From positions 88,807,606 to 88,871,605 of the forward strand of contig NC_091132.1 in NCBI RefSeq assembly GCF_040183065.1: a stretch of DNA of 64,000 nucleotides, read 5' to 3'. A program made the position numbers and the translations under genes. The notes under the pieces are model-generated. The model ran no database searches. It was not told the origin of the DNA and saw nothing but the letters and a program-made list of their open reading frames with translations. Within the stretch, counting starts at the first letter, position 1. Each line of letters opens with the position of its first letter. Positions 1 through 64,000 of the stretch are shown here, piece by piece. Origin of the DNA: Periplaneta americana (Eukaryota > Arthropoda > Insecta > Blattodea > Blattidae).

Positions 1-59
1 AGAAAACTGGTAAAATTCGACTGGTAATTATATCATCTTTAGTGGTGCTGCTTCCTGAA

Positions 60-1040
60 ACTGTTTCTATCAGATGATGCAGTTCACCTCCTGGAATGTG
101 TTTTGTCAGCAGAAGATGTGAGTTCACAATTGTACCATGAAAGCAGGTCGACATAGTCATTGGCGTCAAAGTTGATTGTATGAATTTTAAACTTTCTAAT
201 GCTACCATTTTTGCCTTCAGGATTCGAATTCTCGAATGTGCTTATGCTTATCTAAACTCAGTCTCAGAAAAAGATTTTCATGAGTAGCAAAGTAGCAATT
301 TCTCTGGATCATAGGGTCAATAACATTCAACAGATGCTGTAGAATATATATTCGAAGCTTGATCAGCTTCTATAGATGATGGGAACCATAAATGTAAGAT
401 TGTTTGAGCTTAATGTGAAACCAAACAGGGGTGTAAACTTTCATCACATATTCAACCAAGGTGTAGAGATGTTCTGAAGGATTTTCACATATGTCTTGCA
501 ACTATGAGCCAACATGCGTGACAAAATTTACTTGGGCTCCTTTATGATAGTTCAAGAGAACATGTGTCACTAGAAATGACATGGCATATTTCTAAAAGGT
601 ATTTTATGTCATTGCTCAAATCTTTCAATACTGTTAACATCAAAGGAATGTTCCCTTGGTCATAACATTTTCGTAACTGGATAACATTTGAGTAGTCTGC
701 ATATTTTTGGGAGTTTATTTAAAACAGACTCACTCTGAAGTTCCGACTTACAAAAACAAGTAAAAATTATTACTTACATGCTACCATTTTTGTATTCTTT
801 AATTTACATGAACAACAATAAAAAGTATATTTTTTAAAAGAATTTCTGCATGAAATACGACAAACCTGAAACCTTCAAGGTATCTTAAAAATGATTCGCC
901 AGAAATTATCTTTTGCAGACTTAAACTGGACGACTCAAAGCATATTTCCCACATGAACTTTTCAAGATCATTGTGGCACCTCAAAAAATGTTTTGCCAGA
1001 AATAACCTTTCGCAGGCTTAATCTGGAAGATTAAAGGCAC
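60..1040 (-). pseudogene. Degraded repeat-derived ORF, family not named
   Basis: Read on the minus strand, this stretch gives protein-like segments spread over several frames and broken by stops. Examples are VYTPVWFHIK near 420-447 and IDPMIQRNCYF near 275-330, followed by a segment ending in HIREF near 235-250. I recall the same run of motifs in a widely repeated, uncharacterised arthropod ORF, but I cannot assign it to a transposon superfamily. No intact frame longer than about 60 codons remains, so it is dead. The 5' part (799-984) may be a further piece. It lies just left of one arm of a possible inverted repeat (1070-1098). Function unknown. Confidence 0.4.
881..1035. repeat. Short diverged direct duplication
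   Basis: About 50 bases around 890-937 recur at about 979-1034. Both contain GCCAGAAAT, then a CTTT-GCAG stretch, then a CTTAA-CTGGA stretch. The offset is about 95 bases. It lies inside the degraded repeat ORF. Confidence 0.4.
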
Positions 1041-1069
1041 TTTTCTTCTTCTTTTTTTTTTTTTCACAC

Positions 1070-2030
1070 AATTCTGATTTTTTCGACCCACCCTAGTGTA
1101 CAATTAGTCATGTAAAAATTGGTAGTTTAGAGATGTGCTGGATTTCAAGTAGTTTTTAGAAGCGATTCTGCAGTATGACTGCATATGTAGCATTACTTAC
1201 CCATTTATATGAAGTTTCCAATGATTGAGACAGGTCAGTTAATGAATGAAAGAAATTAATAAACTGAAATTTCCACACGGAATCAAATATCTAAAGGAAC
1301 TGGCGTTCATATATGATGTGGGAAAAAGAAGGAACGAATTTGTCCTTGTAACTTCAGGAGAGAAATATTACAGTGTAACTAGCATTGCCATATTAATCAG
1401 ATCATTTGGAGTTATTGAAGCATTTAAAGAAAACTTAGTAGGAAAATAAAAAAGAAGAAAAACGGTTTTTAGATAGCACGATATACTTATAACAAATAAC
1501 AGGAAATAATTATCGGTAGTATAAACAGAGTGCAGTTCATTAAAAGTGTTGTCAAAAATCTAAATGCCTGTTGCTAAACAGTACTGCATCATGTCGGAGG
1601 CAGGCTTATGAGAGGTGAAAATGAATGCCTAATTTATAGTAATCTGCTGGCTGACTTAGAAGTTTTAAATTCTGGCATGTAAGTTGGAGACTGTATGAGT
1701 ATGAGTAAGATGGTGGACGAGGCTCGAACGCATCTCGAAAGTGCCCTAACACACCTAGAGAATATCGCTGATTAAGGCGGATATATAAAGAAAGGAGCAA
1801 AGGAAACCATGCACAGAGCTGTAAGTGACATTAGAAACCTTTTTAATGAATTACAAAATGCTCTAGATGATAGAACTAAGGCTGAGAAGAGGCCTTACAA
1901 TGAGGTTGGAATAGACAAAGCCACGAATACGGAGGGAGACGAGAATCGACCTATGGGCCAACTAGCGGCATCTGCTGGCCCGGCGCACAGTGTGCAATTT
2001 TCCCAATCTAGGTGGACAAAAATCAAATTT
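1070..2030. repeat. Possible terminal inverted repeat pair
   Basis: Bases 1070-1098 contain CTGATTTTTTCGACCCACC followed by CTAG. The reverse complement of 2008-2030 reads TTTGATTTTTGTCCACCTAG. The two are imperfect inverted copies about 0.9 kb apart and could be the ends of a small DNA element. The 67-codon plus-strand ORF 1246-1449 lies between them and resembles nothing I recognise. No TSD was found. Confidence 0.3.
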
Positions 2031-2042
2031 CGACTCGTTTAG
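1701..2042 (+). pseudogene. Coiled-coil-rich ORF remnant, possibly LINE ORF1 or gag-like
   Basis: One plus-strand frame starts at 1701 or 1710, reads 21-24 codons to a TAA at 1773-1775, then continues in the same frame to 2042. The first part (HLESALTHLENIAD) and the second (IRNLFNELQNALDD) both look like short amphipathic coils, followed by a polar stretch ending in KATNTE. This resembles N-terminal coils of insect non-LTR ORF1 or gag-like proteins, but there is no zinc knuckle. A single in-frame stop splits it. Identity is tentative. Confidence 0.3.
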
Positions 2043-2590
2043 TTTGGCATAGATGAATGTGAATTCATGTTCTTTAATGTTTGGAGAATGTTGTGACAGA
2101 TAGCTTTTACTGTTTTATCAGGAGCAAGTTATTTTTAGAAGGGTGGGAACACTGAGTTCTTCCTTGCATTTCTCGCTCCAGTTCAGTCGTAGGCAAAGTA
2201 GCTTACTGTGAGGGCGAAAAAGTGCCAGTTGATAGTTATTATTTGTATTCTGAGAAATGGAATCTATTCAGACAGGTGTGCTCTTACTAATGATACTTCA
2301 ATTTTTAGTTTGTAAATCATTATTCTTCTTACAATAGGGTTTAAATATTACAATTGAAAAAATATATTTTTTCAAGGTCTCCAAATATAATTGGAGTTTT
2401 AGTATCTCCGGCCACGTCCGGTTACAATTCTTTTAGCATTTAATAAAACAATATTTAGAGTGTTGAATCCTTATTTCAAAGTTTGTGCGTTCTTGCGCAT
2501 TTATTAACAATTAATTGTTTTCAGTGGCGGCACACACGGTAATGCAGCGGCAACTATTCCATGTTTGACTAAGCAGTAAAGAATCACGAA

Positions 2591-4603
2591 ATGAGGAAAT
2601 TTTTAATCACTGTGTTGAGTGTTTTAGGCCTACAAAATTGTTCACATGATATTGAAGTTCAGATTAAAAATACATTGGACACATTTTTATCCAACCTCAA
2701 CAAACGGTGGACAAAGTGCAATAGACATTCTGAGAGATTTCTTCAGGTGTATTCACAGTGGCTAGAATATGACATTAAATTTCCAGAAGAAATAGTACTG
2801 GTACAGAATACTTCAGAAGAAACTTCAATTGGAGGCAGAGGTCGTCCAAGAAAATTATTAAGCGAAAGCAGTGGCAAAAGGAAAAAAAGGGAAGTAGATG
2901 AATTATTAAAAAGTCGCAGTCCTGAGGAATTATCTTATGCCGCACAATCCAGTTTGTGAGCCTCAGGGAAGAGGGACGCTGCAAATATTGTTAAAGAGCT
3001 AACTGAAGCATCCCCTCAACGAGCCACTAAAATCAAAAGACTGAGATCGATTGGACCTCAATCTGTGCCATATTCTAATGGGGAAGCTTCAGCATTTTTT
3101 CTGGATGCTCGCCTAACCGTCCACCAATATAAACTTATTCGCTCACAGGCTAAAGAAAGGAATTGCAACATATATCCTCCATATTACGTCCTTCAGAACG
3201 CAAAACTACAATCTCAACCATCTCTGGATGCTATTACAATAGATGAAACAAGTGCTGAAGTAAAATTAGAGGACCTTCTGGATCATATGATACAAAGGCT
3301 TGTTGCCTCACAAACAGACGTCATTTCAACTCTTAATATTGAGTCACTGACCTTAATTAGTAAATGGGGGTGTGATGGCAGTTCCAGGCCTAGTACATAT
3401 AAACAGGCTTTCAAGAAGTCAGCAGACTATGATTACGAAGACGAAAATATGTTTATGATCTCACGTGTTCCCCTTCAACTACACACAAATGATGATGATA
3501 AAGAGATCCTGTAGCAGAATCCTCGAACGTCATCTACGAGATACTGCAGGCCAATTAAGTTTATGTACAGAAAAGAGTCTGATAAACTTATAAAAGAAGA
3601 GACTGCAAATATTCAGGCACAGATTGACAAGCTGTGACCTACTAACGTGTTCATTGGTGATAAACAAATACAAGTGAAACAGAAACTAGTTATGACAATG
3701 GTGGAGGGTAAAGTATGTAACGCATTAGCGGAAAACAAAGCATCACAAAGGTGTTATATCTGCGGAGAACTCCCGAAAGAAATGAAACAGGAGGATTCTT
3801 CAAGGGCACGTACAAGTAAAAATGTAGATCCTGGCATGTATGCTTTTGGACTTTCAACGTTACATACGTGGATTCGTTGTTTTGAATGCCTATTGCACAT
3901 TGCCTATAGGCTTCCAATAAAACAGTGGGAAATTAGAGGCGCAGCAAACAAATCCGTATGTAACGAAAGGAAAAAAGTAATATAAGAAAAATTCAGAACT
4001 GATATGGGTCTCATAGTTGACAAACCTCAACCAGGTAGTGGCACCAGTAATGATGGTAATACTGCAAGAATATTCTTCAGAAATTCGAAACAAAGTAGTG
4101 ATATTACTGAAATTAATGAAGAACTTATACGACGATTCTGTGTGATTTTGGAAACAATAGCAAGTGGTTACGATATAAATTTAGAAGCATTCAGATTATA
4201 CACAGCAGAAACAAAAACACTCTATATGGAATTATATCCCTGGTATTTCATGCTGGTAACAGTTCACAAAATTTTAGTTCACAGCACAGAAATAATAAAA
4301 TCTTGCATATTACCCATTGGACAACTTTCTGAAGAGGCACAAGAAGCAAGGAACAAAGATTTGAGAAAGTTTAGGGAAGGACATACCAGAAAGAAGTCAA
4401 GAATATCTACAAATCAAGATCTTTTATCAATGTTGCTGGTGTCATCTGATCCCCTCATTTCTTCATTAAGAAAACTGCCCGTGAAGAAAAGTGGGAGCTT
4501 ATCACCACAAGTGATTAATCTGCTACTGCCCAGTCCACCAGTAAGCAGCTTGGCAACGTCAGAAGCATCTGGAAATCTTTCCAGTGAAATGGATAGTGAA
4601 TAA
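2591..4603 (+). pseudogene. Transib (RAG1-related) transposase relic
   Basis: One uninterrupted frame runs from 2591 to 4603, broken only by four stops (2957 TGA, 3512 TAG, 3636 TGA, 3983 TAA) and no frameshift. Transib landmarks appear in order: a core start near 3065, SKWGCDGSS (first catalytic Asp, codon 3374-3376), MVEGKVCNAL, CYICG zinc site, FGLSTLHTWIRCFECLLH, and LPIGQLSEEAQEARNKD with the C-terminal catalytic Glu near 4343. The family is the source of RAG1 and encodes a DDE cut-and-paste transposase. At 3704-3706 the residue I would align with the second catalytic Asp is Glu, so this copy looks inactive even apart from the stops. Terminal repeats and the 5-bp TSD were not found. Confidence 0.8.
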
Positions 4604-5289
4604 AGCATGCCTGTAAATTAGCCTATATTTTTATTAGTGTTATAATTTTTATTCTAGACAAATAACAGCAGATCTATTGTCTCAGTTGTATATACACTCT
4701 TCATTACGGCATAAAATAATATGACCGATTTAGAATAAATCTTTTGTTTAAAAAAATGGTTTTAAATTCAAATCATTTCGCACATTTGTGTTATAAAGTG
4801 TATTATTTATTTTGCCATATCACTTTGAGTGAAGTAAAACTTAGATAATTCACTACAAGAAATTATGAAACTGAGGATAATGTTACGTATAATATGTAAA
4901 TTAACTTTCAGTTAAATATTTAATTCAAATATTAATGTTCCTGGCATTGGGTCAAAATAAATACATAAATTAAAATCAATTATTTCTTTAACTGAAGTGG
5001 TTCAAAATATATTCTGTCCTGTTACAAAACTTCAAATATTTCAATATTTAATACACATATTAATTTTAATTAGGCCTATAATGTGTCCTGTGGAAAAGAA
5101 AATAATATTTTCACTCTTATTTAAGGGAATTTATAAATGTTATTTTCCCAGTAAACACTAAATTCTACAATGGACAAATATATCATACCAAGAACTTATT
5201 TTCAGTGTAATATGTTCATTAAAAACAAATATATCATTCCTACCCTTATGTGAAAGGGTTGATTTAATCACCCGATTTAAGGCCTACAT
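4604..5289. other. AT-rich stretch, no gene seen
   Basis: No coding pattern is recognisable. It may hold the 3' flank of the Transib element and the 5' flank of the next LINE. Confidence 0.5.
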
Positions 5290-5339
5290 AAGGCGCTACG
5301 GGCTTTTTCGGCCCCAGGGAACAGGAGCCAGACTACCAG

Positions 5340-5821
5340 TTTAGTCTACTTCTGTGGAACTTAGAATTAAAGAGCGCCCTAGCACTAACAAATAATAATT
5401 TTCTTCACAGACATGACATAATAGTCCTCGTGGAAACTCTGGCAATTAAAACATTAGAAATAAACGGATTCTACTCACAACACATACCTGCAAAGCAGGT
5501 CCAAGAGGACGGCCAAAACGAGGAACCTCCTGTTTCTTCAAACCTCAAATGGGAAAATTATTAAGCACGCACAAGGATCAAGACACACTAGTGATGAATT
5601 TCGAAAACCTCTTCGTAATAGCCATATACGCAGAGTCGCTAGGCCAAATAGAAGACATAATAGCAACCATCATGACCGCCTTAAGGCATGCTGGGCCAGG
5701 GCAAAACATCATCATAGCCGGGGACCTGAACTGCAGACTAGACGTCGCTAGTCACAGAGCAAATGAACTGCTAGACATGATGAGCAGACGAACGAACATA
5801 CTTTGCATACTCCAGATGTAG
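5340..5821 (+). pseudogene. LINE apurinic-like endonuclease domain remnant
   Basis: An early segment reads DIIVLVETLA and the frame 5549-5821 contains IIIAGDLNCRLD, the Asp-Leu-Asn core of exonuclease-endonuclease-phosphatase nucleases that nick target DNA for target-primed reverse transcription. A frameshift lies between the two pieces near 5480-5550. The start is not defined because the N-terminus is broken. Confidence 0.7.
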
Positions 5822-5888
5822 CACCATAGACCTAATTTTCTTCAAAGGACCCAACATCTCACTAAATAATTACAAAGTATGTTACACA

Positions 5889-7674
5889 GCAGATGAAACA
5901 CCCCTAAAGAAGCACTGCCCAGTCGTGGCCAACTTCCGCATCCCAAAAGAGGAGAACAGAGTAAAAATCACAGCTACCAAAGCCTCACGACAGCTAAATA
6001 ACCACCTACTAAGCCAGAAGACAAGTGAATGGAGAGAATTTGAGAACCACATAAAAGAAAACGATATTGAATTGGCAGCCATCACACTGGAAAAAACCAT
6101 TCAGTCTGCTATGGTATACACCTCGAAAGAAGAGCACAGAGATGGTTCGACAAAGAATGCTATGGAAAAAGAAGAACCACCCTCCAGACGCTACATACGG
6201 CAAAATCCAGTAAAACCCCAGAAGACCTCAGATACTACAGCCAAACCAGGAAAGAATACAAAGACCTCCTGAAGGCCAAACGCAAGGAGTACATGGAACA
6301 GGAAGCAACCAAGATGGTGAAGGAAGCCAAAAAGGACCCATACATAGCATTGAGGCCGCGAAGAGCCCAGAGTAGCGGAAAAATGGACATAAGAATCTGG
6401 AAGAACAGTTCAGCAGCATTCTCAACATAGAAAAAACCACCTCAGCATATGAACTGATCACTGCGGGGCTAGGCCTAGTGGAAACGAACCCCTTTACAAC
6501 GGAAGAGGTGCACGAGACAATAATGTCTCTGAAAAACAAAAGGACACCAGGCCCAGACGGGATATGCAATGAGCATATCAAAGGCTCAAACCTAATACTA
6601 CAAGCAATCATAGATATGTTAAACCTATACCTAAAAAGGGCAACATACCAGACACATGGAAGCTCTCGACAATAAAAATGTTATTCAAAGGGAGAGGGGA
6701 CCAAATGGACCCGAATTCCTACAGAGGCATCGCCCTAGAAAAAAGCACGCTGAAAATACTCACAAGCATAATCACAAAACGTATCTCCAAGGAAGTAGAA
6801 CATAAGATCCCGGAGAAGCAATTCGGATTCTGAAAAGGCTGGAGCACACTACACACCATCAACAACCTGTTAGAGGATATAGAGGACGCACTAAGACACC
6901 CCGAAGAAAATTCCACGCAGTCTTCGTAGATTATACAAAAGCCTTCGATAAATTAAACAGATGCCTACTAGTATCAAAGCTGGAACAAATAAAAGGAAAA
7001 TATAAACTCACAGTGCTGATCCATAATATGCTGGCAGCCAACGTCATCCAGATCACAGACGACGTAACCACATCGAAAACAATAACGCAAACCAACGGCG
7101 TATTGCAGGGGGACCCATTAAGCCCCCTACTCTTTATCATCACCACATACGATGTTGTTTGGATGATTAAACAAGAGACGGAGAAAGTCAAAATCTACAT
7201 ATACGCAGATGACAAGGTCATCGGATCGAACTACACACACCCTGCAAAGAGCAACCAACCAACTTGAGAAGTGGGCACAGGAAAACAAAATGGAAATTAA
7301 CATGGAGAAAACTGTACAGATGACATTCTGCAACGGAGGCCGAGAAGCTAAGGAGAACAGAATATATATAGGATCAGAACCTCTCAGGAAAGTCAACAGC
7401 TTCAAATATCTGGGTCGAACTCTGCAAACCACAGCCAGGTCATTTAGAATACACATAAAATTCCGAGCAGCAGCTGCAACAAAAGCCATGTTCGACATCA
7501 AGGCAATATCCAGAATATCACTCAAAACTGCCATGGCCTTGTTCAACGCAAAAATAGTTCCCATCGCTACCTACGGAATAGACCTCATCTGGGAAAAGCT
7601 AAGCCTAAAAGACCTAATGACTCTGGAAGCAGTTAAGTCACGATTTCTGAAAGCCACTTTAGGTATTTCAAAAT
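5889..7674 (+). pseudogene. LINE reverse transcriptase remnant
   Basis: The linker (5925-6272) leads into the RT fingers KRTPGPDGI near 6540. Then come GVLQGDPLSPLLF near 7099-7137 and the catalytic YADD at 7202-7213. The frame changes several times, including just after YADD, where the thumb segment continues in the frame of 7209-7949. The true LINE part of that frame stops at 7674; downstream codons belong to the inserted hAT. Inactive. Confidence 0.8.
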
Positions 7675-8469
7675 CAGGGGCGATTTCTCAGGGCATGCCA
7701 TGCTTGCTGCGCAAGCCCAATATTTTCGTAGAATGTGTAATTCTCAAAATGGGATTACGTACATTCAAATTTATTTTGATTTTTGGAATATTGTATAGGC
7801 GTAATACCACCCGCAGGTTGCACACAGCAAGTATCGCAGCGCTTGCTTGTTTCTCGGAGCTACAGGAAAGACGTAGAAATAGCGAGATTATGATGCAAGC
7901 GCAAGTGCCTTCCTCATTGGCGCACATGCTTCTGTTATGTGTTGTTTGAAGCTCTGATCCAAGAGCTACACCAACGACTATTTAACGTTACACAGAGCAG
8001 TATTGACAGCAGGAATGTGCTGTGATTTGCGAGTGCAATGTAATTGTGTTAGCTGCTGCATGTATTATTAATTCTTAAACACTAATTTGAAGTATTGCAA
8101 TGAGTTCGGAATTGTGTGTTATTGAAACCTTATTATTAAATCCATTTTCCCGAAGGGCTATTCAAGAGAAGACAGACATTATAGAAAATATGTGCGCTCG
8201 TTCAGAACAGCTCAATACAACAATGTGCATTGGTTGATAGGGTCGAAAAAACTAAATAAACTGTTTTGTTGGCCATTTTTGTTATATTATATCGAACTTC
8301 TACATCTGATAAGCGAATATGATCCATGACTCATAATGATTTCATAATTATAAAGTAAATTATTTATGTGGGTCTGATTATTTTTATTAATTGTGAATTA
8401 TTATATCCTCCCATCTTCCCCTATGAATAAAAGAGCAAGCCTAACTTTCGTGATTAGCATTCGCCCCTG
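7675..8469. mobile_element. Non-autonomous hAT element (795 bp) inside the LINE
   Basis: The element begins CAGGGGCGA and ends TCGCCCCTG, a 9-bp terminal inverted repeat. It is flanked by the 8-bp direct repeat TTCAAAAT (7667-7674 and 8470-8477). An 8-bp TSD and CAGGGGC-type ends are hallmarks of hAT. Removing it brings the LINE reading frames on both sides together (GISK then YTKSRLAYEL). No transposase is recognisable; the 79-codon minus-strand ORF 7688-7927 is unidentified. Confidence 0.85.
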
Positions 8470-8470
8470 T

Positions 8471-8833
8471 TCAAAATACACAAAGTCGAGGCTAGCATAC
8501 GAACTCGCCAGGGAATCCTTCTTCATAGAAGACCTATGTATGAGGCTCCCATCCACCGACAGCTCAAAGAAACTTCTACACGAAAGGGAGAGAAAGAGAA
8601 GGGACATATGCCTGGACTTTTATACAACAGAAGCCATGACAAACAGATCCTGGACCGACGCAAATCAAGAACTCCGACACCTAATGAACTCAATAGCGGT
8701 GCATGGATACCACCACAAAATATGCAAGGCCAAGTGCTTCCACGAACCTGTTAACAACTGTATGTGTGAACTGTGCGAGCAACCGTGTGACCACCTGCAA
8801 AAAACGAGTGAAATCCCTGGTAGAATTCTGTGA
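8471..8833 (+). pseudogene. C-terminal end of the LINE protein
   Basis: This frame continues the LINE polyprotein after the hAT insertion. It contains RLAYELARESFFIEDL and ends with a Cys/His cluster (CKAKCFHEPVNNCMCELC) that resembles a zinc-binding tail, then TGA at 8831-8833. The codons before 8470 in this ORF come from the hAT end, so no genuine start is present. Confidence 0.65.
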
Positions 8834-8900
8834 ATAATGAACAGTGTGAACTATTAGAGGGAAATCCCCTGAGAATAAACAATGTGAGCAAACAGTGCTA

Positions 8901-9513
8901 AGTTCAATGTGCGAGAACTGAAATCTTATGTATCTTATGTAACTTAATTACCTTATCCACGACTTGTGCGCATTTATTCTATTATTAAAATAAGAAGTAG
9001 TAAAGAGAATATTTTATGTTCACAATTTCGTTTCGATACTGTGAGAACAAAATTAAATGATTTTCGGGAAGATATAGACAATGGAGGCAGGACTATTCCT
9101 GGCACCTTAATTTCCACGACAAATATTGTACCATACATTTAAACCTTATCACGCAGTAGGCCTACAGCTGACTGTAAACGTGGATTCAATATTATGAACA
9201 TCATCGTCAATAAATTTAGAGTGAGGGTGTATGTAATGTTTTGTACAAAAAAACTCAACAGGTCATCAATTTCTAAATAGAACACCCTACCAATATGTTA
9301 GTCATGGTTATTACATCACCACTCACCAGATGATTACCGATCATGGCAAACAACTGGGAATGAATAAGAGAGAGAAATATGGAAAGTACTGTATTTTGAT
9401 TTAATAATTTATGTTTGAATAGTTTAAGTTTGGTTTTAGTTGTACCAGTATTCAATGAATATGGTTCTTTGGTAACAGTATTTATAACAACGGTAATGAT
9501 AATGATGATGATC

Positions 9514-9556
<43 letters not shown>

Positions 9557-10169
9557 ATCACCAGTCTTTTAAATGAAAAGAAAAAAAAAACTGATGAAAC
9601 AAATTGGAATCAGCTGCAAAATTGAATTATCTGTCACTTTTCTTGATATCACATAACAAGAAAAGAAAAGTTAATGCATCTACTACTCACAAGTAAAACG
9701 AGAATGAAATACAGTGTTTGTGTACAGAATAAGCCTCTCAAATCAGTTTCGTAACAATAAGAAATTACAGGTTGTAAAAGATTTTAATTGCCATTAAAGC
9801 ACAATAGCATCGAATAAAACTATTGTAATCTAAATCAGAGACGGAAAATTCCCAATTAGCTTTTCTTTTATCACATATATTGATAACAAGTCTTATTGAA
9901 AGAACAATTTAGTTAATTTATATTATATTTTACAATAAATAAACAAAATGGTTTTAATGTAACATATTGAATTACATGTATCACAGAAAAAAAATACTAT
10001 TTGCCAAATAGTAGGCAGAATTATACCTTAGGGAATATTTTCTGGGTACTTATTATACTTTGTTCCACCTAGTTGCACAGATGAAATTGAGGAGCATTTT
10101 TGCAAAAGTCGATAGCTGCAGAAATCAAGATTTTATACGAATTACATTTTTTAATTTAAACATACAAAT
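8901..10169. other. AT-rich stretch with one microsatellite
   Basis: No coding pattern is recognised. The only structured sequence is an AAT microsatellite near 9514. Confidence 0.5.
9514..9554. repeat. (AAT)n microsatellite
   Basis: About 13 uninterrupted ATA/AAT units. Confidence 0.9.
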
Positions 10170-10425
10170 GAATGGGTTATTTATGAAAGGGCCTAAGTCA
10201 TTATTTTGTGAAAATGAGTTTGTAATGTAGTAACTGCTCTTTGGGTGTAGATCCATCAATTTAGATATGAAGAGGACTAAGTTTCACACTCTAATGCTTA
10301 GTAGAATTTTATGATTCAATTTTTATTTCAGCCTTAATTTAAAAATTTTGGTTTATAAGCAGTTTTTCTTTAATTGCTAACAATTTAGTATTCAAGACTT
10401 AGGCCCTTTCATAAATAACCCATTC
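10170..10425. repeat. 256-bp inverted repeat with 30-bp perfect arms
   Basis: Bases 10170-10199 and 10396-10425 are exact reverse complements (they contain ATGAAAGGGCCTAAG). They enclose 196 bases with no ORF. It lies just 3' of the repeat ORF family at 10667-11995 and may be part of that element, or a small foldback element. No clear TSD. Confidence 0.6.
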
Positions 10426-10666
10426 AAATATTTATTTAGCAACAACAATTTTCACAGGTAGCATTCTTTGTTCTGAGGCAATGAAAGTAAGTCTGAAAAA
10501 TATAAGCACTTTTTTTTTATTACTTGTCAGTTTTAGGTGCAAAAAATAAGAATTTTTTCAAAAGTTGATAGATGCAGTCTATCTTCATATGAATCTCATT
10601 ACAACACCAATAAAATTGGAGAAAATTATTAGTGTCAACACAAAAGTACAATTTCATTACAAAAGA

Positions 10667-11995
10667 CTAATGGAACACATCTGCTAGAACAGTTGTGTAG
10701 AAGTCCTTTGCCTCGCCTGTTACTTCGAAATACTGCATGAATTTCTTAACGTCATTCTTTTTTTCTTTTGACACCATGTTGACTTCTGGAAAAATAGGGG
10801 AGTTTAACATACTACCGCATGTTTTAATTCTTGGTTTTAGCACACACACTGCCACTGGACATGCTGTATATGTATTCTGCACTGTAATAGAAACATTACG
10901 ATATTTTCCCGAAGTTTTACTGTAAGTGATCACTCGCTGCGAAGCCATCTTAAATGACAGTGTCGATCTTAACACCTTTTTAGCACTCGATTTTAAGTCC
11001 ATGATTTTCCAGTCCTTGTTGAGATTCTTGACTGTGCCATGATTTTGTAGTATCTTGTGGTAGCCATTGGGGGTGAATATGTCTTCCATCCTCCTGTAGT
11101 CTTTTTCTATTCTTCCGAAAACATGATCCAGTGCCATATCGTATCGGAAAGAAATGAAGAATGCGAGCAAAAATACTGCTTTGCTCCAAAAAGCCATAAG
11201 AGTTGCTATCATAATGCTATTCTTGTTCTGACTGGCACAAGAATCAGGAAACAGATGAATGGTGGAAGGGGAATTAGTTGCGAATTATTTTTCTAGTTTA
11301 AATAAAAAATCTAGCAATGCAGATGCGACTTGGTTACATCCTCTTGATGACTGGGTCTCCAACCAAAAATATAGAATGAAATGCCCTTAATTTCTTGTGT
11401 CTTTGAATGTATCATAACACAGAGGTAGTAGAGCCATACTTGTCTTGTGTAGAACACTTCGACCATCGATAATTTCGGCAGAGGTTGATTTTGTTGCAAG
11501 TCGAACACATCTTTATTACTTCTAGATTATCGTCTTTCTTAATTTTGTGAAACTTGCCTGCACAGAGTTTATGTAGTCTATATTGGGTCCTGAGTTCATT
11601 TTTTTTACCAAGTCTGTCTCTACCTTTATTTGGAATAGGCCTATCTTGCAGGTTGAGCAGGAATCAGTAGACTGTGGGGGAGTTTTAAATGACAGGTTGA
11701 AATAACTAAAATATATGTTTATACTTCGAGAGTGAGCAAGTCTCAAGTAGTCCAAAGTTTTTTTCTTTTTTCACAGAAATTTGTCCACATTTTTTAATAG
11801 AGAGTTCTGGAGGCAGATATCCCCTACTACATTTTCTCCTAGTATAGTGGCTCTCTCTGCATTTATACATCTTTTTGTCATTTTTAACTCCTATTGTAAG
11901 ATTCTCATGCTTCTTACTTTTAGTATTTCCTCCTCTATTTTTCCTTGGTGACTGTCCTGTAGAATAGAATCTGTTTGCCAGAAGAGACAATCGGT
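10667..11995 (-). pseudogene. Member of an unnamed repetitive arthropod ORF family, frameshifted
   Basis: Four minus-strand ORFs in different frames form one collinear protein. From the N-terminus: ESHYTRRKCSRGYLPPELSI (near 11800-11860), a Cys-containing segment (11640-11700), FDLQQNQPLPKLS with a YTRQVWLY segment (11440-11508), and a basic C-terminal half ending KKKNDVKKFMQYFE then KDFYTTVL (10667-11212). I recall this order from many copies of an uncharacterised repeat ORF in insect genomes, but no function or transposase class can be named. At least three frameshifts make this copy non-functional. The C-terminal ORF begins at an in-frame Met only by chance. Confidence 0.5.
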
Positions 11996-12394
11996 CCTTC
12001 GAGAAAATTTATTATGTACCTTGTTATTTATTTTGGTAGTTTTACTATTTCTTTGAAGAACTTACTATGTTGAAATTAAATTCATACTAGAAATCTTATT
12101 TTGTTTGTGTGTGTGTGTGTTAATGTTTGTGTGAATACTTAATGACGAACCTATAATCTGTAATAGATTGTACAGGGAATAAATAAATACAATTCAATAC
12201 AATACAATACCGGTACTCGTGATGTGAAACACAATGAATAATGATGAAGGAATCGTAACAATAACAGACACCGAAATTCTAGCCAACAAAAAGCTTTTTT
12301 CGTCGCAGAATCTTCTTTCTGGTAAACCAATATAGCAATCCAGAGTTTTTTAAGCAGTTTTTATTACTGCACAAATTGGTACCAAATTTCCGGA

Positions 12395-12399
12395 ATTAA

Positions 12400-12452
<53 letters not shown>

Positions 12453-12500
12453 CACTATTATTATTGTTGTTGTTGTTGTTGCTGTTGTTGCTGTTGTTGA
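12395..12500. repeat. (TTA)n then (TTG)n compound microsatellite
   Basis: About 18 TTA/ATT units followed by TTG/CTG units. This creates a poly-isoleucine minus-strand ORF that is not a gene. Confidence 0.9.
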
Positions 12501-12882
12501 AGTCGCGGATGATACGTCAGAGTCTGACATCAGACTCTGGAAGTAATAGCATTCTTGGCAGGTTTTAGTTTTGTACTTCACAAAACTGTTCCGACAGTTC
12601 TTGCTATGGTCATCTGAAATTCCTCTGCATGGAGGGTAACTTGAGATTCTTGACACTTCTGGTCGATGTACTGTCCGTCTTCAGCAGATGTCAGAAAACA
12701 CTTGAGTCAAATTCTACCGATATTGTTGACTGAATCCGTGAAATCAAAAATATCACCTTTGCTTGAAGATCCCATCTTGAAAGTTTGGACATCGACATAC
12801 GCAGAAAGCATTACTGTACTCCCATGTGATATGAGACAGCTGAAGGGCATTGATCTGACTTCAGGATCTGGTTGCAGCTCTG
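12501..12882. other. Left flank of the full-length LINE insertion
   Basis: No convincing product. An ORF on each strand covers part of it, but neither matches a family I know. It ends with the left copy of the LINE target-site duplication (12873-12882), so it was joined to the sequence after 19377 before the LINE inserted. Confidence 0.4.
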
Positions 12883-13304
12883 TAGTAGTAGTAGTAGGGT
12901 TTAAGAAGGGCACGTCAGCTACTATGGCTATTTGAGCCCTCATCTAAAATTCTTAATATACCAAAGACATAAATAATATAATAATCAGAGTGCTAAAAGA
13001 ACTAAAAGGCGTTGTCACGATAAAACGAGGCACACAAATGCAGTATACATAAGGTCATTTCTACAGAATCATAAAAGTGAGCAATTCTACCACACTAGGT
13101 GGCATTCAAAACGAACAAATAAAACAATAAAACTAAGGCCACCAGAGATAACTTGTGAATCATATTTTAAAGCAATAAATTTTTATAAAATATTCGGATG
13201 TATAAAGTCCGAAATGTCAACAATGTAAAATCAAATATAAAAAAACAAATGTAACCTCCGGATGTAAAGGGTCTGGAGGATAAGTAAAACGGATCAATAA
13301 AAAA
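12883..13304 (-). other. LINE 3' UTR and (CTA)n tail
   Basis: From the ORF2 stop the minus strand runs about 420 bases to a conserved end box containing CAAATAGCCATAG and then CTGACG, followed by a short (CTA)n tail at the TSD. The same box closes every other copy in the window and is probably the RT recognition end. Confidence 0.75.
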
Positions 13305-16300
13305 CTAAATCACCTTATCCAAACCTGTATTTGATAAAAATCTCAGAACTGCATTTGTACAATTAAAATCATTTCCAAGAGCGTCACGTAATGTCGGCCG
13401 AATTCCATATTGCCTCCCTGCATGGTCATATTTCCTGCAACGCAATAAAAAGTGTTCCACCGTAAGTGTAACATGGCACATATCGCACTCCGGCTGAGGT
13501 TCGCCACATAGGAGATGGCCGTGTGATTGATTGATTGATTGATGGTGTTTAAAGGGCTCATCAGCATCTATGGCTATTTGCGCCCTTGAACAAGAGTCAG
13601 TGAAACAACTCATTTAAAAGAATGGCCGTGTGTCAGATGACAGTGGCCAATCCTCAACCGGGTGAGTAAAACCTCCTCGTGTCGCGACGCTCTTGTAGAC
13701 GAATCCCAAACTCGAACAGTATTCTTTATATTTCGTAATTTGTTTCCCTCTTGTGCAGACCATTCTCCTTCCCATTGCCACCATATTTTATATTTCAAGT
13801 AGTTTCGAATGTCCTGCCACCTCTCGCGCCAATATACCAGAGAGCCATTCAGTGCGCCAGCCCTGGCTGCAGCATCCGCGGCCTCATTTCCTGGAATCCC
13901 TACATGGCCAGGAATCCACACTACTCCAATCTCATAATCTGAGCAAAGGAGAGTATGGAACAGCTCCTGAGTTCTTAAGACAAGGGGATCATCACAATTA
14001 AAAGACTGCAAGGACTGGATGGCACTTAAAGAGTCGGAACAGATAAGGAATCTGCCCCTAGGTTGCCTAATTAAAAACAATAAAACTCTGTAAAAAGCAT
14101 AGAGTTCAGCAGTAAAAACACTAGTATATTGGCTTAGTCTGTATTTAAATATCTCTCCATTTGTAACGAAGGAACACCCAACACAATCATTTATCCGGGA
14201 TCCGTCAGTAAAAACTAATGAATAATTTGGATATCGGGATAAAAGTTCTCTAAAACGAAGTCTATAAACAAAAGCTGGTGTAAAATTCTTAAAACAGCGG
14301 CTCAGACTTATATCAAACATGGGACGTCGCATAATCCACGGTGGAGTGGTGGTATACTCCAGTGTGCGAACTGATGGTAGATGTATATCCAGCTCAGAGA
14401 GCAGTTCACGAAACCGCACACCTACTGGACGAAGTCTCCGTGGATTTTCACTATATCGGCCGTAAAGAGACGAATGATGGAAAGAGTCGTAAGAATTGTG
14501 CTCAGGCTGCGAGCAGAGCTCAACAGCATATGAGCACAACAACACATTACATTGCCGATACAGGGATGGTTCTCCTGCTTCACAATAAAGACTCGCTATC
14601 CGACTAGTTCAGAAGGCCCCTGTAGTGAGTCGTATCCCATGGTGATGGATAGTATCTAAAAGACGTAATTTAGATTTATTTGCTGAGCCATAAATAAAAC
14701 AGCCATAATCCAGCTTTGATCATATAAGAGCTCGGTAAAGACGTAAAAGCACTGTACGGTCTGCACCCCAGCAAACCCCTGACAAAAGGCGTAAAATGTT
14801 TAAGAATTTCTGGCAACGCCTTCTCAAATCACGTATATGCGCCTCCCACGTTAATTTATAATAATCAAAGATAAGGCCCAAAAATTTCGCAGTGTCTGTA
14901 TATTGCAACCCCACTCCATTAAGACGCAGTTCAGGATGTGGTTGTAGTCCACGTTGGTTGTAAAAGTGGACACACTGTGTCTTCTGAGTGGAGAATTTAA
15001 AGCCATTGCGAACAGCCCATTCTGATAGTTCGTTGATGACCAGTTGCAAATGTCGACTGATGGATGGAAGATATCAGCTGTAATATAAACTGAAGTCATC
15101 AACGTACAATAGAGAAGATACAGTGGGCAATTCCATTGATCGCAATGCAGAAAAGAAGAACACTTAATACAGACCCCTGTGGAACGCCGTTTTCTTGGAG
15201 ATGTTCGTTAGAAAGTGTGGTGCCTACTCGAACTCGGAAATACCGCTCTGCCATGAACTTCGCAATAAATGTTGGTAGACTGCCACGAAGTCCCCAATCA
15301 TGCAGAGTTTGTAGAATGCCATACAGCCATGTGGTATCGTAGCTTTTTCTAGATCAAAGAAGACCTCCACAAGATGTTCCTTCTTGAGGAAAGCATCTCT
15401 AATGGCAGTCTCTAGCCGAACAAGATGGTCTGCGGCTGATCTGTGCTTTCGAAAACCACACTGGATATTAGATAATCGGTTTTCTGATTCGAGTACCCAC
15501 ATCAGGCGTTTGCTTATCATCTTTTCCATAACCTTGCATACGCAGCTGGTAAGACAAATTGGCCTATGATTGCCATGTAAAGAAGGATTCTTTCCTGGTT
15601 TCTGGACTGGGATTACAATGGCGGAACGCCAAGCAGATGGAAATACATCCTCAGTCCAGATCTTGTTGTACATTGCCAGAAGAAAGGATTTTCCAGCTGG
15701 CAGAAGATGGCGAATCATACGGTTATGGATGTTATCAGGGCCAGGGGAGGTGTCACGGGATGCGTCCAGTGCCGCCTCCAGCTCCTCGGATGTGAACGGT
15801 GCCGTTATTAGATGTAAAGTTCAGAGTTAGTTTCTCCGCAGTATCCTTAATTTTAAAAAATTCCGGGTCATAATTGTTTGAGCTGCTTATCTGTGCAAAT
15901 GAGTGAGCGAATATCTCTGCAATTTCTATGTGACTGGTGGTCGTTACGCCGTTGTTCAGAAGACCCGGAATTACAGAACTACGTTTCACCATTATCTGAC
16001 GGACTTTGTCCCACACGATGTTAGCTGGGACGTTCTTTTTCAATGAATTGACGTAATTTGTCCAGGACGTCTTCTTAGCTTCGCACACAGTGCGACGAGC
16101 TATGGCTCGAAGACGTTTAAACTGGACAAAGTTTTCTTGGGCCGGATGGCGCTCAAATTGGCGTAAAGCACGTTTGCGGTCTCGGATTGCATCTTTACAG
16201 GCGTCCGTCCACCAAGGGACAGGTAAGCATTTTGGCCTGCAGGACGACCGGGGGATAGATAATTCCGCAGACTTAATAACCACATTTGAAAAGTGCTCTA

Positions 16301-17057
16301 CGATGGAGTCCACACTTTCATATCCATTATCATCGAATGATATGGACTCCGAAAATCCGACCCAGTCCGCCTTTTTAATAACCCAGTTTGAAGAGCGAGT
16401 TTCCACAGGACGTAAAGCGGACATACGCATTCGAATGGGGTAGTGGTCACTACCATGAAGGTCATGAATAACTGACCATTCGAAATGCGTGGACAAAATT
16501 GGCTACAAATGGAGATGTCTATCATGGAGAAAGTACCGTAAGCCGAGGATAGATGTGTTGCTTCCCCGGAATTTAGGGTAATCAGATTAAGGCGGGTACA
16601 TACCTCTGCTATTTTATTTCCTCTGTCATCATCAGAATTAGAGCCCCAAGAGTGGTGAGATGCATTAAAATCTCCGACTAACAAATATGGAGCAGGTATC
16701 TGCGATAGAATGTGTTCCACGTCATTAACTGTGTAAGGTATATCAGGGGGCATATAGACACAAACTATAGAGAACTGGACGCTAGGTAAAGATGTTCTAG
16801 ATGCTATACATTGATGAGGAGTGTTAATATTGATGATGGAGGAAAAGATACTTTGACAGAGTAGGATGGCACAACCTCCATTGGCCCGAATACCAGCAAG
16901 ATGATCGTACCAGTATATATTGTATTCTGAAATGTTCGGGTCGGAGGTGTGTCTCCTGAAGACATAAAATAGCAGGGTTCTCATGATACATCAATTCTTG
17001 TAGTTCTGTATATCTGCTGCGTACACCGTTCACATTCCACTGTACAATATCTGTCAT
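13305..17057 (-). pseudogene. LINE ORF2: endonuclease, reverse transcriptase, RNase H (broken)
   Basis: ORF2 starts at ATG 17055-17057, 14 bp after the ORF1 stop. The endonuclease opens with IVQWNVNGVRSR and includes LVGDFNASHHSWGS (near 16640-16680) and HGSDHYPI near 16440. The RT has FFDLEKA near 15350, NGVPQGSVLS near 15170 and the catalytic YVDD at 15095-15106. RNase H spans about 13830-14220, with FTDGSR, a Glu in FTAELYAF, CSDSLSAI and GNEAADAAA. A CxxC-HFLLRC finger follows (13440-13510). Frameshifts occur near 16930, 16480, 15780 and 15330, with stops near 15075, 14717 and 14605. It cannot make a whole protein. Confidence 0.88.
13526..13621 (-). mobile_element. 96-bp LINE 3'-end insertion inside ORF2
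   Basis: Flanked by the 11-bp direct repeat ATGGCCGTGTG (13515-13525 and 13622-13632). On the minus strand it ends with the family 3' box and an (ATCA)n tail. It is a strongly 5'-truncated copy of a sister subfamily whose tail is ATCA rather than CTA. It interrupts the host LINE just before the HGHLLCGEPQPECDMC segment. Confidence 0.85.
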
Positions 17058-17071
17058 CGCGAGGAGCTAAA

Positions 17072-18382
17072 TCATGATGGTGGCTTCACAGGCGATCTTC
17101 TCTTGTTTTCTTTTCTATGGATTGATGCCTTTGTCTGCGACTGCTTAATCTTGGACTGTGGCGACTCACTTGCAGATTGTCGCACTACTGATCGTGATCT
17201 TGATCGAGAACGTGATCGAGAGCGTGATCTCGATCCGCCACCCGAACTAGGAGCGCGACGTTCCGGTGTTCTACCAGGCCTAGAATCCTTCTCTGCTGTC
17301 ACGGCAGCGATCTTTCTAGGTACGTAAGGCCTGATATCCAGCCCACACGAGTCGTCTGACTCAGCAGTCTGTGTCGCAGAGTCAACGTATGTCTGGGTCG
17401 CGGTCTCAATTCGCTTCCCAGGCATACTTGCGAGAAGTGGCGTCTGCGTGGATGCATCAATTCCCTGTGTTGCCTTCTGCAATACTGAGGAATAAGATTT
17501 TTCTGTCGCCTTTTTTTGTTGGTCGAAAATACGCTTACGCGCCTCGAAAAACGTAATATTTTCTCGGACTCGAAGCTCTTGAATATCTTTCTCTACCATA
17601 TACTTCGGACAATTTTTGGAATTAGAAGCGAGGTCCCCAGAGCAATTCACACAGTGCTCGGGGCCGGCACATGGGGAATCCCCATGGTCAGCACCGCCGC
17701 ACTTTGCACATATGATGTTGTTTGTGCAACGTTTTTGCATATGTCCGAACCGTTGGCACCTAAAGCACCGCATTGGATTCGGCACATACGCACGCACAGG
17801 GACACGCTCGTACCCAACAAAGATATATTCTGGCAAGAGAGACGTTTCAAAGGTCAGAAAGACTGTGCTCAGGGGTTCAGTCCGTCCTTCCCGCTTACGC
17901 AGTAAATGGTAAGCCTTAGACACGGACTGTTCCGCCAGCTCTAATTGGATCTCTTCATCGGACATACCATCTAGAGAATCCGTATGCACAACTCCTCGCG
18001 TGGTGTTCAGCGAGGAGTCTCGCTCTACTCTGATTGGGTATGATCCCAGCAACTTCGCTCTCAACAGTGTTTCACTCTGTTTTGCAGATGCAGTCTCAAC
18101 AAGGAGACTGCCATTCCGGAGTCGAGTTGCATTTCTGACCTTGTCTACGAGTCCGTCGAGCGCGCGTCTGACGTAAAATGGACTAATGTTTTTCATTGTT
18201 TTTTCTGTCCCATCCAACGTGATACTAATAAACTTTGGAGGCGGCACTTTAATTATTACCTTCTCAGGGTCCAATTCCATTGCAGTGTTCATCTTATTAA
18301 CTTCAGTTGTACTGTCTCTTACTATTTTCATTTTCTTTTGTTGCTGTTTTTCTGGAGGGGAAGAGGAGCGCGAAGAGGCCAT
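17072..18382 (-). CDS. LINE ORF1: nucleic-acid-binding zinc-knuckle protein
   Basis: An intact frame of about 436 codons; the Met followed by ASSRSSSPPEK is preferred because the upstream extension has only a GTG start and low-complexity coding. ORF1 proteins coat LINE RNA and act as chaperones. After an RRM-like middle come three CCHC knuckles: CFRCQRFGHMQKRC, CAKCGGADHGDSPC, then CVNCSGDLASNSKNC. In the third the usual His seems replaced by Leu. The C-terminus has a run of Arg-Ser repeats (near 17160-17230) and basic residues. Unlike ORF2 it has no stop or frameshift. G/C homopolymers near the start make the exact start uncertain by a few bases. Confidence 0.85.
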   Translation of the reverse strand: MASSRSSSPPEKQQQKKMKIVRDSTTEVNKMNTAMELDPEKVIIKVPPPKFISITLDGTEKTMKNISPFYVRRALDGLVDKVRNATRLRNGSLLVETASAKQSETLLRAKLLGSYPIRVERDSSLNTTRGVVHTDSLDGMSDEEIQLELAEQSVSKAYHLLRKREGRTEPLSTVFLTFETSLLPEYIFVGYERVPVRAYVPNPMRCFRCQRFGHMQKRCTNNIICAKCGGADHGDSPCAGPEHCVNCSGDLASNSKNCPKYMVEKDIQELRVRENITFFEARKRIFDQQKKATEKSYSSVLQKATQGIDASTQTPLLASMPGKRIETATQTYVDSATQTAESDDSCGLDIRPYVPRKIAAVTAEKDSRPGRTPERRAPSSGGGSRSRSRSRSRSRSRSVVRQSASESPQSKIKQSQTKASIHRKENKRRSPVKPPS

Positions 18383-19367
18383 TTTGAACTGCCCCCCCCC
18401 TACGGAACCGTGGGCGTCAGCCTGCCACCTGGGGGGGGGGAAGAAAATGACACCTAAAAATTCTTCGCGGTCTGTGCCGGCCGTGGAGACCCCCCCACAG
18501 CCCGATCCCAAGCAACCCACTTCACGCAAGTTACCCTTCAAACTGGTCATTACACACCTAATGGCAAGTCTTACACCAGAGGCGTGTCGCAGTTTTACGC
18601 CCCTACCACGGGAATAACCGCCCGTGGCTCCCCACTTTACACTGAACACAACCGCCAGACTACTTCGGCTAACTCCGACCTACCCTCCCAAAGCCGGAGC
18701 AATCCGAGATCGCACGCAGCTTCAGGGGACTTGTGGTTGATTACACTGTGACACCCGTACGTCAGCGGTAACACGTCGGAGCGATATATCCGCCCCGGCG
18801 AGCAGAGTCGGTCACCGGGACGTTTAAGTTGCTTCGGGCCCCCACTGGGGCTCTATGTGAGTGTACATGACTACAGGTCCGGGCTCCGCACCTAGACTTG
18901 CATATAGGGGCAGTATGAAGGGTCCACTATTGCTTTGTTGCTGGGCGCCCTGTTGGGCCACACAAGTCGGAAGTCGCGCTCGAAACCGTGGGACAGGACC
19001 ACGGAGATAGGAAAGATCTCCACTGGTGAAATGGGAGTTATAAACCTAAGAAACTTAACCTAATAATAGATATAAGAATTAGAAGGGGAAGAAGAATGAA
19101 GCCTCATCAGGCATCGTTAACAAATCCTGTCATGGTGGCGGACGTGGCAAGAACAAAACAGCAGGGATGGAGAGGTGAAAATGGCTGTGATGATGTGGTG
19201 GGCGTTCCGCATGCAATGGCGGCCGGCGGAGAGAAATAGTGATGAAAAAGGAGAGAGAATGAAGAGGAGTGGTTGGTGATAGGACGAAAAATGGCCGAAA
19301 AGAAGAACACGAGAGCCACCATTGCACCCCCCGGTCACCACTTGGAGGAACCCACGTCGACTGGGGA
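18383..19367 (-). promoter_or_regulatory. LINE 5' UTR, probable internal promoter region
   Basis: About 1 kb, clearly GC-richer than all surrounding DNA, between the right TSD and ORF1 with no long reading frame. Full-length I-type LINEs carry an internal promoter here; that role is inferred from position and composition only. Confidence 0.45.
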
Positions 19368-19377
19368 TGCAGCTCTG

Positions 19378-19896
19378 GATCATCACGACCAAAAAGAAGT
19401 AAGGTTCACAATCTCTACATTACTGATAACAGGGACTTAACCGCTATAATCATGGAGGTGAAGGAGGGCTTCATAAATTTCTTAAGTGACCATTTCAATC
19501 TAGTTGAAAGGATAATTGATATTGTGAAGCCATTTTACGATGTCCAAGAATGCAGATATAAAGGCTGTATTTAATATCATTCACCATGATCTCAATCTAT
19601 CAGAAATAGATGTTGAGTATTGAGATCTTATGTGTTTTTCAAATATAGATATTCTCCAAGGCAAAATATTTGCATAGAATGTGAAATATTTTGCCTCTTC
19701 AGCGAATTACAAAAACCTAGCAAGTCTTTTTGCTCGTATCCTTTTGGCTAAACCTTACAGTGCTGATGTGAAGCGGCTCGTGAATTCAGATACGTCCTTG
19801 AAGAGCACGAACCATATCAGAATTAGTACTGAAACCGAGATCCTTTATTTCTTTGTTCACTATAACATGCCACCTCTTGTTGAATGGAATCCTTGA
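19378..19896 (+). pseudogene. hAT transposase C-terminal remnant
   Basis: Plus-strand pieces in at least two frames: FINFLSDHFNLVERIIDIVK (near 19470-19530), then ASSANYKNLASLFARILLAK and finally ETEILYFFVHYNMPPLVEWN (19690-19893). The last segment is the hAT C-terminal dimerisation region, where the family normally shows ERL--SLKS-RS--ETE--L-VH-NMPPL. Stops near 19574 and 19620 break it. The full-length LINE is inserted at its left side (TSD 19368-19377), so this hAT is older than the LINE. Confidence 0.7.
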
Positions 19897-21170
19897 GAAG
19901 CAGTACTCTTATCTGCACGAGTTAATTTCTTACATCAATTTTGCATAATTACTACAATAAATTGTTTACATTACTCGTACTTTTCTGTTTATTGTAACTG
20001 TGTGTAACTTATAGAATGCAAATTTCCATGAATACAATGCTATTGCTTTCACTTGGTATCTGTTGTCTTTTAATTTTTATTACTGCAAAAAATTAGTTTT
20101 ATTACTGCACAAATTGTGTATGACTGCACACTAAAAAAACTCTGTAGCAATCGACTAAAGCTGTTTCTGAAATGGCAATGATACTATTAATTAATTAACA
20201 TTATACTTATAGGTTATGCTTATTTAAGACTTTTTGCATATTAAATGTCATAAGACGAATTAATGGGATTAAAATAACTCCATAAGCATCATGAGATATA
20301 TTCATGCTGCAAGCTCTCATTAGAACCAATCTGTTAGTCTTCAGTAGGCTATTGGTATTAGTTGGCAGTTGCTCATACCATTTTTCTTTTAACCGCTATG
20401 CTGTCCATAGTCCATATAGTCCTTATACCAATATTACATTTAGCACCCTTCGTTAGGTTACATTATGTCAGGTCTTAGATCAGTGTTTCGTCAATTTTAT
20501 TTATTGTGATGGATACTTACTTTTTATAGCACTTTCGAGCATGAAAATTGTCATATCTACACTCCGACATCACACAATCTACGCAAATGTGTATAATTCA
20601 TTGTGTTGTGGAAGATATAATATAATATGTAATAACTATTTATCTAATACTAAAGGTGTTCAACCAATTATTTATTGTATTATCTGATAAAGAAAGCAAT
20701 TTTGTTATCCAATGTTGTAAAGTACCAGTAATCACTATTTAAACTGTAAATAAGAGTAATGCTGACTCTGTTATGTGTTATAAGCAGTAAGTATCCCTAA
20801 TATTGTCTAATATTATATAATTCCATTACTTATGAAGAGTTACATCTTCATATTATGTAATACTGATACACCATTTCAATCCTCGTAATCAAGCCCACAT
20901 GGTCTTCTAAATTCTTGTCCACTCTTAAGAATACATTAATTCTAAACTGCAACATATCAAAGAAAATATTGCTTGAGGCGAAGCTGAGAGGAAGGCATTT
21001 TATACTACTCATATCCATGTTTCATTGGGGAAAGAAATCAGTAGATTATTTGGAGCCTTTGTTATGCTTCAACTTGAGGAAAATACAAATTTAATATTAT
21101 AAAATTTTATTTTCTCTCAAACATACTTATATCGGAATATTTTATAGAGGTACATTAAAATTTATGTCGG
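19897..21170. other. AT-rich stretch, no gene seen
   Basis: No long ORF on either strand and no recognisable repeat. Confidence 0.5.
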
Positions 21171-21183
21171 TACATTTCTCCTA

Positions 21184-21454
21184 GTCCCGCGACATGGCAT
21201 TGTGGTCTAAGGTATCCTGCCTAGGACTCGCGTTATGGAATGCACGTTGGTTCGAGTCCTTATGGGAGAAGAAATTTTCTCATGAAATTTCAGCCAGTGT
21301 AAAGGACCGGTGCTCACCCAGCACCATGATGCTCTTGGGAAGCTACAATATGTAGTGAAATCCGGTTACGAAAGCCAGCTATAATGGCTGGGGGGATCAT
21401 CGTGTTGGGCTCTTCAAGGGCTGTGGTGAATTATTATTATTACTATTATTATAT
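21184..21454 (+). mobile_element. tRNA-derived SINE, full length
   Basis: Flanked by the 13-bp direct repeat TACATTTCTCCTA (21171-21183, 21455-21467). The head carries an A-box-like TGGTCTAAGG and B box GGTTCGAGTCC of a polymerase III promoter. The body ends in a (TTA)n-type tail. A second copy lies inverted at 35345-35612. Confidence 0.88.
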
Positions 21455-21619
21455 TACATTTCTCCTAATCTTAATATGAATTCAGTTTTATTTACCTGTC
21501 TCTAATTAAGAAAAAAAGAAGCAGAAAGGTCTCTCATCTGAACATGGTAGGTTTTGAGATGATCAGAGATTAAAAAATTGACAAAACATGTACAGCTTCT
21601 TCTTCTTCCTTCATGGCTA

Positions 21620-22215
21620 AGGCCACAGCCTGTTCTGGCTTCTTGTGAAAACATCCATCCTTAGGTCGACCTTACACTCTTCTGCCATTTGGTTTATATC
21701 AAACAATTTCTTTTGGTAGTCTCCCTTTTTCCATTCGGTCATTATGCCCTGTCAATTTCTGTTTCATTTTTAATTTTACCTAATAAAGACGTACATCCTT
21801 TTACAGCTCTGAGAAATTTCATATCTATTGCTTGGATTTTTGTCTTTCCCGCTTTCTACATGTCCATGTTTTTACTCCATACATCAATGCTGGAGTTGTC
21901 ATTTCTTTCTAGAACTTTACTTGCGTCTCTCTTCGTGTTTATCCTTTCAGAGATCTTCTTATTGTTCCACATATGGCGTGGTATCTTCTCCATTCTATCT
22001 AGCCAGTCTCATTTTGCCAATCCTTTATGTTGCTGTCTTATCAATCTTCTCCATCCATGTAGTCTGTGGTCTTCCCCTCTACCCCCAGCCTTCAGGGATC
22101 CATTCCAACATCTGTCTTGGCAGTCTATTCTCCTCCATCCTCTGAACATGGCCGTGCCATGTCAACTGTTTGCTACGGATATAGTCCACTATAGAATTTT
22201 GATATTCCACTTTTC
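21620..22215 (-). pseudogene. LINE reverse-transcriptase C-terminal remnants, two partial copies
   Basis: Minus-strand reading gives KQLTWHGHVQRMEENRLPRQ near 22090-22180, the C-terminal 'WxGHVxRM--RLP' motif of several LINE groups. Further downstream come IQAIDMKFLRAVKGCT and pieces of the preceding 'LYG-E-W' segment (21780-21900) in other frames. Because the downstream pieces should precede the first motif in one protein, two truncated copies appear joined head to tail. All frames are broken. Confidence 0.6.
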
Positions 22216-22231
22216 TCCTTTTTTTTTTATG

Positions 22232-23328
22232 ATGATAGTGAAATTTGTAAAGACGTGTCAGCATCAATGGCTATTTGCACCCATATCTCTAGCTTTTTTT
22301 GTGGTGAAATTAAATTGTTGTTGCATAACTAAAACACACACTGACTAAAAACGTTGACACATTAAAAAACCAAGCACACTAATATTGGACAAACAAAGTG
22401 ACTTCTTATATATAATAACATTAAAACGAACATGTAGTAGTCCCAAGACACTGTGAGACAATCATAAAATAATAAAACAAATACTGCCACACAAAATGTG
22501 GGTGTGGCAGTGTTACATAACAATCAGTAAAATCTCGGATGAATAAGGTCCGAATAGTAAAGTGTAATCTTCATCTTACGATGTTTGGTGATGTATACAC
22601 GTCCGCTGATGTGACATATTAATGAATTTAAATACTATTATAGTCACAATCATGCCATGGTATGAAAGAAAAATTTCACAACCTTGAGCGGGAATGGAAC
22701 CTGCGACTTCCTTCCTTTCATACTGGCGACTCTGTTATAGAGTACTGTCCATAGCGTCTGATCTAGTCAGCACTGCTTATGGCTTGAAAGAAACTTTACA
22801 AATGTAATCTTCATCTTACGATGTTTGGTGACGTATACACGTCCGTTGATGTGACATATTAATGAATTTAAATACTATTATAGTCACAATCATGCCATGG
22901 TATGAAAGAAAAATTTCACAACTTCGAGCGGGAATCGAACCTGCGACTTCCAAGCCTTTGGCGTGAGACGAACTCGATAGCTCAGTGGTAGAGCGCCTGA
23001 CCGGAGAACAGGAAGTCGCAGGTTCGATTCCCGCTCGAGGTTGTGAAATTTTTCTTTCATACCATGGCATGATTGTGACTATAATAGTATTTAAATTCAG
23101 TAAAGTGTAATTAAAAGAAAGGTAATTAAAATAACCTCCAGATGTAAAGAGTCTGGAGAATAAATAACAATGGGCTAAAAGAACACTAAAACTTAGATCA
23201 CCTTGTCGAGTTCCATGTTACGTAAATACCTTAAACACTCCATTAACACAGTTAAAATCATTGTCAAGAGTGTCATGTAGTGTTGGACATATTGCATACT
23301 GACATCGAGGCCATTCATATTTGCGACA
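22232..23328 (-). mobile_element. 5'-truncated I-type LINE 3' end, split by a SINE composite
   Basis: The 3' end box (CAAATAGCCATTGATGCTG on the minus strand) starts at about 22232. The 3' UTR resumes after 23111 with sequence matching the UTR of the full-length LINE at 13140-13260 (a CCAGACTCTTTACATC-like stretch) and the start of the coding end. The copy is truncated near 23328. Confidence 0.7.
22569..23098. mobile_element. Composite of three SINE copies: two direct, one inverted
   Basis: A unit of roughly 135-145 bp is present at about 22569-22712 and again at about 22806-22951. A third copy lies inverted at 23011-23099. The second and third form a near-perfect inverted repeat with 89-base arms (22863-22951 and 23011-23099) around a 59-base loop. 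The loop plus right arm reads as a tRNA-like head: GCTC-AGTGGTA-GAGC D arm, anticodon-like arm, B box GGTTCGATTCC. The whole is bracketed by AGTAAAGTGTAAT at 22556-22568 and 23099-23111, suggesting insertion as a unit into the LINE 3' UTR. Confidence 0.75.
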
Positions 23329-23337
23329 GTCCAATTT

Positions 23338-23540
23338 TGAACATCAAGCAGATCTTCTGAGGAAATCCATTTCTGTGGATTCTAATTTAGATTTAAATTT
23401 TGAATTTAATACCCACATTTCTGCTCTATAAGTTGTCATACTCCGAACTAAGATTTGTACACGTAAATTTATTTTTGTCGTTTTAAAGATTTGTTTGTCC
23501 CATTGGATTCCGTTTAAATTTTTATCACTGATCTTCATTT
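23338..23540 (-). pseudogene. LINE RT C-terminal fragment
   Basis: One 64-codon frame reads VLVRSMTTYRAEMWVLNSK-like text ending in STEMDFLRRSA. This matches the thumb-to-C-terminal junction of common LINE RTs (TYG-E-W, then a TEMDFLRRS helix). It is a short fragment of a different LINE from the one next to it. Confidence 0.6.
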
Positions 23541-24899
23541 TACAATCCTTTCTCTAATTTCAGTTTCCATTCGACCATGATTAGTAATTTTTGTTCCTAA
23601 ATTTGAATTCATCACATCCTTTAATCAATACCATTTTCTTTCAAAACTAAAACTAAATCATTTACTTCTTCAGTTCCAATTACCAGTAATTAGTTTTCTC
23701 CATTTATTGTTAGTCAGAAGTTACTGTATTATTCTTTCAGTTTTCTTGGCATTAATATGTTAAATCATCAGATCGTTGGTGTAATTAATTGACCAATATT
23801 ACAATATTACTTATCATTATAACACCAATTTGATTGTTTACTATAAGGGAAAACAAAATTCCACTATGTAATTTAGATATCGTAGAAGCAAATTATATCT
23901 GATGATGCTGTAAAAGGCGAAAACGTTTATACATTATTTATATTTAACATGTATTAACAAATGTTAATATTAAATTGATAAGTCATAAGATTGAACATTT
24001 TTAACATTACTTAAGGTATTTAATAAGTGACTTATCTGAAAATCAAAACATGAATTGGAAATTACAATTAGTGTTGTCATTGATGTTAAAACTGGCTTTG
24101 TGGATGTGTAGGAATGAGTAAACTTTTTTGCTGTCCTTGTTTATTATTTTCTCGTGAAAAATCTGTGTGGAATGATACAGATTATAATGATTTAAATAAT
24201 ATTTACAGATCCAGAAACAACACAAAGATTCTGCAACTCACCTCAAAGAAAAAAGGTAATTTTATAGAACTGTAACTTTTAATTAACAATAATGTTACTT
24301 TTATTTACAACAATCACACACCCGTCAACAATGGGTATTCCACTCAACACAGCAACACAGTAGTCGTTATTGCCCTCCACAGCACGACAATGATTATTAT
24401 TGAGAAGAAGAACAATATACTTCTAATTTTAACTAATGTTCACAAAGCACTATTTACAAAACAAAACTGTCAGTTCTCAGTTCACAGTTTGTTCGCCTTG
24501 GCTAGTTCTTCTAGCTCACTCAGTCAAGTTCACGGTACATCGAACCCCAGGCCTTCTAGGTACAGTTCACTGCACTTCGAACCCAAGACTTCCGGACGCG
24601 TTGCCTTCACCTGGATGCTGCCACAGTTACTCAAGTTCACTGCACTTCGAATACGTCTCTGCTAACTAGCTCTCTCGCAGCTGACTGGCTGACAAACTTA
24701 GACTAAGCTGACTTGAAGGCTGCTCTCGCCCCCTTTTTTTATTTACTAAATCACACGTTATTGAATGTACTACTTCGCGTTATTTCTACAACAATCAGCT
24801 TGCGTGGCTCTGCGAAACTTCAAGATTCCCCCCTGCTCCGGGCCACACCACACCTTGCACTACTGTCTTCGTGCTACGAGTTGGCGGGTGGAGTAGATA
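23541..24899. other. No gene recognised; three short repeats near 24530-24660
   Basis: The left part is AT-rich and featureless. At about 24526, 24563 and 24634 a GTTCAC-(G/T)-x-AC-TTCGAA-type motif recurs, twice as GTTCACTGCACTTCGAA. The part after 24480 is more GC-rich and may be the end of an unidentified element. Confidence 0.4.
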
Positions 24900-26675
24900 G
24901 ACGGGACGGGGGGACTTCACGCTACACTCTGACCTGAAAACGTCAGTCCACTTACCTGGCTACAGGGGAACGAAGTCAGACATAAAAGATTCTTCATCTT
25001 CGGTGTTGCTGTCGTTATGGCTATCATCATCACTCTCATCACTGCTGTCATCATCACTGGTGTCCGCGTCGCCAACATTAATGATGAACTCGTCTATAAC
25101 GTCCTCCATTATTGCATCTTTCTCCCAGTAATAGTTTTCAATATCACTCACATGTTTACAGTATCCAGTCCAGTCTTCTTTAGTTACAGATTTGAGTCCT
25201 TCTTGCACAAGTTCTTGCAGTCTTATCAGTGACATGTCACCCGTTGTGTTATGTGACCTTACATAGTTCTTAACACTACTCCAAGCTAATTCAATAGCGC
25301 TTAGGTCACACATATACGGTGGTAACCTGACGACAGTGTGACCATGATTTGCAAATATCGTATCTATTTGGTACACTTTTTGCTTAGGACGAATTTGTTC
25401 AATTAACGAAAAAAGAGTGAACTTCCTCATATTTTCTTCACATGGCACTCCATGCCTTCGCAGGTAGTCCAACATTTCTTTTTTTACCGCTGATTTGGTT
25501 GGTACCTTATCTAATTGTTTTCCATGATAGGGCGCATTGTCCATGACGATTACAGATGGAGTAGACAGATTGGGATTAACTTTTTTAATCACCCACTTTT
25601 CGAAATTGTAAGAGTTCATCTGTCTGTGATAGTCGCCTGTTGCTGTCCCCGCCTTGTATACTAATTCGCATCCTTCAACAAACCCATTAATCACACCCAG
25701 ATGGACAACAATGAGTCTGTTAGACGCATTAACGGTAGTCAAAACTCCCGTAACGTCTTTATGCTGCCAGCACTTGCGAAACGTTAAATTGGTGTCTACC
25801 CATGTCTCGTCCAGGTACAAGATTGGTTTACCCTCTTCCCTAAGCTTTCTAATTGCCTGTAGGTATCTACACCTCCAATTTACAATGTTTTCCCTTTCAA
25901 TTAAAAATTTTCGTCTCGATGCACACTTCTTCCATCTGAAACCCATTTCCTTTAGTATTCGTCGTAATGTTGTCGCCTTCCATTTGAAATCAATTCTGTC
26001 TTTTAACACAGGCAAAAGTTTCTTGCAGCTTGGTACTACTTTCTTGTTCAGATAAAAATCCTCAATTATGTCCTTTATCACTCTCCGGTCAAAGTCATCT
26101 ACATTTGCGTTCCGATAGTCTGGACGTTTCCGTTTTTTTCCAGGTGTCGACAAAACACTTTCTTCTTCTTTGTAGTCTTTCATTTCTTTCCTTATACGCT
26201 GTATCGTTCTTGTAGATACATTACAATACTTTCTTGCCCTTTCTGCAGATTTCGTAACAGGAATGCTAAGACATTGTTGTTCTTTTTCTTCATCACAGCA
26301 TTTTATCACATTTGCAATAATATTTCTTTCTCCGCTATGGATTGTCAGTCCTTGTTTCCTCTTTTTCGACATATTTACAATTATTTGCAATTAATAAACC
26401 GCTATGTAAGCCTAAACTACCACTATACAATAATAAAAACTCCACTAACTGTATTATTATCAACTATATTAACACCAGAAAAAAAACCTATTATTAAAGA
26501 CTTGCGATATATTGAAACTATTCTTGTTGAAACAAATAAAACACAACCAAACGCCACTATTATTTCACAGACCCGCAGACATTCTCAAATATACGTGCAG
26601 TAGATGTTTGTGAAACAGGAATACTGGCGTGAACAGCGCGATGCGCATGCGCGACTGTTACCCCTCCGCCCCGTC
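24900..26675 (-). mobile_element. IS630/Tc1/mariner-type transposon, DD82E group
   Basis: Candidate ends read GACGGGACGGGGGG at 24900 and, inverted, GACGGGGCGGAGGGG ending at 26675. Each is bordered by a TA dinucleotide (24898-24899, 26676-26677), the TSD of this superfamily. They enclose one intact transposase gene. Element length is 1776 bp if these ends are right; the repeats are imperfect. Confidence 0.6.
24960..26390 (-). CDS. IS630/Tc1/mariner superfamily transposase, DD82E, intact
   Basis: An open frame of 476 codons with no lesion. An N-terminal helix-turn-helix region (about residues 20-75, containing VSTRTIQRIRKE) is followed by a basic linker (85-90). The DDE core follows: LYLDETWVDT (D194), VIVMDNAPYH (D284), then LPPYMCDLSAIELAWSSVK (E367). 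The spacing between second Asp and Glu is 82 residues, far above the 34-41 of classic Tc1/mariner. I recall a DD82E group named Sailor, but cannot check. The C-terminus (430-476) is an acidic Asp/Ser/Glu tail. A downstream in-frame Met (residue 7) is an equally good start. Intactness amid ruined neighbours suggests recent arrival. Confidence 0.88.
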   Translation of the reverse strand: MQIIVNMSKKRKQGLTIHSGERNIIANVIKCCDEEKEQQCLSIPVTKSAERARKYCNVSTRTIQRIRKEMKDYKEEESVLSTPGKKRKRPDYRNANVDDFDRRVIKDIIEDFYLNKKVVPSCKKLLPVLKDRIDFKWKATTLRRILKEMGFRWKKCASRRKFLIERENIVNWRCRYLQAIRKLREEGKPILYLDETWVDTNLTFRKCWQHKDVTGVLTTVNASNRLIVVHLGVINGFVEGCELVYKAGTATGDYHRQMNSYNFEKWVIKKVNPNLSTPSVIVMDNAPYHGKQLDKVPTKSAVKKEMLDYLRRHGVPCEENMRKFTLFSLIEQIRPKQKVYQIDTIFANHGHTVVRLPPYMCDLSAIELAWSSVKNYVRSHNTTGDMSLIRLQELVQEGLKSVTKEDWTGYCKHVSDIENYYWEKDAIMEDVIDEFIINVGDADTSDDDSSDESDDDSHNDSNTEDEESFMSDFVPL

Positions 26676-26823
26676 TAGATACTTTTCGCGACTTCTCCTG
26701 GCGTGACAACAGTAGATGTGTTCGCAACTTCCCCGACATCCTGCGCCTCCACTCTGCCGGACCCTCCTTCCTGTGCGCCTCCTTCCTCCCCAGACGCGCA
26801 CGAATGTTGCGGCCTGCCGCCAC

Positions 26824-27935
26824 AGAACATTTGAATGACATTGCAAGGCACGACAGTTTACTTAAAACACACTTAGAATACCCCACTATGTCTCGTGGCA
26901 TTTCATCTTCGATTCAGAAATTTCAGAATGACTTGATATTTTCAGTGGGTGATGTCATGGGTGAAAAATTAGGAAAGAGATTTGTAAAGCTCCTTTTGTA
27001 GCTCTAATTCTGGGTGAGAGCTCTGACATAATATGTAGTACGAAATAGCAGTTATCTTCAATTCTGCGATATGTAACAGATGTTGACGTTGAAGGAGTTT
27101 TAAAATGCACACACATCAGCAAGGACAGTCTACAAATCCTCTTCTTGAACGTGCTCTCGAAGTCATTAACAATTTTGACTGCACTGAGAAAATTATTGCT
27201 CAAACCTTCGATGGAGGACCTGTCAAGGCGTGAGAACATAATGGTTTACATGCAAAATTTCACAACTGTAAGTCAGTGATTTTTGTGCACACTACTCACA
27301 TGAACTAAGACGCGTGTTATCTCAGTCTGCCAATTTTATGAAACAAGTAAAAGTGATCTTCGCTAATCTTGCTGGATTTTCGATTTTTTTCTCTAAATCA
27401 TCAAAGTTGGATTGTTTTATTTGAATCAATAATAGATCATGAAGATTGTGTGAAATGGACAACGAAATTGTCGTTTGTGCACGAGGGCTGTTAAGCCTAC
27501 TGAAGGACTTTGATTTTATTTTCTGCCAAAAGTATCCGCTGCAATATTCCCAAACTCTGAAATTTTGTTTCAAATACTGCGAAAAAGGTAACAGATGTTG
27601 CTTTCTGTAATACAAAAATTAATAATTTCGAGGAGTACAAGCAAGGACTGGGAAATTACTTTGAGGAATTTTGGGAATGCTTGGATGATTTTGCTGCTGA
27701 AAATTATTCTCAGTCTGAAAGATCATGGCTGGATGCAATCCCAGGAGAGGATAAGAAAATTGTATATATGCGCTTGTTCAATGAATTCCTGGATGTTATC
27801 AGAATTAATATTCGCCAAAGGTTTGCTGAAAATTCCAAATTGCAGTTTTTGAGTCTGCTTGATCATTCACAATTTACCACCTTTGCAAATTCGTTCCCTG
27901 AAGAAATATTGTTAAATTTAAAAGAAAACTATTAA
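26824..27935 (+). pseudogene. hAT transposase remnant, ZMYM1-like (DUF4371 type)
   Basis: Segments of one protein lie in order over three frames: LNDIARHDSLLKTHLEYPT (26830-26890), a region reading LILGESSDII / TDVDV-EGVLKCTHIS (27000-27115), NNFDCTEKIIAQTFDGG (27165-27225), SANFMKQVKVIFANLAGFS (27330-27385), FEEFWECLDDF (27650-27700) and IRQRFAENSKLQFLSLLDHS (27800-27870). The order is that of hAT-derived 'zinc finger MYM-type 1-like' proteins. About 150 codons appear missing near 27480-27540. Stops and frameshifts throughout. The candidate IS630-type element ends about 150 bp upstream. Confidence 0.75.
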
Positions 27936-29290
27936 GCTTATTTTGATTTACTGTATAATCAACAGTACCGGTATAGTTGATCTCGTTATGTGCACTTTCG
28001 TCTTTCGTGCTTTATGTAAACATGGTCACACTTCGATCTGGTAAATATCCATATAACTTATGCTACAAGGAAATTATAAAGAAAATTTGAAAATTCAACT
28101 CAAACATTCATCAATATGCGGCTATTTCCAAGAACACAACTCCCGCAAATAACGAAAGCAGACTACTGTATTTTAAACATAAAAAAAATCATATACCTAT
28201 GCCAAAATGTCCTACGAAGCCACTGCATAGTACAGATATCTGGAACTCATACGCTATTTGGAAAATGTAACTGCAAAGATTGTGTTCTACAAAATTATTA
28301 AATAGAACTAGTAACGTATTGGTAAACGTGTATAGCCTACAGGCTACATTCCTATTAAACTGATTTTCATTACTGTGTAGCATTTTTAAAAGCAATCTAA
28401 TTTTGTGGCATTCCATACAAATCTGAATGTTCATCATAGAACATACTTGCCTTATTTTATGGCTTTAATTAATAATGTTCAAACTCGTTTAACTGTAAAG
28501 CGGCATGATGTCTATAAATATGGGATTTTGGGTATCTTGTATCAAGTCCATAAGGGTCAAGATTTTTTTAATAAGGGAAATCTGTACAATATGGAGCACC
28601 TAATAACCTTCATGGCAACGATTAATCTTAAGCTGATTGACAATTTCTTTATCAGAGTCTTCAAAGGAAGGACACTCGTCACAGTTTTTGGCTCTTAGAC
28701 GGTTTCCTGTAACACAACAAACTTGCAGTCTCTCACATGTAAAACGGCAATCCTATAGTACTACAGTGAGAGCACAATACATCCTAGAGAGAACATTATT
28801 ATAGAGGAAAGAAAATAAATTAAATCTTGCCTTATCTTACTTTCTTTGTACAAAAAAAAATTACATAGCAATGGTTTAACATATTACACGTAATAAAATA
28901 CCAAATAGTTTTATTAATGTTGTACAATTTTGAGAATGCAATCAGAATGCATGAAACTCTGATGTAGGTATGACCTGAAGGAATGACCCATGGAATGTTT
29001 GGACATCAACAAGTGCAAGAGCCATAGTACAAGAGCTAGTACATTCGTTGTAACATCTGCAGATATCGGCAGCCTTCAAGACTCCTGCCATAGAGGCACC
29101 CCCACAGCACGTGGAGAGACAGTATTGCTATTGTGACGTAGTTCTTCAACATAGTCCATGATCTGTCAACAAGAGGGATATAGCGAAATTCATACATTCT
29201 GAACTGAATGGAAAAGGGGAAAGCTTATCCCTATCAACAATTCCATGAGGGATACAATACAACGAAGTTAGCTCTGTCCATAATTAATGT
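27936..29290. other. No gene recognised
   Basis: A 97-codon plus ORF (28405-28698) and a few minus frames near 28650 and 29050 do not match any family I know. They may be parts of an unidentified repeat. Confidence 0.4.
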
Positions 29291-29967
29291 GATTGTAGTT
29301 AGTGGGATTTAAAAAGGGCGCGTCAGCTACTACGGCTATTGCGCCCTTATCTAAAATTTTTTCAAAAACAAAAACACTATCATAAGCTAAGAGTAAACAT
29401 GAGCTGAAAAACGTTGTCACATTAAAATCAGGTACACAAATACAGAGTGTAACAAAAGTTTCTGTAACAGTTTGTTAAAATTATTCTCTTGTTTAGTTTC
29501 CATTTTCTCAAGAACCATGACCAAATTTTATGATGCAGGAGTTGGCACTATTTGATTGCGGTGTGATCCAATCCTTTATTAATAATTTGCCGGAAAATGT
29601 CCCATTGTTGGAGACAGATGTTCAATATCAGTGAGTTAAGTGTAAGTTAATTTGTAGTAAAATTAGGTAGCGTAAATTACGAGGTCATAAATTTTTCCTG
29701 TATTCTGTGATTTAATTCTGATGACTATTGTTCTATATTCTTTAATCAATAAATTTTCCTGGAGCATGGTTGAAATTAAATGTCATTTTCTTCCAATATG
29801 ATTATTCATAACACAAATATATAACAAAAGTTTCTGGTACATATCAGGAATTATTATTACATCCTTATTTTTCTGTACTTTCCGGATAATAAACAAATTA
29901 AATGTAATTTTTAATACATAATTTTAATAAACGATACCGACACTCATTTTTAAATACTCAGGTCACT

Positions 29968-31522
29968 ATGACACCAACAAAACGTGAGCATGCTCGGTCT
30001 CAAGTTCAAGTCTTGGTCAAGACTAGAAAATCAGTAGTATATTATATTGCCAGGTTATTGAAAATGTCACCAGCAACAGTTTTAAAATGGAAGAATCAAT
30101 CGGATGGTTCTGTTTCTGATGCTAAATGATCAGGTCGACAAAGCAAAGTGTCACCTCAACCAAAAAGGAAAATAAGGGAGTGGGTAAAGGACAATGTTGG
30201 TGTAGGAACTCGGGCTGTGGCTGAAAGGCTGAATTTTTCGGAGTGTTACCTCTCTATAAACAAAAAAAATTCACACATGACAATCAGTAGGCATATTGTG
30301 TATAGACATACAACATAGTCAACTCTGGATATAGTGAACTCGGTTATAGTGAAACTAAATCATTGGTCCTGACCTGCATACATTAAAAAGTACATTAACA
30401 TTTCCATTTATAGTGAACCCTCGCTTCAGTTGTAGTGAACCTTGTATCCTGACAAATTCTTACTTGAAGTTAGACTTTCTTGTATAAAATTGAAAGAATG
30501 TGTTGAGAACAACATTATAAGTTTCTTACTCCTTTAGTCAAAGGACGAAGGTAGGATTAGTGATTCCTAGACAATGAGCTGTACTGTAAATCAGGCAATG
30601 CGTGATGATCTTGCCTCACTCCACCGTCTAATCCTCCACTGTCAAAGGGTTGCCTTTTGTTCTCAGAAACATTTCTATTATAATGGATAGCATCGAAACA
30701 ACGGAAAATGAAATGCCTTCTTTTATTAAAAGGGAATGGACATTATGTCCAGAGCATAAAAAAGGTAAGATTTCGATGACTCTCAGACTCCATCAACCCT
30801 CTCCCAGTTTCCATTAAGTGACCTGGGAAATTCCAAGGTTGAGTACACAGTCACACCATAACAGAATTTGTCATTTATACCTTATCTAGTGTTCTAACAG
30901 TGAATGTACTGTATAAAAATGTCGAAGTGTGAAGTGTTTTCTTTGGAAGATAAGGCAAATATTATAAGTGACATTGAATGTAGTCTTTTGCAAGCGCACG
31001 TGGGTCGACAGCATAGTTTAAGTAAATCAACTGTGAGTAACAGTATACAGTGTAATCCATTCCACAAAAATGAAATATTTTATTTTCTTGTTTACAATTT
31101 CATTCATTTCTGTCATTTAAGATTATGGGAGACACCTCGGATATAGTGAACTTTGGATTCCGCAGAGGTTCACTATATCTGGAGTTGACTGTATTGCGTT
31201 TCTCATGCAAGATGGAGCCAGGGCCCATACAACTAAGGGTACAATGGACACAATAAAGAATTCTGGCATAAAAGTCTGCACAGACTGGCTTGGAAATTCT
31301 CCACATTTAAATACCATTGAGCACCTGTGGAACAAATTACAAAACAGTGTGTTTCAAGCACCCAGACCTAGAAATCGCAATGAACTATTGCCTGAGTGTT
31401 GGAAGAGTGGGAATCCATTACTCAGGGAGACATTTTCAGACTCTCAGATAGTTTTGGTAGGCGTGTGTTGTAGTATCTTGAAAAAAAAAAAGGATATAAC
31501 ACTAACTACTGAAGAACAGTAA
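29968..31522 (+). pseudogene. Tc1-like transposase, interrupted by a pogo-like element
   Basis: The N-terminal part (29968-30300) has a paired-like helix-turn-helix: RKSVVYYIARLLKMSPATVLKW, then a GRQSKVSPQPKRKIREWV segment and TISRHIVYRH. A stop lies at 30127. The C-terminal part (31200-31522) has FMQDGARAHTTKGTMD with the second catalytic Asp and GNSPHLNTIEHLWNKLQ with the third catalytic residue. The region between them, with the first Asp, has been replaced by the 30318-31191 insertion and appears lost. Confidence 0.8.
30318..31191 (+). mobile_element. pogo/Tigger-like element nested in the Tc1 copy
   Basis: Left end GTCAACTCTGGATATAGTGA and right end, inverted, CAGTCAACTCCAGATATAGTG are imperfect terminal repeats of the kind seen in pogo/Tigger elements. 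TA borders both (30316-30317, 31192-31193); the left end seems to have lost CA. Inside, an ORF at 30919 onward starts MSKCEVFSLEDKANIISDIE and continues HSLSKSTVSNSI. This is the N-terminal CENP-B-type DNA-binding helix-turn-helix of pogo transposases; the catalytic core is missing. Confidence 0.75.
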
Positions 31523-31870
31523 TGAAAGGACTGTTCACTAGGCTGAAAAGTGGCGTTATTTTGTGATATTTACCATCAAATATAAAAAATAAAATTTCAC
31601 TGTACCAGAAACTTTTGTTACATCGTGTATATTACTAACAAGGTGATTCCTTAAACCAATTATAAAAATGGCCAATTATTGGACACCGGACTAAGTTTAA
31701 AAGAGCAACCATAAAATGATAAAACAAATGCCATCAGACACAAATAATCTGGAGATTTAACAACAATAAAACTCTATATACTTTCTTTCATTGTTTCAAT
31801 CTTATTTAATAAGCAATGTCAAATATCCTTTCAATGTGCTTTCATACAAGAATTGTTATAAATCGTTATC

Positions 31871-32097
31871 TTAATTCCAAAACCTCGTAATTATTTTCGA
31901 TTTTCACTTTTTGCGGGGTTTTGAAAATATATCCACAGAGAGACAAGTTAAATGGTTTTGTTAGCCCAATATTAGCACTAGTATTCTTAATTAAGCTTCA
32001 ATGCTTTATCAGTAGATGGATCTGTGGGTATACTTAAAAAAACGCACAAAAAGCGAAAATCGACATTTGAGCAAGTTACGAGGTTTTTGAATTAAGG
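31871..32097. repeat. Small inverted-repeat element (MITE-like)
   Basis: The left arm contains CCAAAACCTCGTAA then TCGATTTTCACTTTTTG. The right arm, inverted, contains CAAAAACCTCGTAA then TCGATTTTCGCTTTTTG. Arms are about 45-55 bp and imperfect. No ORF. A TSD could not be settled. Confidence 0.5.
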
Positions 32098-32306
32098 TAA
32101 GGAAATATAAAACTTATATAGAAAGAGGCATTTAACACTTCACTTTCTTTTCTGTTAAATTATCTGCTTATTTAATTTAATTTATTAAAACTTTCTACAA
32201 CTTGCTGTATGTTACCTAATCTGACAAAGTACGTAACATGATTTAATAAAAACAAAATCAGGGAAATTTAAAGAGCGTGGTTACATGTAGGAGAAACACA
32301 CACAAT

Positions 32307-32652
32307 AATAATTTCAAGGGCAAAATTGTTCTGGGGCCGGGTATCGATCCCGGGACCTCTAGTTGAATGTACCAGCGCTCTGCCAACTGAGCTACCCAGG
32401 AACTCCACCCAACACCATCTCAACTTTTCCCTTTATATCCACACAACTCGTGTGGGCTGACGAAATGCCAGAGACCCACATCGAGTGCACACAATCTCTG
32501 TGTGACTTGGAATTGTGGTTTTTCTGTTAACGTACACAGTGATGTGTCGGGTGGAGTTCCCAGGTAGCTCAGTTGGCAGAGCGCTGGTACGTTCAACCAG
32601 AGGTTTCGGGATTGATACCCGGCCCCGGAACAATTTTTCCCTTGAAATTATT
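32307..32652. repeat. Large palindrome whose two arms are tRNA-like sequences
   Basis: Arms 32307-32415 and 32545-32652 are about 109-base inverted copies with scattered mismatches, around about 130 bases of unrelated spacer. Each arm contains a tRNA-like fold: D arm GCTC-AGTTGGCA-GAGC, anticodon stem CTGGT/ACCAG with loop ACGTTCA (GTT at positions 34-36, Asn-like) and a T arm CCGGG-ATCGATA-CCCGG in the left copy. The acceptor stem is only about 5 of 7 pairs, position 33 is C, and the B box is GGATCGATACC or GGATTGATACC, so these are not likely to be functional tRNA genes. Confidence 0.75.
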
Positions 32653-32734
32653 CAAATCTCCTTTACAGGGAGCTTTACCTGAAAGACTAGATTTGCACAT
32701 ACAATAATATCATTTATATTTTATGTATTGTATA

Positions 32735-33260
32735 AATGATTTCGTATGAACTATAGAGATCCTTTAATAGCCAAAATGGATAAATTGATGCATTCATTTC
32801 TAGGGATCCCAAGTGTTTAAAAAAAAAATACACTACAAATTTTGGTATAATGTCCCCTTTGCTCCTATCAAAGGTCCTATTACATTAATTGAGGAGATGT
32901 TGTCTTTGTCTTTGAAGTAGGCAATCATTGGTTCGTAAATCTGTCGTTTTTTTTATCTACTTCTTTTGGCTGACTAGCATTGGTCTCATAGCTGATGATG
33001 GTGTCTAAAATATATGCAGTTTCCTGTGCAAGGTTGATGGCAATGACGTCAATCGTTCTGTTCCCATGTTTATCAGCAATGCATATGACTTCTTCATTGA
33101 CTTCATAACCCTTCCAAGAAATGGCACCTGCAAATTTTGTTCTTATTCTATGGTGCCTCAACTTCTTGAGAAAGTCTTCTTGTGGGCATGAGAACATGGG
33201 ACAAACTGTATGGTTCGCTGCAGAATCTACATATGACTACCTCTCGAATACAACCAGGAA
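32735..33260 (-). pseudogene. LINE C-terminal fragment
   Basis: The minus strand reads LRHHRIRTKFAGAISWKGYE, then EEVICIADKHGNRTIDVIAI and AYILDTIISYETNASQPKEV (32925-33197), continuing in another frame as YFKDKDNISSINVIGPLIG (near 32850-32910). This is the C-terminal nuclease-like region of a LINE family that I recall as common in cockroach-type genomes. A frameshift at 32940 and 5' truncation at about 33260 make it dead. Confidence 0.6.
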
Positions 33261-33359
33261 GAGCCAGGACAAGAACAAAGTTATATTACAGTTTCAGGGG
33301 TTCTTTCCATTCTGAGTTAGAAAATCCATTCAAAGTCTCTAGCCCCTATTTACTGATGT

Positions 33360-34030
33360 ACAGGGTGATCTGTTTGAGTATGGATAAAATAAAAACACCG
33401 TAAAATATTTACAACTGAACTTTATTTGCTGAAACTTTGTGCATACAACACTGAAAGATGAAAGATTTATTTTATTTTATTGGGTATACCTCAGAGCTCA
33501 ACATGACCCCCATTGCGCACCCTGCACAACTCATAATGGCGATGCAATTCAACCCATGTCCATTGTAACATAAGAGGGGTGATTTGTTGAAAATCTTTAC
33601 TCTCAGATCATCAATGTTCCTGGGTTTCTGTGAATAGACAATGTCTTTAACAAAACCCCACATGAAGATGTCAGGAGGGTTTAGATCTGGGGAGTTTAGG
33701 GGTCAAGCCAAGAGATAGCTGCTTCTCATACTAGGTTTCGCCTGCGACCTCCTGCATGTTTTTTAAACACAGAACCTGTTTCTACAAATGTTCGATACCA
33801 CAATATTATGGAATCGTATTTAGGAACATTACGTACACCATACTCACGTCGAAATTCCCTCTGAACTCTTTTAACACTCTCAAATTTAGCATACTAAAGA
33901 ACACATTGTGCCTGCTGTTGATTTGTAGTAGCCATTTTAATCATCTACAATTTTCATTTGTCCTTTCAGATTATGCATTGTTGATTGTCATATATGGAAA
34001 CTCCCATCTTTTAATAATAATATAACCAGC
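33360..34030 (-). mobile_element. Internally deleted mariner-like element
   Basis: Minus strand: the N-terminal helix-turn-helix (QQAQCVL-YAKFESVKRVQRE, then WYRTFVETGSVFKKHAGGRRR; 33740-33960) is followed almost at once by the C-terminal end (WGFVKDIVYSQKPRNIDDLR, then a CxGCxxG segment; 33475-33660). The catalytic core between them is missing. The left end begins TACAGGGTGATCTGTTTGAG, typical of mariner ends. It lies beyond the 3' end of the P4HA coding region. Confidence 0.65.
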
Positions 34031-34441
34031 AAGAAATTTTTCCCACTATCATAATAGCTTTATAATAATAAATTAATATTATCCATAGCCAAATGGATCA
34101 GACTGTATATTCTTGGTACAGAATAGCTCCTTTACTGTGAATTCTCAGTTCACACCATCATATTGCTGGACTCAAAAGATGAATAATGTATTATAACTTG
34201 GCATTGTACATTTAAAACTTTCAGGAAATCAGTGAATCTAGAGTTAAACAATGTCATCTTGGAAATTGCTGACTAGTTCAAGTATACATTATAGATTTGA
34301 AATGAGTGAACAAGAAATATGTTAACGTAATTTCAGAGAAACTTAATACATATTGTGATTTACGACAAGACTTTTTACAGAATAGTACAAAATATGATAT
34401 TCTCCTCTCAACTACGCCTATACACAGTAAACATCCATACC

Positions 34442-34521
34442 TTAATCCTCATCCCATGAACTGCGTAGCCCACAAGGCCTGATAAATTCCTGATAGTTTG
34501 AATGAAACCATTTGTTTATAG
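34442..34521 (-). CDS. P4HA: P4HA last coding exon (prolyl 4-hydroxylase alpha)
   Basis: This encodes the C-terminus of a collagen prolyl 4-hydroxylase alpha subunit, an ER-lumen Fe(II)/2-oxoglutarate dioxygenase that hydroxylates Xaa-Pro-Gly repeats in collagen. The acceptor TTTCAG (minus) precedes it at 34522-34524. Its first two bases complete the codon left open by exon 42831-42996 (phase 1). It reads INKWFHSNYQEFIRPC, matching the conserved SNKWIHERGQEFRRPC-type end of the family, then 9 residues and TAA at 34442-34444. The terminal acidic WDED extension is short. No clear polyadenylation signal was picked out downstream. Confidence 0.9.
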
Positions 34522-35344
34522 CTGAAACATAAACGTAAAAGAAAGCAATTAAGTATAGTGAGATAAAAAATGATATGCTATTTTTATTCATAATATTACG
34601 GTATTAAAACTATACAAGGTAAAATAATTTTAATTTGTAATGTTTCTGTTACTTCAATTGTTTTCTAATAATCAACCAACAAAAATTAATTATTAATTTG
34701 TATTTATTCCATGAATATTTGCATGTTCATGTACTGTTGGAATCCATACCTTATGCAGTACATATCCCATTAACACCTGAGCTATCTTGGCAATAATGTC
34801 TCCAAAAGAGAAGTATTATATTTCCATAGACAGATTTACTATCTTTATGAATACATGCGTGTTAAAATCGTTTTGAGTAGTTTCTAATATTACATGTAAA
34901 TATAATGGACATGCAAAAATTTTCACTAAAAATATTTATACAATTTTTTTGTCTGATCCACGGCTTTCTACAAAAAAAGAATATATTTTTTTAACAAACT
35001 TCTCTAAAGAGGAATAAGTCTTATCCATATTTACCAGAACATTGTTAATTAATTTTGTACATAGGTAAGCCTACATATCACGAAAATCTATGCCAGCGAA
35101 ATTACAGACTTCGCATGTGCAGTGCCATAAACCTGAACCATGAGTATTTCTAATGATCAGATAGCTACTATTGCACTTTTTGCTCATTATTATTTGGGAG
35201 AATATATATTACTTTATCAATGACAGTGCTAAATTCCTAATCTAATTCTTTTCATTAAAATTATGATGAATTCTGAAAATACAGAGGGCCAAGAACGACC
35301 AACTGACTGCTGGTATCACATCTACATGCTTCAACAGACGTTAG

Positions 35345-35612
35345 TGATCATTCAACCAGTAGTATGAGGGTACTGCGTGGTTAGTATGATGATCCCCCCA
35401 GCTGTTATAGCGGATTTTCAAAACCGAGTGCTCACTACTTACTGTAGCCTCCCAAATTCATCATGATACTGGATGAGTATTGGTCCCATACACTGGCTGA
35501 AATTTCATGAGATAATTTCTTTCCCCTTGAGGACTCGAACCAGGGTGCATATTGTAACGTGGGTCCAGACATGATGCCTTAGACCATGATGCTATGGTAC
35601 GGGACAAAAATT
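35345..35612 (-). mobile_element. tRNA-derived SINE, inverted copy of the 21184 SINE
   Basis: Reverse complement matches the 21184-21454 copy along its length: the head near 35540-35612 with the A-box area, the GGTTCGAGTCC B box, the CATGAAATTTCAGCCAGTGTA segment (split here), and the GGGGGGATCATC end. Diverged; no TSD identified. It sits in the last P4HA intron. Confidence 0.75.
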
Positions 35613-35639
35613 CAAGTAACACAGACATAAAAATACATG

Positions 35640-36199
35640 GGTCATTCGAAAATTAGTGGCAACACTATAATCAAAATAAAAAAAAATTATTTATTAAAAA
35701 ATTGACATAATTATAGTTATTAAAAGTAACAATCTCTGGAAGAGTGTCACTTTGCTCTAAGCTTCTAATTGACTTCTCTACAGCTATTATAGTGACCTGT
35801 TTATAAAGTTTACCCCTCTCAGTGGTTCTTTCATCTTAGAGAATAGTTGTAATTACAGGAACTCATATTCGAAGAACACACAGGATGCTCTAGAATTTCT
35901 CAGTTCCATCTGTTAAATTAACAACTTGGGCAGCCACGTGACAATGAACATCATGAAGCACAATGGGATGAATATTCAAGAGAGTTGGGCGCTTCTGGTG
36001 CAGGACTGATCGTAAATGGTGTTCCAAAAATGACTGTAATATGCAGCATCCACGCACATTCCAATGGGAAGAGAATGAGTGATTAATACATCTTCATAAT
36101 CATAAACAATAAACGTAATTACTCTGCTATTATCTGCATTTTTGGTCTCAGGGCGTTGCAGATAACAGTCTTATTATTACAACCACTGCATATAGAGTA
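35640..36199 (-). pseudogene. mariner-like transposase fragment
   Basis: Minus-strand pieces in shifting frames: EDVLITHSLPIGMCVDAAYY (35990-36090), LHQKRPTLLNIHPIVLHDVH (35930-36010; HDVHCHVA stands where the family has HDNARPH), and KMKEPL near 35820. This is the second half of a DD34D-type mariner transposase, heavily mutated. The Harbinger element starts at its upstream side. Confidence 0.55.
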
Positions 36200-36202
36200 T
36201 AA

Positions 36203-36480
36203 GGCTGGGTTTACACATTGCGATTTTGCAAGACCGATTTTGTGGGACGACAACAACACATTAGTTTAAATGGAACGGTGTACACATTGCTGCAGAATCG
36301 GAGCTTGCGGGATGGGACTACAGCATGCTGCAGTTTTGCAGGATGCCGCACGGCGGGATGTAAGACTACAACTCATGGATTCAAATGGTGGTGTTTACAC
36401 AGTGCAGTTTTGCAGGATCCCGCACGGGGAGTTTTACAACTATAACTCAAGCATTCAGGTAGTGACGTTCACACAGTTCA
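36203..36480. repeat. Harbinger subterminal repeat array
   Basis: Short versions of the terminal repeat recur: TTTACACATTGCGATTTTGC at the end, GTACACATTGCTGCAG near 36283, TGCAGTTTTGCAGGATGCCG near 36331, TTTACACAGTGCAGTTTTGC near 36394 and TTCACACAGTTCAG near 36470. They look like degenerate transposase-binding sites. Confidence 0.6.
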
Positions 36481-36513
36481 GTTGTTATCTGTTTGTTTGT
36501 GGTCCTGTGCGTG

Positions 36514-39500
36514 ATGTTCGACACAGACAGATTTATTCAGTGTATTCAAGAACACCCATCATTATGGGAGAAAGGGTGTAAAGATTACATGGACAAAAAT
36601 GTAAGAGAGAAGAGCTGGATTATTGTGGGGGAAAATATGTTTCCATTATGGCAACAAATGACGGAAGCGGAGAAGCAGGAACAAGGTAAGGAAAATTACT
36701 TCAACATTAAAATAATATTTCCCAATCAAATGAATGTTTTAATTTGCACACAATATTAAGTCTCTAAATTCGGTATTAAGTTCTGCTATACAATTTGCAT
36801 TATGAGTGACATGAACATATATGTGGTCGATGTATATTTTACACATAATTTCTCTGGAAAGGTACTGCTCCAGGTCCCATAAAGTAATCGGCAAAAAAAT
36901 TTCGAACTTCCAATCCATTTGCACGAACGGCTAGTCCACAGTCATTCACTTCCACAAAGGGATGGGTTTCAGCATCTTCAAAGTTAACACCGTCCCTTTT
37001 GCGAACAAAATTGTGCAGTATGCAACATGCCTTTATTACGTCATCAACGAAATTAGGCTGGACAAGCAGAGGAGAGTGAAAAACCCGCCACTTATTAGCC
37101 ATAATTCCAAACGCACACTCTACTGTATGCATGCATCTCGACAGTCTGTAATTAAAAACCCTTCGGCGAGGAGTTAAGTTCGCGTGCTGGGTATGGCCGC
37201 AGAAGATTAGTATTCAGTTTGAAAGCTTCATCTCCCACAAAAACCAAAGGCTGGGGTTGTGTTTGTGTGCTCGGCAAACACCTAGGTAGGGAAAGTTTAG
37301 CGTACCGGAGTATAATTTCTTCCCTAACGAACTGTCTCGAAATACAGTCGAATCTCCTTCTTTGCCATAAGCTTCGACATCTATGGCAACGAAACGAAGA
37401 CTTGCATCTGCAACGGCCATTAATAAAACAGAATAAAATTTCTTATAGTTAAAGAAAAGAGACCCGGAGTTCTTGGGATTTACACATTTCACATGTTTAC
37501 CATCTACGGACCCAACACAGTTAGGAAAATTTGTTTTGGAATAGAAAGTTTCTGCTATTTCCAACACATTTCCTCTGTTGGTTCAGGCATTTCCATTTCC
37601 TTGAGGAAGGACCATATAACCTGGCAGGTTTCACGTACTATTTTCGCAATTGTACATTTTGCGACATAGAATGCATACTGCAATGCCGTGAAGTTCATTC
37701 CAGTTGCCAGATACCTAAAGAAAGAATTAATTAAAATTAATATATTTCTCTTACCTGTCTTTATTATCAAATATATCTTTAAACCATGACTAATATAATT
37801 TTTACAGTGAAAGAAATGAAGACTAAATGGCGACATGTAAGGGACAGCTTTATAAGGTTTATAAATCAAGGAAAGAGTGGAGATCCTGCGCCCAAGAAAA
37901 AAAAAAAATATATATATACGCTGATGCTCTAAACTTCTTGCTTCAGACTGTCGAAAAAAGAAGGTATATTATAAAATATATTTGTCTTGTTACTTATTGC
38001 AAACTTTTAATAATGACATTTCTGTTAAAAATTACTTCATTTTTTTTCTTTCGTCTTAAATCTATATTGACCCTATCAGGTATTTAGGAATTAAAAATGA
38101 AGTCACAGGCGTCTGGAAGAGGCTTAAAATTTATTAATTTAGCCTCTAATTTAGTAAAGTTGTGCATTAAAATACATTGAAAGTACGACAAAAGTTAATA
38201 CATAAACACAGCAATTAATATATCATCTAATTTTTTTCCACAGGCCTGTAACTGTTATTCACTGTTTTGTTAACTTCCAATAGCTGCACAATACATTATC
38301 GCATTTTTTTTATAAATTGTTCAATATTAACTGTGCCGCCTTTTTTAAGCGAGAATCGTTTTAAATGCAGAGGCATATCATTCGACTGAAAAAGGCGTGA
38401 CAAGCATATTTTAAAGAGACCACAGTTGATACGTCAATATTTGAAATTCTGGATTTGTATTTTCCCTCATAATCACTTGGGATACATAGGCTAACACTGA
38501 AAATTCCATTCTGAATTCTCTTTCAGTACAACTTCCTATTTATTTATATTGAAGAAAAACTTTATATATAATGTCAATTTAAGTATCATTGATAAGTAGA
38601 TGTTTAATTTTTTATAGAAATAAAAGGCAAAGTGTTGAAAATTTAGGGTGTATTTTAATTATGGAACTATAGAATCTTGGACTTAGACTAATACTGTGTT
38701 TTAAACCCGCCGTTGTGAACATTTTTTGCTCTCTTATTGTAAATATAAAAGATGGTATATCTTTATGGTTTTTATGATAATACTTCCATAATGTGTATTT
38801 GTATACTTGTTTAATTTTAAAGACAAAGACTACTAGAATTACTTCAGTTAAATGCAGGTCAACAGAAAATCCTGCTAACCAAATTTTCACAATTTGTTCT
38901 CTCACCTCCTCTTGTTTTCTGCATTCAGGAAACTTTCAATTTTATTGCTTACAACTCAACCCCGTCTATTGTTACTCCCTCTATGCGAACCCTTGTCCTT
39001 GGAACACCAATACAGCCAACATGAGTCAGTATACCAATACACTTTATTCTACAATTTCATTCATCATTATTTTCAGCACGTCAGGAAATATAACGCAAGA
39101 GGTAGGAAACGATATTGAGGACTCGCCACCACGAGAAGAAGGTGAAGGAAGTGGGATGGAAGATCATCACAAGAATAAATTTGAAGCCGGTCATTACAAA
39201 CCAGCAACATTGTTAAAAAAAATGACGAGGTGGAATGTGGGATGTTTCACTCCTTTCCAAACTGTATTGCTTGAGCAACTAACCAATCAGAAAAGTGCAG
39301 AGGAAGATCCCAATAGGGAATTTTTACTGTCTATATTGCTAAATTATAAGAAACTCTCAGAAGAAGAAAAACTGGACTTCTGGTTCCAGGTTCTGCAGTT
39401 CTTCTGGGATAACAACAAAGTCAAGACGACAGTTTCTCAGCCCAGTTCATCCATTCCCCTATTATACCCATATTATCACGTGCCTCAGCCTCTGTCATCT

Positions 39501-39725
39501 CAATATCGAATCTACAAAGAGACACCTACACCCCCCCCCCCGCCCCTCTTCCTGGACATTCTTATCTCCCTCCTTCTTCTTGCGGACATACACAGTCTGG
39601 CCAATAATACTCAGGGTTGTTTATTTCAATATATTGTATGTTTCTATTTCATTTCTGTTAATCATCATAATACCAAGTATTCTGGTTACCCAGGCTATAA
39701 GGAAGTAGTAGACCATGAGGATTAA
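36514..39725 (+). pseudogene. Harbinger MADF-BESS DNA-binding protein gene
   Basis: Three exons. Exon 1 (36514-36685, donor AAG/GTAAGG) starts MFDTDRFIQCIQEHPSLWEK and continues REKSWIIVGENMFPL, the first part of a MADF (Myb/SANT-like) domain. Exon 2 (37810-37963, acceptor TTTTACAG) completes it with VKEMKTKWRHVRDSFIRF; phases match. Exon 3 (from about 39079) holds a BESS motif, REFLLSILLNYKKLSEEEKL. Such proteins partner the Harbinger nuclease for DNA binding and nuclear import. An A-run in exon 2 (near 37895-37908) is out of frame, so the copy is probably inactive; the C-terminus past about 39530 is low-complexity. Confidence 0.8.
36839..37760 (-). pseudogene. HARBI1-like DDE nuclease
   Basis: The minus strand reads RYLATGMNFTALQYAFYVAK (N-terminal helix-turn-helix, near 37720), FPNCVGSVDGKHVKC (first Asp), KEGDSTVFRDS (second), LVFVGDEAFKLN in another frame (third, near 37225-37260) and CAFGIMANKWRVFHSP to the C-terminus (36839-37132). 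This is the DDE_4 fold of PIF/Harbinger transposases. Frameshifts near 37560, 37300 and 37160 break it. The gene converges on exon 1 of the MADF gene. Confidence 0.85.
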
Positions 39726-39854
39726 CATGAATTGTTTTTGTAGTATTTGAATTTGTAACAATAAATATTTTTGAAACTTACCTCAATGTAATTGTCAGCC
39801 TTTCCTCTTCACTTATCGGGGTCCTCCAATAAGTCTTCTGCTTGATTATGTAGG

Positions 39855-40200
39855 GGTGTATGATGCTCAAGAGTTCGTCGAAGGAAGTAGTAGACATTCG
39901 ATAATACTCAAAAAACTTATTTTCATACTGTCTTATTTCACTATAAAATTTCAAAAACCTTCCACTCTCACGATTGACATGAAAAGGATGAACCCAAAAT
40001 CTTCTTTCTACCGTTCTTTAAGCAAGCCGGCAGCTTCACACACAGATGCAACTTGCAGTTTCGACAACATGATAATGAATAGCTGTCAGACTACTTTGAG
40101 AGCACGGTTGGGGTCTCAAAATTACGACCTCCCACGCGCAGGGGTTGCATTTTCGCGGGAAATATGTGGACCGACGAAGGGCATCAACACAGAGCAGTTT
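39855..40200. repeat. Internal direct repeat, copy 1
   Basis: A segment starting GAGTTCGTCGAAG and running through CAGCTTCACACACAGA and AGCTGTCAGACTAC to GAAGGGCATC. Repeated at 41620-41955 at a rough guess of 75-80 percent identity by eye. Confidence 0.7.
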
Positions 40201-40232
40201 TGTCGCCCGTATTTTTGTGGATCTGCACTCTA

Positions 40233-40990
40233 CAGTGAATGAAGTATTCGAACACCGACAAACTTGTAAGAAATATTATAATATTGTAGATTAATTCACT
40301 TGTTTACATGAAACTTTTTTTCTGCACGTAAGTTACTGAAGTGTAGGAAATATATAGTATTGAAAAGAAAATTAAAAATATGTATATTTAAAAAGATATG
40401 TTTAAGTTTCCTAAGATGTGTAATTGTGTAAATTGAAAAAGTATTCGAACAGTTTAAACTCCAGTGACGATTAGACCTGTAACTCCTGCGCGTTTGATCA
40501 TGGGAACTTCTTATCACAATGGGGTTCAGTCTCCAGTGGCCAAAGAAAAAAATTGGAAAGCATGAAAATAACTTGCCGCTCAAGAAAAATGTCTAAAGCA
40601 AATGGAAAAGCAATTTTAAGAAAAAAAAATCCCGCTTAAGTGCACCGAAAATTGCCTGTGATCTTGAACTACAACTAAGTGTAAGTGACAGCACAGTTCG
40701 TAATTATTTGAAAAACAATGAATATCATAATAGTCAGAAGAAAATATTTGTTAATGAAATCATTAGGAAGAAAGATTAAAATTCGCGGAGAAAATTATAT
40801 ATATGGAAAACACCCCTAATCCGTTCTGGAACAAAGGTAAATTCACAGACGAAAGCAGATTCAGTATTTTTTCTTCAGGTGGAAGATGTGACCAAACACT
40901 GAACTCTACTCATGAGTAAAGCCTTAATGGTGTTACTTATGAAGTTCCAATCTGTCTTCGGCAAGTTGACGAAACAACAACATAGTTATA
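40233..40990 (+). pseudogene. Tc1/Bari-like transposase remnant, 3' truncated
   Basis: It begins TA/CAGTGAATGAAGTATTCGAA at 40231, a Tc1-type end. Broken frames give SAPKIACDLELQLSVSDSTVRNYL (in two pieces; 40640-40715), then a RKK segment and WNKGKFTDESRFSIFSSGG with the first catalytic Asp (40830-40885). The catalytic second half and the right end are absent. It lies inside the Harbinger element. Confidence 0.65.
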
Positions 40991-41111
40991 TTGAAATTTA
41001 TTCAGTTTATTTTGTAAATTTTTATTATATATGTTATACTACAGCCCAAGTAACTGAAATGGCTGACTATTGTGTTCATAATTATTATCTTTCATTGGTT
41101 TGGGATACTTT

Positions 41112-41379
41112 CCTGTCCACGCCTGTGGAGTAACGGTTAGCACGTCTAGCCGCGAAACCAGGTGGCCCGGGTTCGATTCTCGGTCGGGGCAAGTTACCTG
41201 GTTGAGGTTTTTTCCGGGGGTTTTCCCTCAACCCAATACGAGCAAATGCTGGGTAACTTACGGTGTTGGACCCCGGACTCATTTCACCGGCATTATCATC
41301 TTCATCTCATTCAGACGCTAAATAACCAAAGCTGTTGATAAAGCGTCGTAAAATAACTTAATAAAATAAATAAAAAAAA
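41112..41379 (+). mobile_element. tRNA-derived SINE, Pol III type, full length
   Basis: Flanked by GATACTTT (41104-41111, 41380-41387). A-box area GTGGAGTAACGGTTAGCAC and B box GGTTCGATTCT are followed by a body with GAGGTTTTTTCCGGGGGTTT and CAGACGCTAAATAACC, and an A-rich tail. I recall this body as typical of cockroach genomes. A second copy, split by other elements, is at 58384-59980. Confidence 0.9.
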
Positions 41380-41619
41380 GATACTTTTCTAAAAAAGCCA
41401 TAACTTTTGTCTTTTTAACTGAGCTTCCTAAACTATATTCTACAGTAGCCTTGCATAAATATTGAACAGCTATCTGTAACTCATCATCTTAAATTGGCAA
41501 ATATCACTTGTTCATCTGCAAACATTATAGAATTTAAAATCTGTGAACCTAATTAAAATGTGTTTCGAGATTGTTTTGCTGATAATAGGATGACGATATT
41601 CTGAAACATAGTGCTGTAA

Positions 41620-41955
41620 AGATGATGATCAAGAGTTCGTCGAAGAAATTGGATATTCGATAAAATTAAAAAAAAAAAAACTTCTTTTCATATTGTTTTA
41701 TCCAAGTAATTTTAAAATTTAACAAACCCTTCATTGACACAAAAAAGAATGAACCCAGGATCTTCTTTCTATTGATTCCTTTACGCAAACTAGCAGCTTC
41801 ACACACAGAGCTTGCAGTTTTGAATGACTAGCTGTCAGACTACAGTAACGGACCTTCGACTGGGCCTCAAATTTATGATCAACCAAACGAGGGATTGCGT
41901 TTTTGTGGGAAATGTGTAGACTGATGAAGGGCATCCCGTCAGGCAAGAGGTAATA
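41620..41955. repeat. Internal direct repeat, copy 2
   Basis: Diverged copy of 39855-40200, adjoining the right terminal repeat of the Harbinger element. The Tc1 remnant and SINE lie between the copies. Confidence 0.7.
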
Positions 41956-42695
41956 AAATGGGTCCTGCAAAATCGCAATGTGTAGACCCAGCCTAAGTGA
42001 GATTATTTCCTTATAACTTACAGTTAACACGATATTTCAAACATATCACAAGATGTCAATTCTATTTTTATATCAGCAATTAGCCTACTACTTGTAAATT
42101 TAAAACATTCTCATTTTTTTATGTATTTTAAATTCAAACAAATGATATTGTGTAATTACTATAGCTTAAATGTAAAACATTCTCATTTTTTAACATATTT
42201 AAAATTCAAACAAATTATATTACGTAATTAATGTAGTTAGTAATTTTAAATATTTTCATTACAGTCTTCACTGATGATGGGGATGCAATTCCCAAAACAT
42301 GTATGATAATTAAAGAAGCTCAACAAACACAAATGTTCATACAACTGTTGTATTGTTTATTAAATTTTATTGCATTTTATAACACATATCAGACACCACT
42401 CCATCTCATACTACCAGCTTACTACTAGCTGTGTTTCCACTAAATTTTCGAATGATCTGTGTAATAAAAAACATAAGGTCATGTGGATATTAATAGTTAA
42501 CAATGAAATTAGGTTTCAAGATATGAACTAATAAGAAAAAAGGTACTACAAAGTGAACTACAAGCGAAATACATATCAGATAGTATAAAGAGTAAAAATA
42601 TGAGAAAAATAGGTTTTATGTATGTATGTACTGTATTAGTGGAAATGGATATAGTGAACCAGAGGACAGACAAGAGTCTAATACAAACTTCTGGG

Positions 42696-42697
<2 letters not shown>

Positions 42698-42730
<33 letters not shown>

Positions 42731-42755
42731 GCACGCACGCACACACACACACACC
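42698..42755. repeat. Poly(A) run followed by (CGCA)/(CACA)n
   Basis: About 30 A residues, then GCACGCACGCACACACAC. It lies in the P4HA intron, 75 bp from the exon 42831-42996 donor. Confidence 0.9.
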
Positions 42756-42830
42756 CAGATATATATTATTTCTCGTTTCTTTAAAATCAATCTGTATACT
42801 ATTTTGGATTAGTTAATATCATTTACTTAC

Positions 42831-42996
42831 TCCATTTTGAGCCCACAACAACAGGGCAGGCAGCATGTAAAGTTCTAATATTTCCAGTACCATTGCGATG
42901 TAAATTGTACCACACAACGGCAGCACCCTTTTGTGGTCTTATAGTTAGATTTAAATATGGGAAAACAGTAGCTCCACCCTGTTTCACATCACTCAA
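42831..42996 (-). CDS. P4HA: P4HA penultimate exon: second half of the dioxygenase core
   Basis: A 166-bp exon (55 codons plus one base) with acceptor TTTTGTAG and donor GTAAGT. It starts LSDVKQGGATVFPYL, carries VVWYNLHRNGTG, and ends RTLHAACPVVVGSKW. The His in TLHAAC is the distal iron ligand, and the Lys ten residues later is the family's 2-oxoglutarate-binding Lys (His483 and Lys493 by human P4HA1 numbering, from memory). No lesion. A poly(A)-(CA)n tract lies about 75 bp downstream in the intron. Confidence 0.95.
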
Positions 42997-43691
42997 CTAC
43001 AAAAGATTAAAAGAAAAGTTATTACCCATTCTCACATTAAAGTCTTATAAATTAAAATGTATATACACACTCGGTCTTCTCTACATATTACAATGTCCTG
43101 CTGAATTTTCTAGCTATAAATTGTAGTATTTCTATTCCTTCCTTTCATCACTCTGAGGGAACAAAATTAATATTTAATGTATAAGGCAATGCATCTATGA
43201 TATTTCTAAAATCTACAATTTTCATGTGAACAACTTGAAATTTTTGACCACACCACCACATTATCATACTGATATTACAAGCCAAATTTTGTTAAGCTAT
43301 GTCAAATAGTTTTTGAGATATTAAATTTTTTTATTTAAGATTTTTTTTATTTTTAATATGTTATTAGAATGCTCCTCATACCAAACGGATTATCATATCT
43401 GATTTAAAATTTTATTTTGGACAGTGCAGCATTCCAGAATCTCATTTGATGCCAATCTCTGAACTACAGGCATTATTTTACATAATGCCGGAGGAGATAT
43501 TGTCGTCTTCATGGTGCTACCACAGTCTAATATGTACAGTCACGAAGCTTTAGTTTATAAGGGTACTAGAAACAATAGACTGTGCAGGTACTATTTCGCA
43601 TTGTCTGTAATCAGGCGATAGTAGTGATCCTAGTGGTTAGCAACTATCCATGGATGCATATTTACTACGTATTGAGCTTCGTGACTATATA

Positions 43692-44262
43692 CAGGGTGAT
43701 TCACGAGGAAAGGTAAAAAATTTAGGATACGATATCTTCGGCCATTTTGAGCGAAAAAGTTCATATGAACACAGGTCAGTTTTCAAATGATGGCGGAGCT
43801 AGATGCATTTTTTTGGTAAAATGTCTCACCCCAATGTGAATCAGACCTTATCATATGCTGCTGACGTAAGACGAGGCGTGAGACAAGGTCAAGGTCGCAA
43901 TGAATGATGTAACATTGGAATCTGCATTGTGAACGATGTAGATAAGAGGAAGAAACCGGGTGGTGGGGTATTATAAATGTCCAATCGCCTGTCCTTGTCT
44001 GATGTAATGACACAGAACCCGCAGATAACACAAATAGCCTACACTATCATCAATTCACAGCAGTCCAGTCGGCTATTTACAGTACAGTAGTTATACAGGT
44101 ACAGTTATCAGAAGTGTTAAGTTGTGTTTTTCAAGATGCCTTATAAACTTTCGACTACAGAATACGCTGATATTGTGTATGTTTATGGTTTGTGTGATGG
44201 AAGTTCCTTATATACCATTGCTGAATATGAACGACACTTTCCGAACAGAAGGGTACCACCTA
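43692..44262 (+). pseudogene. mariner-related element 5' part with a DUF4817-like ORF
   Basis: It starts TA/CAGGGTGATTCACGAGGAA, a common mariner-type terminus. An ORF from 44135 reads YKLSTTEYADIVYVYGLCDG then EYERHFPNRRVPP, the helix-turn-helix region I know as DUF4817 at the N-terminus of insect mariner-like transposases. The frame then joins unrelated sequence at about 44262, so the rest of the element is lost. Confidence 0.65.
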
Positions 44263-44283
44263 CCACCTAATGTTGTATTCTTT

Positions 44284-45230
44284 ATTCTCTACTCCATCAA
44301 AATATTCTTCAGACCTGTCTTCAGCCTCTTACAAATATAATTCAGATGATCTTTTTTATCAATTGATATGTCTAAATCATAAACTGCCAGGTTCTGAAGA
44401 CGATTATATGTTGTGGCATCACCATCAAACAAAAGTGACACATACCTAAATTTATGGAGATCCACAGAGCATTTCAAAAGTACTTTAGCTGCAGTTACCT
44501 CCATATAATTTGAAGAGTCAGTGAAATTGTACTTACATTCTTCACTTACACTGTGATTTTTTGCCACTCTTCATAGTATTTCTTTTTACCACCAAGAATT
44601 CTTCTTGTTTTGGTCATAGGCATTGCAGTATCTTGAAAGAATATGAAAATCAATAACAAGACCTGTCAACACATCAATGACAATATCCATACCATAGTGA
44701 GAAGTGTGGCCACGTTTTGTGCCATGTTCCATCATATGAGACAGAAATATTTGTTATCTCCTCACTGCTAAATCTGAATTCACTTCAATATGGTCTTGTC
44801 ATATTGCTGTGTGTGACAGTCTCAAGACTTCTGCTTTGATTTTCATATTTTCAAGAGACAAACATTTCACATGGGCACTGTAGATAGAAGAGCTCATTCC
44901 AGGTAAAAATATGAAAATTCCTTTCCACATACTACTGTGAACCATCATATATGAACTGCATTCACTAAAAGTTTGGTCCTATATGTCACTAAACAGAGGT
45001 AATTTTCTACTGCTGGAATACATTGATGGAGCAGAGGAAGAAGATGAAGACATTTGAGGAGCACTATTCACTTCTGTGACTGTAGGACTAACCTCTCCTA
45101 CAGAACTGTTGTTGATGTTGTTTTTATGCTGTACAACTCCAGTAATCTGAAGAAATATTGTGGGCAGATCCAATTTAAGATAATCTATAATTCGTGTTTG
45201 ACCTTTTTTTCTTAATTACATTTTTAGCAT
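44284..45230 (-). pseudogene. Mutator-like (PF20700-type) transposase remnant
   Basis: Minus-strand order: a serine-rich stretch (44979-45173), SYDGTWHKRGH-like text then GMDIVIDVLTGLVIDFHILS (44640-44720), ECKYNFTDSSNYMEVTAAKV (44480-44545) and FRYVSLLFDGDATTYNRLQN (44380-44440). DGTW-xRGH and the later GDGD-xTYN pair are the pattern I associate with the Mutator-like transposase domain of animals. Frames are broken at least three times. Confidence 0.6.
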
Positions 45231-45546
45231 AAACAGATTTTATTACAGCTAGATTTGCCAATTAATAAACTGCAAAGTAAGTATAGACTAATATTGTATT
45301 ATTAATATTTTCATATGGAATACTGGTACTCCATAATATTCGCATTGTCATTTTTTAATATAAACTTCTACCACACGATCGCGAAAAAACAAACACGTAA
45401 AATCACTGTGGTAACAAAGAGTAACTACTTCACTACATACCGCATTTTGTTAAACTATATAGTACAGGTATAGTTAATAACCATCTACTACTAATTGAAA
45501 CTTACCTGCAAAGGGTTAGAAAACAACAGAACCCAGAATTGATTTC

Positions 45547-45790
45547 TGACAAGTTGTCACTAGTTCAACTCAAGCGAGACTACTATCATAGCACCAGGCC
45601 TATACCACAAAGGTATGGTGTTGTACATTACAAGTAAATTCTCTAGTAAGTAGTAAAAATACTAGAGTTTCTGTTCCACAAAAGACTTTACCACTCCATA
45701 CTTACAAATTGCAAATGAAATTTCATGATTGTGTTCCATAAAAGTACTAGTATTTGCAGTGGCAGTTACTCTGTTAGAGCACTTGAGCAT
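45547..45790. repeat. Short element related to 54735-54900
   Basis: Contains AGGTATGGTGTTGTACATTA, a stretch starting TTTCTGTTCCAC and the repeated phrase GT(T)CCA(C/T)AAAAG. The reverse complement of 54735-54900 has the same parts, including the exact AGGTATGGTGTTGTACATTA. Probably a small non-autonomous family; ends not defined. Confidence 0.45.
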
Positions 45791-45839
45791 GTGAACTCCC
45801 AGTAAAAATGTAGTAGAATAGTATTCAACAAATAAATAA

Positions 45840-45919
45840 TTATATATATATATATATATATATATACGTTCTTTTTCTGTTGTTGTAATATATATATTAC
45901 AACAACAGAAAAAGAACGT
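45840..45919. repeat. (TA)n tract joined to a 54-bp perfect palindrome
   Basis: A TA run (45840-45866) leads into 45866-45919, whose two 27-base halves are exact reverse complements (outer part ACGTTCTTTTTCTGTTGTTG, centre ATATATATAT). No spacer. Confidence 0.92.
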
Positions 45920-45949
45920 CGTAGAATTATTTGCTTCCTAACGCTCTAA

Positions 45950-46752
45950 GGCCCGGTTTCTTCAACCTTTGTTAAATTATAACAGTGTGTTATTCCATTT
46001 TAACTGTAAACTTAACAGTTGAAGCATTTCTTCAACTACTGTTAGTACTGACAGGCTGTTAAAACCTATGTTAATTTAACTGCCCAATTTCATGCAGTTA
46101 AATCATTTAACTCTCTGTTAGCATAGAAGTATCCAATATGGCTGGTGTGTTAGATGCTGAACTTATATATCTGGATTATTTAGAAAATGATATCCATGAA
46201 TACATAAACAGAGGGGATGATTTCTGTGATTTGAAAGACCAGAAGTTCATACAAAGGTATGGGCTATTTTCTGCCAAGCCTCACTTTTCGCTTTCAACTG
46301 AGATATGTTTGTTTGTTTATTCTCATTAATTGGTTTATACTGCGAAATAATTTCCAGCCAAAGGTTTCTTTCTAACGAAGAGAAATTAGTCCCACGATTT
46401 CTTTTTGTTCCAGTGTTTTCCATTTCATAACAGCAATACCAATATGCTTATGGCCTGAACATAAAGATACATAATGAAGAAAGACTTCTATCCTCTCTGA
46501 ATCAAACAACGGAAACAAGCGAGAATCGCAATTGTCAGAGTCCAGAAAACAGAAGTGAGCCTATACTTGGTTATAGGTTATGGTTAAAGTCTAGAATCTC
46601 TGGTCCTAACAGAGAGTTAACAAACAGAATGTTAAAATGTGAAATGTAAAGTTGAAGAAACGCAATATTTTTAACAGCAATTCATACTTTTAACTTACAG
46701 TTAATTAACGCGATGTTAGATGCATTTTAACAAAGGTTGAAGAAACCGGACC
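45950..46752. mobile_element. Non-autonomous PIF/Harbinger element (803 bp)
   Basis: Ends GGCCCGGTTTCTTCAACC and, inverted from the right, GGTCCGGTTTCTTCAACC, with the repeat continuing to CTTTGTTAAA. TAA flanks both sides (45947-45949, 46753-46755). Inside, 46138 onward reads MAGVLDAELIYLDYLEND then QKFIQRYGL, resembling the first coding exon of a HARBI1-like nuclease. No catalytic region follows. A 34-base stretch (46444-46477) is shared with the neighbouring hAT remnant. Confidence 0.85.
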
Positions 46753-46899
46753 TAAGAGAAAGAACTGTGGCAGAACGATTACATTGTCATCTGCTTAGGC
46801 ACACGTGCTATGACACACCAGTGGGAGAAAATCTGGCTGACTCTTAGAAACGAGATGGTGGGGGTAGCTTCCCTATAAGTTACCGTGGAGCACATGCCA

Positions 46900-47507
46900 T
46901 TTATGCTAAGGCATCCTGTGTGGATGGCTAGTAAAGTTAGGAAGTTGAAAAACTATTGTTTTCTAACTTATCATTGAATAAGAAGTTGGAATTAAAACAA
47001 AACGGTAGACAAACATCTCAGCTCAATATTGTGCAGGTAATAAAAAAAAGCATATTTTAAAAGAGAATTTGAATGTGATGTTCATGAAAGAAATGCATGG
47101 ATTTGCGGCTGTGAGGCGATCCATCGTTTGTACATTTTCCATGTCTGTTATTTAAGAAAGAAGATGGGAAACCTAATTGGGTAAAGCTTGGTGTCGTCAA
47201 GGCATAAAATAAATAAATATGAAAGTGCGCAGTCACACCTTTATTCTCTTATATTTTAGGAAAAGTGGACAATCACCCACAGCTTAATAGTGCTTATGGC
47301 CTGAACATAAAGATACATAATGAACAAACCTCGGAAAATCGTTATGTGCTTTCTAATATTGTAGATTGCATTCAATTTTGCGGTGCATTCGAACTAGCAC
47401 TTCGGGACCACGATGAAAGTGCAGATTCGAGTAATCTGGGTGTTTTTAAAGTACTCCTCAACTTCTCGGCAAAGTTAGATGTTTCTTTAAGGGATGCTAT
47501 ATAAAAT
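46900..47507 (+). pseudogene. hAT remnant, ZMYM1-like, zinc-finger and DUF4371 start
   Basis: Plus-strand pieces: HERNAWICGCEAIH (near 47090-47130), KEDGKPNWVKLGVVKA (47155-47205), NKYESAQSHL (47213-47243) and, in frame 47265-47504, SENRYVLSNIVDCIQFCGAF then ALRDHDESADSSNLGVF. These follow the order TTF-type zinc finger then DUF4371 of ZMYM1-like hAT proteins. A splice-acceptor-like TTTTAG precedes 47263. The frame stops at 47504, next to a SINE tail. Confidence 0.7.
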
Positions 47508-47511
47508 ACTG

Positions 47512-47738
47512 GGTTATTTAGCATCGATAGAATTGGTGATAAAGAGATGGTATTTGGCGCGATTAGGCCGAGGATTCGCTATAGATTACCTGACATTCGC
47601 CTTAGGTTTAGGGAAAACCTCGGAAAAAATCCCAATCTGTTAATTAGCCCAAGCGGGAATCGAACCTACGCCTGAGCGCAGTTCTGAAGACAGACGCCTT
47701 TGCCGACTGAGCTACACTGGTGGCTGGAGATCACCTTA
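47512..47738 (-). mobile_element. tRNA-derived SINE, second type
   Basis: Minus strand: tRNA-like head TAGCTCAGTCGGCAAAGGCG (A box), B box GGTTCGATTCC, then a body with CCGAGGTTTTCCCT and a tail containing GATGCTAAATAACC. It shares the tail with the 41112 SINE but has a different head. Flanking TSD not found. Confidence 0.8.
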
Positions 47739-49195
47739 CCAATGCTACTGTCAGATTATAGAAATATGAGTGGCACAATCGGTCTTTTGCAGTTACTCAT
47801 AGAAAACAACTTACAAAATACATTTTCAGAGACTTGCAAGCTTTTGCTCATTGTTACTACAATAATTTGATTTTTTCCTGTAGTAGTCTTATATTTATTA
47901 GTTAAATTTAGTGGCAAAGTTTTTCAAAATGAGTTTCATTTCCAGTATTTTGAAAATATTTGGCTTAAATTATTGGAAATTAAAGGTATGTAAGAAAAGG
48001 ACAACATTTAAACAGTAATCTTTTTTATTATTCATATGCCAATGTGAACCCTCAATTTAATATCACGAGCTGCCACTGAGTATTTGTAACTTACTAGTGA
48101 ATTGCCAAATATTCTCTACCAACGAAAGGAGACTATAGTACAGGCAGAATCAATAGGCGGGTTTTTGGTTTGGTACAGAAACAACTCAATCCACACTTTC
48201 TCTAGCGGTTTATGACCTGAACAAAGAAACCTTTCTGTCACTCCGTCCGAATGTTAGTTATTGATAAGTGCCTGTCTGTGATACTACTGTGCTACAGTTT
48301 TTTCGTAAATACAATATATCTCATAATAAACAGTACTTTTAAACAACTACTAATCATCTGAGTACTGTAATCGCTATCATGTCTCAATCGGGCCCTGATA
48401 TCAGAAGCCTTACTAAAGGTGTTGTTTATCAACTTCACTGTTTCTTAAAAGAACTGTGAGGACATTAAAAATGTCCTGTCAACAATGCAGACAGTCACTG
48501 TCAAAGGCCAGTGGCGCTTCTTTACGATCGATCCAGAGAATTTATGCAAAAGGGAGACGAATAGCAGTAAAGCAATGATCCTATGGATTTAAATACACGG
48601 ACAGATGTAGATAATATGGAATTTTACATTTAAATTAATAATATTTTTTTTAGATAGTGTAACATTTTATTTTATGCTATATTAAGTTGTTTATTTAAGA
48701 CATTAACAATGGAAAATTGTTTCATTATTTAGATTGTTGAAAACCATTATTAAGTTAATTTAATTTTTTTAAGAAATTGTTCACGGAATAAGGTAAATTT
48801 CTTAATTGATATGCAAATTATATCTCTGTCAAATGGAGTATTATATTGTAGTCTACTACATATTCTCGACTGCTAAATTTTTAGGAGCTCCAGTGTTAGT
48901 TATAATTAGGTAAAATAATTATGTTTGGGAATAAAATATTATTAGGATCATAAAATGAAATATTACTTAATAACTTGTCAATAATACATTAACTTGAGTA
49001 GTAGATATAACTGTGACTGGCGACTATTTTATCGACTTTTTTCATTGAATATATGCTATTTCAACACTTCTTGTATTGAATTGATGATGGACTTCAATAA
49101 TACAGACACATAAACAAGACTGAATAAAACTCACCACATAGAATCAGAATAGTGCTGAGTGCCCAATTTATAAAATAATTTTTTGTGTCATACTT
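47739..49195. other. AT-rich stretch, no gene seen
   Basis: No ORF of note and no repeat recognised within the large P4HA intron. Confidence 0.5.
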
Positions 49196-49199
49196 ATTA

Positions 49200-49430
49200 T
49201 GTTGATGATAGTGAAATTTGAAGGGAGCATCAGCATCAACGGCTATTTGCACCCATGCCCATAGTTTTTCTTTTTGTGTGGTGAAATTAAATTATTGCAT
49301 AACTAAAATTCACACTGACTAAAAACGTTGACACATTAAAGCACACTAATATTGGACGAACAAGGTGACTCCTGATATAAAATAACAAGAAAACGAACAC
49401 GTAGTAGTCCCAAGATAATGTTACCGGTAT
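49200..49430 (-). mobile_element. I-type LINE 3' UTR fragment
   Basis: The family end box (CAAATAGCCGTTGATGCTG on the minus strand) at about 49220-49245 and the UTR segment AACGTTGACACATTAAAGC match the copy at 22232 closely. 5'-truncated near 49430. Confidence 0.75.
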
Positions 49431-50339
49431 TTATTTTATTAAGCTAAGCCATTCGTAAGTGTGCTTTCATTACGAAACTCGTTCATGTTATAATAATACA
49501 CATATTCCACAATCAGTAAACGCACATTAATATTTTGTATTTTAATGTTTAATTTTATCGTGATTTATAACGTTGGTAAGTATACTGCATAAACATTATT
49601 TAGTATTTACTATTTCAACACAACATTCTGAAAATACATAAATACAAAGTATTTGTGTAATGCTAAATATTTGATTTATATTAGGTTTACATTACACTTT
49701 ATTACATTAGTGAAATGACTTAACTTGCAAAATATTATAATGATAATACTGAGTAAAGAACGTAGGCCCTATTTGTAATTACTACAAATCACGTTATTTT
49801 ATTTATTTTCTAAGTTTTCCTGCAGTGAAAAAGTATCAATGGAGTTATTTGGGACAGGACCATACACCAAGCAGGTTCTGAGGGGTGTAGAAGTCGCAGT
49901 AGAGAAGTAGGGGTTTGCCACACCCGCCGATTTCTTCTGCCCCTAGTATAATACATACATGTACAATGCGATTTAAATATATTTATTCGATAATATTAAG
50001 GTATATTTTGATAAATATGTGCTATAGGATATCTTTTCTTGCTTCTATTTCCTTCAAAAGAAACAATTTCATCTCATCTGACACCATTTCAATAATTTTG
50101 CAGCGTTTGTAATTTTGTACTGGTAACAATTAAGTTTGGGGGTGAAGATCATTACTAGCGGCATTTGTTGGCTAGTATGGGAAACTATAAAGGAGCATTA
50201 TGTGGAGATCGTGGAAGAACATGATAATAATAAGGAAGTAAATTTCTCATTACTAAAGAAGTAAACTAAAATAAATAACATTACAGGGTTACGAAATTCA
50301 TTGAATCTACGAATCTTTGCTGTATAACCTACTTAACAC
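49431..50339. other. AT-rich stretch, no gene seen
   Basis: No recognisable element. Ends at a TTAA near 50336 that may be the border of the piggyBac element. Confidence 0.45.
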
Positions 50340-51086
50340 ATTCACTGCCAGGCATTTAAAGGGCTAGCCTTTTAACGGAACCAGGGGTTTTTAAACATGA
50401 CATACATTTTTGCAGTGATTATAATAAACAACTCTAATTTCTACAATTTTAAAGAAAATGAACTGAAATTTTTACACTACTTTCAGTAGACTTTGAGGGT
50501 ATGATAGCGTGAGTAGCAAGCCTTCTGGATGCAGGGGAGCACCGCACCGTGCACACATAAATCTAGTTTCTCTATTGATATTTTTTTTCTCACACACACT
50601 CTGCATCGTCTTGTGGGATGTTTGTCTTTTGTTGTGGCAGGAATGTGATTGAGATTGTGGTGTTTCATTTTGCCGTCCAGTCTGTACTCTGGATCGTTTT
50701 TCGGGGCTCTCTTTGGAGGTGGTGCTACTGCACTTTCTTGACCTTGGGTATCTGAGCACTGGTGGTCGTCGGCTGTATGAATCAGCCTCTCACACAAGTT
50801 ACCCAAATAGTCAAGAAATGTCTTTGTTCCGGCATTCCTCTTGGCATATGAGATGTATGAATTGAACGGAGCGCACTGCAGCAGGTAGAAAAACACTTTC
50901 TTCGGCCACTTTATTGTTTCCCGGATCACAGGATAATATGATAAATATTGATCTGCATTATCTACACAGTGTGCGTATTCATTGTAGTCAGTAATGCATT
51001 TAGCCTTCAGCTTTACGTTCCCCCCTCCCCCATTTACTTGGTGCTTCTGCTATTTCTCCAGTGTGAATGGTGGAAATCATGTTTAT

Positions 51087-52667
51087 GGGTGAATATTCTG
51101 AAATGGGCAAATATGAATAACAAAACTGGAAAAAATATATTATATTAAACTGTGTATTTTTTTCTCACATTGTTTACATTTGCCCCTATCATTGAAAATT
51201 CTGGTATCAGTTGAGCTTAAAAAAATGTTATGTGAGATTTTCTAATTTAAAAAAAAAAGCCAAAATGGGAATATAGAAAGAAATGAAAATTTGTAAAAAA
51301 AATAATAAATAAACATATCTAATTATTATTATTCTCTAAATGAGATAAACCTAGCTGAAGGATAACCATTTTATTTTCAGCTTTTCAGTTTTTAGTAGGC
51401 ATCTTTTAGTTTGGTATCCAAATCTTTTGCCTTTCTGTATGCCTTTTCCGTTCTGCCTACATTCCTTTGCCTTGATCCAAGCTGTAAACTTATGTTCTGA
51501 ATATATTATGTGGGTTGTTGGAATCTACACTATCAGGGGTATTACGTCTTAAATATCTTTCCTTTACAGCCCATTGTTTAAGGTTTCTTCTAAACTTCTG
51601 TACTCCAGATTTCACTTGTCTTTGAACATTTCTTTTTTCACGATCAGTCATATCTGTTATTTCTTTCTTCTTTTTTTTTATATTCTTTGCCATAGTCCCT
51701 TTTTTCTGCAACTGCTCTTCAGTCATATTTGCCATCTGCCTACGTAACTTGTCCCTTTCATATTTCCTACTTTCATCATCAGACTTTTTTTTTCTTTCCT
51801 ATAAACAATCACATGAAATAATATTCGAAGTTACTTTATATATCAGTATTTAATAATTGTATGTTAAATGAAACGCTGGTCCCACAAGAAGAAACAACGG
51901 TCCCAAAATAAAGGGGCCGACGTTACAGAGACCGTTGTTACAAATTAGTATAATTTCCGCAATAGTTGTGGCAAAATAAATAGTTAAAAATATCATTGAA
52001 GTTAGATTTTTTAGTCGACAAACATTGTAATGTTTTGCATATATTACGAAAGTTTAGTATATACAAACTATATTTAATGCCACCTGGGACCAGCGTTACC
52101 AATAGAAAACATAACATTCAGTCATCAGTGATGATTTTTGTATTTTTCAATAAAATAAATTACGACAATGGACGAAAAGTTTTTCAACTAGCGCCATGTT
52201 GACCTCTCATCACTACCAACCGTTAAAATTTACCACATGAAGCAAAATTGTCTTTTGTGCAGCTCTTTTATTTCGAAGGACCGGCGTTACGAAATTTTTG
52301 GGGACAAACTTTACGTTAAAGTTGTGTCCTTTCAGAATTAAAAAAACAACAATTCCTGTTTTTCATAAATATTTTAACTATTTATTTTTATAATTTTGGC
52401 CGAGGAAATAAAATCAAATCGAAACATTTCGAGAAAAACTTAGTCAAACAGAGTAAAAGGTAGCTGGGGACATAGGGACCGTAGTTACATTTTGACGTTT
52501 GGATGTTATTTTTTAATTATAAATTTTAAAATTAATCCTTTTATGCTTTGTTTCCAACTAAAACATGTGAGAGTTAGTTAATTAAACGCAAAATTAATCA
52601 GTTAACATTTTCAAGAAACTCCTTAAATCAGCGGGACATACATTTACCCATTTCAGAATATTCACCC
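51087..52667. mobile_element. 1581-bp element with 21-bp terminal repeats and a TTAT target
   Basis: The left end GGGTGAATATTCTGAAATGG (51087 on) is repeated exactly, inverted, at 52647-52667; arms match for 21 bases and beyond with one change. TTAT flanks both sides (51083-51086, 52668-52671), and removing one copy restores piggyBac coding (RVINMISTIHTGE). Seven GGGACC-xx-xGTTAC motifs lie in the right half. Superfamily not assigned: a 4-bp TTAT duplication does not match the groups I can name with confidence. Confidence 0.8.
51490..51803 (-). pseudogene. Basic coiled-coil ORF of the TTAT-flanked element
   Basis: From an acceptor-like TTTATAG (near 51804) the minus strand reads KYERDKLRRQMANMTEEQLQ, then KKEITDMTDREKRNVQRQVK and RRNTPDSVDS. 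It is highly charged and helical. Similar 'MTDREKR' proteins are, from memory, encoded by repeats in other arthropods, without a known function. The frame ends at 51490; no DDE core is visible. Confidence 0.45.
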
Positions 52668-53960
52668 TTATGACCCTTTTGTCCAGCAACTGAGGAGGAG
52701 AACGTTTTGTTTACGTCGAAAAGTGAGCTCTCCTTGCTTCAATTCTTTAGACGCGGCAACCAAGTCCCTAGGCAGACCAGTTAGAGTTCCATACACACAA
52801 ATGTCGTGCTGACACAGGGTTTCCAAAAGCTGTACACTATTATAAAAATTGTCTTGATAAACATGGTACCGGTACCCTTTGTTTTTGTATGGTTCGAGTA
52901 AATAGTCCACTGTCTCTAGTAAGGTACCACATTTTCCATCGTATATTTTCATGTTACAAATGTAACCTGATGCACTTTCAGACACCATGCGAACTAGTAT
53001 ACCATACTTCGTAATTTTACTAGGGTTGTACACACGAAATCGTAAACGCCCTCTCCAAGCCAACATGCCCTCATCCAGGGACAGTTCTTTCTCAGGACAA
53101 TAATTCTGTTTGAACTGTTGAGTGAGAAGCTGAAGAACGGGTTGGATTTTGTACAGGCAACTGTCTTCTGTATTGTGTGCTGCTGTGTTGTCATTGAAGT
53201 GCAGGAATCTCAGTATTATTTGAAACCTGTTCTGTGACATTGTTTGTGGAGAAATCGGAGTGGTAAAAATCTCTCTTGTAGACCAATACAATTCTAATTT
53301 CGGTTTTCTTACGATACCAGTCAAAATCATTAGGCCCAAACATTTTTTTCATTTCCGTAACAGTTACAGGCCGCCACTGCTCACATCGTGAATGCTTTGA
53401 CGGGGATTGTTTAGTTCCGAACTAATTTGTTGATGGGCATACAAGTTTGTTTGGTCCACAACGTATTGAATTAGATCTGGTGTGACAAAATGTTCCAAGA
53501 GCTGCATAACATCCATCAGGTCTCGAACTGTGTACTGTACACCAGGGGCTGCTAAGGGTGGCATTGAAGGAAGTCGATCTCTTACTGAGAAATCTTCGTC
53601 CTCTGTAACGTCCAATGTTTCTTCATCAATATCATCGATCCCCTCTCTGGTGATAGTGGTGGACTATCTTCAGGCACCATATTATCATCAGAATTATTAT
53701 CGTTGGCAACTATCCTATCCATTTCCTCGATAATTTTCACTGACGTCAACGACGCAGGTCTTTTTTGACATACTGTACACTGAGCAATGATATCACAGCT
53801 GATCGCGAGCACGAACACACAGCGTATTCCGAATCTCACTGGACCGGTGGACAACAATGACGTCACGCTGCAGCGAAATAGGAACAAAACTGCTGGAAGG
53901 TTCGATGGCTGTCATGGCGACTGTGTAAGCTGTTGTATTTGCTACGCTAGCAAAATTTTG

Positions 53961-55533
53961 CGAAATTTCCGTACTGCCATCTCATTCAAAGAAATGAGAG
54001 CATAAACAATTTATTTCTTGAACCAGTAGTAATAACTGGTCCGTTGACATGTTCGCTCATAAGCCATTAATATATTGTTTTTACGTTGTGCTCATTACAA
54101 ACAATACAGCAGAACTAAAGCAGAACACACCGCCATGACACAACAGTGCACGATGTCATTTGTCTGCTAATTCCCGCCCTATACAAGAACCAATCAGATT
54201 CACTGATGGCGGCTGATGGAGATTGCCAACACCTCTGCAAGCTGATGGCACTGGTGCAACACCGGTGGAGCATCAGTGACGCCATCGGTGGAATTCGGAA
54301 CACCGTGATGACATCAGATTGCTCAGCGCTGAGATTCGGAATATGCTCACAGCCAAACTGACAATACAAAGACCAACTTGGACTCCTCAGTTTAGGCTGA
54401 GTAAGCTTGTTTGTTGTAGGGTCTATGGGGCTCATAGGAGAGTTGACAGGAACTATTTATGACCCTCATTATTCCTTAGAGTTCTAAGAATTATAATAGA
54501 CATGCTTAGACCCATACACTGTTCTATACAGGAACAATTAACAAAAAAACAGGTTGGAGCGTTAAATTGACTATGGTGGATGCTGGCAATTTTACACATT
54601 CAAACCAAAATCGACATAAGTCGACTTTGGCCGTGGATGTATTAAAATACATTACGATTAAAGAGCCAAATATAATTTAATTCGATGAATGAAATACGAA
54701 GATAACCAGCTGCTTCATGTTATGACATAGTAGGCCTATGTTTATTGATATGACGTCACTAGTAGTGATTCATTGGTAATGTACAACACACTTTAATTCT
54801 TTCGTGGAACAGAAAGATATAACTCCATACTTTACAGCATCTTTCATCAGTAATTTTTAATGTACAACACCATACCTTCGTGGAATAGGCTCCAGAGAAG
54901 TGTCATATGAAGTAGTTTTCGTGGTTTCTGTAAGTTGTGACACTTTACAGAGATGAAACACCACTATTTCATATTACCCGAATATTCCATAATATCCGAA
55001 GCTCCTCTAATATGTCACTTTGTGACTAAAAATATTATTCATAATAAAAAAAAAATCTATAAGAATAATAGCAGTAGCAGTAGCAACAACAATAATACCA
55101 GCATGATACCAAACCATCATACTGAGAACAATGCACTTAACACTAACTAGAGCTAGTACATGTTACTCTACACAGTTCAAATTACACATTACATTTCAAT
55201 GACTATAGTCACAACATTTCTCATTCGTTATGTTAAAATTTTATTTGTTGCACCCATGTGTAGATCATCAGTCTAGAAATACACTGTGCCAATTACATCA
55301 GAATGAATATATAACGACATGCTTTCTTCTACTGCACCTCTTAACACTGGTCACCACTTCTGAATTAAATAAATTATGAGTTACCTCACAATTGCACTGA
55401 ATGAAACTTTATGAGACATCAAAGTCAAAACAGAAATCCCAGAATCTCTAAAATTACGTACCTAAAATGTCAGTGGATTAGTTTTAATTACGCAGTCAAC
55501 TTTATCTTCATAGGAGTACATAAAAAAAAAGAT
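53961..55533. other. No gene recognised; one small repeat at 54735-54900
   Basis: GC-richer at 54120-54400, where ORFs on both strands overlap without family resemblance. A copy of the small element at 45547-45790 lies inverted at 54735-54900. The rest is AT-rich intron. Confidence 0.45.
54735..54900. repeat. Short element related to 45547-45790
   Basis: Inverted relative to the other copy; shares AGGTATGGTGTTGTACATTA and the TTCTGTTCCACGAAAGA phrase when reversed. It also has two internal copies of AATGTACAACAC. Confidence 0.45.
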
Positions 55534-55539
55534 ACTTAC

Positions 55540-55602
55540 ATAAAATAAAATTGTAGCTATTCTGTTATTGTCTTCATACACAGTATTTTCATATTCTCCT
55601 TC
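55540..55602 (-). CDS. P4HA: P4HA 63-bp exon
   Basis: A 21-codon exon in phase 0 at both ends, with acceptor TTTTCAG and donor GTAAGT. It reads EGEYENTVYEDNNRIATILF plus Tyr, equivalent to the family's 'GNRIATWLFYMSDV' region that links the two halves of the dioxygenase fold; the strand continues into exon 42831-42996. A hAT element lies only about 100 bp upstream of its acceptor. Confidence 0.92.
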
Positions 55603-55703
55603 CTGAAAATAATGGAAGCAAAATATTATTAATTGGAGTGTATTTTTTTACAAGAACAACATATAATAATTGCAATGGCGAATACTTCAGACATGCTAGG
55701 ATG

Positions 55704-56808
55704 CAGTAGCGGCCGGTGATTGAAATCCTCGGTGAGGCCAGAATCTGGCAACTGGTTTAAGTGCCTCCGACAGAATATGTCTATTTATGATATTAATTAT
55801 TATTGTTATTATATTATTACTATCATTATTACTGTATTATTATTATTATTATTATTATTTAGTCTGTTATTATTATTATTATTATTAGCCTATTATTGAT
55901 GAAAAATAATAATTTCACTCACCAAATAAGCTGTTATGCTGTGAGTTTCAGTGATTGTTTCAGTGTGATGAAGCAGCCCATATTATGTGTTGAAAATCCC
56001 CTTTCTTTCTTTTCGTTTTATTTTTTTCCGTGACAGCAAGTGCAACAGAGAAGTTTATTTTACACCACATTATCACTTAACCATTTATGTTGCCCATGCC
56101 AGGATGCAATAGATTATCTGTCAGAAAAATTGTCAGCGATGTCGTAGGTATCTCAGTAGACTCACTTTATTTAAAACTTCCTTTCCTTCAATATTATTTC
56201 TTCTCGAAAAAGGACACTCTAACAATGAATTAACTACACCAGCATTATTTCTCGCATTTGTTTCTGTTTATATTTTCCCAAAATACATAACATCATTGGC
56301 CCAGATTCACTACTGTACTACGAAGTACAATAGTACAACACCCTCGCTTAAGTTCATAAACTAAGACATAAGGAGAGAGAATAGTGTGGGTCCCTGCCTG
56401 CCAAAGGGCTGGAATTTTTGTTATTTATGGCCTATTTAGGAAGACAAGTCACCATTGCTATTCCCACCCCACTCTACCCTTGAGGCCAGCCCATGGATGG
56501 GAGGAGTGAAACCTGACCAGGCCACGAGGCCAGACGAATTGTTCCTCAGCTACAACGTTTTAAACGCAAACTCAACACCCACGAAAATACAGGAAATGCA
56601 GAAACCAGATCCGGCATGAGCGATCCTGGCCTCAGGAGCAAATTTTACTGCAAAACAGGTTTATATACATCACAAAGTTTTCAAATGCTTCTACAGCGAT
56701 ATATGCTTCATTCAAATAACTAATATATTATATAAAAACACAAAATTTGATTTCAGTTAAGTCAAGTGACTGAGGCCTGGCCTCACTTGCCTCAATCAGC
56801 TGCCACTG
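55704..56808. mobile_element. Non-autonomous hAT element (1105 bp)
   Basis: Flanked by the 8-bp repeat CTAGGATG (55696-55703, 56809-56816). Ends CAGTAGCGGCCGGTGATTGA and, inverted, CAGTGGCAGCTGATTGAGGC are an imperfect terminal repeat of hAT type. It contains ATT microsatellite stretches (55835-55890) and no intact ORF. It lies about 100 bp from the acceptor of P4HA exon 55540-55602. Confidence 0.8.
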
Positions 56809-56829
56809 CTAGGATGGTCTTTCCTAACA

Positions 56830-57000
56830 CTTATATAAATCTTAATCTAAGTTAAACCTAAGGACAACACAAATACCTAGACTATACACACCAAGGAACT
56901 CCTAACCAAGGAAAAATCCCTTGGCAGAGTTGGGACTCAAACCCAAATTCCGAAATCTCCTGGTTAGAAGCCAGTATCATTAGGTAATAGAACAAGAGAT
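56830..57000 (-). mobile_element. Possible tRNA-derived SINE
   Basis: The minus strand has a tRNA-like stretch (GATACTGGCTTCTAACCAGG anticodon-like arm, then a GGTTTGAGTCCCAACTC T arm/B box) followed by AAGGGATTTTTCCTTGG. The A box is weak and no TSD was seen. Confidence 0.4.
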
Positions 57001-57774
57001 TGACCAAGCATCCTAGCTAGTAGAGTCGGGCAAACAGCCTCTTACTCCCGCTCGTCTCGTAGGCGAGACTGGCTGGCCGATAACGCCAGTTCCGAGAATC
57101 GTATTCTCGAGATTGGCACTCTCGGGAACGAGGAATACCGGGTCCCGGCCTGTTATCGCACGGCCGACTTATCGTTACGAAATGCGTACACTGACTGCCG
57201 GCTTATTTGCCGCTCATCACTGAAATTCGTGACTCTTTCTGAAAAATATTAATGTTCATGAAGTAATTTAAGAAGGCACACTATTTTAATGAACTACTTA
57301 TTGCCTTTCTGGAGAAGCAAAATAATGCAGCACTTTCAGTCGTTACCTAATCCTAAGCTAGTCTAAAACAATAACAAGTTATGGTTGGAGCTATGATATA
57401 CTTTCTCGCTATCAGCATTTCGTTGACATTGCATATTTAATGATTCGATAGTGTTTTGTATACGCTATAGTAATGGATAACACACGTCTGTATTATTATA
57501 TTGCGCGTTCACATCTGGATGTTTCGTTGTTATGCAACGGCATCTTCATCAGCATGGGTAATTATTGTGCTGTGTAAGGACGAAATAAAATAATTAATAC
57601 TTATTTATATTATTATAAAGGACCAAAGACTCTGACAAAAGATATTTTTGTTTCCCAACTGATAAAATGCTGCATGTGAAATGCAAACACTTTTGCAAGA
57701 GGAAGGACAGAATTACGAAACAGAGTAGATCCTTTCACAAATTGATCATAATTACTTACAAATGCATTTTAAGG

Positions 57775-58320
57775 AACCCGGAGGTTCATTGCCGCTCTCA
57801 CATAAGCCCGCCATCGGTCTCTATCCTGAGCAAGATTAATTCAGTCTCTACCATCATATCCATTTTTATATTATCTTCCCATCTACGTCTCTGCCTCTCC
57901 AAACGTCCTTTCCCTCCTGCCATCCAACTAACACTCTATATCCATTTCTGGATTCGCCCATACATGCTAGGTGTTCTGCCCATTTCAAACCTCTGAATTT
58001 AATATTCCTAATTATGTCAGGTGATAGTACAATGCGTGCAGCTCTGCGTTGTGCAACTTCCTCCATTCTCCATCCCTCTTAGCCCCAAATATCTTCCTAA
58101 GAATCTTATTCTCGAACACCCTTAACCTCTGTTCCTCAAAGTGAGAGTCCAAATTTCACAACCATACAGAACAACCGGTAATGTAACTGTTTTATAAATT
58201 CTAACTTTCAAGTTTTTTGAGAGCAGGCTGGGTGACAAAAGCTTCTCAACCGAATAATAACAGGCATTTCCCCTCATATTTATTCTGCGTTTCCTCCAGA
58301 GTGTCATTTATATTTGCTTT
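57775..58320 (-). pseudogene. 5'-truncated LINE, RT C-terminal end
   Basis: Minus strand: NACYYSVEKLLSPSLLSKNL then LPVVLYGCEIWTLTLR (58122-58280), PDIIRNIKFRGLKWAEHLAC (57970-58030; normally RWAGHVAR) and NLAQDRDRWRAYVRAAMN (57783-57836). This is the common RT C-terminus of a LINE family I recall as abundant in cockroaches. Frameshifts near 58120 and 57866. Lies within the hAT. Confidence 0.7.
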
Positions 58321-58346
58321 ATCATAACAACAGAGAATAAAAGAGG

Positions 58347-58347
<1 letters not shown>

Positions 58348-58383
<36 letters not shown>
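58348..58383. repeat. (TTA)n microsatellite
   Basis: Eleven or so TTA units at the tail side of the SINE. Confidence 0.85.
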
Positions 58384-58384
<1 letters not shown>

Positions 58385-58582
58385 ATTAGTTACTTTACAA
58401 CGCTTTATCAACTGCTATAGCTATCTAGCGTCTGAATGAGATGATAATGCCAGCGAAATGAGTCCAGGGTCCAGCGCCGAAAGTTACCCAGCATTTGCTC
58501 TCAATGGGTTGAGGCGAGAAACCTCAGCCAGGTAAAGGCTGGTTCACAATAAACCGGGAACGGAAACGACAACGAGAAATAA

Positions 58583-59736
58583 TCTATACTAATAATAAAT
58601 CTGTAAGCGAAATTTTTCTGGTAATTTTCGCTTTTCCAAAAATAATTGGTGTTAACATGTATAATTAATCATCCTCAAACCGAAAATAGCTTTTTTGAAA
58701 TTTTTGTATGTCTGTCTGTCTGTCTGGGTATTTGTTACCTTTTCACGCGATAATGGCTGAACGGATTTCGATGAAAATTGGAATATAAATTAAGTTCGTT
58801 GTAACTTAGATTTTAGGCTATATGGCATTCAAAATACTTTATTTAAAAGGTGGGTTATAAGGGGGCCTGAATTAAATAAACCGAAATATCTCTCTTATTA
58901 TTGATTTTTGTGGGAAAATGTTACATAACAAAAGTTTCTTTAAAAATGATTTCCGATAAGTTTTATTCCAGGCAAAATTTTGATAGGACTGATATTTAAG
59001 TCTGTCTGTCTGTTTGTTACCTTTTCACGCGATAATGGCTGAACGGATTTTGATGAAAATTGGAATATAAATTAAGTTCATTGTAACTTAGATTTTAGCC
59101 CATATAGCATTCAAAATACTTTATTTAAAAGGGGGGTTATAAGTGGGCCTGAATTAAATAAACCGAAATATCTCGCTTATTATTGATTTTTGTGAAAAAT
59201 GTTACATAACAGAAGGTTCTTCAAAAATGATTGTCGATAAGTTTTATTCCAGGCAAAATTTTGATAGGTCTGATATTTAAGGATATAAAAGAGTTTTAAA
59301 ATAACAATACAATACATTTTCACTGCCGCCTCAGATTATAGCGTCGTTGTTCCGTAACTGCTATGTGCAAACTATTAAATTTTTTAGTAGGAAGAAAAAC
59401 AAATTTATTCGTTCTATGGCAGTAGTGCATAGGAGATCGTGAATTCTTACATTTTTACACAATCAACTCTATTAATTTGGAGTGATTTATTAAAGGATGC
59501 ATTCAAGACTAATTTAGAGAAATGTTAAACGAGTTTTATTTGCACCAAATGAATGGTCTCTGGACCAAAATGATAGCATTTTAATTATTTAAATACAATT
59601 TAAATTAAGTAACATATTAAACGATTTATTATTCTATCAAACACGAATGTTTCCTGGACCCAATGTTCTATTTTAATTATGTAATTACTTTATATTTATT
59701 TCTAATAAGTGCAGCGGAGCGCACGGGTACAACTAG
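58583..59736 (+). mobile_element. Helitron, non-autonomous (1154 bp)
   Basis: It starts TCTATACTAATAATAAATCT and ends AGCGGAGCGCACGGGTACAA then CTAG, followed by T, the usual TC...CTRR/T borders with a short GC-rich hairpin (GTGC...GCAC) just before the end. Insertion is between A and T with no TSD, as known for rolling-circle Helitrons. The inner sequence holds two copies of a 280-bp unit. No Rep/helicase gene. Confidence 0.85.
58711..59280. repeat. Tandem duplication of about 285 bp inside the Helitron
   Basis: Units 58711-58999 and 59000-59280 both begin with a TCTG run and TTTGTTACCTTTTCACGCG, and end CTGATATTTAA. They differ at scattered sites. Confidence 0.88.
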
Positions 59737-59976
59737 TGTTAAAATAAATGTATTTAAATGTGAACATTCACAATTAACGAGAAGATTGCCGGAGCCCGGA
59801 AACGGGAACGTGAAAGTTAATTGTGAATGCTCACATTTAAATGTATTTATTTTAACAATATTTCCGTTATCGTTTCCGTTCTCGGTTTATTGTGAACCAG
59901 TCTTAACTTGTCCCAACCAAGATTCGAACCGGAAGCCGATCGTTTCACAGTCAGGTGTGCCAACCGTTACTCTACA

Positions 59977-59979
59977 GCG

Positions 59980-60011
<32 letters not shown>

Positions 60012-60060
60012 CATCATTATATCATTATTATTATTAGTATTACTGTTATCATCATCATTA
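59977..60060. repeat. Imperfect (ATT)n/(ATC)n microsatellite
   Basis: Interrupted ATT, AGT and ATC triplets adjoining the SINE head. Confidence 0.8.
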
Positions 60061-60334
60061 TCGTAATCATTAGGATGATTAAGATTATGATTATCAGGAT
60101 TATTATGATGGTTATTATTTATTACTGTCTTGTAAGTTATCATTAGGTACAAGTATTAGAAATCTGATTAATTCTTAATTTGTTATTCTCGTTCCTATAA
60201 CATAGGATAATTATTGTAAATCATATAGGCCTATATAATTTTATATTGTAACATGGCTAGAATACAATAATGATTGTTCTGTAACAATAATTTATAACGT
60301 GCACACCAATAGAAAGTGTAGTTTTCTATAGTAT

Positions 60335-60524
60335 AGGCTGGTTCACAATAAACCGAGAACGGAAACGGCAACGAGAACTAGAACGGAAATATTTTTAAAA
60401 TAAATGTATTTAAAGGTAAGCATCCACAATTAACTATTCTGAATGCTCACATTTAAATACTGTACATTTATTTTAACATTATTTCCGTTCTCGTTTCCGT
60501 TCCCGGTTTATTGTGAACCAGCTT
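60335..60524. mobile_element. Second copy of the AGGCTGGTTCAC MITE
   Basis: A nearly palindromic 190-bp element with the same ends as 58536-59903 (AGGCTGGTTCACAATAAACC; right end inverted AAGCTGGTTCAC) and no Helitron. It serves as an 'empty' reference for the Helitron site. TSD unclear. Confidence 0.78.
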
Positions 60525-61360
60525 TTAATATTTTCATGTTTCATATCATTGTGTTACAAACAATTTTTTTATTTAGTTGCTATAAAAGATAGCCTAATTA
60601 CTATAAAGTGTAAACCATCTTGGACTATATAGCCTCATTTTCAACTACCTTTATTAAAATACCAATTAATACTATCCGTACAATAACGAGTTTTCATGCG
60701 TTGAAGGGTTCCGTACAAATTTTACGGAACAAACGTTTGAGTCATGAGTCCTGCGCTAACAGGTTAACTCGCCGTTATTCGAGAACCAGTAAAAATTTTG
60801 AGTGGCCATCACTTTTAAAAGTAATTTCCATCCTTTCTCAACATTTCTCTCGCTTTGACCCCCCATCTAACGTGAAAAACAAAAAAGTTTTCAGCCTGCA
60901 AAGGTGAAGTTGCAAATGTCTATTCTGAACACATCAATCTCCATCGAAGTTAATTTTTTTTTCTCACTTTCCAAAAAATATTTTCAGTTCGATTTTTTTC
61001 CTATGTTTTCCTTAGACATTGAGCTATCAATCCAAAAAATTACAGCGCGATTGATCAAGTATTATAGGAGCTACGACGTGATATATATTTAAAGAACCGG
61101 GAAATGTATAAGCCAATGCTTCCTATAGGAGCGCGGCCCGAGCGATATCGCTTGCTTATCAGTACTACAGTCCCGTCTAGACCTCCGAGACTGTCGGGAG
61201 TGATCTAGTATCGGTAATCTCGGGACCAAGAGAATCTCGTGTTCTCTATCAATGAGTCATTTGGCTACATTCGGTACGCGCGCACTAAGCGAGACTGTGG
61301 AGATTACGCAACCGAGAACGGGCGATAATATGAGGCAGTCTGCCCGACTCTACTAGCTAG

Positions 61361-62116
61361 ACACTCTCAGTAATTGTATAATATAAATAACCTTTGCTTG
61401 CAAATACTAAATAAGTGTATACACATTTTCTTTTTGTTTCTGAAGGAAGGTGATGGTAAGAAAGTGTAATGAAAATGGTGCATATTTGGTATGGTATGTG
61501 GCAGGCTTGCTTTCCTTTTATGAAATTCATAAGGTATTCGTAACTGCATGGCATCTACATGCACACATTCCCAATCTAACTCTCCACAAGTATATTCCTA
61601 AAGACTAACTGTAGTTTATATATTATAAGTTATTAGATTTAAATTATTAGTTACGGTATTATCAATATTAATATAATTATTATAGTTGTTAATAATAGAA
61701 TTCTTCGACAATGTTCCATGAACAGGCAAGAGACTCAAAACAGAATTCTTCGACAGTGTTCCATGAAGAGGAAAGAGACTCACTTTCTGTTTCCTTATGT
61801 ATTTTTTCTTTGTATGCCAATGGCCAAATTGTTTTGCCGGACTAATACCATTCTGATATTATCTCTAGATATTGTGTTTTGGCTACCAATATCCAGAAAG
61901 TACCTACACATGGTGTCAAGTTGAATATAAAGCAAGACAATTACCGGTATTTTATAGGCTACTCAATTTGTTCAAATGTTTGCCAGTTTTATCTTTTGCT
62001 GTCGAGAGCCCCACACTTTGAAAGCGTTTGCCAGGAAGTCTCCACAAAGTATCAATAATCAACTTAAATGGGCGATATCATTTTTGGTCCTTGATAAAGT
62101 GTTGTTTGGGACACAC
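61361..62116. other. No gene; short tandem duplication
   Basis: Intronic sequence. GAATTCTTCGACAATGTTCC and the following 20 bases (61698-61737) recur with few changes at 61743-61782. Nothing else recognised. Confidence 0.5.
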
Positions 62117-62124
62117 TGTATAAC

Positions 62125-63279
62125 CAGTGGCGGCTCGTGGGTATTGAATTAAGGGGGGCTGCATACAAAAATAAACCAAGCAACTTACTTTATTTAATGA
62201 TTAGTTCCGTGCGCCTTATCTTGTAAGTTGTGTTTAAATGAGACAGGCTCATGTCAGTAGATCTACTGACATTTAAAAGAATCCTGCGGACAAAATTCCG
62301 GCACACCAGCGACGCTGATATAACCCCTGCTGTTGCGAGTGTCGTTAAATAAACCATAATTTAATTTTTATATGCAGATTTGAACCTTAGAAATATCTAA
62401 CTGGCGATGTTGTAGTTGGTTGTATAATATATATACATGATATATCAATAAATGAAAAAAATAACTGAGACAGAAATTGAATTCAGGATATTCAAGAGTA
62501 CGCACCAGGGCGCTTGCCTCACTTATTGTGATGTTAGATGTTTCAGATTCCATTATGGTTTGAAAACATTCTAGCAATGGCTCCTGCTTCTCATTAACAA
62601 CATTTACCGTTTTTATTTTAAATCCATCTTGTTGCCCCAGCTGATGGAATTGTCTTTGAAACACATTAATCTAATACAGACTGTGTGGATATCGAGAGAA
62701 GAAAGGGATACTGGATAAATTAGCAAAAAATATGCGAGCCTTTGTATTTTGTTTAACGGCTCTTTCCATTATGATATTCAACTGATGGGCACTTAATTTC
62801 ACATTTCTCCTGAATTGTTAAGATACTGAACTGAATAGACTGTAAATATTGTACAGAATTAAACATTGTTGCACTTGTTATACTCACAACATTAAAGAAA
62901 ATGTATTTAAAACTGCGTGCTACTGACAAACTGCTGCAAATTTTGCAGCGCCTGGAAACTCTGGATTCACGGCAAGGGGCAGCAGGGAGGAGGGGTAAAA
63001 CTAATGCACAAAGCATCCGAGACGAGACTGGCAGCTCCAGGGGAGGAAGTGCCTTCACCCTATAGTCCTTGTCTCTGGTTTCGCTCTGGCAGCACCAGGG
63101 GAGGAAGTGACTTCATTAACGATTGCGTGTATGTCATTGAGAGCGAAATTAAAAAAAAAAATTCGAGCCGCTAAATAGAGACTGTATAATAAATGTATTT
63201 CACAACATAAAATTAGACAAGAGCCACAAATGTCTGGGGGTGCTGCAGCTCTTCAGCCCCTCTTCGAAAGCCGCCCCTG
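62125..63279 (-). mobile_element. hAT element, internally deleted (1155 bp)
   Basis: Ends CAGTGGCGGCTCGTGGGTAT and, inverted, CAGGGGCGGCTTTCGAAGAG. Flanks TGTATAAC (62117-62124) and TATATAAC (63280-63287) match 7 of 8. It contains a fragment of a ZMYM1-like hAT protein, so it derives from that lineage. It lies about 155 bp past the donor of P4HA exon 63437-63661. Confidence 0.78.
62380..62664 (-). pseudogene. hAT (ZMYM1-like) transposase fragment
   Basis: One frame reads NITISEASALVRTLEYPEFN then LIYHVYILYNQLQHRQLDIS, matching the 'RxLxxPxFxFxL--HV--LYNQLQ-R-ID' segment near the middle of DUF4371-type hAT proteins. Both sides are lost. Confidence 0.6.
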
Positions 63280-63378
63280 TATATAACGCATAAATATTAC
63301 TAAATCACGTTTTTATTGTTAAAATATTATACATCATGATTACACAACTTTTAACAGTATATCACTGAGGTATATAAA

Positions 63379-63398
63379 CACACACACACACACACACG
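63379..63398. repeat. (CA)n microsatellite
   Basis: About ten CA units, 40 bp past the donor of P4HA exon 63437-63661. Confidence 0.85.
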
Positions 63399-63436
63399 TA
63401 CGTGTACGTCAGTGTTAAAATATTGCTTGTACTTAC

Positions 63437-63661
63437 TCTAAAGAAATCAAAGTGTGGATCATACTGGCCACCAATTCCATAATTGACAATTTGGAGTTTC
63501 TCAGCTGATGTTAAGTAAAGACCCATAATGTCGCTGGCTCGCTGGTTCACTTTTGCTACGAACTGGTTATTATTTTCATCGAACCAGGCTATCTTAGCCA
63601 CACGGTATCGAGGTATTTCAGTCTGATGTTTGTTTGGCTCTACAGAAGTTGGTGGTAACAT
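63437..63661 (-). CDS. P4HA: P4HA exon with the HxD iron site
   Basis: A 225-bp exon (75 codons, phase 0 at both ends), acceptor TTATACAG, donor GTAAGT. It reads RYRVAKIAWFDENNN, RASDIMGLYLTSAEKLQIVN and ends YGIGGQYDPHFDFFR. HFD supplies the first His and the Asp of the facial triad. Upstream exons (peptide-binding and dimerisation domains) lie beyond the window. The ATG at its first codon is just the exon boundary, not the gene start. Confidence 0.95.
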
Positions 63662-63949
63662 CTGTATAAAATTACAAAATCTTGTAAGACATAATCACAT
63701 ATGGCACATAAAACCCTCCATACTCGGCCAAAAGACATTGTTTTTCTCTAAGAATTCTAATGATAGTGAACTTATTCAATACCTTAAAAAAATACACAAA
63801 CTATAGTTTATGAATAATACAGTACAACAAAATCAATAAATAAGAAAGAGTGTAAGGTAATAGCTGGATGACTTTTATCCAAACACAAGAATTCCACAAC
63901 TAAATTATCAGCCTTTCCTAAAACTAGTTTCTTCTTAAGCGATGTTAAT

Positions 63950-64000
63950 TGATTGATGGTGTTTAAAGGGTGCGTCAGCGTCTATGGCTATTTGCGCCCT
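63950..64000 (-). mobile_element. I-type LINE 3' end, cut by the window edge
   Basis: On the minus strand: the end box CAAATAGCCATAGACGCTG then an ACCATCAATCAAT tail. It is the ATCA-tailed subfamily also seen at 13526-13621. The rest lies outside. Confidence 0.75.

What the first reader, a model, noticed from the sequence alone, without database searches (positions are those of the whole stretch)
57021..61352. Four-deep nest: hAT > SINE > TAA-type MITE > Helitron
Each boundary is independently marked: hAT by an 8-bp TSD (CTAGCTAG), SINE by its rejoined tRNA-like body, MITE by TAA on both sides, Helitron by TC...CTAG/T ends. A sister MITE without the Helitron (60335-60524) lies 430 bp away and acts as an empty site. 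The order of insertion is therefore fixed: hAT, SINE, MITE, Helitron. All lie within one P4HA intron.
Basis: partly seen in the sequence, partly recalled or inferred. Interest (0 to 1): 0.75.

Follow-up and report, generated by a model that had tools for sequence, protein, structure and literature searches.

The report
Jumping gene carrying nested jumping genes
A cut-and-paste transposon picked up a SINE, a LINE-like fragment, two small DNA transposons and a Helitron over time, kept jumping with them on board, and landed in this gene's intron as one finished package, so the nest records the transposon family's history and not that of this intron.

Summary
The nest is real at the stated coordinates and its inner junctions are exact. 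MITE1 sits in a SINE with a TAA duplication; an intact SINE in the same window shows the empty site. The Helitron sits in MITE1 at A|T without duplication.

The genome changes the meaning. The 4.1-4.5 kb element is repetitive: of 19 copies read at both ends (window included), 17 have exact, mutually different 8-bp duplications; median divergence from the majority sequence is 0.46% (left part) and 0.72% (right part). So the finished nest jumped as a unit and entered this P4HA intron in one event. More diverged copies preserve stages: hAT+SINE only (2 loci); everything but the Helitron (7 of 8 empty-site loci read); and the full composite (126 exact inner junctions; at least one is an unrelated Helitron). 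In the window copy the sister MITE is flipped between its inverted repeats (1 flipped against 96 unflipped exact matches). No autonomous partner was linked, and no pre-SINE copy was seen.

The parts
57013..57020 (.). left 8-bp target-site duplication CTAGCTAG (palindromic)
57021..61352 (+). non-autonomous composite hAT-type element (4332 bp here; 4083-4470 bp in 18 of 19 paired copies, window included)
   Evidence: TIRs; genome copies
57021..57041 (+). left terminal inverted repeat
57756..58319 (-). LINE-like fragment (broken ORF resembling, from recall, the C-terminal part of a non-LTR reverse transcriptase), flanked by ATCATAATTAC / ATCATAACAAC (9 of 11); absent from stage-A copies
   Evidence: translation; flanks; absence
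58348..58383 (-). (TTA)12 tract, tail of the SINE
58385..59979 (-). tRNA-type SINE, interrupted by MITE1; head 59907-59979, core and tail 58385-58532
58533..58535 (.). left TAA duplication of MITE1
58536..59903 (+). MITE1 (214 bp when the Helitron is left out), TAA-type
58583..59736 (+). non-autonomous Helitron, A|TC...CTAG|T, inserted in the 5' arm of MITE1
58714..59281 (+). tandem duplication of a ~282-bp unit inside the Helitron (93%)
   Evidence: single unit in a C10 copy
59904..59906 (.). right TAA duplication of MITE1
60335..60524 (-). MITE2 (sister MITE), inverted here relative to the other composite copies read
61332..61352 (-). right terminal inverted repeat
61353..61360 (.). right 8-bp target-site duplication CTAGCTAG
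41115..41379 (+). uninterrupted copy of the same SINE family, flanked by GATACTTTCCT / GATACTTTTCT; local empty-site control for MITE1

Best explanation
This is a non-autonomous hAT-type transposon that gathered other transposons as passengers and kept being moved by a transposase supplied in trans. Shown: ends with 8-bp duplications; copies at three stages, hAT+SINE, then with LINE-like fragment, MITE1 and MITE2 (order among these three unresolved), then with the Helitron inside MITE1; movement as a unit both without and with the Helitron; low divergence among full copies. Shown for this locus: the complete composite lies in a P4HA intron at a duplicated CTAGCTAG; MITE2 is flipped and 60 bp present in the majority near 57270 are missing. 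Inferred: the transposase comes from an autonomous hAT with matching ends; copy number rose by ordinary cut-and-paste coupled to replication or gap repair; the expansion is recent; the MITE2 flip arose by exchange between its inverted arms; the passengers are carried and not used.
For: Right end (253 bp), left end (230 bp) and MITE2 each give 40 scored places at 98-100% identity in the window's own genome, window included; 29 left-right pairs of those places lie 2-5 kb apart on the same strand. 19 copies were read at both ends: 17 exact 8-bp duplications, all 17 different, 1 with one mismatch, 1 not matching. One complete copy (C3, 4409 bp) holds every passenger in the same order, MITE2 being in the opposite sense. 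Median divergence from the majority: 0.46% left, 0.72% right (per copy). Helitron-in-MITE1 junction: 126 exact places, reversed-pattern control 0; of the 100 listed, 54 are tied to composite parts by position, and of 8 sampled from the other 46, 7 lie in the SINE-MITE1 context and 1 (L095) does not. Helitron-empty junction: 89 places, control 0; 7 of 8 fetched are the composite without the Helitron; 2 of 3 checked at both ends have exact 8-bp duplications. Two loci hold hAT+SINE with no LINE-like fragment, MITE1, MITE2 or Helitron. Target bias: T at position 2 in 12 of 17, A at position 7 in 10 of 17.
Against: No transposase was found in the element and no autonomous partner was linked to these ends, so hAT rests on ends and duplications. 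Stage A rests on two loci, and in neither was the left terminal repeat found. No pre-SINE copy was seen among 40 scored, so 'hAT before SINE' rests on nesting. The Helitron's middle was read in only three composite copies (window, L072, L081). L050/L023 (1 of 19) and L080 (1 of 3) have no matching duplication and may be recombinants. L033 (right part, 7.2% from the majority) was not examined. Of the 126 junction places, one sampled place is an unrelated Helitron, so 126 overstates the composites somewhat.
Confidence: 0.93

Rival explanations
1. In situ history: the hAT landed in this P4HA intron and SINE, MITE and Helitron then inserted here one after another.
For: Nesting and junctions are exact.
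Against: The same inner junction occurs at 126 places, 7 of 8 sampled otherwise untied ones in the same SINE-MITE1 context, and the same contents sit between hAT ends with different 8-bp duplications elsewhere. Independent repetition at identical bases is not credible.
Confidence: 0.01
2. The copies spread by segmental duplication or as a satellite-like unit, not by hAT transposition.
For: Copies are nearly identical, about 4 kb long and no transposase was found in them.
Against: 17 of 19 copies have exact, mutually different 8-bp duplications immediately at the terminal repeats; 2 of 3 Helitron-free copies read at both ends do too.
Confidence: 0.02
3. The element belongs to another superfamily with 8-bp duplications (for example P), not hAT.
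For: P elements also use 8-bp sites (passage in PMC3878927). No transposase was linked.
Against: T2/A7 bias in 17 duplications fits the NTNNNNAN stated for hAT in PMC3878927; the TAGAG start fits the hAT end consensus (recalled). hAT dimerisation domains are abundant in this genome (150 scored of 31016 candidates).
Confidence: 0.08
4. The Helitron-free copies are excision or deletion products of the full composite, not ancestors.
For: Deletions do occur: a 2613-bp copy lost everything between MITE1's 5' arm and MITE2. The 89 empty junctions are exact by construction of the pattern, so imprecise products would have been missed.
Against: An exact restoration at 89 places, 7 of 8 fetched in the composite, is not expected of deletions. 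By part these 7 are 93-100% identical to the full C3 copy (89.5-94.2% over long alignments with gaps), whereas full copies lie a median 0.46-0.72% from their majority sequence; the two measures are not the same.
Confidence: 0.04

Closest known systems
Non-autonomous hAT elements (Ds-like, hAT MITEs)
   Same: Short terminal inverted repeats, 8-bp duplications, no transposase found, presumably mobilised in trans
   Different: Body consists largely of other transposon classes acquired stepwise, with intermediate stages preserved in one genome
Tol2 of medaka with its internal Angel-like inverted repeat (recalled; one search gave listings only, nothing read)
   Same: A hAT element carrying a MITE-like passenger that moves with it
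   Different: Here a LINE-like fragment, a SINE, two MITEs and a Helitron are carried by an element without transposase, with the inner junction at 126 exact places, most but not all of them composites
Non-autonomous insect Helitrons such as Hel-2 (PMC4344730, passages read)
   Same: 5'-TC, 3'-CTAG, hairpin near the 3' end, insertion between A and T without duplication
   Different: No sequence relation to Hel-2 was tested; the hairpin here is weak
Cockroach and termite tRNA SINEs (Sbg1-9, Talua-d; PMC9191728, abstract and passages read)
   Same: A and B boxes each at 10 of 11 consensus positions; the uninterrupted copy starts 11 bp before the A box, as that paper reports for its SINEs
   Different: Sequences of those families were not available for comparison, so family identity is untested
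Nest-order reconstruction from interrupted repeats (REANNOTATE, PMC2672092, passages read)
   Same: Uses containment to order insertions
   Different: Containment alone gives order within a lineage, not order at a locus; here staged copies show the difference

Membership tests
hAT superfamily | 8-bp target-site duplication | tested here: met
   17 of 19 paired copies exact (window included), 17 distinct sequences
hAT superfamily | target preference nTnnnnAn | tested here: met
   T2 in 12 of 17 (binomial 0.001), A7 in 10 of 17 (0.02), both in 6, neither in 1; a bias, not a strict rule
hAT superfamily | short terminal inverted repeats | tested here: met
   21 bp, 19 of 21 identical
hAT superfamily | hAT transposase in the element or a partner with the same ends | tested here: inconclusive
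   no Pfam hit for 7 ORF pieces of the element, but the 37-residue P4HA exon piece in the same call also gave none, so short pieces are a weak test; PF05699 is abundant in the genome but not linked to these ends
Helitron | 5'-TC and 3'-CTRR, insertion at A|T without duplication | tested here: met
   two free copies with A|TC...CTAG|T
Helitron | 3' subterminal hairpin | tested here: inconclusive
   6-bp stem with one bulge, ending 8 nt before CTAG, -4.2 kcal/mol, z -0.96, 33 of 200 shuffles fold as well
Helitron | Rep/helicase protein of an autonomous partner | not tested
   no partner search made
PIF/Harbinger-type MITE | 3-bp TAA/TTA duplication | tested here: met
   MITE1; Helitron-free copies L077-L080 show TAA on both sides. 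MITE2: left TAT, right TTA, not clear
PIF/Harbinger-type MITE | shared ends with an autonomous Harbinger | not tested
   no such search made
tRNA-derived SINE | A and B boxes, tail, target-site duplication | tested here: met
   boxes 10/11 each; 11-bp duplication (10/11) on the window's other copy. Against: ARAGORN at default finds no tRNA in either head, and the interrupted copy has no readable duplication
non-LTR LINE | reverse transcriptase domain | tested here: inconclusive
   no Pfam hit on two ORF pieces of 70 and 61 residues; assigned from recalled C-terminal motifs in the translation, so called LINE-like only

The most novel reading that the evidence does not exclude
The passengers are not neutral: gaining the Helitron (or its duplicated 282-bp unit, or the MITE arms) made the hAT a better substrate or helped it escape silencing, so that each gain was followed by an expansion of that version. 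The composite would then be a vehicle by which immobile SINE and LINE-like fragments are multiplied by a DNA transposase.
Probability: 0.08. Interest if true: 0.7.

Novelty: new variant of a known kind. Interest (0 to 1): 0.5.

Why it matters
Nested transposons are commonly used to order insertions. This case shows, with staged copies from one genome, that such an order can belong to a mobile family and not to the locus: the whole nest can be a moving unit. It also shows that a non-autonomous hAT tolerated repeated cargo gain, from an older form of roughly 2.3 kb (one copy, left end not found) to about 4.4 kb, and still multiplied, thereby copying SINE, LINE-like and Helitron sequence by a route these elements do not normally use.

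Tried and rejected
Rejected: stepwise insertion in the P4HA intron; segmental duplication; a 2- or 4-bp duplication for the outer element, possible from the window copy alone because CTAGCTAG is palindromic but excluded by the other copies. Rejected: the 2613-bp C13 copy as an ancestral stage; it joins MITE1's 5' arm to MITE2 and lacks the SINE head, so it is a deletion.

Led nowhere: Rfam (4 sub-threshold hits); viral-contig scans for five patterns (0 hits each); genome-contig scan for the hAT end (3 bacterial hits; about 7 expected by chance by my own arithmetic, hits not examined); Pfam on 8 peptides (no hits, the P4HA piece included); a pattern for relatives with other sequence behind the same TIR (3 places, not followed); a search for a hAT without the SINE (none of 40 scored places spans the join); PF05699 (150 scored, not linked to these ends). 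Literature searches for a composite hAT with Helitron and SINE, or for hitchhiking nested transposons, listed no such case (8 of 33 papers listed; 1 of 1; listings only). The SINE2 row used the wrong strand and is replaced; the MITE1 join was off by a few bases and is replaced.
Full report
Observation. The described elements are present. The outer element spans 57021-61352 with 21-bp terminal repeats and CTAGCTAG on both sides. The inner Helitron spans 58583-59736 with TC at its 5' end and CTAG at its 3' end; removing it at A|T gives GAAATAATGTTAAAATAAATG, the same letters as the 3' arm of the sister MITE read in reverse complement. Among 625 joins around the Helitron, 58582/59737 ties for first with its one-base-shifted equivalent against that arm; against MITE1's own opposite arm it ties with several; against the sister's 5' arm it ranks 253rd counting from zero. 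MITE1 is flanked by TAA, and an intact SINE of the same family at 41115-41379 supplies the empty site: CCAGGTAACTTG there, CCAGGTAA-MITE-TAACTTG here. P4HA exons on the minus strand at 63649-63437 (E 3e-16) and 43026-42832 (E 2e-17) lie on either side; a weak hit at 55566-55534 (E 4.8) supplies residues that lie between those two and narrows the intron.

A LINE-like fragment lies at about 57756-58319 on the minus strand, with recalled C-terminal motifs of non-LTR reverse transcriptases but no Pfam hit (where the P4HA piece also had none). The sister MITE is inside the hAT. The SINE head is not split, and the SINE's outer edges merge into (TTA)/(ATT) repeats, so it has no readable duplication. 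The outer duplication is a palindrome, so one copy cannot tell 8 bp from a shorter duplication with a longer inverted repeat.

Genome-wide evidence. The window lies in a 3.23-Gb assembly; the repeats look like those of cockroaches, which is recalled and not tested. The right end, the left end and MITE2 each return 40 scored places at 98-100% identity, window included (of 425, 437 and 2139 candidates), and 29 left-right pairs lie 2-5 kb apart on one strand. Of these, 19 were fetched at both ends, including the window: 18 of 4083-4470 bp and one of 2613 bp; 17 have exact 8-bp duplications, all different, one has a single mismatch and one (L050/L023) does not match. Eleven left and eleven right loci had no fetched partner. 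Position 2 is T in 12 of 17 and position 7 is A in 10 of 17, in line with the NTNNNNAN target of hAT transposons (PMC3878927, passage read).

Contents of the copies. In the left-part alignment, 28 of 29 other copies lie 0.1-1.1% from the majority sequence and the 29th, the short C13 copy, 3.3%; in the right part, 27 of 29 lie 0.3-1.7%, with L033 at 7.2% (not examined) and the short copy at 21%. Medians without the short copy and the window are 0.46% and 0.72%. One copy on C3 was completed with a middle piece and holds every passenger in the same order over 4409 bp, MITE2 being in the opposite sense. The exact MITE1-Helitron junction occurs at 126 places. Of the 100 listed, 54 are tied by position to a scored end or an exact unflipped MITE2. 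Eight of the other 46 were sampled: seven lie in the SINE-MITE1 context of the composite, one (L095) is a Helitron in unrelated sequence. The finished composite therefore moved as a unit many times, and its presence in this P4HA intron is one of those events.

Staged copies. The exact Helitron-empty junction occurs at 89 places. Eight were fetched: seven are the composite with the LINE-like fragment, SINE, MITE1 and MITE2 but no Helitron, and one (L074) is a free MITE. By position, 33 of the 89 lie within 1.2 kb of hAT interior sequence, a lower bound since only 40 interior places were scored. Of three such copies whose ends were read, two have exact 8-bp duplications and one (L080) does not. 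A rejoined SINE query led to two hAT loci at 79-91% identity per part (L084, and L082 with L083) with the SINE but without the LINE-like fragment, MITE1, MITE2 and Helitron; the third locus fetched from that search, L085, was a SINE without hAT sequence. Both stage-A loci keep the right terminal repeat, but the left one was not found: in L084 the first 34 positions at the left do not align, and in L082 other sequence, LINE-like by recalled motifs, lies there. They also show the pre-insertion site of the LINE-like fragment and, in L082, of MITE2. No hAT without the SINE was seen among 40 scored places. The order is hAT with SINE, then LINE-like fragment, MITE1 and MITE2 in unknown order, then Helitron.

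Peculiarities of the window copy. MITE2 carries its 12-bp asymmetry marker in the 5' arm here, but in the 3' arm in all 29 other right-end loci fetched. The exact flipped junction occurs once in the genome and the unflipped one 96 times (exact matches only). MITE2 places match the window's MITE2 at 99% in one sense and about 75% in the other; against the composite's direction the 99% sense is the opposite one. An inversion by exchange between the two arms is the simplest cause; an assembly error is not excluded. It also explains why the sister's 3' arm, not its 5' arm, serves as the Helitron's empty site. The window copy further lacks 60 bp present in the majority near 57270. In the C13 copy, MITE1's 5' arm is joined to MITE2 and what lay between is gone. 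The Helitron's 282-bp unit is double in the window and the C3 copy, single in a C10 copy and single in two free Helitrons.

Passenger families. The SINE family is abundant (4310 candidates, 40 scored, all 40 running across the join without the MITE; the rejoined query favours such copies). The Helitron's exact 5' end, with a base other than A two places upstream, occurs 7259 times, and the two free copies looked at begin after A and end in CTAG before T.

Mechanism. Shown: 8-bp duplications, movement as a unit at two stages, and cargo gain. Inferred: trans-mobilisation by an autonomous hAT. Dimer_Tnp_hAT matches are abundant (150 scored of 31016 candidates, some in open frames of over 600 residues), but none was linked to these ends.

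Literature. REANNOTATE (PMC2672092, passages read) states the containment rule for nest order. PMC4344730 (passages) gives the Helitron hallmarks used here. PMC9191728 (abstract and passages) describes cockroach SINEs and box consensuses. PMC11560428 (passages) ties TAA-type MITEs to PIF/Harbinger. Searches listed no report of such a composite (8 of 33 and 1 of 1 papers listed; open library only). Tol2 with an Angel-like inner repeat is recalled as a simpler precedent; one search gave listings only.

Verdict. The nest and its relative order stand; the implied local history does not. The finding becomes a cargo-collecting non-autonomous hAT with preserved intermediate stages: a new variant of a known kind, of moderate interest.

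Noticed in passing
60335-60524: MITE2 is inverted between its own terminal repeats in this copy only, as far as exact matches show (1 flipped junction against 96 unflipped).
   Followed up: yes
L019/L046 (C13 copy, 2613 bp): Composite copy that lost everything between MITE1's 5' arm and MITE2; it has its own 8-bp duplication TAAAGTAG.
   Followed up: partly
58714-59281: The Helitron carries a tandem duplication of a 282-bp unit; one composite copy (C10) and two free Helitrons have a single unit.
   Followed up: partly
22560-23103: A 62-bp perfect inverted repeat and a second of 60 bp, with a tRNA-Ser(gga)-like sequence at 22970-23043; perhaps a tRNA-derived repeat in a large hairpin.
   Followed up: partly
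32307-32652: Long imperfect inverted repeat (74%, about 345 bp) with a 28-bp perfect tRNA-like stretch on both arms.
   Followed up: no
45866-45919: 54-bp perfect palindrome next to an (AT)n tract.
   Followed up: no
34516-34466 and 20920-20891 (minus strand): Two weak hits to the last residues of P4HA (E 0.02 and 0.7, both ending RPCGL), perhaps alternative or duplicated C-terminal exons.
   Followed up: no
L082 (C14:87075600-87079000): The old hAT+SINE copy has a further tRNA-type repeat inserted next to the later MITE2 site, flanked by a repeat of at least 9 bp (ACGAATACA).
   Followed up: partly
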